From the NCBI GenBank assembly GCA_002167745.1, contig NHCB01000015.1, positions 1,389-41,595 on the forward strand: DNA of 40,207 nucleotides. Direction: 5' to 3'. Shown piece by piece: positions 1 through 40,207 of this stretch; the first letter of the stretch is position 1; every line of letters begins with the position of its first letter. The stretch is from Betaproteobacteria bacterium TMED22. Lineage in GTDB: Bacteria; Pseudomonadota; Gammaproteobacteria; Burkholderiales; Eutrophovitaceae. Below the pieces are notes generated by a model. The model was not told where the DNA came from. It made no database searches and saw only the letters and a program-made list of their open reading frames with translations. The translations under genes and the position numbers were made by a program.

Positions 1-90
1 AGCTGGCGCTTTTTTAGCAGCTGGCTTTCGAGCTGGCGCTTTTTTAGCGGCTGGCTTTCGAGCTGGCGCTTTTTTAGCGACTGGTTTTTT
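1..90. repeat. 30-bp tandem repeat inside the H1-like gene
   Basis: Units 1-30 and 31-60 are identical except for one synonymous change at position 19 of the unit, and a third unit (61-90) has diverged in its last third. Each unit encodes ten residues. Near-identity at the DNA level suggests recent copy-number change by slippage or recombination, so repeat number may differ between strains. The array continues past the window edge. Confidence 0.85.
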
Positions 91-120
91 CTTAACTGCA
101 GGTTTCTTTTTAACTGCCAT
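1..120 (-). CDS. Histone H1-like / AlgP-like basic repeat protein (partial)
   Basis: The first 40 codons are visible; the gene runs off the left edge of the window. The reading starts at an ATG (118-120, minus strand) behind a strong AAGGAGG ribosome-binding site 6 bases upstream. The product is almost entirely Lys, Ala, Pro, Arg and Val, opening with MAVKKKPAVKKKP and then repeating the decapeptide AAKKAPARKP. Such sequences are typical of bacterial histone H1-like proteins (HctB, AlgP, KAAPAK-repeat proteins), which bind DNA non-specifically and affect nucleoid structure or expression. No globular domain can be seen. The missing part could still carry one, so only a tail-like region is proven here. 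Confidence 0.8.
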   Translation of the reverse strand, partial: MAVKKKPAVKKKPVAKKAPARKPAAKKAPARKPAAKKAPA

Positions 121-235
121 TTCAATTACCTCCTTCTTAAGTTGAAAAACTCAGCATAAATATAACTTTGATTATTGATATGCTGTTACTGATGAAGTGC
201 GCGCTAGTGCGTGCGCGCATCGGTCAGTTCGTGAC

Positions 236-278
236 AAAAAAGCCCATGAAAAAACTTTTAAGCTTATGAGCTTTTTTT
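236..278. terminator. Bidirectional intrinsic terminator-like hairpin
   Basis: Arms AAAAGCCCAT (238-247) and ATGAGCTTTT (266-275) pair over 10 bp with one G-U pair, around an 18-base loop. A T-run follows in both directions (T8 on plus, T6 on minus). It lies between nrdB and the H1-like gene, both on the minus strand, so it probably ends nrd transcription and insulates the next gene. Confidence 0.5.
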
Positions 279-520
279 TATTTGAAAGGATAGAAGGCCC
301 TTGAGTGGCCGAAAGAAGATCGGCACTCACCGGTGAGGGAAATAAAACATCCCTAATGTTATATAAGCAAGTGTTCATAATTCAAATAACTCTTGCTTAC
401 TGGCCCACCGTTAGGTGAGTACGTTTTTTTCTCGGACTACAAGAAAACGTAGATCTAGTCATTCAGCTCCGTTTTGCGCCATTCAGAATTCGACGCTTAG
501 TGCTACTAAATTACTTTGTG

Positions 521-562
521 GCGAGATTATTATTGTTTAAATCTCTTCTCGCAAATTTTTTT
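521..562 (+). terminator. Possible plus-strand intrinsic terminator
   Basis: GCGAG (521-525) can pair with CTCGC (548-552), and alternatively GAGATT (523-528) with AATCTC (540-545). AAATTTTTTT follows on the plus strand. No plus-strand gene is known to end here, so it would serve an unannotated short transcript or be fortuitous. Confidence 0.25.
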
Positions 563-608
563 CATACTTTATTAAGTACATGTGTTTTTTTTACAACGGT
601 AATTTTAG

Positions 609-1715
609 TTAATCCCAACTCAAAGCACCACCGGTTTGGTATTCCGTGACTCGGGTTTCGAAAAAGTTTTTCTCTTTTTTAAGATCGATCATTTCAGACA
701 TCCATGGAAATGGATTGTTTGCATTTTCATAAAGCATGTCTATACCGATTTGCTGACAACGTCTATTCGCAACGTAACGTAAATATTCTTTAAACATTGG
801 TGCATTTAATCCGAGCACACCCCGAGGCATCGTATCCTCCGCATACCGGTACTCAAGCTCAACACCTTTTTTCATGAGGCCTTGAATATCCTTTTTAAAT
901 TCTTCAGTCCATAGATGAGGATTCTCTTGCTTAATTTGGTTGATCATATCGATACCAAAATTACAGTGCATCGATTCATCACGAAGAATATATTGGTATT
1001 GTTCCGCAGCACCCATCATTTTGTTTTGTCTGCCCAAGGCCAATATTTGCACGAATCCGACATAGAAAAATAAACCTTCCATAATGCATGCGAATACGAT
1101 CAAACTTCTCAAGAAGTCTCTATCTGCTGCTGGGGTTCCTGTTTTAAAATTTGGATCAGACAGCACGTCAATGAATGGAATGAGAAATTGATCCTTATCG
1201 CGAATGCTCTTAATTTCGTTGTAAGCGTTAAAGATTTCACTCTCGTCTAGGCCTAGACTTTCGACAACGTACTGGTAGGCATGCGTATGAATTGCTTCCT
1301 CAAAAGCTTGCCTTAATAAGTACTGTCGGCACTCAGGTGCGGTTATGTGTCGGTACGTTCCGAGTACGATATTATTAGCAGCCAACGAATCGGCCGTAAC
1401 AAAAAACCCCAAATTACGTTTTACGATAAGTCGTTCGTCATCGGTCAGGCCTGCTGGGTCTTTCCAAGTGGCGATATCCCGCGTCATGTTGATCTCTTGC
1501 GGCATCCAATGATTCGCGCATCCCGCTAAGTACTTATCCCAAGCCCAGTTATATTTAAAAGGCACGAGCTGGTTAACATCAGCCGTACCATTAATCACTC
1601 GTTTATCTTCAACTCTTACCCTTGCACTGGTCGTAGTTGGTACTGAATCAATTTTATCCGGCACATTACCAAGTGTACTGGTATTAACTGGTGATGAATC
1701 TTCAAACTGGAGCAT
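609..1715 (-). CDS. nrdB: Ribonucleoside-diphosphate reductase class Ia, beta subunit
   Basis: NrdB is the radical-generating R2 subunit that works with NrdA to reduce ribonucleoside diphosphates to deoxyribonucleotides in the cytoplasm. The 368 residues match the usual size (E. coli 376). The di-iron and tyrosyl-radical site is readable: Asp109, Glu140, His143, Glu213, Glu247 and His250 fit the ligands, and Tyr147, four residues after His143, fits the radical tyrosine. The C-terminal tail ending in GGALSWD fits the peptide that docks to NrdA. The gene lies 221 bp downstream of nrdA on the same strand, with AAGGAAA as ribosome-binding site, and is most simply transcribed with nrdA from the NrdR-type promoter. 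Confidence 0.96.
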
Positions 1716-1936
1716 GCCTATTTCCTTATCAATACAAAAATCTCATTAAAATAATGCCGACTTGAAGCGGCGTCCATGTTTTCTCAATCAAAAAGAAAAA
1801 TCGCTCTGTTTTTTCTTTTTGGTAACGGTATTTTTTAAATTAACTACGCTACTTTGATCTTCTGCTGCGTTTGAGTGCCTTCCTACAAAAAAATTTGCTC
1901 TTCTTCTTGCTGCTGATTGAATTTTTTTTAATAACC

Positions 1937-4783
1937 TCATTGACACGCCTCGCATTCTGGATCGTCGATTGCACAAAATTGAGGTTCTACAGCTTCCACA
2001 TTAGAGGAGACTGCATTAAGTTGTCCCGCCGCTACCGTGGATTTCTCTGCAGAAGTCGCCCCCATAGTTCTCAAATAATAAGTTGTCTTGAGACCTCTGT
2101 GCCAGGCTAGCTTGTATATATCATCCAATTTCTTACCTGATGCCCCGGCCATATAAATGTTTAATGACTGCGCCTGGTCTATCCACTTCTGTCGCCGAGA
2201 TGCGCACTCAACTAACCATACAGGATCCATCTCAAATGCTGTCGCGTAAACCGACCTCAGCTCGCTCGGTATACGGTCAATTTTTGAGAGCGAGCCATCA
2301 AAATATTTGAGATCAGAAATCATCACGTCATCCCACAAGCCATATTTCTTTAGGTCTTCAACTAAGTAACTATTGGTCACCGTGAATTCGCCGGATAAAT
2401 TCGACTTTACATATAAATTTTGGTAGGTCGGCTCAATCGATGCCGATACTCCGATTATGTTAGCGATTGTTGCCGTAGGTGCGATCGCTACACAGTTTGA
2501 ATTTCGCATACCTACCGTTTTAATTCGATCACGCAATTGATCCCAGTCTAAGGTAGCGCTTCTATCAACCTCCAGATATCCGCCTCTTTCTTTTTCTAAG
2601 AGCTCAATCGAATCGACGGGAAGAATTCCTTTGGACCAAAGTGATCCATCAAATGTTGAATATCTTCCACGTTCCTCCGCTAGATTTGTCGAGGACCAAT
2701 ACGCGTAATAACAAACTGCCTCAGTCGATGCGTCAGCAAATGCTACAGCCTCGTCTGATCCATAAGGAATGTTCATTTTGTGCAGGCAATCCTGAAAACC
2801 CATCATGCCCATACCAACTGGACGATGTTTTAAGTTTGAATTTCTCGCCTTACCAACAGCGTAGAAATTGATGTCAACAACGTTGTCCAACATTCGCATG
2901 GCTGTAGAAACCGTTTGCTTTAACTTTTTATGGTCCAGCTTTCCGTCTTTCAAATGTGCGACAAGGTTAACCGACCCTAGGTTACAAACTGCAATTTCAC
3001 TCTCAGAGGTATTCAGTGTGATTTCTGTGCACAAATTGGAGCTGTGTACGGCACCGATATGATGCTGCGGCGAACGAATATTACAAGGATCCTTGAAGGT
3101 AATCCACGGATGCCCCGTTTCGAATAACATCGATAGCATTTTTCTCCATATTTGCACTGCTGGTATCTGCTTAAACAGCTTTATCTCACCCGCCACCGCC
3201 ATTTTTTCATAGGTTGTGTAGGCCCGCTCGAAAGCCTCACCATAAATATCATGCAGATCTGGTACCTCTGATGGCGTAAACAAAGTCCATTGTTCATTTT
3301 GGATCACCCGTTTCATGAACAAGTCTGGAATCCAGTTCGCTGTATTCATATCATGAGTTCTGCGACGATCATCTCCTGTATTTTTTCTTAATTCCAGGAA
3401 TTCCTCTATATCCATATGCCAAGTTTCCAAATAAGCGCATACTGCCCCTTTTCGCTTACCGCCTTGATTTACAGCGACTGCAGTGTCATTAACCACCTTT
3501 AAAAAAGGCACTACCCCTTGGGATTTTCCGTTAGTACCTTTGATGTGCGACCCCATTGATCGCACAGGAGTCCAGTCATTTCCAAGTCCTCCGGCATATT
3601 TTGACAACAACGCGTTTTCTTTAATCGCCTCATAAATACCGTCCAAGTCATCATCGACCGTAGTCAAATAACAACTGGATAATTGAGGTCGAGTCGTTCC
3701 TGAATTGAAGAGCGTCGGTGTTGAGCTCATAAAATCGAAGGAAGAGAGTATGTTGTAGAATTCTATCGCTCTAGCTTCGCGCTCAACCTCGCCGAGGGAT
3801 AGCCCCATCGCTACCCGCATAAAAAATGCTTGCGGCAACTCAATACGACGATCCTCAATATGCAAAAAATATCTATCGTAAAGTGTTTGAAGCCCTAAAT
3901 AACCGAATTGCTCATCTCGCTCTGGCTTTAAAGCCGCCCCTAAAGCTACCATATCGAACTGAAGCATTCGCTCATCCAGTAGCTCTGCTTCCACGCCTTG
4001 TTTTATAAATTCCGGAAAATAGGTTGAGTACCGGTCCGCCATTTCCTCTCTAGTAAGCTCTTCTCCTATCACCTCCCGCCGCAAGTCGTTAAGAAGTAGT
4101 CGCGCGGTCACAAAACTATAGGCTGGATCTTTTTCAATTAAGGATCTCGCAGATAGGATCAAACTTTTATTGACCTCATCAAAAGGCACTCCATCGTAAA
4201 GATCGCGCACTGTCAGGCTCAAAACATTTTCAGCGCTGACTGCCGCTTCCAGCCCCGAACACGAATCTTCTATTAACCTCTTCAAATTATTGATGTCTAA
4301 AGGCTTCGATACACCATTCACCACCATTGTTAATTCAGGCGGAGATTCATTCTGATTAACGTCAGATTCTTTTTTTGCGCGCGCTCGCTCCTGATTTCTT
4401 TGCTCTCGGTACAACACATAAGAACGAGCAACCTCTTGCTCGCCGTGCCTCATTAACGCAAGCTCAACCTGATCTTGAATGTCTTCTATATGTACCGTTC
4501 CACCTGTCGGGTTTCTTCTTTTAAGAGCTACCGTCACATTTTGCGTCAATTGGGATACAAGCTCTCTTACTCTCGCTGATGCTGCACCCTGGCCTCCACT
4601 TACAGCAAGGAACGCTTTAGTCATCGCTATTGAGATCTTTGATGGCTCAAATCCAACAACTGAACCATTACGACGTACAACCTTCATCATTGCACTATCA
4701 ATTCGTCCGCTTTCCTCTTGAATCTCACTCACGTTCTCTGCGCTCAAACCAGTCGTTTCACTCACATTAGCCGTTAATTGCAT
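1937..4783 (-). CDS. nrdA: Ribonucleoside-diphosphate reductase class Ia, alpha subunit
   Basis: This is the catalytic R1 subunit of aerobic ribonucleotide reductase. At 948 residues it is much longer than E. coli NrdA (761) because the N-terminus carries two ATP-cone-like regions (about 33-125 and 148-245); this doubled layout is known from Pseudomonas NrdA. In the catalytic barrel the NLCTEI motif supplies the active-site Cys and Glu, and AVCNLGSVNL supplies the second redox Cys. The C-terminus ends in CEACQ, the shuttle cysteine pair that passes electrons from thioredoxin or glutaredoxin. The ATG has a good GAGGAG ribosome-binding site. Expression is probably controlled by NrdR and possibly DnaA through the sites near 4941-5021. 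Confidence 0.96.
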   Translation of the reverse strand: MQLTANVSETTGLSAENVSEIQEESGRIDSAMMKVVRRNGSVVGFEPSKISIAMTKAFLAVSGGQGAASARVRELVSQLTQNVTVALKRRNPTGGTVHIEDIQDQVELALMRHGEQEVARSYVLYREQRNQERARAKKESDVNQNESPPELTMVVNGVSKPLDINNLKRLIEDSCSGLEAAVSAENVLSLTVRDLYDGVPFDEVNKSLILSARSLIEKDPAYSFVTARLLLNDLRREVIGEELTREEMADRYSTYFPEFIKQGVEAELLDERMLQFDMVALGAALKPERDEQFGYLGLQTLYDRYFLHIEDRRIELPQAFFMRVAMGLSLGEVEREARAIEFYNILSSFDFMSSTPTLFNSGTTRPQLSSCYLTTVDDDLDGIYEAIKENALLSKYAGGLGNDWTPVRSMGSHIKGTNGKSQGVVPFLKVVNDTAVAVNQGGKRKGAVCAYLETWHMDIEEFLELRKNTGDDRRRTHDMNTANWIPDLFMKRVIQNEQWTLFTPSEVPDLHDIYGEAFERAYTTYEKMAVAGEIKLFKQIPAVQIWRKMLSMLFETGHPWITFKDPCNIRSPQHHIGAVHSSNLCTEITLNTSESEIAVCNLGSVNLVAHLKDGKLDHKKLKQTVSTAMRMLDNVVDINFYAVGKARNSNLKHRPVGMGMMGFQDCLHKMNIPYGSDEAVAFADASTEAVCYYAYWSSTNLAEERGRYSTFDGSLWSKGILPVDSIELLEKERGGYLEVDRSATLDWDQLRDRIKTVGMRNSNCVAIAPTATIANIIGVSASIEPTYQNLYVKSNLSGEFTVTNSYLVEDLKKYGLWDDVMISDLKYFDGSLSKIDRIPSELRSVYATAFEMDPVWLVECASRRQKWIDQAQSLNIYMAGASGKKLDDIYKLAWHRGLKTTYYLRTMGATSAEKSTVAAGQLNAVSSNVEAVEPQFCAIDDPECEACQ

Positions 4784-4940
4784 TTAGTCTCCTCACGCCT
4801 TAATCCGTTTATTTTTTCGCTTTTTACTTACTTCCCACATTCCCTAGGGTTCTGTTTCCGATCCTTTTTGTGCATAACATTATGATTCCAACTGCCTTAA
4901 ACCCTTAATACTGACAAAACTTATCTAAAGCACCCACAAG

Positions 4941-4949
4941 TTATACACA
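4941..4949 (+). promoter_or_regulatory. DnaA-box-like site TTATACACA
   Basis: TTATACACA is an exact match to the DnaA box consensus TTATNCACA. A weaker relative, TTATCCAGT, lies at 4971-4979. DnaA binding at nrd promoters is known in E. coli, so cell-cycle or initiation-linked control of nrdAB is plausible. A single 9-mer can occur by chance. Confidence 0.5.
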
Positions 4950-4955
4950 AGTAAT

Positions 4956-4971
4956 ACACAAGATGTTGTGT
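4956..4971. promoter_or_regulatory. NrdR box 1 (promoter-distal)
   Basis: ACACAAGATGTTGTGT agrees with the NrdR consensus acaCwAtATaTwGtgt at 14 of 16 positions and is a near-palindrome. It lies just downstream of the predicted start of transcription. A second box starts 32 bp away, which is the three-helical-turn spacing typical of paired NrdR boxes. Confidence 0.75.
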
Positions 4972-4987
4972 TATCCAGTGGATATTA

Positions 4988-5003
4988 ATACTAATTCTAG
5001 TGG
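4988..5003. promoter_or_regulatory. NrdR box 2, overlapping the -10 element
   Basis: ATACTAATTCTAGTGG keeps the NrdR core (CWA then TWGTG) and matches 11 of 16 consensus positions. It covers the predicted -10 hexamer (4994-4999) of the nrdA promoter, so a bound repressor would block RNA polymerase directly. Confidence 0.65.
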
Positions 5004-5021
5004 TGGGACGATCTGTGTCAA
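4994..5021 (-). promoter_or_regulatory. nrdAB promoter (sigma70 type)
   Basis: On the minus strand a perfect TTGACA (-35, 5016-5021) is followed by a 16-bp spacer and TAGAAT (-10, 4994-4999, five of six consensus bases). Transcription would start near 4987, roughly 200 nucleotides before the nrdA ATG. Confidence 0.7.
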
Positions 5022-5152
5022 GCGTTTCTTATATTAATTTTGAGTTGATCCCTCATGCTGTTATGACAAAACATGCTCTATCGTCCATGCATGACCCAAG
5101 TCATAACAAGTTCTGCTTCCAAGAGGACCAAATCAAAACACTGAAATAAATG

Positions 5153-5722
5153 CTATCGAGGCGTATCAATCCCGCCCAGGCTCGACAGCTCAGACCAGTC
5201 AAAATTAGCACCAGGGTCTTGTTTACGTCCCTTAGGGATCGCGATATGAGAATGCCCCAATGCGGCTTCAATTGGGTAGCAATCAACCAAAGCGACGCAC
5301 AACTTCTTCAAGCTCGCGTACTGATCAACCTCAAAGATCCCCGTTTCAGTGCCTTCCAACTCAATTCCAATCGAGTAGTTATTGCAGTTGGGCTCACCTC
5401 GCCATGTTGACTCGCCCGCGTGCCAACCTCTTTTGAGACAAGAGACAAATTGGATGATTTCACCATGCCTATCTATGAAAAAATGGGATGAAACTTTCAG
5501 CCCTTTTATTTGTGAATAAAATGGATGTTCATTGAAATCAAGCTCGTTCATAAATAACCGTCGGACGCCTGAGCCACCAAACTCTCCAGGCGGCAGACTT
5601 ATCGAATGAATAACAATAAGCCGAGGCGAGGTATTTTTCGGACGCTCATCTTGGTTCGGCGAATGACAGAACTCGACACCACACAAATAACCATTTTCTA
5701 TTCGAAAATGCGATTCAGTCAT
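5153..5722 (-). CDS. ampD: 1,6-anhydro-N-acetylmuramyl-L-alanine amidase AmpD
   Basis: AmpD is the cytoplasmic zinc amidase that cleaves the peptide from anhydro-muropeptides during cell-wall recycling. The 189 residues match the family size. His39, His159 and Asp169 fit the three zinc ligands and Glu121 and Lys167 fit the catalytic residues of characterised AmpD, all with a constant offset of five. No signal peptide is present, as expected for a cytosolic enzyme. The start ATG overlaps the stop of the upstream gene (ATGA), so the two are translationally coupled. No ampE, ampR or ampC lies in the window. Confidence 0.95.
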   Translation of the reverse strand: MTESHFRIENGYLCGVEFCHSPNQDERPKNTSPRLIVIHSISLPPGEFGGSGVRRLFMNELDFNEHPFYSQIKGLKVSSHFFIDRHGEIIQFVSCLKRGWHAGESTWRGEPNCNNYSIGIELEGTETGIFEVDQYASLKKLCVALVDCYPIEAALGHSHIAIPKGRKQDPGANFDWSELSSLGGIDTPR

Positions 5723-5982
5723 CGAGACGACTTGTCCTTTTCTTTCAGATGGTCTTTGCGATGCTCATTCGAACAAAAAACAAGACCACCAGAACGAACA
5801 CCCTCATTCAACGGAAAATGGATACCGCAATACGCGCAACGAGCCATATCCTCTACGGCCGGAGTTGAATGGTCTTCATTCGACCGCGTTTTTTCTAGCT
5901 TCCGTGCTTTGGTTTTAACAAAAGCATAGGCCAAAGCAATCACCACAAACAATAAAAGATACTTAAGCACAAGCCTCTCCAT
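5719..5982 (-). CDS. PP0621-family small membrane protein with zinc-binding-like cysteines
   Basis: This 87-residue protein has one N-terminal transmembrane segment (about residues 5-21, LVLKYLLLFVVIALAYAFV) and a basic linker. A cytosol-facing treble-clef-like part follows, with CAYC at about 49-52 and a later FCSNEH. This is the layout of the PP0621 family, a small uncharacterised family that often sits directly upstream of ampD. The four-base overlap with ampD argues for co-expression. A role in cell-wall recycling is a guess from the neighbourhood. Confidence 0.8.
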   Translation of the reverse strand: MERLVLKYLLLFVVIALAYAFVKTKARKLEKTRSNEDHSTPAVEDMARCAYCGIHFPLNEGVRSGGLVFCSNEHRKDHLKEKDKSSR

Positions 5983-6164
5983 TACTCCTAATTAAAACCT
6001 TATAACGTTTGCTCACGTTTAGCTTAAGGATTTACTCGCTTAAGTCTATCGATTAAATACAAAATATATTTTTCATCGGTTTAAAGTCAAACACGCATAT
6101 GCTCCACACGCTATCACAAAAAACTAAAGAGCAATTAACACAATAGCTACCACTAGCGGTAGTT

Positions 6165-7130
6165 CTATTTAATCCTCGATAAAGAGTTTTCTGCCAGTTC
6201 AATCAAGCACTCCTTATAAGATGACTGAGGCAAACTAGCGATGCTATGTTCAGCTGAATTTATCTCTAATTTGGCTAATTGACGAGAATAACCAAGCGAC
6301 TCTAGCCTGCGAAAAATATCGATAACCGAGTCTAAATCAGGAGTGCCGTCTGCAAAAATGGCAGTCTGTATTTTCGCAATATCCTCACTGGACCCATGCT
6401 CCAATGCATGAATCATAGGCAGGGTAATCTTACCTTCAGCCAAATCATCGCCTAACTTTTTGCCAATGTCGCCCTCATCACCGTCATAATCCAGTATGTC
6501 GTCAACGATTTGAAACGCAGTCCCTAAATGCACTCCATATTTGCCGAAATTTGAAATTACCTCTTGTCCTCCGCCAGCTACAATACCCCCGAGCATCGCC
6601 GCCGCTTCAAATAACCGCGCTGTTTTAGCACGAATCATCTCAAAATACGAATCAACAGTTAAATCAACATTTTTTACATTTGATAACTGCAGCACCTCCC
6701 CCTCGGAGATATCGTTAGTCGCATCTGCCATAATTCTAAATACGCGAATTTCACCGACATCAACCATGATTTGAAATGCTCGTGAATAAAGGAAGTCCCC
6801 AACTAACACAGCCGCGGCATTACCAAAGCGCTCATTTGCAGTTCGCATCCCTCGTCGAACAGCGGAGTTATCAACAACATCATCATGTAATAAAGTCGCT
6901 GTATGCACAAACTCAATCGCTGTAGCCAACTGTACCGCCCGACGGTCTTCATATCCAAGGCTGCCGGCGGTCAATAGCAACAAGATCGGCCTGAGTCTTT
7001 TTCCGCCGCCGCCAATCGTGTACCTTGCCACCTCGCCCACTAGCGGCACCTGAGAGACCAGCTGCGTCGCAATCTCATCGTTGAGTCGCACCAGCAGTTC
7101 GTTCGTGATTGTAGTTGAAACCTTCATCAT
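6165..7130 (-). CDS. ispB: Octaprenyl/polyprenyl diphosphate synthase
   Basis: This trans-prenyltransferase extends farnesyl diphosphate with isopentenyl diphosphate to the C40-type chain of ubiquinone. Both aspartate-rich motifs are intact: HDDVVD followed by RRG, and DDILDYDGDEGD near the middle. GGGGKRLRP near the N-terminus is the usual pyrophosphate-binding stretch. I chose the ATG at 7128-7130, which gives 321 residues, close to E. coli IspB (323). A GTG at 7152-7154 would add eight residues, and neither start has a clear Shine-Dalgarno. The gene is divergent from rplU, a common gammaproteobacterial arrangement, and has its own promoter at 7188-7216. Confidence 0.93.
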   Translation of the reverse strand: MMKVSTTITNELLVRLNDEIATQLVSQVPLVGEVARYTIGGGGKRLRPILLLLTAGSLGYEDRRAVQLATAIEFVHTATLLHDDVVDNSAVRRGMRTANERFGNAAAVLVGDFLYSRAFQIMVDVGEIRVFRIMADATNDISEGEVLQLSNVKNVDLTVDSYFEMIRAKTARLFEAAAMLGGIVAGGGQEVISNFGKYGVHLGTAFQIVDDILDYDGDEGDIGKKLGDDLAEGKITLPMIHALEHGSSEDIAKIQTAIFADGTPDLDSVIDIFRRLESLGYSRQLAKLEINSAEHSIASLPQSSYKECLIELAENSLSRIK

Positions 7131-7187
7131 ATAAAGGGCCCGCTTATTCTTCACGGCGTTATTGAGATACCGCTTATCGATTGGACG

Positions 7188-7216
7188 ATGTTATGGACCA
7201 CTCATGCGAGTGTCAA
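7188..7216 (-). promoter_or_regulatory. ispB promoter
   Basis: On the minus strand a perfect TTGACA (7211-7216) is followed by 17 bp and TAACAT (7188-7193). Transcription would start near 7181, leaving a short leader. Confidence 0.6.
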
Positions 7217-7232
7217 ATAAGTTTATGGATTA

Positions 7233-7261
7233 TTGCGTCATGCGGCGAAATCCTGTAAGCT
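7233..7261 (+). promoter_or_regulatory. rplU-rpmA promoter candidate
   Basis: TTGCGT (7233-7238), a 17-bp spacer and TAAGCT (7256-7261) lie about 65 bp before the rplU ATG. Both hexamers match the sigma70 consensus only moderately. The ispB promoter lies back to back with it. Confidence 0.4.
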
Positions 7262-7324
7262 ACCCTCCCTTTTTAGTGAGAAATAACGGTTAAAAGTCGG
7301 TCAAACCTGGGGAAAACTAAAGCC

Positions 7325-7636
7325 ATGTATGCTGTGATTAAAACTGGTGGAAAGCAGTACAAAGTTGCCACTGGAGAAAAATTGAAAATTGAATCTTTGG
7401 GCGTAGAGGTCGGCGAACAAGTCACCTTGGACCAAGTTCTTATGGTTGTAGACGGCGCGGATGTTTCAATTGGTGCGCCTATGGTTGCAGGCGCCAAGGT
7501 TCAGGCAACGGTATTGAGCCACGGTCGCGGAAAAAAAGTGAAAATATTTAAGCTTCGTAGGCGCAAGCATTACAAGCGGCAACAAGGACATCGACAAAAC
7601 TTTACCGAGGTTGTCATTGGAGACATAACAAGCTAG
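7325..7636 (+). CDS. rplU: 50S ribosomal protein L21
   Basis: L21 binds 23S rRNA in the large ribosomal subunit. The 103 residues match the E. coli length exactly. The start [14 protein letters not shown] and the basic stretch [15 protein letters not shown] near the C-terminus are family hallmarks. It is first of two ribosomal genes, 37 bp before rpmA, with which it shares a promoter and a terminator. Confidence 0.98.
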
Positions 7637-7673
7637 ACATTCACGTCTACATGTATTGAAAGGTAATTGATTT

Positions 7674-7931
7674 ATGGCACATAAAAAAGCTGGCGGCAGC
7701 TCTAGAAATGGTCGCGATTCAAATGCAAAGCGACTCGGTGTTAAACGGTTTGGCGGAGAACTAATTTCTGCGGGCAGCATCATCATTCGTCAACGTGGCA
7801 CTCAAGTACATCCGGGTGACAATGTAGGCATAGGTCGCGATCACACTCTATTCGCAAAGATCAACGGTCATGTGTTATTTGGAAAAACAGGACGATTAAA
7901 TAAGAAGATTGTTAGTATTGTCCCAGCGTAG
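7674..7931 (+). CDS. rpmA: 50S ribosomal protein L27
   Basis: L27 contributes its N-terminal tail to the peptidyl-transferase centre. The 85 residues begin [16 protein letters not shown], the canonical form without the cleaved leader found in Firmicutes. The RNA-binding stretch with [20 protein letters not shown] is intact. A strong terminator follows 18 bp after the stop, so obgE is probably not simply co-transcribed at full level. Confidence 0.98.
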
Positions 7932-7949
7932 GGTTAATCTGATTCGATA

Positions 7950-7980
7950 AAACCCTGCCTAATAGGTGGGGTTTTTTTTT
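7950..7980 (+). terminator. rplU-rpmA intrinsic terminator
   Basis: AAACCCTGCC (7950-7959) pairs over 10 bp (two G-U pairs) with GGTGGGGTTT (7965-7974) around the loop TAATA, followed by a run of nine T (7972-7980). It separates the ribosomal genes from obgE. Confidence 0.85.
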
Positions 7981-8003
7981 ACCTAACCGATTTAAAATCA
8001 TTC

Positions 8004-9047
8004 ATGAAATTTGTTGATGAAGCCAAGATAGATCTGCACGCTGGCAAGGGTGGTGATGGTGTTGCGGCTTTCAGGCGAGAAAAATATGTCCCGAAAGGAG
8101 GGCCGAGCGGCGGCGATGGCGGTCGTGGAGGATCGATCTTTATTCGGGCCTCAAGAGATATCAATACGCTTTTGGAATATCGATACAAGCGAACATTTCG
8201 GGCAAAAAATGGAGAAAATGGGCAAGGAAAGGATTGTTACGGAAAATCAGGTGAGGATCTCTTCCTGGAGGTACCGATGGGAACGATTATTTACGATGCA
8301 ACCGATAACTCAGTCTTATTTGATCTAAGTAGAGATGGGCAAATAGAAGCACTATGCAAAGGCGGAAAGGGCGGTTTAGGTAATCTTCATTTCAAGTCGA
8401 GCACAAATCGCGCTCCAAGACAGTTCACTCATGGTGAAATGGGCGAGAGTAAAAGCGTCCATATGGAGCTGAGCGTATTGGCTGATGTGGGATTACTAGG
8501 ATTTCCAAATGCGGGAAAATCAACCTTAATAAGCGCGGTATCAGCCGCAAAACCAAAAATCGCAGACTATCCGTTCACTACACTTCACCCCCATTTAGGG
8601 GTTGTTCGTTCAGGTTTTAAAGGTAGCTTTGTCATTGCAGACATTCCCGGACTAATCGCAGGGGCATCCGATGGCGCTGGGTTGGGCCATCAATTCCTTA
8701 AGCATTTACAACGGACTAAGATACTCGTGCATGTCATAGACGTCGGCACTGACTATCCGGATACCGAAGCTATTACCAACGGTGCTCATCAAATCTGTCA
8801 GGAATTACAAAAATACGACGAATCACTATTTAAAAAGCCTCGATGGATCGCTCTAAATAAAATAGATTTGATTCCCAAGGAAGATCGAATACGATTTTTT
8901 GAGAAAATATCTGTCATCCTTAAAAAGAGAGTCGCACAAAGCGAGCAGATTTTTCCGATATCTTCCGTCTCATCAGACGGTACAACCGCATTGATCAATG
9001 GCATCATGGAGTATATGAGTAAACTCGAAGAAGCCGAAAAGAAGTAA
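8004..9047 (+). CDS. obgE: GTPase Obg/CgtA
   Basis: Obg is an essential GTPase that binds the 50S subunit and links ribosome assembly with growth control. The N-terminal glycine-rich Obg fold spans about residues 1-158 ([27 protein letters not shown]). The G domain follows with G1 GFPNAGKS (166-173), the YPFTT switch, G3 DIPG (213-216) and G4 NKID (285-288). At 347 residues it is shorter than E. coli ObgE (390), because the variable C-terminal tail is nearly absent. No clear ribosome-binding site precedes the ATG. Confidence 0.96.
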
Positions 9048-9073
9048 ATAAATACCCAGCTAAAAAAGAAAAA

Positions 9074-10195
9074 ATGAGTCCCAAGATAAATCGCTTCAAA
9101 CGAATCATCGTCAAGATTGGTAGCAGCCTGATCACTAGCAATGGTCAGGGACTGGACTCAAACGCCCTTAAAGAGTGGACGCGGCAAGTGGCTGAAATCA
9201 AGCAACAGGGCTGTGAAGTGATACTTGTATCAAGTGGTGCGGTTGCCGAGGGCATGCTTCGCTTAAGGTGGAATAAGCGGCCTTCAATGATTCATGATCT
9301 GCAAGCAGCAGCAGCTGTAGGGCAGATGGGATTGATTCGAGCGTATGAAGACGCATTCCAGACTTTTGGTTTGCACACCGCTCAAATTCTGCTTACCCAC
9401 GACGACCTAACGAACAGAATGCGATACTTGAATGCTCGATCAACGCTTCGCACACTTATCGATATGGATATCGTGCCCATTGTGAATGAAAATGACTCGA
9501 TAGCTACGGATGAAATTAAATTTGGTGACAATGATACGCTAGCGGCATTGGTCGCTAATCTAACGGAAGCCGATACGCTAATTATTCTTACCGATCAAGA
9601 CGGACTTTTCACCGCGGATCCTAGAACATCCTCTAAAGCCATTAAAATCGATATCGCAGATGCGGGAGATCCCTCATTAGAAAAAATGGCAACCAACAAT
9701 GGATCAACTTTCGGCAGTGGTGGCATGATCACCAAACTGCGCGCTGCTAAACGAGCTGCCCGAAGCGGAACGCACACGATCATAGCGAATGGCAAAGAAA
9801 GTAATGTCTTACTGAGAATCGTTGCTGGAGAAGCCATCGGAACTCTACTTAAGACATCGAAACCAGTTATGGCCGCCAGGAAACAGTGGCTTAGCAATCA
9901 TTTGCAAGTCCGGGGATCGGTTACCCTAGACGACGGTGCGATACGCGCTATAACGACGAATCATAAAAGTTTACTGCCCATAGGCGTTATAGCTATAGAG
10001 GGAAATTTCGACCGTGGAGACGTGGTAACGTGCACCAATAAAGATGGAGACGTTATTGCCTATGGACTAATCAACTACAACTTTGAGGAAACCGACCAAA
10101 TCAAAGGAGTCACTTCCGAAAAAATAGAGGAAACTCTTGGGTACGTTGACGACTTAGAACTGATTAGCAGAGACAATTTAGCGTTGGACAACTAA
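9074..10195 (+). CDS. proB: Glutamate 5-kinase
   Basis: ProB phosphorylates glutamate with ATP, the first step of proline synthesis, and is feedback-inhibited by proline. The 373 residues (E. coli 367) contain the amino-acid kinase domain with KIGSSLIT near the N-terminus, [17 protein letters not shown] for substrate binding and [10 protein letters not shown]-terminal PUA domain starts at about residue 280. It follows obgE by 26 bp, a common pairing, and both are probably one transcription unit. proA is not in the window. Confidence 0.96.
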
Positions 10196-10211
10196 GAGTA
10201 AGGGCCAAGAC

Positions 10212-10787
10212 CTAAAACCCCTTGCCTTTTATCCCTTGGGGCTTGTTCATTTTTCCTTTCTTGAATAACGCCCTTAAACGCCTTTCGTCCAAAATGCTTA
10301 AAGTTCCATCACAAATATAATACTCCAACAAATCACTCCTGTAGCTATTAGGCGTCTTGGGACTTACTGATCTCCATTTTGCCCTCTTAGCCGGCATCCA
10401 TTTTGCATCAAATGCCCAACTGGACGCATACAATTTATTTTCTCTAGTTTCGCACCTAAAACCCTCGTAAGTAATGTTTTCGCTTCCTTTAGGAGAAATA
10501 GCGAGCAAACTCATACGTACCACCCCGTCACCTCCAAACTCGATTGAAGAGATGTCAATATAAAAAGTAAACCCTGTCTGACTTCTTGTTTGATATTGAC
10601 TGAAACTACTTCTCGGAGAAAGCACAGGTAAATCAATAGGCGACTCTCGCCAAACATCTGGAGTTTCATATTTATAAGCTCTGGGGCTGTTACGCGGATC
10701 GTTATCTTGGGCAAGCGGCTCGCCTTTAATGGCTACTGCCAATGAGACAAATACGAACACAAATCCGATGCAGTTTAATATCGTCAC
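10212..10787 (-). CDS. CNP1-like family exported protein
   Basis: The protein begins with a hydrophobic signal-like segment and then shows the pattern of the CNP1-like family, uncharacterised exported proteins named after a neisserial antigen. Supporting stretches are DVWRESPIDLP, the GDGVVRMSLLAISPKGSENITYEG region and a cysteine in FRCETRENKLYASSW. I chose the GTG at 10785-10787, which has a GAGGG ribosome-binding site and gives a clean signal peptide. An in-frame TTG at 10824-10826 would overlap the cfa stop but has no ribosome-binding site. The gene lies just after cfa, probably in the same transcript, and converges on proB. Function is unknown. Confidence 0.75.
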   Translation of the reverse strand: MTILNCIGFVFVFVSLAVAIKGEPLAQDNDPRNSPRAYKYETPDVWRESPIDLPVLSPRSSFSQYQTRSQTGFTFYIDISSIEFGGDGVVRMSLLAISPKGSENITYEGFRCETRENKLYASSWAFDAKWMPAKRAKWRSVSPKTPNSYRSDLLEYYICDGTLSILDERRLRALFKKGKMNKPQGIKGKGF

Positions 10788-10822
10788 GTACGAGCCCTCT
10801 AAATACTCAGTCGTTTCAGTTT

Positions 10823-12013
10823 TCAAGGATAGACATGCTGCCTAGTCAATGGATACGAGACTTTACCCGAACCTAGAGGCTTTGTACCCAAAATTTGGAA
10901 AATAGAAATCCAACCGCGCTCAAATGCATGAGCCGACCCGGCCATGTAGATTCTCCATATTCTGTAGCGTTCCTCACCAATGATGGATTTAGCTCTGGCT
11001 TCATTTTTCTCTAAACGATCAACCCAATGCCAGAGCGTTTTTGCGTAATGCGGCCTTAAGCCCTCAGCGTCCCAAACTTCGATACCAGAACGAGCCAACT
11101 CTTTAAGTACCGTGGAGACGTGAACAAGCTCACCGCCTGGAAAGACATATTCGTCCACAAAGCTACCTATGTCGCTGCCCAATGCGTGGTCGTCAGTTGA
11201 ATTAGTGGTAATTCCATGGTTCATCACTAACCCCCCCGGCTTAAGCAAAGAACATATTTTTTTAAAATAAATAGGAAGATTACCCTTTCCGACATGCTCG
11301 AACATCCCGACACTCGAAACTTTGTCAAAATAACACTCGTACGATAAATCCCGGTAGTCAAGAAGCTCGACTCGGCAGGAATGCTGAAGCCCAAGACTTT
11401 TTATCTTATCCTTCGCGTATGCATGCTGCTGATCAGACAAAGTAATACCCAAAGCCTCTACGCCGTAGTGCTTCGCTGCCCAATTGATCAATGCGCCCCA
11501 ACCGCAGCCTATATCCAGCATTTTTTCACCTGGCTTTAAATCGAGTTTTTTACAAATATGGTCAAGCTTTTGCTCTTGGGCCAAATCTAGGCTGTCACTC
11601 TCTTTTTTAAAGTAACCGCAGGAATACACGCGCTGTTGATCTAACCATAAAGCATAAAATTCGTTTCCAACATCATAGTGACTTCGTATCGATTGACGAT
11701 CAGCAGGCTTCGTGTGTCGCCACCGCTTAAGGAAATCCAAACGCTTTTTGTACGTTGCAGAGGTCCCTGCAACAAGTTTTTCTCCAAGCGCCAGTGTTTG
11801 ACGCGCATCACCCTCAATATCGATTGTCCCACGCACATATGCTCGTGCGAGCTTTCCAAGCGTTGGGCGGCTGAGCGCGAGCGCTGCCATCTGCGACTTG
11901 AGCGAGAGCCTTACCTCGGGATTGCCGACCGCATCGATGCGCGTGCCATCCCAGAGCACAATTTCAATGGGTAACTCTAACGCCTTGAGTTTCTTCTCGA
12001 TATTACCAATCAT
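10823..12013 (-). CDS. cfa: Cyclopropane-fatty-acyl-phospholipid synthase
   Basis: This enzyme methylates cis double bonds of membrane phospholipid acyl chains with S-adenosylmethionine, giving cyclopropane fatty acids that protect against acid and other stress. At 396 residues it is close to E. coli Cfa (382). The lipid-side motif HYDVGNEFY (112-120) is followed by the SAM-binding LDIGCGWGA (166-174), and GWISIFQIL near the C-terminus is also typical. The gene follows DUF3501 by 81 bp on the same strand, placing it behind the rubrerythrin block and suggesting a shared stress context. Confidence 0.94.
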   Translation of the reverse strand: MIGNIEKKLKALELPIEIVLWDGTRIDAVGNPEVRLSLKSQMAALALSRPTLGKLARAYVRGTIDIEGDARQTLALGEKLVAGTSATYKKRLDFLKRWRHTKPADRQSIRSHYDVGNEFYALWLDQQRVYSCGYFKKESDSLDLAQEQKLDHICKKLDLKPGEKMLDIGCGWGALINWAAKHYGVEALGITLSDQQHAYAKDKIKSLGLQHSCRVELLDYRDLSYECYFDKVSSVGMFEHVGKGNLPIYFKKICSLLKPGGLVMNHGITTNSTDDHALGSDIGSFVDEYVFPGGELVHVSTVLKELARSGIEVWDAEGLRPHYAKTLWHWVDRLEKNEARAKSIIGEERYRIWRIYMAGSAHAFERGWISIFQILGTKPLGSGKVSYPLTRQHVYP

Positions 12014-12094
12014 AAATCGTCATAGAACTCATCCACGATATAGATTAGTTTATAACAAAATTGTTGGTTTAGGACTACATCAATTTGACGCTTA

Positions 12095-12679
12095 CTATTG
12101 TGCGCTCAAATCTCCTGCTAACGAGTCACGCAGATTTTCAGGCACTTCTTCTATCTCCACCGTGTAATTCGGATGATCTACACCAATACTCAGCGCTGAG
12201 CCATGCAATAACGACTTTTTCATGTCATCAGTTAATTCGAAGCGAAGAAAATGAACTGAGGAGGTTTTCTCACCATTCTCTCTGTCCAAATCCTCATCAG
12301 CATGTGGAAATACCTTTCGAAACCCAGGAACACGCACCCAAACCATATCTTCCAAATCAATAAGTTTTGAAAGCGCAATCTTTCTCTCGACCTCATCGGG
12401 ATATTCAATCAAAAGAGTCGCCTTCCAATTACTTCCGTCAGGAACCAGAGGTAGATACGCATGAAGCTCCTCCTCAATGGCCTCTTCTTCAAAAATGCGC
12501 TCGATTCGCAACATCTCTTGGATCTGATATTGAACGGTTAGCGCATCCTCAAATAACAACGTTACATGCTCCCCAAGATGAACCTTTCTCATCTTCTTGT
12601 GCTCCATCACCTCCGCACGAAATGACGATCTGCGTTTTGAATATTCCTCTAATGACATCAAACTTGTTCTACTTAACAT
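12095..12679 (-). CDS. DUF3501 family protein
   Basis: This 194-residue cytoplasmic protein resembles the DUF3501 family. It has no signal peptide or membrane segment, is rich in Glu and Arg, and has helical stretches such as ALTVQYQIQEMLRIERIFEEE. DUF3501 genes recur next to rubrerythrin and Fe-S oxidoreductase genes, as here, where it lies 17 bp after the Fe-S gene with a strong GGAGAGGA ribosome-binding site. The biochemical role is unknown. Tight linkage suggests it assists or regulates the Fe-S/rubrerythrin partners. Confidence 0.82.
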   Translation of the reverse strand: MLSRTSLMSLEEYSKRRSSFRAEVMEHKKMRKVHLGEHVTLLFEDALTVQYQIQEMLRIERIFEEEAIEEELHAYLPLVPDGSNWKATLLIEYPDEVERKIALSKLIDLEDMVWVRVPGFRKVFPHADEDLDRENGEKTSSVHFLRFELTDDMKKSLLHGSALSIGVDHPNYTVEIEEVPENLRDSLAGDLSAQ

Positions 12680-12696
12680 TTATTCCTCTCCGATTC

Positions 12697-14031
12697 TTAT
12701 AACCCGTAAGCAATCCTCAACAATGTGATGGGATGACGTTTTTCCACATCATTCAGATCCTGCTTCGCTTCAATGCCTTGCACGATGTGCGTGGCCGCAA
12801 TGGCACAGTCTGAGCTGATGTAGCGTGGTGTTTTCTCACCCATTTGACGGAATACCGGTCGACCAATTTTCATTGAGTCATCAAAATACTCCTTCTTAAC
12901 ACCCCACGTGCCATCATGACCCGAACATCGCTCTACCGTACTGACCACCGTATCTGGCACTCGTTCCAACATTTCCTTGGTCTTTAAACCAATGTTTTGC
13001 ACGCGCAGATGACAAGGCACATGATATGAAACCTGACCTAGCGATTCCTTAAATTCCGTATTAAGTAGCCCGTCGCGATCACGCATTACTAAATATTCAA
13101 ACGGATCGACCATAGACTTCGCTACCAAACGCACTTCATCATCATCGGGAAATAGCAGCGGCAGCTCTTGCTTAAACATCAACGTGCATGACGGGACAGA
13201 AGTCATCAAAGCGTAGCCATCACGGGCATACTTCACCATTTGAGGAATGTTTTTCTCTTTTAAGCTCTTCACGGCATCAAGATCCCCTAATTCCAACTTT
13301 GGCATGCCGCAGCAGGCCTCTTTTTGGACCGGTAATGCAGGGATCTTATTATGTTCGAGGACCTTGAACAGATCATCGCCGATGTTTGGCTCATTATAAT
13401 TGATATAGCACGTAACAAACACGGCGACCTTCCCTCGTGTTCTCTGCCCGTCTTGTGGCGTTACATCATCAACTTGAGGCATTCGCGACCGAAAAGTCTT
13501 TCCCGCGTATCTAGGTAATTTTCTATCCTTGTGAATACCAAGCGTTTTCTCCATCACATTCCTCGTGAGCTTGTTTGAATTCACCGCGTTAATCGTTTGA
13601 ACAACGACAGGAATAGAGGATAACTTGCCTAAAGCGTCAGTACTCGACAGTAATTTATCGCGAAATTTGGTTTCCCCGTTTTTGAATTTTTGTGCCTTAG
13701 CGCGCAACATCAAATGCGGAAAATCAACGTTCCATTCGTGTGGCGGAACATAGGGACATTTACTCATGTAACACATATCACACAGGTAACACTTATCCAC
13801 CACTTTCGAATAGTCCTCCTTCGCAACACCATCCACTTCCATGGTGGCACTCTCATCGATCAAATCGAACAGTGTCGGAAACGCCGTGCATAAATTTACG
13901 CACCGACGGCACCCGTGACAAATATCAAAGACACGCTCGAGCTCTTCGTTTAGGGGCTCTTCCTTATAGAATTCCTCGTCTTGCCAGTTCAGGGGATGCC
14001 TCGTAGGGGCCTCCAGACTACCTTCTTTCAT
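12697..14031 (-). CDS. Fe-S oxidoreductase, GlpC / heterodisulfide reductase-like
   Basis: The 444-residue protein carries two [4Fe-4S] ferredoxin motifs: Cys38, 41, 44, 48 and Cys81, 84, 87, 92. Two CCG-type domains follow. The first has a complete ACCGMPKLELGD; in the second the expected Cys-Cys-Gly reads CSGHDGTWG. This is the layout of GlpC-like electron-transfer subunits and HdrB/HdrD relatives. No membrane segment is seen and no glpA or glpB partner lies nearby, so glycerol-phosphate oxidation is unlikely. Its neighbours, rubrerythrin and DUF3501, suggest it passes electrons to or from rubrerythrin. The start has a GGAAGG ribosome-binding site. Confidence 0.85.
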   Translation of the reverse strand: MKEGSLEAPTRHPLNWQDEEFYKEEPLNEELERVFDICHGCRRCVNLCTAFPTLFDLIDESATMEVDGVAKEDYSKVVDKCYLCDMCYMSKCPYVPPHEWNVDFPHLMLRAKAQKFKNGETKFRDKLLSSTDALGKLSSIPVVVQTINAVNSNKLTRNVMEKTLGIHKDRKLPRYAGKTFRSRMPQVDDVTPQDGQRTRGKVAVFVTCYINYNEPNIGDDLFKVLEHNKIPALPVQKEACCGMPKLELGDLDAVKSLKEKNIPQMVKYARDGYALMTSVPSCTLMFKQELPLLFPDDDEVRLVAKSMVDPFEYLVMRDRDGLLNTEFKESLGQVSYHVPCHLRVQNIGLKTKEMLERVPDTVVSTVERCSGHDGTWGVKKEYFDDSMKIGRPVFRQMGEKTPRYISSDCAIAATHIVQGIEAKQDLNDVEKRHPITLLRIAYGL

Positions 14032-14060
14032 AAACCTTCCGCCATAAAAACACAGTCAAC

Positions 14061-14098
14061 AAAAAAAGCGTGAGCGAAATCACTTTACGCTCACGCTT
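14061..14098 (-). terminator. Terminator after rubrerythrin
   Basis: AAGCGTGAGCG (14066-14076) and CGCTCACGCTT (14088-14098) form a perfect 11-bp stem with an 11-base loop, followed on the minus strand by T7 (14061-14067). It lies between rubrerythrin and the Fe-S gene, so it probably ends most rubrerythrin transcripts and lets a fraction read through. Confidence 0.85.
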
Positions 14099-14126
14099 AT
14101 TCCTACCAAAAACAATGGATCTCGAA

Positions 14127-14549
14127 TTAATCTTCTAGAGCGTCCAAAGCTTTTTGGAAACGATTGGCGTGGGAGCGCTCAGCTTTCGCCAGAGTCTCAA
14201 ACCAGTCAGCGATTTCATCAAAACCCTCATCGCGAGCAGTCTTTGCCATTCCTGGGTACATGTCTGTGTACTCATGAGTCTCACCAGCAACTGAAGCAGT
14301 CAGGTTATCCCGTGTTCCACCAATGGGTAAGCCAGTGGCTGGATCGCCGACTTGCTCAAGGTACTCGAGATGACCATGAGCGTGCCCGGTCTCTCCTTCA
14401 GCGGTTGAACGGAACACTGCCGCCACGTCATTTTGACCCTCGACATCTGCTTTATTTGCAAAATATAAATACCTTCTATTTGCTTGCGATTCACCAGCGA
14501 ACGCATCTTTAAGACTTTGCTCAGTCTTTGATCCTTTTAAATCAGCCAT
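14127..14549 (-). CDS. Rubrerythrin-type di-iron protein without rubredoxin domain
   Basis: Rubrerythrins are di-iron proteins that reduce hydrogen peroxide in the cytoplasm. The 140 residues cover only the four-helix erythrin domain, with ligands Glu20, Glu53, His56, Glu90/Glu93, Glu124 and His127 (ExxH in EGETGH and AERSH). The C-terminal rubredoxin domain of classical rubrerythrin is absent, so electrons must come from a separate partner, plausibly the Fe-S oxidoreductase encoded next. The start has a GGGAGA ribosome-binding site. Upstream dyads at 14645-14689 and a terminator right after the gene suggest strong, regulated expression. Confidence 0.9.
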
Positions 14550-14644
14550 TGGAAATCTCCCTTTTCGTTGTTCAATTGCTCTTAACTATTGTCTTCAATC
14601 CGCATTTACTGTTGTAAATACAAAACGTCGTGTACTTCTAGACC

Positions 14645-14689
14645 ATCAAACTTTAGACAAGTTCTAAATTTTTGATACACGAAGTGTAT
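14645..14689. promoter_or_regulatory. Nested inverted repeats upstream of rubrerythrin
   Basis: Three dyads fall in this stretch. TTTAGA (14652-14657) and TCTAAA (14663-14668) flank five bases; outside them ATCAAA (14645-14650) and TTTGAT (14671-14676) extend the symmetry. Directly abutting is ATACAC-GAA-GTGTAT (14675-14689), a perfect 15-bp dyad. They lie about 95-140 bp upstream of the rubrerythrin start, a likely place for a redox or iron-responsive regulator. No exact match to a known site could be assigned. Confidence 0.45.
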
Positions 14690-14749
14690 TTTTCCACTCG
14701 AGCCATGTCAATGCACAGAACAATAATTAATGGACTTAAGTGCTTCCAG

Positions 14750-15571
14750 TTAACGGCTCTCTACATTCTTTTTAGGTCGAAAATATGACTCATTGAGATA
14801 AAAATCTAATTTCTCATTTTCATTCCAACAACCAGGCAAACCGAGCATCGGTAGGGGCGAAAGTTCGCGGCCAGACATGAAAGCCTTTTGGTCGGAAACC
14901 AGCATCAAAAGTGCATTGTCAACATCAGTCCGTTGCTCATCCAAACTGGTATTGAGTCCATCATCTACCTGATTGATAATCACAGCCTTACCAGTCATTC
15001 CGATATAAGGATTGATCGTTTTTTCTAAAAGCGCGTGCCCAAAAACGTAAAAGGACATGTGCGACCTGACCTCCTCTCGACGCTCGTAAAAAAGCTCAAC
15101 CCATCGAAAATCAATCAAGAGAGTGGTTAATTCCGCATTCCGAGACAGTACAATTACCCCTTCCTCATCAAATAAAGTTAGCGCATCGCCCTCTGGAGAA
15201 CGATCTTGGTACTGATCAGTCCTTAAGACCCTGTAGTGTCTGGCGTTGAGCGCTGCTTTAGACTTAGGAAATAACAACCAAGTGAAAGCATTTAGCAAAT
15301 CATGCCAATTTTCAGGTCGAACTTGGACCTCTCCAGACAAAAAGGCGCGTTGCTCAAAACCTGTCTCGAAAGTTTTTGATCGCTCATATTGAGTTACAAA
15401 TTTAATGTCGATCCCATTAGCATTTACAATAGTGCCGGTCTGCTCGTTGGCCAAACGATTAAGCACGTCGCAACTAGGCCAACCGGACGAGTCGACAACG
15501 CGAAGGTACTGTTTTACCTCTTGGGAAAAATTACTCGCTAATAATCTTTTTCGACCTTCTTGAAAATCCAC
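14750..15571 (-). CDS. DUF3025 family protein
   Basis: This 273-residue soluble protein carries the conserved centre of the DUF3025 family, with NAFTWLLFPKSKAALNARH at about residues 94-112 and further conserved segments such as FYVFGHALLEK. No signal peptide or membrane segment is visible. DUF3025 proteins are found in beta- and gammaproteobacteria and have no established function. The gene is divergent from the LhgO-like gene, with 77 bp between the starts, and is separated by 200 bp from the rubrerythrin start. Confidence 0.8.
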   Translation of the reverse strand: MDFQEGRKRLLASNFSQEVKQYLRVVDSSGWPSCDVLNRLANEQTGTIVNANGIDIKFVTQYERSKTFETGFEQRAFLSGEVQVRPENWHDLLNAFTWLLFPKSKAALNARHYRVLRTDQYQDRSPEGDALTLFDEEGVIVLSRNAELTTLLIDFRWVELFYERREEVRSHMSFYVFGHALLEKTINPYIGMTGKAVIINQVDDGLNTSLDEQRTDVDNALLMLVSDQKAFMSGRELSPLPMLGLPGCWNENEKLDFYLNESYFRPKKNVESR

Positions 15572-15648
15572 TGGGTTACGGCGTTAAAATAGGTTATGAC
15601 TATACTATCTCAGATGCGAATAATATTATTTAAGGATTTATAGTAGAA

Positions 15649-16758
15649 GTGGATCAAATCGAATGTGTAATTATCGGCGCAGGCGTGGTAGGTCTATCCA
15701 TCGCCCGTGCATTGGCACTCGAAGGCAGGGACATCCTCATCATCGAAAAAGAGGATGCTTTTGGCCTACACACCAGCTCGAGAAACTCAGAAGTTATTCA
15801 TGCTGGAATTTACTATCCAAAAGATTCGCTTAAAGCACACCTATGCGTCAGGGGGAAGGAAATGCTTTACGAATATTGCGATCTCCGTGGCATTCCCTAT
15901 AAACGCATTGGAAAATTAATTGTTGCAACAGAGGATTTCGAGATCGAAACCGTCAAGCAATACATCACTAAAGCGAGTGATAACGGTGTTGAAGACCTCA
16001 TATACCTTAGCCACAACGAGGTGGCGGAACTAGAACCAGAGGTGATTAGCGTGGGCGCAGTTTTTTCTCCGTCTACTGGCATTATCGACTCACACGCTTA
16101 CATGCTCAGCCTTCTCGGAGACACAGAAAATGCGGGCGGTGTCGTGGTCTATCAAACTTCCATCGCTTCAATTAAACCTGAGGAAGACGGCTTCAACGTC
16201 AAAACCGAAGGTCTCAATGCCCACGAAATAAAAGCCAAAATAGTAATTAATGCCGCAGGACTATACGCATGCGATGTAGCTAGGACCACTGCAGACTTAG
16301 ATGAAAATTTAATTCCACAACCGTACTATGCGAAAGCCCACTACTATTCACTGTCTGGCCATAACCCTTTCAAACACCTTGTTTATCCGGTCGCGCGTCA
16401 AGCCTCCCTTGGAGTTCATGTCACCGTTGATATGGCAGGTGCTGCTAGATTTGGGCCAGACATAGCTTGGATAGAGGGAATTGACTACTCTTTTGATAAT
16501 TCAAGGGAGGAGCTCTTTTATGACGCCATTCGTCGGTATTGGCCGGCAGTCAATCGAGATCAGCTGCAACCCGGCTACACGGGAATTAGACCAAAAATAT
16601 CCGGTCCGAATGAACCGGCTGCTGATTTTTTAATCCAGTCCTCCAAGGATCATCAGATTAAAGGGCTCATTAATCTTTTTGGGATTGAGTCTCCAGGCCT
16701 CACTTCTAGCTTGGCCCTTGCTGAAATGGTAAGACAACTCATCGAGTCCGAAGCGTAG
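15649..16758 (+). CDS. LhgO-like FAD-dependent oxidoreductase (DAO superfamily)
   Basis: The protein opens with a Rossmann FAD-binding motif, VIIGAGVVGLSIARALA, followed by HTSSRNSEVIHAGIYYP, the signature region of L-2-hydroxyglutarate oxidase-type enzymes. At 369 residues it is shorter than E. coli LhgO (about 420). Likely chemistry is flavin-dependent oxidation of a 2-hydroxy acid or an amine; the substrate is not proven. Translation starts at GTG (15649-15651) with AAGGA about a dozen bases upstream. It converges with the aldolase gene, four bases apart, so it is not in that operon. Confidence 0.82.
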   Translation: MDQIECVIIGAGVVGLSIARALALEGRDILIIEKEDAFGLHTSSRNSEVIHAGIYYPKDSLKAHLCVRGKEMLYEYCDLRGIPYKRIGKLIVATEDFEIETVKQYITKASDNGVEDLIYLSHNEVAELEPEVISVGAVFSPSTGIIDSHAYMLSLLGDTENAGGVVVYQTSIASIKPEEDGFNVKTEGLNAHEIKAKIVINAAGLYACDVARTTADLDENLIPQPYYAKAHYYSLSGHNPFKHLVYPVARQASLGVHVTVDMAGAARFGPDIAWIEGIDYSFDNSREELFYDAIRRYWPAVNRDQLQPGYTGIRPKISGPNEPAADFLIQSSKDHQIKGLINLFGIESPGLTSSLALAEMVRQLIESEA

Positions 16759-16762
16759 AATA

Positions 16763-17791
16763 TTACAACTCGCCCACTTTTTTTTGTTCGTTTAACAAAT
16801 CAAGCGCTACATCAACGATCATATCTTCTTGACCACCAACCATTCGTCTTCGACCAAGCTCGACCAATATGTCGATAGTCTTTAATCCATATTGTTTAGC
16901 AGCTTTCTCGGCATGTAACAAAAAACTTGAGTACACCCCCGCATAGCCCAAAGCTAAAGTCTCTCGATCAACCCGCACGGGACGATCTTGCAAGGGTCGA
17001 ACAATATCCTCTGCAGCGTCGATTAACTTGTATAAATCACAACCGTGATTCCATCCAAGACGATCCGCGGCAGCGACGAAGACTTCTAATGGCGCATTGC
17101 CCGCCCCAGCACCCATGCCAGCCAAGCTCGCATCGACACGATCACATCCCTCCTCCACCGCCACGATAGAATTAGCAACTCCCAGGCTGAGATTATGATG
17201 CGCGTGCATTCCCGTTTGAGTCTCAGGTTTTAGAATATCCTTAATTGCTTTAAAGCGATCGCGAACATCATTCATGTTTAGCGCTCCGCCCGAATCCACG
17301 ACATAAACACAAAGTGCCCCATAACTTTCCATTAGTTTTGCTTGTTTCGCGAGGCCAGAGGGACTATTCATATGACTCATCATCAAAAAACCCACAGGCT
17401 CCATACCAATATCTCTTGCATACTCAAGATGTTGCTTTGAAATGTCAGCCTCCGTGCAATGGGTCGCTACACGAACAACGCGAGCGCCGGCATTAAAAGC
17501 AGCCTTTAGATCGTGCACTGTTCCAATCCCTGGTATCAGTAACGTAGCGACCTTAGCAACAGACAATTCTTCTGCAACGGCAGCAATCCACTCGATATCT
17601 GTATGTCGGCCAAAACCGTAATTAAACGATGAGCCTTGCAATCCATCTCCGTGTGCGACCTCAATCGAATCAACATTCGCCTCATCTAAGGCCCTCGCGA
17701 TACTTTTAACATGATCGATTCCGTATTGGTGTCGAATCGCATGTGACCCGTCACGTAACGTAACGTCTGAAATATATATTTTTTTATTCAT
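16763..17791 (-). CDS. dmpG: 4-hydroxy-2-oxovalerate aldolase
   Basis: This class II pyruvate aldolase splits 4-hydroxy-2-oxovalerate into pyruvate and acetaldehyde in the lower meta-cleavage pathway. The 342 residues match the family. Arg13, Asp14 and His17 ([11 protein letters not shown]) form the active-site start, and His196 and His198 (MHAHHN) fit the metal ligands. [12 protein letters not shown] is also characteristic. It follows the acetaldehyde dehydrogenase gene by 16 bp; the two proteins normally form a complex that channels acetaldehyde. No ring-cleavage gene is present, so the source of the hydroxy-oxo acid is open. Confidence 0.94.
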
Positions 17792-17807
17792 ATATCGACT
17801 CCATTAC

Positions 17808-18764
17808 TCAGACGACAACCGAGGATGCTTGATCTAAAGCTCTCTCGGCAAGCTTTTCACCTGTAGCGAGCGCCGCGGACGTCATAATATCCAAATTTCC
17901 CGCGTACGACGGTAAATAGTGAGCGGCACCCTCGACTTGAAGAAAAACCGTAGTTTTAATTCCACTTAATTCACCAACGCCAGAAATTCGACAAGGTCTA
18001 TCGGGACCGAACTCCTCAAATTGAACTCGCTGCTTCAGACGATAGCCCGGAACATAAGCTTGGACATTAGCAACCATTGCCTCAATCGCTTGTTCTATTT
18101 CTACCGTATCAGCCTTTGCAGACAAAACATACACCGTATCTCTCATCAACATTGGTGGCTCTGCTGGGTTCAATATAATTATCGCCTTACCCTTTTTGGC
18201 TCCTCCAATAACCTCGATTCCCTTCGAAGTCGTTTCTGTAAATTCATCAATATTAGCTCGCGTGCCGGGTCCGGCTGAACGACTAGAAATGGAGGCGATT
18301 ATTTCCCCATAATGTACCTCAGTCACACTTGACACTGCTGCCACAATGGGAATGGTTGCTTGACCACCACAGGTCACCATATTCACATTACGAGCATCAA
18401 GGTGTTGCTCCAGATTTACAACGGGTACGCAATAAGGGCCAATTGCCGCAGGCGTTAAATCAACCACCTTCACATCAGGCTTGATCGAGCGAATCACTCG
18501 GTCATTTTCTATATGAGCGCCCGCTGAGGTTGCGTCAAAAACCACCTCAATATCGGACATGATTGGGTCTTTGCTCAGTCCGATAACCCCTTCAGCTGTA
18601 GCTACAACTCCGTTTTTTTTAGCCCGCTCCAAACCGTCAGATTGTGCGTCAATACCGACTAAAGCACCCATCTCAAGAAACTGCCCCTGCCTCATGATCT
18701 TCATCATTAAGTCTGTGCCGATATTTCCCGAACCAATAATTGCGGCCTTGACCTTTTTCGTCAT
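17808..18764 (-). CDS. dmpF: Acetaldehyde dehydrogenase (acylating)
   Basis: This NAD-dependent enzyme converts acetaldehyde and CoA to acetyl-CoA. The 318 residues show the N-terminal nucleotide-binding motif [10 protein letters not shown] (11-20) and the catalytic Cys132 in [12 protein letters not shown], the same number as in characterised DmpF. It is first gene of the dmpF-dmpG pair and would receive acetaldehyde directly from the aldolase. Its upstream region, shared with the divergent SDR operon, holds a consensus -10 element and a dyad (18863-18896). Confidence 0.94.
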
Positions 18765-18862
18765 CTCTGTCCCCCATCTTTAATCTTGCTAAAACATACT
18801 TGGAATACCGGGCGGTTAACCCTCTTTACTCCAGATTCATGCAAAGACCTGCGTTTTCAGAC

Positions 18863-18896
18863 ATTATAATCACCTAAAATGATTCGCGTAGGCGAA
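18863..18896 (-). promoter_or_regulatory. dmpF promoter with dyad at the -35 position
   Basis: On the minus strand a perfect TATAAT (18863-18868) has no good -35 hexamer at the right distance. That place is covered by the dyad TTCGC-GTAG-GCGAA (18883-18896), centred near -34. This layout suggests an activator-dependent promoter. The site lies between two divergent catabolic units and might control both. Confidence 0.45.
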
Positions 18897-18964
18897 CCAA
18901 ACGATAACAAATACTAAAGATAGAACACACTATTTTCTAATAACATCAAACTAAGGTTATCATC

Positions 18965-19699
18965 ATGAATCAGTTAGATCTGAACGGCAGAACAGCAGTT
19001 ATTACGGGAGGAGCCTCTGGTATTGGCGAGGCGACAGTGCGTAGAATGCTCGATTCGGGCGCGAATGTAGTAATTTGGGATGTGCAAACTGAAAAATTTG
19101 AAAAATTTGAAAAAGAAGCACATTGCATCCGAGTGGACATGGCAAATGAAGAAACTGTTTATCAAGCTCTTGATGAAACACTAAAGAGGCAGCCTAAAAT
19201 TGACATACTCGTTAATTCAGCCGGCATTAATGGGGTAAATGAACCTTTGAAAGATTATCCTACTGACGTTTGGAGACAAGTCATAGACGTCAATCTCGTT
19301 GGTGTATTCCTAGCATGTCGCGCAGTCGTTCCGCACATGCTCAATAATTCATATGGTCGAATCGTCAACCTATCCTCAGTTGCTGGAAAAGAAGGAAACC
19401 CGACTGCGTCGGCTTATTCTGCTGCTAAAGCAGGAGTTATTGCATTAACGAGATCACTGGGCAAAGAACTTGCAACAACTGGCGTCTTAGTTAATGCGGT
19501 TACACCGACAACTGTCGATACTCCGATTCTGGAACAAGTCTCACAAAGCCATATCGACTACATGAAATCAAAAATCCCTATGGGTCGCTTAGGCACTGCC
19601 GAAGAACTTGCATCATTAATCGCTTGGCTATGCACCGAGGATTGTTCTTTCAGTACCGCCGCGGTATTTGACGCCTCAGGCGGCCGAACAACTTACTAA
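18965..19699 (+). CDS. Short-chain dehydrogenase/reductase (SDR)
   Basis: A classical 244-residue SDR that oxidises or reduces an alcohol/ketone with NAD(P). TGGASGIGEA near residues 14-23 binds the cofactor, NSAGINGV is the usual structural motif and YSAAK carries the catalytic Tyr and Lys. An acidic residue after the second strand (VIWDVQ) favours NAD over NADP. It is first gene of a four-gene plus-strand operon (gaps 25, 31 and 53 bp) with an alcohol dehydrogenase, an LDH2-type dehydrogenase and an RraA-like protein. The substrate is unknown. Confidence 0.88.
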   Translation: MNQLDLNGRTAVITGGASGIGEATVRRMLDSGANVVIWDVQTEKFEKFEKEAHCIRVDMANEETVYQALDETLKRQPKIDILVNSAGINGVNEPLKDYPTDVWRQVIDVNLVGVFLACRAVVPHMLNNSYGRIVNLSSVAGKEGNPTASAYSAAKAGVIALTRSLGKELATTGVLVNAVTPTTVDTPILEQVSQSHIDYMKSKIPMGRLGTAEELASLIAWLCTEDCSFSTAAVFDASGGRTTY

Positions 19700-19724
19700 G
19701 CAATATTTGGATTAAGGACACGAT

Positions 19725-20849
19725 ATGAAAATGAAAGCAGCGGTCATTCGCGAAATGGGAGCTGACCAACCTTACGCGAACTCAAAACCCATGACCATTG
19801 AAGAAGTAGAAATCGCAGCGCCTCAAGAGCGAGAGCTGCTCATACAAATCAAAGCAGCCAGCCTATGTCACTCCGACCTATCTAGCGTAAATGGCAACAG
19901 ACCAAGACCGATGCCCATGATTTTAGGTCATGAGGCAGCAGGTGTCGTGGTTGAATGCGGACTAGGGATTACCGACATCGAAGTAGGAGATCACGTCGCG
20001 TTGATCTTCGCGCCAAGTTGCGGAGAATGTATCGCGTGTAAAGAGGGCCACCCTGGTAGATGCGAGCCAGGACAACAGGCTAACGCTGCAGGAACATTAC
20101 TTGGCGGAGGAATACGTCTCAGTCAAAAAGGTCTACCGGTATACCACCACGTAGGTGTCTCTGCGTTTGCTGAGTTCTGCGTAGTTAATCGAGGATCTCT
20201 TGTGAAGATCGATAAAACTCTGCCCTTTGATGAGGCGGCTTTATTTGGGTGCGCAGTTCTCACCGGAGTTGGTGCGGCACTAAATACAGCCGGTGTATTT
20301 CCTGGCTCCTCGGTCGCCGTAGTTGGACTTGGAGGTGTGGGCCTGAACGCTTTACTCGGCGCAAAGGTTGCGGGAGCCGAACAAATCATTGCTTTAGATG
20401 TTCATGACGATAAGCTGAAAATCGCCAAAAGATTAGGCGCGACCGCAACAGTCAATGCTAAAGACAATGACGCGATTGAAAAAGTTAAAAAATTAACCAA
20501 CGGAGGCGTAAATTTTGGCTTTGAGATGGCTGGTTCGGTCCAGGCAATGGAATTGGCATACCGCATAACCCGGAGAGGCGGAACCACTGTGACGGCAGGA
20601 CTACCTCATCCTGAAGCACGTTGGGAACTTCAGCACGTCAATCTAACTGCAGAAGAACGAACAGTAAAAGGTAGCTATGTGGGCTCGTGCGTTCCATCAA
20701 GAGATGTGCCTCGCTATATCAATTTATACAAAAGCGGCATGCTTCCAGTAGATCAATTGATGAGTGACCGATTAAAACTAGAGGATATCAATGAAGGTTT
20801 CGACCGCCTGCAATCGGGACATACAGTGCGACAGATCATCATGATGTAA
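19725..20849 (+). CDS. Zinc-dependent alcohol dehydrogenase (MDR superfamily)
   Basis: The 374-residue enzyme has a complete set of zinc ligands. SLCHSD, GHEAAG and the Cys in FGCAVLTG fit the catalytic zinc, and CGECIACKEGHPGRC fits the four-cysteine structural zinc. VVGLGGVGLNA is the NAD-binding motif. It resembles class III and aryl/alkyl alcohol dehydrogenases and would interconvert a primary alcohol and aldehyde in the cytoplasm. The ribosome-binding site is AAGGA. Its position between an SDR and a 2-hydroxyacid-type dehydrogenase suggests successive oxidation steps on one carbon chain. Confidence 0.9.
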   Translation: MKMKAAVIREMGADQPYANSKPMTIEEVEIAAPQERELLIQIKAASLCHSDLSSVNGNRPRPMPMILGHEAAGVVVECGLGITDIEVGDHVALIFAPSCGECIACKEGHPGRCEPGQQANAAGTLLGGGIRLSQKGLPVYHHVGVSAFAEFCVVNRGSLVKIDKTLPFDEAALFGCAVLTGVGAALNTAGVFPGSSVAVVGLGGVGLNALLGAKVAGAEQIIALDVHDDKLKIAKRLGATATVNAKDNDAIEKVKKLTNGGVNFGFEMAGSVQAMELAYRITRRGGTTVTAGLPHPEARWELQHVNLTAEERTVKGSYVGSCVPSRDVPRYINLYKSGMLPVDQLMSDRLKLEDINEGFDRLQSGHTVRQIIMM

Positions 20850-20880
20850 CACCATAGAGATTTAAAACACGACCATCCTT

Positions 20881-21936
20881 ATGAGGCGCCGCTATACTTA
20901 TAAAGCACTAAAAGCATTTGCAATCTCCCTTTTAAATCGTTCGGGAATGGATCCAAACAAGTCCGTAATTATTGCGGATGTGCTCATCGAAGGGGATCTA
21001 CTTGGGCATGATACGCACGGCTTACAACTTCTCGCTCCTTACTTGTCCGATATTAAATCAGGGGCTATGGCCACTACTGGTGAGCCGGATATAATCAGCG
21101 ACCTTCCTGCTGCGGTTGCTTGGAATGGAAAGCGACTACCAGGGACCTGGCTAACGTCAACGGCAATGGATCTTGCAGTTACCCGCGCAAAAACTTGTGG
21201 CACTTGCACAGTCACAATCGCGGGCGGGCACCATATCGCCTGCCTCGCAGCCTACCTTTTAAGGGCTACCGAAAAAAATATGGTGGCAATAATTATGTCG
21301 TCCGCTCCTGAGAACAAATCTGTTGCACCGTTTGGTGGTAAGACCGGAGCCCTAACTCCCAATCCAATTGCTGCAGGATGGCCAACAGATGATCTACCTG
21401 TATTAATCGATGTTTCTACGTCCATTACCACTAACGGTATGGTTACCCGAGCAGGACAAGCTAAGGAGAAGCTCGCAGGTCCATGGCTTATAGACCATAA
21501 CGGTAAACCTACCAATGATCCTAACGTTATCAAATCGGATAAAAAGGGAGCATTATTACCCGTAGGCGGATTGAATTATGGTCACAAAGGATTCGCTCTC
21601 GGATTAATGGTTGAAGCCCTAACTCAAGGTTTAACCGGACATGGGCGAGCGGACAACGTAACAGAATGGACTGGAGAAGTTTTTCTCCAGGTATTAAACC
21701 CAGATTTGTTTGGTGGTATTAATCAATTTACAAGACAAACGAATTGGATCAAAGATGCATGTTTAAATTCGGAGCCGATTGACCCAAGAAATCCCGTCCG
21801 CATACCTGGGCAAGAAGGAATCAAGAAACGACAGCACCAATTACTGCACGGCATAATGCTCCACCCTTCGATTATGCCAGCCCTGAATCAATGGGCTTCA
21901 GACATAGGTATACAGGCACCTAAACCGATAGAGTAA
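20881..21936 (+). CDS. LDH2/MDH2-family oxidoreductase (malate/L-lactate dehydrogenase-like)
   Basis: The 351 residues belong to the LDH2/MDH2 family, which is unrelated to classical malate dehydrogenase and oxidises 2-hydroxy acids such as malate, sulfolactate or ureidoglycolate with NAD(P). The catalytic region reads GHDTHGLQLLAPYL near residue 45-58, and later GGKTGALTPNPIA and NYGHKGFALGLMVEAL are typical. The substrate cannot be read from sequence. It sits third in the operon, with no obvious ribosome-binding site before its ATG. Together with the RraA-like gene next to it, it may act on a C4-C6 hydroxy/oxo-acid. Confidence 0.88.
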   Translation: MRRRYTYKALKAFAISLLNRSGMDPNKSVIIADVLIEGDLLGHDTHGLQLLAPYLSDIKSGAMATTGEPDIISDLPAAVAWNGKRLPGTWLTSTAMDLAVTRAKTCGTCTVTIAGGHHIACLAAYLLRATEKNMVAIIMSSAPENKSVAPFGGKTGALTPNPIAAGWPTDDLPVLIDVSTSITTNGMVTRAGQAKEKLAGPWLIDHNGKPTNDPNVIKSDKKGALLPVGGLNYGHKGFALGLMVEALTQGLTGHGRADNVTEWTGEVFLQVLNPDLFGGINQFTRQTNWIKDACLNSEPIDPRNPVRIPGQEGIKKRQHQLLHGIMLHPSIMPALNQWASDIGIQAPKPIE

Positions 21937-21989
21937 CAACTGACCAACGAATAAGACACTTTGAATACTATTAAATAAGGATACGTTTC

Positions 21990-22643
21990 ATGGAGAGCCG
22001 AACACTGACACATAGACTATCCCAGTTGCATGCATCTGCCATACATGACGTTCTCCGACAGATTGGCTGCAAAGACTTCGTCCTACCAAATACCATCAAG
22101 CCATTAAATCCAAAGCATAAATTAGCTGGTCAAATCTTCACGATTGAGGGTGAAATCACTACCAGCCATACTCCGCACGAAACTCTCATTGAGTGGACAT
22201 CCCTTCTATCAAGTATTCCCGAGAATCATGTTGCTGTCTGTCAACCAAACACAAAAGAAGTCGCGCTTATGGGTGAGCTGTCGGCTGAAACATTACAAAA
22301 ACGGGGCGTCATCGGTTATTTAGTAGATGGTGGTTGTCGTGACGTCTCAATTATCAAAGAGCTGAATTTCACCGTATTTTGTTCATTCAATACTCCGAAG
22401 GATGTTGTGGGTCGATGGATACCAACAAAACTAGGAGCTCCTATAATCATCGGTAATTGTACGATCCGGAAAGACGACTATCTTCTCGCGGACTTAGACG
22501 GAGCCGTAGTCATCCCTCATGAGCGCGCTGAAGAGACAATCACCCAAGCAGAATTAGTAATGAATACGGAAAATGCCGTGAGGAAAGCAATTATGGCTGG
22601 AATGGACCCTAAGGAAGCCTATTTAAAATTCGGAAAGTTTTAA
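21990..22643 (+). CDS. RraA-like family protein (HMG/CHA aldolase type)
   Basis: The 217-residue protein has the RraA/HMG-aldolase fold signature: GELSAETLQKRGVIGYLVDGGCRDV, with the RD pair used for substrate carboxylate binding, and DLDGAVVIPHE. Family members are either RNase E inhibitors or metal-dependent aldolases and decarboxylases for 4-hydroxy-4-methyl-2-oxoglutarate, 4-carboxy-4-hydroxy-2-oxoadipate or oxaloacetate. A place at the end of a catabolic operon favours an aldolase or decarboxylase that releases pyruvate. The ribosome-binding site AAGGA is good. Confidence 0.85.
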   Translation: MESRTLTHRLSQLHASAIHDVLRQIGCKDFVLPNTIKPLNPKHKLAGQIFTIEGEITTSHTPHETLIEWTSLLSSIPENHVAVCQPNTKEVALMGELSAETLQKRGVIGYLVDGGCRDVSIIKELNFTVFCSFNTPKDVVGRWIPTKLGAPIIIGNCTIRKDDYLLADLDGAVVIPHERAEETITQAELVMNTENAVRKAIMAGMDPKEAYLKFGKF

Positions 22644-22829
22644 CCGGATTTAAAGCGAAATCCTCATGTCATCGTGAATCAAATCAATGACACCACCAAA
22701 ATGGTTCGCTGCTTTGGTGGGCATAATAGCAATTCGTGACTGCTCCATAATTATTTATAATTTTTTAAAATCAATGGATTAACGATACCCCACAAATCTT
22801 ACCTGAAAAAAATATTTATAAAATTTCAT

Positions 22830-22864
22830 AATGCGAACATGCGATTTAATGCGAACATGCGATT
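22830..22864. repeat. 17-bp direct repeat, candidate activator site
   Basis: AATGCGAACATGCGATT occurs exactly twice, at 22830-22846 and 22848-22864, period 18 bp. The array is centred about 85 bp upstream of the predicted start of transcription of the quinoprotein gene, typical of an activator bound upstream of RNA polymerase. The second copy runs into TTCGC, which with its GCGAA makes an inverted repeat. Confidence 0.6.
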
Positions 22865-22896
22865 CGCTGCCCGTAGGGTAGCTATTGAAGCTTACT

Positions 22897-22924
22897 TTGA
22901 CTCAGCTCAAAGAACGGGTATAAA
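22897..22924 (+). promoter_or_regulatory. Promoter of the PQQ dehydrogenase gene
   Basis: TTGACT (22897-22902), a 16-bp spacer and TATAAA (22919-22924) form a strong sigma70-like promoter. Transcription would start near 22931, giving a leader of about 110 nucleotides. Confidence 0.65.
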
Positions 22925-22983
22925 ATAAAATTATGGATAGAGATGCATTCTGAATACAAAAAAAATCATCGCCGTCCAAAGCG

Positions 22984-23008
22984 CTTTAATTTGCAACCCA
23001 AATTAAAG
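22984..23008 (+). promoter_or_regulatory. Perfect 5'-leader hairpin of the PQQ dehydrogenase mRNA
   Basis: CTTTAATTTG (22984-22993) and CAAATTAAAG (22999-23008) are perfectly complementary over 10 bp around the loop CAACC. The stem ends 22 bases before the strong GGAGGAG ribosome-binding site (23031-23037). It has no T-run, so it is more likely an mRNA-stabilising or regulatory stem than a terminator. Confidence 0.6.
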
Positions 23009-23042
23009 TCCATGTATTAATAATTCTTCGGGAGGAGATTCA

Positions 23043-24857
23043 ATGGAACTCAAAATGTCACTCGGACGTTTCGGGGTAGCATTAGCTGGCTTAACGCTAG
23101 CTGTTTCAGCAATTGCTGGAACCGTTACTACCGATCGTCTCGTTAACAGTGAAAAAGAGCCTGGAAACTGGCTGAACCACCATGGAAACTTGGAGGCTCA
23201 CCGTTATTCAGGACTTGCTCACATCAACAAAGATAATGTTCAAGATCTTAAAGTCGCATTTACTTTTGCGATGGGTGGAACACAAGGCGGCGGAAAAGAA
23301 GTTATTGCTTTTCCATTTGCGGGCTTGGAGGGCACACCAATTGCTGAGGACGGATTCTTATACCTCACCACCGGCTGGGGTGTTGTAACTAAGCTTGATA
23401 CAAACGGCGGAAGCCCTCGTATCGTGTGGATTTATGACCCAGCTCCAGATAGAGACTACGCTACCACTGTTGCATGCTGCGGTATTAACAACCGAGGTGT
23501 TGCTCTTGCGGATGACTATGTCATTGCTCCGGTTATTGATGGTCGAATCCTAGCGCTTAACAAAATTGACGGCACCCTTGTTTGGGAAGCTCAAGTAGCT
23601 GATCCAGGGAACGGTGAGACCATCACAGGCGCACCACTAATTGCTGGTGATAAAGTTGTTACCGGTATGGCCGGCGCTGAATTTGGTGTTCGTGGCTACC
23701 TAGAAGCTATGGATATCAAGACTGGTGAGCAAGTATGGAGAACTTATACCATTCCTGCACCAGGTGAGCCAGGCTCAGAAACTTGGAAAGATGATTACGG
23801 CGCTTGGAAAACAGGTGGCGGTACAACTTGGGTTACAGGTTCATGGGATCCAGAACTAAACATCATTGTTTGGGGTACAGCAAATCCAGGTCCTGACTGG
23901 GATTCAGCATATCGTCCAGGCGATAACCTTTGGACAGACAGTACTATTGCTGTGGATGCGGACAGTGGAGAAATTGTTTGGGGTTTCCAGCACACACCAA
24001 ACGATCCTTATGATTTCGACTCTATCAACGAAAACACTTTTGTTGACACGAACATCGAAGGTAAATTCGAGCGCGCTACTTTGCACGCAAACAGAAATGG
24101 CTATGCGTATGCACTTGACCGCGTAACAGGTAAATGTTTGTGGGCAACTCAATTCGTTGAGGAGATAAACTGGAGTGGTGGTCTTGATGAAAACTGCAGA
24201 CCTAACACTTATGATCCCAACAAAGACGTTCAAACGTACGTTCCTGGAACTGCTGCTATGCGTGGTACAGCTACTGAAGGCCGTGGAACCATCGAAGGTA
24301 CTTTGAAACCTGGACATATGGGTGGAAAAAACTGGCCGCCAACAGCGTACAGCCCTCAAACTAACTACTACTACATTCCAACAATTGATGGATGTAATAA
24401 GGCGTTTACTGAGGTAACTATTCCTGGACAACATAAGCCACGGCAGTTGTTCCTCGGAGGGGCACCTTACTCAACATATGAAGATCCAGATTGCGGACGT
24501 ATTTGGGGAAGCATCACTGCGATTGACGTACAAACCGGTAAAGTCGTAGCGAAGCATTCAACAAAGTATCCTCAGTTAGGCGGGCTACTAACCACCGCTG
24601 GTGGACTAGTATTCTCCGGTTATGCTGAAGGTGCAGTAGTTGCGCACGATGCGGTAACCTTAGAAGAGCTATGGAGATTCGAGACCGGATCCGCAATTAA
24701 TGCGCCGCCAATGACCTACATGGCTGGTGGTAAGCAGTACATTGCGATTGAGGTTGGACTAGGTGGTGCTTGGCCTCAGTGGTTCGTTAGCGCTACACCT
24801 GAACTTAAAGCTCAGGTCCCTAGTAATGTCCTTTATGTCTTCGAGCTACCAAATTAA
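23043..24857 (+). CDS. PQQ-dependent methanol/ethanol-type dehydrogenase, lanthanide signature
   Basis: A periplasmic quinoprotein that oxidises an alcohol and passes electrons to cytochrome c. The 604 residues begin with a signal peptide (about 1-25) and form an eight-bladed propeller with repeated W motifs such as GTLVWEA and GEIVWGF. The vicinal disulfide is Cys145-Cys146; Glu213 and Asn281 fit the metal ligands, and Asp324 the catalytic base. In PYDFDS a second aspartate, Asp326, stands two residues after Asp324. This extra ligand marks lanthanide-dependent XoxF/ExaF/PedH enzymes, whereas calcium enzymes of the MxaF type have Ala there. The natural substrate (methanol or larger alcohol) cannot be decided. 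A strong ribosome-binding site and terminator suggest abundant expression. Confidence 0.92.
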   Translation: MELKMSLGRFGVALAGLTLAVSAIAGTVTTDRLVNSEKEPGNWLNHHGNLEAHRYSGLAHINKDNVQDLKVAFTFAMGGTQGGGKEVIAFPFAGLEGTPIAEDGFLYLTTGWGVVTKLDTNGGSPRIVWIYDPAPDRDYATTVACCGINNRGVALADDYVIAPVIDGRILALNKIDGTLVWEAQVADPGNGETITGAPLIAGDKVVTGMAGAEFGVRGYLEAMDIKTGEQVWRTYTIPAPGEPGSETWKDDYGAWKTGGGTTWVTGSWDPELNIIVWGTANPGPDWDSAYRPGDNLWTDSTIAVDADSGEIVWGFQHTPNDPYDFDSINENTFVDTNIEGKFERATLHANRNGYAYALDRVTGKCLWATQFVEEINWSGGLDENCRPNTYDPNKDVQTYVPGTAAMRGTATEGRGTIEGTLKPGHMGGKNWPPTAYSPQTNYYYIPTIDGCNKAFTEVTIPGQHKPRQLFLGGAPYSTYEDPDCGRIWGSITAIDVQTGKVVAKHSTKYPQLGGLLTTAGGLVFSGYAEGAVVAHDAVTLEELWRFETGSAINAPPMTYMAGGKQYIAIEVGLGGAWPQWFVSATPELKAQVPSNVLYVFELPN

Positions 24858-24897
24858 TTTAAATCGGTAGTTACGGAAGATAGAGGTAAATAGTACG

Positions 24898-24931
24898 AAC
24901 TTACGGGACCTTCACGGTCCCGTAAGTTTTT
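24898..24931 (+). terminator. Terminator after the PQQ dehydrogenase gene
   Basis: AACTTACGGGACC (24898-24910) and GGTCCCGTAAGTT (24916-24928) form a perfect 13-bp stem with loop TTCAC, followed by a T-run to 24931. It separates the quinoprotein gene from the cytochrome gene. Confidence 0.9.
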
Positions 24932-24984
24932 AAATCTGGGATTCGTCCCAAAGATATTGAAACAACGAGATATTAGGCTTTTTA

Positions 24985-25425
24985 ATGATGATGAAAATAT
25001 TGCTTAAGCGAACGATAACAGGGCTAATTGGTTCTTTTATTGCGTTCAGTTTAGTGCTCACACTAGACATAACCACCGACGTTACAAAAACCGCTCAGGC
25101 CGAACGACCTAAGATCAAGAAAAGAGGGCCTGGAGGACGACAACTATTTGACCGCTACTGTATTACCTGCCACAAATATATGGGGCAAGGAGGACATAGC
25201 GAGGGCGGATGGGGTAAAAATTTAAGGAAGACACCGTTGCCGCGTGAAATGTTAATGGCCACAATCAAGTACGGGCGCACCGCGTTAGGAATGCCTGCGT
25301 TTGAGGGGGACTTCAGCGACGAGAACTTATACGTAATGACAGACTTCATCTTGAATGAACTGAGATGTAAAGAGCCACTCGAGGATAGCATCGAATGGAA
25401 AATCGGTTGCCAAGAGCACCAGTAA
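24985..25425 (+). CDS. Mono-haem cytochrome c, probable electron acceptor of the quinoprotein
   Basis: The 146-residue protein has an N-terminal signal or anchor (hydrophobic about 12-27), then a class I cytochrome c core with one haem motif CITCH at about 59-63 and a probable axial methionine in GMPAF. Two further cysteines occur in the C-terminal tail. It lies 127 bp after the PQQ dehydrogenase stop, behind a strong terminator, in the place where xoxG-type cytochromes are usually found. It therefore most likely accepts electrons from that enzyme in the periplasm. Expression must come from read-through or from its own unidentified promoter. Confidence 0.88.
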   Translation: MMMKILLKRTITGLIGSFIAFSLVLTLDITTDVTKTAQAERPKIKKRGPGGRQLFDRYCITCHKYMGQGGHSEGGWGKNLRKTPLPREMLMATIKYGRTALGMPAFEGDFSDENLYVMTDFILNELRCKEPLEDSIEWKIGCQEHQ

Positions 25426-25455
25426 GTATAGAAACTAGACTTATATTAGTCTCAT

Positions 25456-25487
25456 AAAAAAGGCAGCTCGAAGAGCTGCCTTTTTTT
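25456..25487. terminator. Bidirectional terminator
   Basis: GGCAGCTC (25462-25469) and GAGCTGCC (25473-25480) pair perfectly with loop GAA, and A6/T7 flank them. It serves the cytochrome gene on the plus strand and the facing small-protein gene on the minus strand. Confidence 0.9.
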
Positions 25488-25501
25488 CTGTTTCAGTTAA
25501 T

Positions 25502-25945
25502 TTACTGGGTATGACCCGGCGCCAAACGATTAATGAGCACCGGCAGATAATCCAGGTCACGCTGATCTCGATCCTCTTTTAACCAAGCTAAGGCCTGGTC
25601 TCGATCAATATGATTTCCCCAACTAAGTTGAAGATGAATCATCTTAAGTAAACGTCCACCATTCCTTTCATCCATACCCACGAGCTCGCGGCCCATCATT
25701 AAGGCCTGGGTAAAATCAGCAAGGCCTTGCTCTTTAACTTGCGCATAAGCTAGGTCATAGGAATCACGAGCAACGACATATATAGCAAGCACATCACCCT
25801 GAGCTGCCCGACACTCCATCCATAGTTCATCTTTAGGGCATTCGGAGATTTCCTCTGCGAGCGCTATACCACCAAAAACGGTACTAGAACAAAATGCTGC
25901 CGAAGCTAAAAAAGATGACACTTTTAAAAAACTAATATCTCTCAT
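25502..25945 (-). CDS. Exported protein of unknown function
   Basis: The 147 residues begin with a signal peptide (hydrophobic about 9-30, probable cleavage after ALA). The mature part is helical, with two cysteines near its start (ECPKDELWMECRAAQGD) that could form a disulfide. I recognise no domain. The gene follows the NTF2-like gene by nine bases on the same strand, so both form a two-gene unit facing the quinoprotein/cytochrome genes. A periplasmic accessory role is possible but unproven. Confidence 0.7.
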   Translation of the reverse strand: MRDISFLKVSSFLASAAFCSSTVFGGIALAEEISECPKDELWMECRAAQGDVLAIYVVARDSYDLAYAQVKEQGLADFTQALMMGRELVGMDERNGGRLLKMIHLQLSWGNHIDRDQALAWLKEDRDQRDLDYLPVLINRLAPGHTQ

Positions 25946-25954
25946 TATTTATCC

Positions 25955-26461
25955 TCAATTTACTCCCGGCGCATCCTTAAAATATTTCGCAACCGACGCC
26001 GTATCAAAATAGAAATCTAAATTCTTGACCTTGCCACTCATCCCAAGTTCAAAAATAGCCACTCCGTTAATCTTAATCTTATCACCCGAGGATTTGTGAG
26101 TCGCAGACCACTCGTACTCCATAGCTCCGATAAGGTCTTGAACGGTGACTCGCTTGGTTGTCCACTTCGCCTTGAAAGTTTCAAACTCCCACTTATAGTA
26201 AGCCTCTATGGCTGAAGCACCTTCAATTAAAGAACCCGGCATAGAGCGACGTGATTTCGACTCAAAATATTGGTTCCACTTGTCAGCATTTCCATTACGC
26301 ATGCCCATGTTATAGGCCTGAGGAGCCAACTTCATTAAACTTGCCGCTTGCATTGCAACGGAACCTGCAGCATCTGCGGTTCGCAAAGATAAGATATTAA
26401 ACAACCCGACCAAGCACAAGCCAATAGCTAGGGATTTTAAGGAGAAAAATCTATAAGACAT
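25955..26461 (-). CDS. Exported NTF2/SnoaL-like protein
   Basis: The 168-residue protein has a signal peptide (about 1-31, ending near TADA). Its mature sequence fits the NTF2-like cone fold: a helical start with NADKWNQYF, GASAIEAYYKWEFETFKAKW, then strands with EYEWSATHK and INGVAIFELGMSGKVKNLDFYFD. Such domains bind small molecules or act as isomerases and hydrolases; no catalytic residue can be assigned here. It is first of the two-gene minus-strand unit. A second NTF2-like domain occurs in the window, fused to a dienelactone hydrolase at 35717-36949. Confidence 0.7.
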   Translation of the reverse strand: MSYRFFSLKSLAIGLCLVGLFNILSLRTADAAGSVAMQAASLMKLAPQAYNMGMRNGNADKWNQYFESKSRRSMPGSLIEGASAIEAYYKWEFETFKAKWTTKRVTVQDLIGAMEYEWSATHKSSGDKIKINGVAIFELGMSGKVKNLDFYFDTASVAKYFKDAPGVN

Positions 26462-26540
26462 AATGGTTTAGATCTCTTTTAATAGAATTAAAAAAATATG
26501 TGTAAGTATAGTAAGTACGTTGATAGTATACACTGCGCGG

Positions 26541-26566
26541 AACTTGATATCCTCTGGAATCAAGTT
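26541..26566. promoter_or_regulatory. Perfect 8-bp inverted repeat between divergent genes
   Basis: AACTTGAT (26541-26548) and ATCAAGTT (26559-26566) are exact reverse complements, ten bases apart. The site lies in the 146-bp divergent region between the NTF2-like gene and rluE. It may be an operator with half-sites about two helical turns apart or a leader hairpin. Confidence 0.4.
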
Positions 26567-26607
26567 GAGCCCGCTTCAAAAAGAGCAGGAACATCAGAGG
26601 GGACATT

Positions 26608-27159
26608 TTGATCTTACTTTTTAATAAACCGTTCGGTGTTCTTTCTCAATTTACCGATGAAAGTAATCGAGAAACACTGTCGGACTATATCGACATCAAA
26701 AAAGTATACCCCGCTGGTCGTCTTGATTTAGACAGTGAGGGCCTACTTATTCTTACCGATGATGGCCAATTGCAACGACGATTGTCTGATCCTAAATTTG
26801 AGAAAAAGAAGACCTATTGGGCTCAGGTTGAGGGCGAACCAAACGATATGGCTATTGCACAACTTGAGCAAGGCGTAACAATTGCAAGGCGCATGACACG
26901 TCCGGCTACCGCAAGACGCATCAGTGAACCGAAAATATGGGAAAGAAATCCACCGATTCGATACCGTAAGGCCATTCCAACTGCCTGGATAGAATTAGGG
27001 CTCACTGAAGGCCGAAACCGACAAGTACGTAAAATGACTGCAGCGGTTGGGCATCCCACTTTACGACTCGTGCGTCGCTCTATTGGTGAACTCTCTATCG
27101 ATGGGCTATCGCCTGGCGAGTGGCGAATTATCGAAAACTATTCGAGATATGACCTGTAA
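26608..27159 (+). CDS. rluE: 23S rRNA pseudouridine synthase RluE
   Basis: The 183-residue enzyme isomerises a uridine (2457 in E. coli numbering) of 23S rRNA. It lacks the S4 domain, as RluE does. The catalytic motif [11 protein letters not shown] carries Asp40, and [20 protein letters not shown] is the conserved C-terminal region. Translation starts at TTG (26608-26610) behind an AGAGGGG ribosome-binding site; no nearby ATG fits. ygiQ starts 44 bp downstream. Confidence 0.9.
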
Positions 27160-27203
27160 TACTTTAAACTACCGCTTATTCGCCCAATTATGTATCCAGA
27201 CCA

Positions 27204-29309
27204 ATGAACGCGCCACAAAGCATATTCCAATATAAAAAATATTGGGCCAAACGATTTGGTAGCGCCCCATTCCTGCCCATGTCGAAAGACGAAATGGATG
27301 CATTGGGGTGGGATCAATGCGACATCATTCTCGTGACAGGTGACGCTTACGTCGATCACCCCAGCTTTGGAATGGCAATTGTTGGACGACTTTTAGAAAA
27401 TCAAGGATTCAGAGTCGGCATCATTGCGCAACCAGACTGGCATAATCTCGATGCGTTTAAGGTTCTCGGAGAGCCGAAATTATTTTTCGGCGTTACTGCA
27501 GGCAACATGGATTCAATGGTAAATCGGTACACCTCCGACAAGAAAATTCGGACCGATGACGCGTACACTCCAAATGCAGCTCCAGGCAAAAGGCCGGATC
27601 GAAGCGTCATCGTCTACAGCCAGAAAGTCAGACAAGCCTACAAAAAAGTCCCTATCATTTTAGGGGGGATCGAAGCAAGTCTAAGGCGTATCGCCCATTA
27701 TGATTACTGGTCAGAAAAGGTTCGACGCTCTGTCTTAATGGATGCGAAGGCGGATATCCTGCTATTTGGAAATGCCGAACGAGCACTTGTTGATGTGGCG
27801 CACCGCATTGCCTCTGGCACACCGGTCAAAGAAGTCACTGACGTCAGAGGTACTGTTTACATTGTTGATGCGATCGGACCAGAATGGGTTGAACAAGACT
27901 CCACGACTCTGGATAAACCTGGCAAGCTGTCTCCACCGGTAGATCCTTACCAAATGGTGACGCCAAACACATCGAAACAAAATGACGACAAACCTGCCGT
28001 TATTCAAACAAAAAATATTTCTCGAGAAAAAGTGGTTGTTCGATTGCCTTCGTATGACTCCGTGCGCGATGATCCGATAATGTATGCGCACACCTCACGA
28101 GTGTTACATCTCGAATCGAATCCCGGTAATGCGCGAATTCTTGTACAACGGCACGGTGACCGTGATGTATGGATCAATCCGCCACCAATTCCCCTCGAAA
28201 TGGCTGAAATGGACCAGCTCTATGAACTACCGTATGCACGAGAACCTCATCCTAGCTATGGCAAGAAAAAAATTCCCGCCTTTGACATGATTAGATTCTC
28301 CGTCACGATTCAAAGAGGCTGTTTCGGTGGATGTACGTTTTGCTCTATCACTGAGCACGAAGGACGCATCATTCAAAATAGATCAGAAAATTCTATCGTT
28401 CGGGAAGTGGAGCACATTCGAGATAAGGCACCAGACTTTACGGGTGTGATATCCGACCTAGGTGGCCCAACGGCCAATATGTATCGACTCGCTTGTAAGA
28501 GCAAAACTATAGAATCCTCATGCAGAAAGCTGTCCTGCGTATACCCTAGAATTTGTCCGAATTTAAATACGAATCATGACTCCTTAATCAATCTGTACAG
28601 ACGAGTTCGATCGTTGTCTGGAATTAAAAAAGTACTGATAGGCTCAGGTGTTCGTTACGATTTAGCAATCGAATCGCCCAACTACGTAAAAGAGCTCGCG
28701 CAACATCATGTCGGTGGCTATCTAAAAATAGCGCCTGAGGCAATTGGAGACGCCCCCCTATCCAAAATGATGAAACCGGGGGTTGGAACTTATTACCGTT
28801 TTAAAGAACTTTTCGACCGCTATTCGAAGCAAGCTGGTAAAGAACAATACCTAATTCCATACTTCATCGCTGCCCATCCGGGTACGACCGATGAGGACAT
28901 GCTTAATCTAGCCATTTGGCTTAAAGAAAATGGTTTTCGAGCGGATCAAGTTCAATCATTTTTACCCTCACCTATGGCACTCGCGACGGCGATGTACCAT
29001 TCAGAAAAAAATCCGCTTCGAAAAGTTACTCATGATAGTGAGGATGTAACCATTCCAAAGGGATTACGTAAACGTAGACTTCATAAAGCATTCTTGAGAT
29101 ATCACGATCCAGAAAACTGGCCCCTGCTTCGGGATGCATTAAAGAAAATGGGGAAAGCCAGTCTCATTGGCCCAGGTAAAAAACATCTAATTCCTCAATA
29201 CCAGCCGAAAGGTACTGGATTTAAACCGGAGGGGTCAAGAAGGCCCAAGAAATATCAGGTTTTTCGTACTACTCATAACGGTCTACCCAAAAACCCAAAA
29301 CCCAACTAA
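27204..29309 (+). CDS. ygiQ: YgiQ-family radical SAM protein
   Basis: The 701 residues (E. coli YgiQ 739) begin with the YgiQ N-terminal domain. The radical SAM motif CFGGCTFC follows, with Cys373, Cys377 and Cys380 ligating the [4Fe-4S] cluster that cleaves S-adenosylmethionine. The C-terminal part after about residue 590 is basic and lysine/proline-rich ([16 protein letters not shown]). The reaction catalysed by this family is not established. The gene ends three bases before the convergent crotonase stop, so no room is left for a separate terminator. Confidence 0.93.
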
Positions 29310-29312
29310 AAA

Positions 29313-30101
29313 TCACTTTCCGAGAAAATTGGCATCTCGTTTTTGCTGAAAGCTTTTAAGGCCCTCCTCAAAGTCCTCTGTATTAACAAGCATTCTCTGA
29401 GTTGAGCCAAACGCAGCATGCGCTTGAGTTTCACCATCCATCAATCCAATTTTCGCATTTTCAATCACGGCCTTGATAGCCAAGGGTGCGCATTCACTTA
29501 TCCTCTGTGCCAGTGCTAACGCTACCGAGCGCTCTTGGCCCGGATCCACAATCTCTTGAACGAAACCTAGCGATCGTGCTGTCTCTGCGTCAAATTCGTC
29601 TCCAGTTAACAAATAACGCATCGCATTACCCCAACCCGCTCGAGATACCATCCGGGTAGTCGCACCACCTATAGGCATAAGTCCACGCTTAACCTCAATC
29701 TGAGCAAATCGGGTATCAGAGGCAGCAACAACAAAATCTGCACCCAACATCAACTCAATCCCTAAAGTAAAACAAACGCCTTTAACTGCGTAAATAATCG
29801 GCTTGCTTCGATAGGGATGCCGGAGGCCGAATAAATCAATTTCACCCTCTTCCGTCATCATATATTCATCTGATAAATATGGTTTCATTGCTGGAAGATC
29901 GAGACCCGCCGTAAAGTGTTCACCTTTTGCAGTGACCATCGCACAACGCGATACGGGATCATCTTCAAAATCACGATAAGCCTTGATTAACTCTCTAAAC
30001 ATCTTAGGTGTGAATCCATTTAACTTGAGAGGACGATCAATAACCATCTCGAATACACCATCCTTTACGTGAGTGTGGATACAACCTTCTTCAGCACTCA
30101 T
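29313..30101 (-). CDS. Crotonase / enoyl-CoA hydratase family protein
   Basis: The 262 residues have the crotonase fold used for CoA-thioester chemistry: GEHFTAGLDLPAM in the oxyanion-hole region and FAQIEVKRGLMPIGGATTRM around the first catalytic Glu. Compared with rat enoyl-CoA hydratase the first catalytic Glu is kept. The second (in AMEMVLTGD) appears replaced by Arg (AMRYLLTGD), so the activity may be isomerase, hydrolase or other crotonase chemistry, not standard hydration. It is the last gene of a minus-strand block with a methyltransferase and an SDR (gaps 27 and 32 bp). Confidence 0.85.
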   Translation of the reverse strand: MSAEEGCIHTHVKDGVFEMVIDRPLKLNGFTPKMFRELIKAYRDFEDDPVSRCAMVTAKGEHFTAGLDLPAMKPYLSDEYMMTEEGEIDLFGLRHPYRSKPIIYAVKGVCFTLGIELMLGADFVVAASDTRFAQIEVKRGLMPIGGATTRMVSRAGWGNAMRYLLTGDEFDAETARSLGFVQEIVDPGQERSVALALAQRISECAPLAIKAVIENAKIGLMDGETQAHAAFGSTQRMLVNTEDFEEGLKSFQQKRDANFLGK

Positions 30102-30128
30102 AGCGACTCCTCATTAACGTTGTTATCT

Positions 30129-30971
30129 CTATTTTTTAAATACACCTTGATAGATAGATATTAAGCCTTGACCAAGATTATCGACGACGTTTTTCCTCAT
30201 AAGTCTAGCCTCGCTCCCCAGCATAAGATGTGCGCCCATTTTCGACGCATTTTCAGCGTTTCCCGTATTTGCGGCAAGTATTCGATACTCTTCAAGATAT
30301 TGATTCGTCGCATTTTTCCAAATAACCTCCATAAAACCCGCGCCCAAGACTGCATTCCTAATTGCGTCTGATGTCCAGAGAAAACTCATATCAGCCTCTC
30401 TTGCCCAAGGCACCGGTAGCGCTATCGATCCACCTTGATCACCTGCGAACACCTCCTGAAATACAAAAGTACCTCCGGACTTTAGTACACGGTATGCCTC
30501 TGCGAACATTTGAGGTTTATTCTCAATATTCATGCATGACTGTTGCGTCCAAACAACGTCATACTTATTTGAGTCACTCGGCAAACTTAAGGCATCACCT
30601 TGAAAAAATATCGCTTTATCCGTGAGCCCAGTTATGCGGGTTAGCTCATTAGCAACTGCACAAAACTCATGAGTCAAATCAATACCCTCCACCTCAACGG
30701 CGAATTGCTCAGCCAAAGTGCGCGCTGGACCACCTAATCCAGAGCCAATATCGATCACCTTATCGCCCAAAGATAATTGAGCCATTTTTGCAAGGTCAAT
30801 AGTGGCAGCACGTCCGCCGATATGAAATTCCGCAACAGGCGAAAAATCATCGGAACAAGCGCCATCTAATACAACTCCGTTATCACGTGCCGTGGACAGG
30901 ATTCTATCCAAAAGACCTTTTGACCCGTAATGCTCATTGACCATTTCGTCTAACGATTGACTAGCCATCAC
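30129..30971 (-). CDS. Class I SAM-dependent methyltransferase
   Basis: The 280-residue protein has a Rossmann methyltransferase core: motif I VIDIGSGLGGPARTLA at about 72-87, an acidic residue after strand 2 in EGIDLT, and YDVVWTQQSCMNI for motif IV. The overall layout resembles sarcosine/dimethylglycine N-methyltransferases and UbiE-like enzymes. The GGTF motif in the strand after RVLKSG is also typical. No substrate can be assigned. It lies between an SDR and a crotonase in one apparent operon, so it may modify the same metabolite. Confidence 0.82.
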   Translation of the reverse strand: MMASQSLDEMVNEHYGSKGLLDRILSTARDNGVVLDGACSDDFSPVAEFHIGGRAATIDLAKMAQLSLGDKVIDIGSGLGGPARTLAEQFAVEVEGIDLTHEFCAVANELTRITGLTDKAIFFQGDALSLPSDSNKYDVVWTQQSCMNIENKPQMFAEAYRVLKSGGTFVFQEVFAGDQGGSIALPVPWAREADMSFLWTSDAIRNAVLGAGFMEVIWKNATNQYLEEYRILAANTGNAENASKMGAHLMLGSEARLMRKNVVDNLGQGLISIYQGVFKK

Positions 30972-31003
30972 TCCTCCTAGACCTAAAAGTACACAATTAA
31001 TTG

Positions 31004-31771
31004 TTAGTATGCCGACACGCCACCATCAACGGTATATACCCCGCCTGTACAACCACGAGCTTCATCTGAAGCTAAAAATGTAATCATATTTGCGACTTCT
31101 TCAGGCGTACCATAACGACCTAAAGGAATGCCTTTCAAAACCTCTTTCTTGACTGTCTCGGCAGCACCTGGAGACCTATTCTCCTCAATAGACCGCATCA
31201 TTCTCGTTTCAGTCGGTCCCGGTAAAACACAATTAACACGAATATTACTCGAAGCATTTTCTATTGCTGCAGTTCTCATTAATCCTATTTCCGCATGCTT
31301 ACTCGCAACATAAGCCGAGTTCCCAAGACCTCTCGCCTTAAGCCCAGCAATAGACGAGGTGATGATGATACTTCCACCCCCAGATGACATTGATGGTAGC
31401 GAATACTTTAGACCCAAAAAGACACCTCGCACATTAGTTGCAATCACCTCATCAAAAACAGCAATAGGATAATCTGGAATCAATGCCGCCGCGCCCTCTA
31501 TACCAGCATTGATCAGTGAAATATCCGGATTGCCAAAGCGACTACAACATGCGTTCATCATATCTTGGTTTGTCTTTTCTGATGCAACATCTCCAACCAT
31601 CACATCACATCTTTCGTGTCCGAGTTCGTCTTTTAACGCTAACAAAGCCTTTTCATTCCGACCAACCAAGAAGACCTTCGCGCCTTCGGCGACGAAACGT
31701 CGAGCAGCCGCCGCTCCAATGCCATTACTAGCACCAGTGATGATGGCAATTTTATTATCTAATCGAGACAT
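31004..31771 (-). CDS. Short-chain dehydrogenase/reductase (SDR)
   Basis: A 255-residue classical SDR: TGASNGIGAA binds the dinucleotide, NAGIEG is the structural motif, YVASK holds the catalytic pair and the C-terminus ends GGVYTVDGGVSAY as in FabG-like proteins. VGRN after strand 2 (Arg instead of an acidic residue) suggests NADP preference. It is first gene of the SDR-methyltransferase-crotonase unit. The substrate is unknown. Confidence 0.88.
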   Translation of the reverse strand: MSRLDNKIAIITGASNGIGAAAARRFVAEGAKVFLVGRNEKALLALKDELGHERCDVMVGDVASEKTNQDMMNACCSRFGNPDISLINAGIEGAAALIPDYPIAVFDEVIATNVRGVFLGLKYSLPSMSSGGGSIIITSSIAGLKARGLGNSAYVASKHAEIGLMRTAAIENASSNIRVNCVLPGPTETRMMRSIEENRSPGAAETVKKEVLKGIPLGRYGTPEEVANMITFLASDEARGCTGGVYTVDGGVSAY

Positions 31772-31845
31772 GTTTACCTCTCTGGAATAACGCTCTAAAC
31801 GTAGTTTTTATAAAAAAGACTTTAAATAAATTTTAAAAATTCGAA

Positions 31846-31876
31846 AAAAAACCCCACCAAAATGATGGGGTTTTTT
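31846..31876. terminator. Bidirectional terminator after the beta-propeller gene
   Basis: CCCCA (31852-31856) pairs with TGGGG (31866-31870), extended by A6/T6 pairs outside and one C-G pair inside, around a short loop. On the minus strand it gives a T-run of eight, 14 bp after the beta-propeller stop. Confidence 0.8.
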
Positions 31877-31889
31877 AATTTACCCTGCA

Positions 31890-32984
31890 CTACTGCCATA
31901 CAGAATCTAGACTGCCCACCGATTTCGGATAAGCAACGATGCCCCACGGCATCGCAAAACCGCTTAACCTTTTAATCACTGAGAGGTCTGACGCATCTAA
32001 GATAACGACCTCGTCAGATCTACCACACGCCACTAAGATTTTTGAGTCATCAGGCGTAAAGGTAAAATGCCAACAACGCTTGCCAGTTTCTCCACGACCC
32101 AATTCTTCCCAAGTCGTCGTATCAAAAACCTGTAACACCTTCCCTTTCGCTAGCGCAACATATAGTTTGCTGCCATCCCGACTAAAAGATAGCCCGTATG
32201 GCACCTCTCCAGTTTTAATGGAATTAACGACCTCAAATTCGCTATCCATAACAACTAAACTGTTGCCGTACTCAATACTGCCAACGTACATACTGCCGTC
32301 CGGAGACGCTTTGATCCCTCTGGGCCTATGACCGTACTCTATTGTGCTGATCTCTTTTATCATTTCACCGGTGTCTAAATCATGAACAGTGATGTTCTCA
32401 TCGGCCTCATTGGTAATAATCAGCTTGGTTTTGTCATAAGAAAGCTCAATACCCTCGGTCTCCATACCTCCAGTAATCTCTTTTTCCACCATACCGGATT
32501 CAATGTTGACGACTGCTATTTTAGCTGGCTCAGCATCATCTTCCTCTCGCTCCTCTTCTAGCTTCTGAGCTGCTTCAGATCCTGGAGTAGGTGGAGGACC
32601 GCCAAGAGAAGCCGGCTCAAATGAGATATACGCTCGGTTTCCAATCACACGCACAAACTCGGGATTCTCCCCAATCTCAATATGCTTAGTGATTTCACCG
32701 CTTTCTCGATCAATCAGCGTAATGTCGCCCCCATCCACGTTGGCAACAACAATTGTTTTGCCATCAGGCGTGATACCAATACCACGAGGCCCTTTACCCT
32801 CCACATCGATTTCAGAAATAGGCTCTAAACTAGCCAAATCAATAACTGTAATATTGCCCTTCTGGTTGGTAACGTAAGCGACGCCCGCATCTGTCGCGCT
32901 GGTCGAAGATTCATTGGAACATCCCGCAACCAAGAAGACCGTCGCCACCGTTAAGAAAATTGAAGCTCTAAAACCTTTTGACAC
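31890..32984 (-). CDS. YVTN-type beta-propeller lipoprotein
   Basis: The 364-residue protein has a lipoprotein signal with LVAGC, so Cys22 would be lipidated. About seven YVTN-like blades follow, each with the pattern GKTIVVANVDGGDITLID or SKLYVALAKGKVLQVFD. A Pro/Glu-rich insertion (about residues 124-155, including EEEREEDDAEP) interrupts one blade. Similar propellers accompany PQQ alcohol dehydrogenases in catabolic operons (the 'PQQ-dependent catabolism-associated beta-propeller' family), which fits the quinoprotein 7 kb away. Binding partner and function are unknown. A terminator follows directly. Confidence 0.85.
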   Translation of the reverse strand: MSKGFRASIFLTVATVFLVAGCSNESSTSATDAGVAYVTNQKGNITVIDLASLEPISEIDVEGKGPRGIGITPDGKTIVVANVDGGDITLIDRESGEITKHIEIGENPEFVRVIGNRAYISFEPASLGGPPPTPGSEAAQKLEEEREEDDAEPAKIAVVNIESGMVEKEITGGMETEGIELSYDKTKLIITNEADENITVHDLDTGEMIKEISTIEYGHRPRGIKASPDGSMYVGSIEYGNSLVVMDSEFEVVNSIKTGEVPYGLSFSRDGSKLYVALAKGKVLQVFDTTTWEELGRGETGKRCWHFTFTPDDSKILVACGRSDEVVILDASDLSVIKRLSGFAMPWGIVAYPKSVGSLDSVWQ

Positions 32985-33081
32985 GTCTAAACTCCTTAAA
33001 TTTTATAAATACACCGAGAAATAATTCAAATTACGCAAACAAATTTCAGTAACCCGTTATTTTAATACATCACACACACTA

Positions 33082-33819
33082 TTATCCTGGAACATAAGCA
33101 GAAAACTCTTTCTCAACTGCCTTCGCATCCTGTGCATGCCCCTGACTCACTGCCTGAGCCATGTCTCCCGGATACACATCCTCAAGATCGTCCTCAACCG
33201 CTTGTAACGCAACTTCGGCAACATCAAGTGGCTTTTCTTTTGGGCCCTCAAAGCCCTTAGCCATATCCGTGTCAACGGCACCTGGCATCACACCAATAAC
33301 CGTTGTTTTTTGCGAGGCCAACTCTGCTCTAACACCCTGATTCATTGAATACGCAGCAGCCTTAGAAACGCTATAGGAACCGCTCGCGGGAAGATTCACG
33401 AGAGACAATATCGACAATACATTTACAATCGTACCACCACCATTATTTTTTAATACAGGCGCAAATGCTCGACACATCGATAACGTTCCGAAGTAATTAG
33501 TCTCCATTTCGCGTCTTGCGTTATCCAATCCCTCCATCGCGATTAATGCTGTATTACTGTTTGCACCTGCGTTATTAACTAACAGATTAACGTCGACAGC
33601 CTCGCTAGCAACCATATCAATTTGGTTCTGATTGGTAATATCCAACGTCACCGGATGAACCAATCCAGGATGTAATCTCAACAACGAATTGACGGATGAG
33701 ATGTCCCGGGCCCCGACGTAAATTTTCTTTACCCCCCTTAAAATCAAACGCTCAACAAAAGCTAATCCAATACCTCGGTTAGCACCAGATACCAATGCAA
33801 CCGCGTTATCTATTTTCAT
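33082..33819 (-). CDS. Short-chain dehydrogenase/reductase (SDR)
   Basis: The 245-residue SDR has SGANRGIGLA for cofactor binding, NNAGANSN and the catalytic YSVSK. VGARD after the second strand suggests NADP. The C-terminal part is unusual in its acidic stretch DVAEVALQAVEDDLEDVYPGD followed by a helix; many SDRs acting on small ketones or in cell-surface processes look alike here. It stands between the binding-protein gene and the beta-propeller gene on the minus strand with gaps of about 100 bp on each side, so a common operon is uncertain. Confidence 0.85.
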   Translation of the reverse strand: MKIDNAVALVSGANRGIGLAFVERLILRGVKKIYVGARDISSVNSLLRLHPGLVHPVTLDITNQNQIDMVASEAVDVNLLVNNAGANSNTALIAMEGLDNARREMETNYFGTLSMCRAFAPVLKNNGGGTIVNVLSILSLVNLPASGSYSVSKAAAYSMNQGVRAELASQKTTVIGVMPGAVDTDMAKGFEGPKEKPLDVAEVALQAVEDDLEDVYPGDMAQAVSQGHAQDAKAVEKEFSAYVPG

Positions 33820-33930
33820 GTCTCACGCCCCCTTGAAGTGATACGCCAGATTTGAAGTGTATTCAATTTCATTCTTTTACGCTCTGGTTAACATAGCAAA
33901 ACCCTCAACTGACTATTCGATGAACGTAGA

Positions 33931-35535
33931 TTACTGGGATCTAATCTCCTGAGGCAAAACCTCACCACCCGAATGCGGTGTAAAGTGCAGATCTTGCGTA
34001 TGCGCGACTGTTTGAAAAAATTGTAATAAGGGGATAATCATTCCCTCATCCGCGATATATCGATCAATCTTTTGGTAACCTCGTATCCGCTTACGCTCAT
34101 CAGACTCTTTCAATAAAGGCACTATTAAACGGTCAAGCTCTGCACTCTTAAATGCAGAATCAGGAGAATTGCTGAGCATTGCTAGTCCCGTAGACATAAA
34201 TGGGTCACCGGTTGAATTACTCCAGTTAAAAAAAGATGCTGAAGCCAGTTCGTGCTTTGCGCGCAGCCGCAAATGTTCCGTCTCCGAATGGATCTGAATG
34301 TTTGCCTCTATCCCGACCTCTCGCCACATTTCAGTGATCATCTTGACCATTTCGTAATCTTGGGGTCGGTATCCTTGCGTCGTCTGAATCGTTAGCGCTA
34401 CAGGTTTTGATCTTGAATATCCTGATTTAGACAAAAAATTTCTCGCACGGTACGGATCAAAATCGGTTTTAATGGAAGGATCATATGCATCAAATAATGG
34501 GACTTGAAACGAATCCATTGGTCGTCCAAAACCAATAGAAGGGTCATATGAGTCATATCCTGGCACTTGCAGTGACTCCATTGGCCGTCCATAACCGAGC
34601 ATCAACTCATCGATTAATTTTTGTTTGTTAATCGCATGATGCATAGCCAGCCTGACATTTCTATCCTTCATGACTGCATCTTTATTGGTGATAAAGATAA
34701 GTCCTAAATCTGTCACAGGGTAGGCATTTCCACTCAAAGACGGATTACCAATCACTCGATTAAACTCATCAAAAGGTAAACCCACAGCCAGATCACAGCT
34801 GCCATTTTCCAGTGCTATCACACGCGCTTGAGCATCTGGAATCATCTTGATCAAAACAGTTTTAAATTCAGGTTTAGGGCCCCAATATTGAGGAAATGCC
34901 TTCAATGAAAACGAATTATTCCGTTCGTACTTATCAACCATATAGGGACCACTGCCAATCGGTGTCCGCTCCCAAGCATCTGCGCCTAATCGAGTGTAGG
35001 CATGTTTCGGCAAAATATATCCGGTCAGATGGACCATCCACTTAAATATCGTCGGATCGTACTCGCTGACATCAGCAGTGACTGTGTTGCCAGACACACT
35101 AAAGTTTGTAATCTTGCTCCAAATAAAGTGCATTGGATTGCCACCAGCCGAATTGCCGGCCCGCTCTAACGACCACACAACATCATCAGCAGTAACCGGC
35201 GACCCATCATGCCAAAGCGCGTCCTTTCTAACCGTCATCTGAATCTTGGATCGATCCTCGCTCCAACCCCAATCAATCAATATGCCCGGACGTAGGCTAC
35301 GATCAGGACTTTGTCCTATAAAAGAATCAAATACCGACTTGTAGAATGACTGAATTGCAGGATTCAAAGACGATAACCCTGTCGTTGGATCCCAAGAACT
35401 CAATTTTGCTCCATAGGCTATTGTGAGCGTTTCTTTATTGAAAGCGCACCCATTTAGAGTTAAAGACGTTGCTATCGGAAGCGCGACCGCTGTCCCTGAG
35501 GCTTTAAGAAATTGCCGCCTCGAAAAACCTTTCAT
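33931..35535 (-). CDS. ABC-type peptide/nickel-family substrate-binding lipoprotein, Tat-exported
   Basis: The 534-residue protein belongs to the SBP_bac_5 (DppA/OppA) family that delivers peptides, opines or other small solutes to an ABC importer. SRRQFLK near the N-terminus is a twin-arginine signal and TLNGC places a lipobox at Cys30, so it is probably a folded, Tat-exported lipoprotein. Supporting stretches are RKDALWHDGSPVTADDVVWSLER and NVRLAMHHAINKQKLID. A 21-residue segment is tandemly duplicated (GRPMESLQVPGYDSYDPSI then GRPMDSFQVPLFDAYDPSI). No permease or ATPase genes are nearby, so it is an orphan in this window. Confidence 0.88.
   Translation of the reverse strand: MKGFSRRQFLKASGTAVALPIATSLTLNGCAFNKETLTIAYGAKLSSWDPTTGLSSLNPAIQSFYKSVFDSFIGQSPDRSLRPGILIDWGWSEDRSKIQMTVRKDALWHDGSPVTADDVVWSLERAGNSAGGNPMHFIWSKITNFSVSGNTVTADVSEYDPTIFKWMVHLTGYILPKHAYTRLGADAWERTPIGSGPYMVDKYERNNSFSLKAFPQYWGPKPEFKTVLIKMIPDAQARVIALENGSCDLAVGLPFDEFNRVIGNPSLSGNAYPVTDLGLIFITNKDAVMKDRNVRLAMHHAINKQKLIDELMLGYGRPMESLQVPGYDSYDPSIGFGRPMDSFQVPLFDAYDPSIKTDFDPYRARNFLSKSGYSRSKPVALTIQTTQGYRPQDYEMVKMITEMWREVGIEANIQIHSETEHLRLRAKHELASASFFNWSNSTGDPFMSTGLAMLSNSPDSAFKSAELDRLIVPLLKESDERKRIRGYQKIDRYIADEGMIIPLLQFFQTVAHTQDLHFTPHSGGEVLPQEIRSQ
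34475..34600. repeat. 63-bp in-frame tandem duplication in the binding-protein gene
   Basis: Copies at 34475-34537 and 34538-34600 have the same length and frame and encode 21 residues each. They differ at several positions (E/D, L/F, G/L, S/A), so the event is not very recent and the frame is kept. Confidence 0.8.
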
Positions 35536-35716
35536 GAAACATCCTCTCTGTGCGTTGCCGCTACACTAGAGACAAACTACTTAGACTTCGAAATATCGAG
35601 TTCAATTTAAGGACTGGGAATTCATTTGTCAAGGATATAAACAGTGCAAAAAACGATAGACTATACCCTCAAGGAAACGGATTCGAATTTAGTGCAGTTG
35701 ATCAAGGGGAATCATC

Positions 35717-36949
35717 ATGACAGGACAATGGATTCAGGTCGAGGCACAAGACGGAGGGTCATTCAGCGCTTATCTTGCCTCGCCGGAAAGCGGTAAAGGC
35801 CCAGGCATCGTTTTGTGCCAAGAGATTTTTGGGGTAAACGCGTACATTCAATCTGTTGCTGATCGCTACGCGGAAGAAGGGTACGTTGTGCTGGCGCCGG
35901 ACCTGTTTTGGCGAATTGAACAAGGGATACAACTCGGTTACACAGAAAAAGACTTCGAAAGAGCCTTTGAACTTTTCAAAGATTTTGATACTGACCGAGG
36001 CATGGAAGACATCTCTGCATGCGTAAAGACCTTAAAAAATAGATCAGAAATTATTGGGAAAGTAGGTGCTCTCGGATTTTGTCTCGGCGGAAGACTCGCT
36101 TACTTAGCAGCCGCACGTTCAGATGTTGATTGTGCGGTCGCTTACTACGGAGTAACCATAGACGATTATCTGAACGAAGCGAACGACATTTCCGTCCCGA
36201 TGGTTTTACACTTTGCCGAGAATGATCAATATGCGCCACCCGCAACGGTCACTAAGATTCGGCAAGCATTAAAGGAACACGAAAATACAGAGATTCACAT
36301 GTATCCCGGAGTAGATCATGGCTTCTCAAGAACGGAATCTGGGCATTTTCATAAAACAACAGCGGACTTCGCTCATCAACGCTCTATTTCACTGTTTCGT
36401 AAGGCAATGGGACCACACTATAATTTTTCTGATTTATGGGATAAACATTGCGAGTATGAGTTCGCCACGCGTGACGTAGACGCAACAATGGCCACCATGG
36501 TGAGCGAGCCCTACGTGAACCACATCCCAACGATGACAGGCGGCGTTGGACATGCTCATTTAAAACGATTCTATGAGCACCACTTCATTCCCAAAACACC
36601 CAAAGACACAATGCTCATTCCCGTCTCGCGGACAGTCGGCGAGGGAATACTCGTCGATGAAATGGTTTTTTGCTTCACACATGACATCGAGGTTGACTGG
36701 ATGCTCCCTGGCATAAAACCCACCGGCAAGCGGGTCGAGATCCCTCTGGTAGCTATCGTCAAGTTTCGTGGAGACAAACTCCACAATGAACACATTTACT
36801 GGGATCAAGCCTCAGTACTTGTTCAGATTGGTCTTCTAGACCCAGTTAGCCTTCCTATTGCGGGCGTTGAGACGGCCAAGAAGCTATTGGATGAGCAATT
36901 GCCGTCGAATCAACTAATGAGCAGTTGGAGTCAGAGCGAAAATAGGTGA
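35717..36949 (+). CDS. Dienelactone hydrolase fused to an NTF2/SnoaL-like domain
   Basis: The N-terminal part (about 1-230) is a dienelactone hydrolase domain with an intact catalytic set: Cys122 in GFCLGG, Asp170, His201 in DHGF and Glu36. Their numbers are almost those of Pseudomonas DLH (123, 171, 202, 36). The C-terminal part (about 235-410) looks like an NTF2/SnoaL-like domain with ATMVSEPYVNHIPTMTGG, DEMVFCFTHD and an E-H-I-Y-W-D end. DLH opens lactone rings in chlorocatechol and related pathways; here the substrate is open. The fusion gives 410 residues. It is a lone plus-strand gene between two minus-strand groups. Confidence 0.9.
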   Translation: MTGQWIQVEAQDGGSFSAYLASPESGKGPGIVLCQEIFGVNAYIQSVADRYAEEGYVVLAPDLFWRIEQGIQLGYTEKDFERAFELFKDFDTDRGMEDISACVKTLKNRSEIIGKVGALGFCLGGRLAYLAAARSDVDCAVAYYGVTIDDYLNEANDISVPMVLHFAENDQYAPPATVTKIRQALKEHENTEIHMYPGVDHGFSRTESGHFHKTTADFAHQRSISLFRKAMGPHYNFSDLWDKHCEYEFATRDVDATMATMVSEPYVNHIPTMTGGVGHAHLKRFYEHHFIPKTPKDTMLIPVSRTVGEGILVDEMVFCFTHDIEVDWMLPGIKPTGKRVEIPLVAIVKFRGDKLHNEHIYWDQASVLVQIGLLDPVSLPIAGVETAKKLLDEQLPSNQLMSSWSQSENR

Positions 36950-36961
36950 TTAAAGCTATGC

Positions 36962-37354
36962 TTAGCCACAAACTTGCCACAGCCAATCATCTTCTCGACT
37001 ACCCATTGCTGGCTTCTTGAACTCTTCCGCACCGGGAGGAACCATGATCATTTTCAATGATTTGCCTTCAACATTCCGCAGATCAATCACGTAGGGTGCT
37101 AATTCCTTATCATCACATCTAGCCCGGTATGTGATGCGTCGTGAAAATAAAGCCTGCGGTGCAACAGCCTCCACATCAACGAGTCGGATCATGACCTCGA
37201 AGTAGCGCTCACCGAATTTGTCCCTGACACTATTTGGATAAAATTTAGCAATTTCACCCTCCCTAACTTCGGCAATTGAATCAACCGAATACTCTACAGC
37301 GTAAACAGTTGCGCATAAGAAAAGTCCCATAAACCATACCAAGCTTCTTTTCAT
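36962..37354 (-). CDS. Small exported protein of unknown function
   Basis: From the ATG at 37352-37354 the product has 130 residues with a typical signal peptide MKRSLVWFMGLFLCATVYA. An upstream in-frame ATG at 37382-37384 would add ten residues but has no ribosome-binding site. The mature protein is strand-rich and carries two cysteines (RARCDDKE and the penultimate WQVCG), perhaps a disulfide. It weakly recalls small surface-adhesin-E-like domains; I do not assign a function. It converges with the dienelactone hydrolase gene, 12 bp apart. Confidence 0.65.
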   Translation of the reverse strand: MKRSLVWFMGLFLCATVYAVEYSVDSIAEVREGEIAKFYPNSVRDKFGERYFEVMIRLVDVEAVAPQALFSRRITYRARCDDKELAPYVIDLRNVEGKSLKMIMVPPGAEEFKKPAMGSREDDWLWQVCG

Positions 37355-37435
37355 AATCACGGCGCCCTTTTTCAGAATGAACATGTTTGTTTGACTTTTA
37401 CAGACGATAAAGTTTCACAACAACAAAATAAATCC

Positions 37436-38293
37436 TCACTCACCAAACTTTGGCTCTCGGCCAGTCCCCTGATAAAACAATTTAAATGATTCGTCAGCGA
37501 TCTGCGTATGCACGTTTCTCTCTGTTTCACCTAAAGATTGCTCAGGACTAGGTTCGTGTTGGAAATTTCGATGGTCGTCAAGACCTCTAACAAGAGTCGC
37601 ATAATCTTTAACGCCATTCACTTGGCTCACATCTGTTGGCACAAAGCGAATTGCTAATCCTACACGCCGATCTGGTCCTATATTGGGCTCAGAACCATGA
37701 ATAATCCTTACGTGGTGTAAAGATACTTCTCCAGGTTCTAATTCAATCCAAGCAACATCTTCTTCAACAACTGTATGCTCCACGTGTTGTCCTCGGGTCA
37801 GCAAATTACCTTCTTCAAACGTATCTGTATGCGGCAACTGATCCAGCTGATGGCTTCCGCGGATCATTTTCATCGCGCCATTAGAGCGCCGACTCGGACT
37901 CAAAGCGATCCATACGGTAAGAACATCAGGTCGGGATAAACCCCAATAAGTTGAGTCCTGATGCCAAGAAATAAATGTGCCATCGCCGGGCTCCTTGATA
38001 AAAAAATTAGTCCCCCACACCAGTAAATTTGGGCCGAGAATACCTTCAACAAGATCTAATATTTTAGAGCTCCGAATAATCTCTGCTACCCATGTAAAAA
38101 CAAGATGCGGTTTGTTACGGTAAGGCGAATTCATTACCGATCCATGCGCCGACTCATAAACCTCAAGTTGTAATCTCAGCGCCTCCGTCTCTTGTTCCGA
38201 AAAAACTCTAATCGGCGACAAGAACCCATCACGCTCATATTGGTTCAGCTGAATATGGGATAAATGGTTTATATCTGAGTGAGTAGTCTTCAC
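37436..38293 (-). CDS. Phytanoyl-CoA dioxygenase (PhyH) family protein
   Basis: This 285-residue protein has the facial triad of Fe(II)/2-oxoglutarate oxygenases: His111 and Asp113 in WHQDS, and His199 in IIHGS. Arg210 or Arg216 is placed to bind 2-oxoglutarate. Other PhyH family traits are the YERDGF start and NGAMKMIRGSHQ. Members hydroxylate very different molecules (phytanoyl-CoA, ectoine, halogenated or small natural products), so the substrate is open. It follows the second PhyH gene by ten bases. Confidence 0.9.
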   Translation of the reverse strand: MKTTHSDINHLSHIQLNQYERDGFLSPIRVFSEQETEALRLQLEVYESAHGSVMNSPYRNKPHLVFTWVAEIIRSSKILDLVEGILGPNLLVWGTNFFIKEPGDGTFISWHQDSTYWGLSRPDVLTVWIALSPSRRSNGAMKMIRGSHQLDQLPHTDTFEEGNLLTRGQHVEHTVVEEDVAWIELEPGEVSLHHVRIIHGSEPNIGPDRRVGLAIRFVPTDVSQVNGVKDYATLVRGLDDHRNFQHEPSPEQSLGETERNVHTQIADESFKLFYQGTGREPKFGE

Positions 38294-38303
38294 GAAACCC
38301 TCT

Positions 38304-39179
38304 TCATTTAAAAAATCGATCCGTCAACATAGTTTGACTTTCGTAAATAGAGCCTTGTTTTTTTGCAGGTGGAAACGGCATACGCACGGGTACATTAGTT
38401 GCTCTAGGCTCTACAGTAGGACGACCAGCTATCATCCGGCTATTGAACTCTTCCAAATCTGAAAACCTAAAATACGGCCAAGCATCAGCCGCTGCACATT
38501 CATACAACATGAGTCGGCGTGAATCTTTTGAAACGTTTTGAGCAGATCCGTGTACCAAGCGAACGTGATGAAATGAACAATCGCCAGCCTTACCAATACA
38601 AGGCACCGCACTATCAAAATCAAGATCTTGATTCAAACTGGGGGAAATCGCACCACAAAAATGACCGTCTTGATGATGATCCCAAACCTTTTCCACTCGG
38701 TGACTGCCCGGCACAAGCATTAACGGTCCGTTGTCCATAGTCATGTCATCAAGCATCAGTCCTACTGCAAGCACATGATCATTGGAATGCGGATAAAAAG
38801 CCCAGTCTTGATGCCATTCAACGGCAGAACCATCATGGGCTGACTTTAAATTTAACTTTGATCCGTGCAATCGTACATCTGCGCCAAGCAAACACGTCAG
38901 ACAATTAACCATATTCTTGGTTTGAATTAACTCCCAAAAAATCGAATGCCATTTATGTGGTGTTTTAATTCGTCTCACTTTAGGCGACGATAAGCTATGA
39001 GATGGCTCTAGATCAAACTTTTCATCGTGATCGCGCAATCCTTGCGCCTCGTTGAGCATCTCGGCAACCACATTCTTAACTCGGCCGAGTAAGTCTTCGT
39101 CAATAACGGACCGTGCGATGACGTAACCATCCGTATGGTATTGGCTAATTTGCTCTTCGGTTAACACCTCAGCTCCCAA
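38304..39179 (-). CDS. Phytanoyl-CoA dioxygenase (PhyH) family protein
   Basis: The 291 residues show WHQDWAF with His123 and Asp125, distal His210 in LVHGS and Arg222, so the Fe(II)/2-oxoglutarate site is complete. MTMDNGPLMLVPGSHR is a strong PhyH signature. The opening QISQYHTDGYVIARSVID is also typical. It is clearly a paralogue of the downstream PhyH protein, but divergent enough to suggest a different substrate or consecutive steps. Both are on the minus strand after the hydratase-like gene. Confidence 0.9.
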   Translation of the reverse strand: MGAEVLTEEQISQYHTDGYVIARSVIDEDLLGRVKNVVAEMLNEAQGLRDHDEKFDLEPSHSLSSPKVRRIKTPHKWHSIFWELIQTKNMVNCLTCLLGADVRLHGSKLNLKSAHDGSAVEWHQDWAFYPHSNDHVLAVGLMLDDMTMDNGPLMLVPGSHRVEKVWDHHQDGHFCGAISPSLNQDLDFDSAVPCIGKAGDCSFHHVRLVHGSAQNVSKDSRRLMLYECAAADAWPYFRFSDLEEFNSRMIAGRPTVEPRATNVPVRMPFPPAKKQGSIYESQTMLTDRFFK

Positions 39180-39295
39180 ATAAATAAATTAACTAGTCGC
39201 CCATAAACACCATAGGTGAGCGTTACGTTACACGATAATTAAGTTCTAAACTCAAATTTCATCATTTGCGCACGTGGATTTAAAGTGAAGTATGG

Positions 39296-40090
39296 CTATT
39301 CAACCCCAAGAGTTACCGAACCCAAGGAATCAATCTCAACCTCTGCCATATCTCCCGCCTCCAGCCATTTTGTCTCAACAACACTGCCTAGCATGACAAA
39401 TTGATCCTTCTTTAAAGATAAACCTCGACTAACTCTAGACTTAATAAACCAATCAAGCGCCTTTAGAGGCGACCCCATTATCAAAGAACCTTTTCCCGTC
39501 CCTAAAACAACACCATTGACACGGGTAGTGCCCAACAGGTTATTTAAATCTAACTTTTGCCAATCACAAACCGCCTCACCCAACACACACCCACTATCAA
39601 AAAAATTATCAGCAATTAAGGTAGGAACCCCTAATGATGCGTAATCCTTATAGCGGTCATCCACAATTTCCATTCCGACCATCATAGAGTCAATCACATT
39701 TAGAGATGAACATGCTGCTTCAGAATAAGTATCCGGTGTAATCGTTTTAGAAATTGAGACCACAATTTCACACTCAATCCCAATTTTCCTAAAACCCTGG
39801 CGAGGCACACGCCCGTGAGCTTTCAATACTGTGCGAGCAAAGATCTCACCAGCGCAAGGTGTCGGTATACCTAAAAATCGCTGCATCACGGATGTCGTAC
39901 AACCAATTTTATGTCCAACAACCGGCCCTAACGATCCCTCTAAGATTCGATTCACACGCTCCTGCAAACGGTAACCTGCGCTCTCATTAGTAGGCTCTAA
40001 ATCAGAAGGCAGCGCGCCAATTAAAGTAAGATTTTTTCGCTGCTCCGATAAAATTTCAGCGGCATTCATTTTTCTAAAAGACTCTTTCAT
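39296..40090 (-). CDS. 2-keto-4-pentenoate hydratase / FAH-like protein
   Basis: The 264 residues fit the 2-keto-4-pentenoate hydratase family (MhpD, DmpE): VGHKIGCTTSVMQRFLGIPTPCAGEIFA is the family core, with IGIECEIVV for the metal-binding glutamates and GSPLKALDWF near the end. Such enzymes add water to 2-hydroxypenta-2,4-dienoate to give 4-hydroxy-2-oxovalerate, the substrate of the aldolase encoded at 16763-17791; related decarboxylases look alike. It is separated from the aldolase/dehydrogenase genes by more than 20 kb, which is unusual. Confidence 0.87.
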   Translation of the reverse strand: MKESFRKMNAAEILSEQRKNLTLIGALPSDLEPTNESAGYRLQERVNRILEGSLGPVVGHKIGCTTSVMQRFLGIPTPCAGEIFARTVLKAHGRVPRQGFRKIGIECEIVVSISKTITPDTYSEAACSSLNVIDSMMVGMEIVDDRYKDYASLGVPTLIADNFFDSGCVLGEAVCDWQKLDLNNLLGTTRVNGVVLGTGKGSLIMGSPLKALDWFIKSRVSRGLSLKKDQFVMLGSVVETKWLEAGDMAEVEIDSLGSVTLGVE

Positions 40091-40207
40091 TCAGGCTTCT
40101 AATACTGACTGATTCGTTATTAACGCTTAAATAGGAACATAGAATACCTTTAATTAAAAGACTGTATCACCTCAAAGTAGCCTCAAGTTAGAGGTTTAAG
40201 AAGCACA

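Follow-up and report, generated by a model that had tools for sequence, protein, structure and literature searches.

A distinct clade of probable lanthanide-type PQQ-dependent alcohol dehydrogenases with a constant small partner protein

The gene at positions 23043–24857 (+ strand; ATG start, ORF of 604 aa) of the window, i.e., the whole 40,207-nucleotide stretch of DNA that was analyzed, encodes what is most probably a periplasmic lanthanide-type PQQ-dependent alcohol dehydrogenase of a clade of its own, which would form one unit with its neighbors. The real lead that the analysis adds is that this distinct clade comes with a constant partner, a protein denoted o147.

With respect to family and fold, the gene product is a periplasmic PQQ-dependent alcohol dehydrogenase. 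It scores 527.1 bits against TIGR03075 (PQQ-dependent dehydrogenase, methanol/ethanol family), above the cut-off of 480.05, and the match is near full length, pairing residues 26–575 with positions 4–530 of the 530 in the model. A hydrophobic, signal-like segment, judged by eye, is present at the N terminus. A sequence search of the PDB returned PedH (6zcw/6zcv) as the best match, with an E value of about 1e-92, and XoxF chains next. Comparison of the predicted model with PDB folds gave Z 47.7 for 1yiq and Z 47.6 for PedH (6zcw; rmsd 2.0, 536 aligned residues), and the first 17 rows, comprising PedH, XoxF and other PQQ-dependent alcohol dehydrogenases, fall within Z 45.0–47.7 over 522–543 residues. 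The mean pLDDT of the model is 81.2, and the loops of the metal site are of moderate confidence (77, 55 and 80 for blocks 211–220, 281–290 and 321–330, respectively). The vicinal pair Cys145-Cys146 as well as Glu213, Asn281 and Asp324 are aligned identically in all seven reference chains of solved structure, and Arg351, listed together with these active-site parts, is taken by us to have an active-site role.

The motif NDPYDFDS sets aspartates at positions 324 and 326, and the codons for Asp324-Phe325-Asp326, which make up the D-x-D motif, occupy 24012–24020 on the + strand (residue n starts at 23043 + 3(n − 1)). Glu213, Asn281, Asp324 and Asp326 are presumably the metal ligands, as family knowledge has it. 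When the dehydrogenase was aligned by MAFFT with the seven reference chains (copied from alignments), the position of Asp324 was D in 7/7, and those of Glu213 and Asn281 were E and N in 7/7. The position of Asp326 is D in PedH (6zcv) and in three XoxF chains (6dam, 4mae and 6oc5), and S, T and A in ExaA (1flg), a type II alcohol dehydrogenase (1kv9) and MxaF (4tqo), respectively; the lanthanide and calcium labels of the seven chains follow PDB names, PMC5487730 and the usual assignment of these enzymes. The alignment confirms the original prediction that Asp326 is situated two residues past the catalytic Asp324: rather than lying off the metal site, it coincides with the extra aspartate of PedH and the three XoxF chains, and falls at the lanthanide-ligand position. 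This extra aspartate is treated as a metal ligand in excerpts of PMC5487730 and PMC11996626. Asp324 and Asp326 are furthermore invariant in 49/49 aligned proteins (the window protein, 38 orthologues, and 10 homologues at 34–41% identity), and D-x-D is kept in 61/61 rows of at least 65% identity, 5/5 rows of 50–65% and 18/18 rows below 50%, counts in which some rows represent one gene fetched twice. Since D-x-D is kept across the aligned rows, Asp326 is a conserved metal-site position and not a chance match.

With an aspartate at the ligand position, the lanthanide use that was predicted originally is upheld as likely, and the enzyme is likely to be of the lanthanide type; it is not proven, since D-x-D alone is no proof, the characterized metal-promiscuous membrane glucose dehydrogenase (m-GDH) having the same motif. 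By family knowledge and the alignment, PQQ with a bound lanthanide would oxidize an alcohol or aldehyde in the periplasm, and the earlier suggestion that the substrate may not be methanol is kept as a possibility. The competing explanation is that the enzyme is promiscuous for metals or uses calcium, its D-x-D being incidental as in m-GDH, for which excerpts of PMC11996626 name Ca, Mg, Zn and Sr. The same excerpts put seawater Ca near 1e-2 M and lanthanides near 1e-11 M, which speaks for a calcium enzyme, and from the partial text of PMC10409515 the Ca-dependent PedE retains 60–80% activity in 10 mM lanthanides. Since m-GDH has D-x-D and PedE tolerates lanthanides, metal choice is not strictly readable from sequence. 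However, within the soluble methanol/ethanol family the three calcium enzymes carry S, T and A at this position and the four lanthanide enzymes carry D, and PedH, with Asp at the place equivalent to Asp326, is described as lanthanide-dependent in the part of PMC5487730 that was available; a promiscuous or calcium-using enzyme is rather unlikely in our judgment. PQQ dehydrogenases of the lanthanide type are common in marine settings and, like the window enzyme, have D-x-D, which the excerpts of PMC11996626 assign to 61% of 6,328 marine PQQ dehydrogenases sorted into 17 families. The D-x-D motif was read correctly and is unremarkable if taken alone, being common as well as suggestive.

A kinship with XoxF or PedH was not borne out by phylogenetic analysis. 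In a maximum-likelihood tree of 35 proteins, including 17 of the 38 orthologues and three XoxF references, the window protein and the 17 orthologues constitute their own clade (100/100) on a long stem (1.06), and the window protein is absent from both the XoxF/MxaF clade (100/100) and the group that unites PedH/ExaA with two further genes, L068 and L069 (100/100). The tree thereby excludes membership in PedH/ExaA and in MxaF, and, as far as can be judged by phylogeny, the dehydrogenase forms a distinct clade that is neither XoxF nor PedH. The deep order of the dehydrogenase groups is weak (50/39), with some long branches meeting, and the window dehydrogenase is about equally identical to all seven references (35–39%). 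Membership in XoxF is rejected in view of the position outside the XoxF/MxaF clade together with the lack of a MoxJ-like neighbor, MoxJ models having returned 0 matches among the ten proteins encoded between 16.8 and 26.5 kb of the window. An ordinary XoxF-type methanol dehydrogenase, which D-x-D, the vicinal cysteines and 36–39% identity to three XoxF chains would fit, is very improbable indeed, given the full support for the separate placement, the about equal nearness of PedH, ExaA and MxaF (36–37%), and the occurrence of a MoxJ_2-like protein beside a paralogue, L002, instead.

Compared with PedH from Pseudomonas putida KT2440 (6zcv/6zcw), the window enzyme has all four metal ligands, the vicinal cysteines and the fold in common, but shares only 36% identity and belongs to a separate clade; the PedH-like genes L068 and L069 belong to genomes in which o147 has no match. 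XoxF has a dedicated c-type cytochrome, XoxG, comparable to the c-type cytochrome beside the window dehydrogenase, and XoxF chains (6dam, 4mae and 6oc5) have D-x-D and the Glu and Asn ligands as well; the window locus differs in having o147 and SnoaL-like proteins in place of a MoxJ-like neighbor. ExaA, the type II enzyme and MxaF agree with the window enzyme in fold, PQQ site and catalytic Asp, but have Ser, Thr or Ala where it has Asp326. The named relatives with a clade dehydrogenase are mostly metagenome-assembled and are titled Burkholderiales, Betaproteobacteria, Alphaproteobacteria or Entotheonella. Among the 44 named loci, which include fragments (set A2 leaves out L008, L009 and L044–L047; set A1 leaves out L008, L020, L033 and L034), 43 are 70–99% identical to the window dehydrogenase, and the fragment L047 is 62% identical.

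Downstream of the dehydrogenase gene lies a gene for a single-heme c-type cytochrome of 146 aa (CITCH; 24985–25425, + strand; PF13442, 47.8 bits versus 27), followed on the − strand by the conserved partner o147, a secreted-looking, Sel1-like helical protein of 147 aa (25502–25945), and by a SnoaL-like, secreted-looking protein of 168 aa (25955–26461; PF12680, 32.4 bits versus 27). The SnoaL-like gene precedes o147 in the same orientation with a gap of 9 bases, and the two likely form an operon. The cassette of dehydrogenase, cytochrome c and o147 is a conserved feature of loci in Burkholderiales, Alphaproteobacteria and Entotheonella. By profile search, a cytochrome c is found downstream of the dehydrogenase in 40/40 loci that reach that far, and o147 in 39/39 named loci with sequence there; these totals derive from 43 loci with a dehydrogenase match, of which L009, L045 and L046 do not reach the cytochrome and L004 breaks off after it. 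The cytochrome of L030, with a frame that starts above the limit of the script, was counted by hand, and L008 and L046, both from one genome, could represent opposite ends of a single gene. The SnoaL-like protein is present in 28/39 loci; the 11 without it are six from Alphaproteobacteria, two from Entotheonella, L021, L031 and L040, the last on a contig that ends soon after o147, where the gene may be cut off. The o147 gene is on the opposite strand in 38/39 loci, with the exception of L031, where it has the same direction as the cytochrome gene and starts about 10 bases after it. When neighboring frames of 110 aa or longer were clustered, with families counted if present in five or more non-genus loci, no other family proved as constant as the cytochrome and o147, the next most constant being frames that overlap the dehydrogenase and a cluster of SDR proteins in 17 loci at varied distances.

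The adjacent cytochrome is the likely electron acceptor of the dehydrogenase, and its constant linkage suggests that electrons would pass singly to it and then to a terminal oxidase. Sister-group dehydrogenases at 54–56% identity, from six small alphaproteobacterial genomes, have no o147 match; in the four sister-group loci read, the SnoaL-like protein was not found, another secreted-looking protein comes after the dehydrogenase, and the cytochrome is present in three, the fourth contig coming to an end. Since the sister group keeps the cytochrome without o147, the cytochrome has the wider conservation of the two partners, and o147 is the clade's own. A secreted-looking protein of about 206–214 aa is encoded between the dehydrogenase and the cytochrome of the sister group (L117:7365–7985, L118:6210–6854 and L116:6011–6637), and may replace o147 there; its L117 copy has no Pfam match. 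A consensus scan also gave weak evidence of two elements in the window, both inverted repeats, one of 13 pairs in the gap between dehydrogenase and cytochrome (24898–24928), a possible RNA hairpin that could set the expression ratio of the two, and one of 14 pairs with A/T runs on both sides (25456–25486), which might terminate both the cytochrome gene and the o147 gene that converges with it. The promoter and terminator scan was no richer than shuffled sequence, giving 4 terminator-like sites versus 4.2 expected.

The distribution of the two genes over whole genomes is in agreement with their linkage. In a first set of 61 genomes (the genome of the window and 60 relatives; dehydrogenase counted at 78% identity or more), the dehydrogenase occurs in 13 and o147 in 13, both being present in 12, the dehydrogenase alone in 1, o147 alone in 1 and neither in 47. 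In 11 of these 12 genomes the two genes share a contig and are no more than 3 kb apart; in the remaining one, G007, they are split between contigs, and the dehydrogenase lies close to the end of its contig. The genome with the dehydrogenase alone, G016, has a contig that ends at this gene, and the one with o147 and no match to the clade dehydrogenase, G010, has a contig that begins inside the SnoaL-like gene. Among 80 alphaproteobacterial genomes, 7 have both genes, none has the clade dehydrogenase (71% or more) alone, none has o147 alone, and 73 have neither. Fisher tests, which ignore kinship, give 1e-10 and 3e-10 for the 61 and 80 genomes, respectively. These sets overlap the named loci, 11/12 and 6/7 genomes being the same records by contig and position, and most of the overlapping genomes also gave rows to the o147 profile; linkage and co-occurrence are therefore largely one body of evidence, to which the genome sets contribute the absence in other genomes, the occurrence in single copy and the matches in G007, G010 and G437. 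Throughout the wider class, an o147 match is present in 4/369 genomes, the window's own included, and the other three, at 27–32 bits, are taken as generic Sel1 proteins. A role of o147 as a general accessory of PQQ-dependent alcohol dehydrogenases is disfavored, as G011 has one o147 match despite 17 matches to the dehydrogenase (a count that takes fragments of a gene separately), and G009 and G038, with 13 and 20 matches, have none.

A segment shared by transfer could have kept o147 and the SnoaL-like protein as hitch-hikers with unrelated functions, an explanation that suits the patchy presence of the clade dehydrogenase (13/61 genomes), the opposite strand of o147 in nearly all loci, and the ability of sister-group dehydrogenases to manage without o147. 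Nevertheless, the 39/39 linkage extends over three bacterial groups, with dehydrogenase identity down to 70% and o147 orthologues outside the genus sharing 22–49% with the window member, the co-occurrence is near one-to-one, and in L031 o147 has been re-oriented yet not lost. Hitch-hiking appears unlikely in view of this.

Seven residues of o147 are invariant in 36/36 rows, i.e., Cys36, Cys45, Gly96, Gly110, His112, Ala118 and Trp121. The predicted model is all-helical, with block pLDDT values of 96–99 for residues 41 to 140. With E values of 1 or below (best 2.4e-5), 8/36 members match the Sel1 repeat model PF08238, the o147 of the window itself has no match to any Pfam or NCBIfam model and none over a curated cut-off, and the family profile has a distant match to the Sel1-like protein 8sxq (E 5e-7); the assignment of o147 as Sel1-like is a weak one. 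Like Sel1-like repeat proteins (8sxq and others), o147 is all-helical by its model and is reached by distant profile match; unlike these, it is a short single unit with an invariant Cys36-Cys45 pair and His112. Searches with the o147 fold retrieved weak hits or generic helical proteins (best E 0.1 by Foldseek, best Z 8.6 by VIA), and hence no function follows from the fold. On linkage and co-occurrence, o147 might help to assemble, load or dock the dehydrogenase or the cytochrome, with the SnoaL-like protein perhaps joining it in this helper role in many species. We tentatively suggest, as a possibility rather than a probability, that o147, in many species together with the SnoaL-like protein, acts in the periplasm as a factor dedicated to one lanthanide-type clade, whose enzymes it would mature or load with metal or PQQ, and that it is unrelated to XoxJ/MxaJ.

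To our knowledge, metal and cofactor loading and cytochrome coupling are known for few lanthanide-type PQQ dehydrogenases, and the present clade brings a constant, small and testable partner set. Were o147 a loading or assembly factor, it would offer a simple genetic handle on lanthanide-enzyme maturation and represent a novel type of accessory factor of lanthanide enzymes. Among the literature matches listed, subscription journals and supplements aside, there is no report of linkage of o147 (Sel1-like) or SnoaL-like proteins to a PQQ or lanthanide dehydrogenase, and no Sel1-like partner of a PQQ dehydrogenase is seen in the excerpted survey text of PMC11996626.

The region upstream of the dehydrogenase, from 16.8 to 22.6 kb, codes for DmpG, DmpF, SDR, Zn-ADH, Ldh2 and RraA. 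DmpG and DmpF (4-hydroxy-2-oxovalerate aldolase and acylating acetaldehyde dehydrogenase; window 16763–18764), both far over cut-off, are a pair known from meta-cleavage pathways. The dehydrogenase might belong to this block and oxidize an intermediate of its pathway, as the arrangement in the window, L004, L005 and L046 invites one to think: there the block precedes the dehydrogenase, with SDR to RraA on the same strand. However, in the window RraA and the dehydrogenase are some 400 bases apart, the upstream genes turned up with the dehydrogenase only in same-genus contigs (L004–L007, and L046 up to its end), and in L006 and L007 about 5 kb intervene, a gap that in L007, the one contig in which it was read, holds an MMPL-family transporter, a LolA-like protein and a DUF1302 protein (L007:4907–9698). 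The block was not found beside the dehydrogenase in non-genus loci with upstream sequence, where several contigs are short on this side and generic SDR and Zn-ADH matches reach 28–36% only. Since they are found beside the dehydrogenase only within the genus, the upstream genes say little about the substrate, and what the original prediction had called a catabolic setting looks like a local neighborhood. A pathway enzyme of this block is decidedly unlikely, and the block was dropped as a functional partner because it is not conserved. Elsewhere in the window, a FAH-family protein is encoded at 39296–40090, and a β-propeller at 31890–32984 resembles TIGR03866 (PQQ-dependent catabolism-associated), with 144.7 bits, below the cut-off of 287.3.

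The genome of the window (1.88 Mb, 95% complete) has three PQQ dehydrogenase matches, all with D-x-D, from which it may be surmised that the organism depends on lanthanides for periplasmic alcohol oxidation. PqqC and PqqE score over their cut-offs and are close together at G000:C4, and frames between and before them resemble PqqD and PqqB by eye. With regard to lanthanide uptake, two TonB plug domains were counted in the genome. One paralogue (L003:1459–3222, on G000:C8) has D-x-D in the motif HDAWDFDS and is followed by a cytochrome c; it joins the clade stem weakly (87/77) on a long branch (2.19), and has FY instead of the canonical vicinal CC, Lys for Arg351 and Tyr for Trp377, with a CC elsewhere (GELAGCCGP). 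The second paralogue (L002:1447–3228 / L112:6857–8326, on G000:C3) has the motif NDPYDYDG and is followed by a MoxJ_2-like binding protein (54.4 bits, below the cut-off of 212.15) and a cytochrome c; the partner set recalling XoxF adjoins this paralogue and not the window dehydrogenase.
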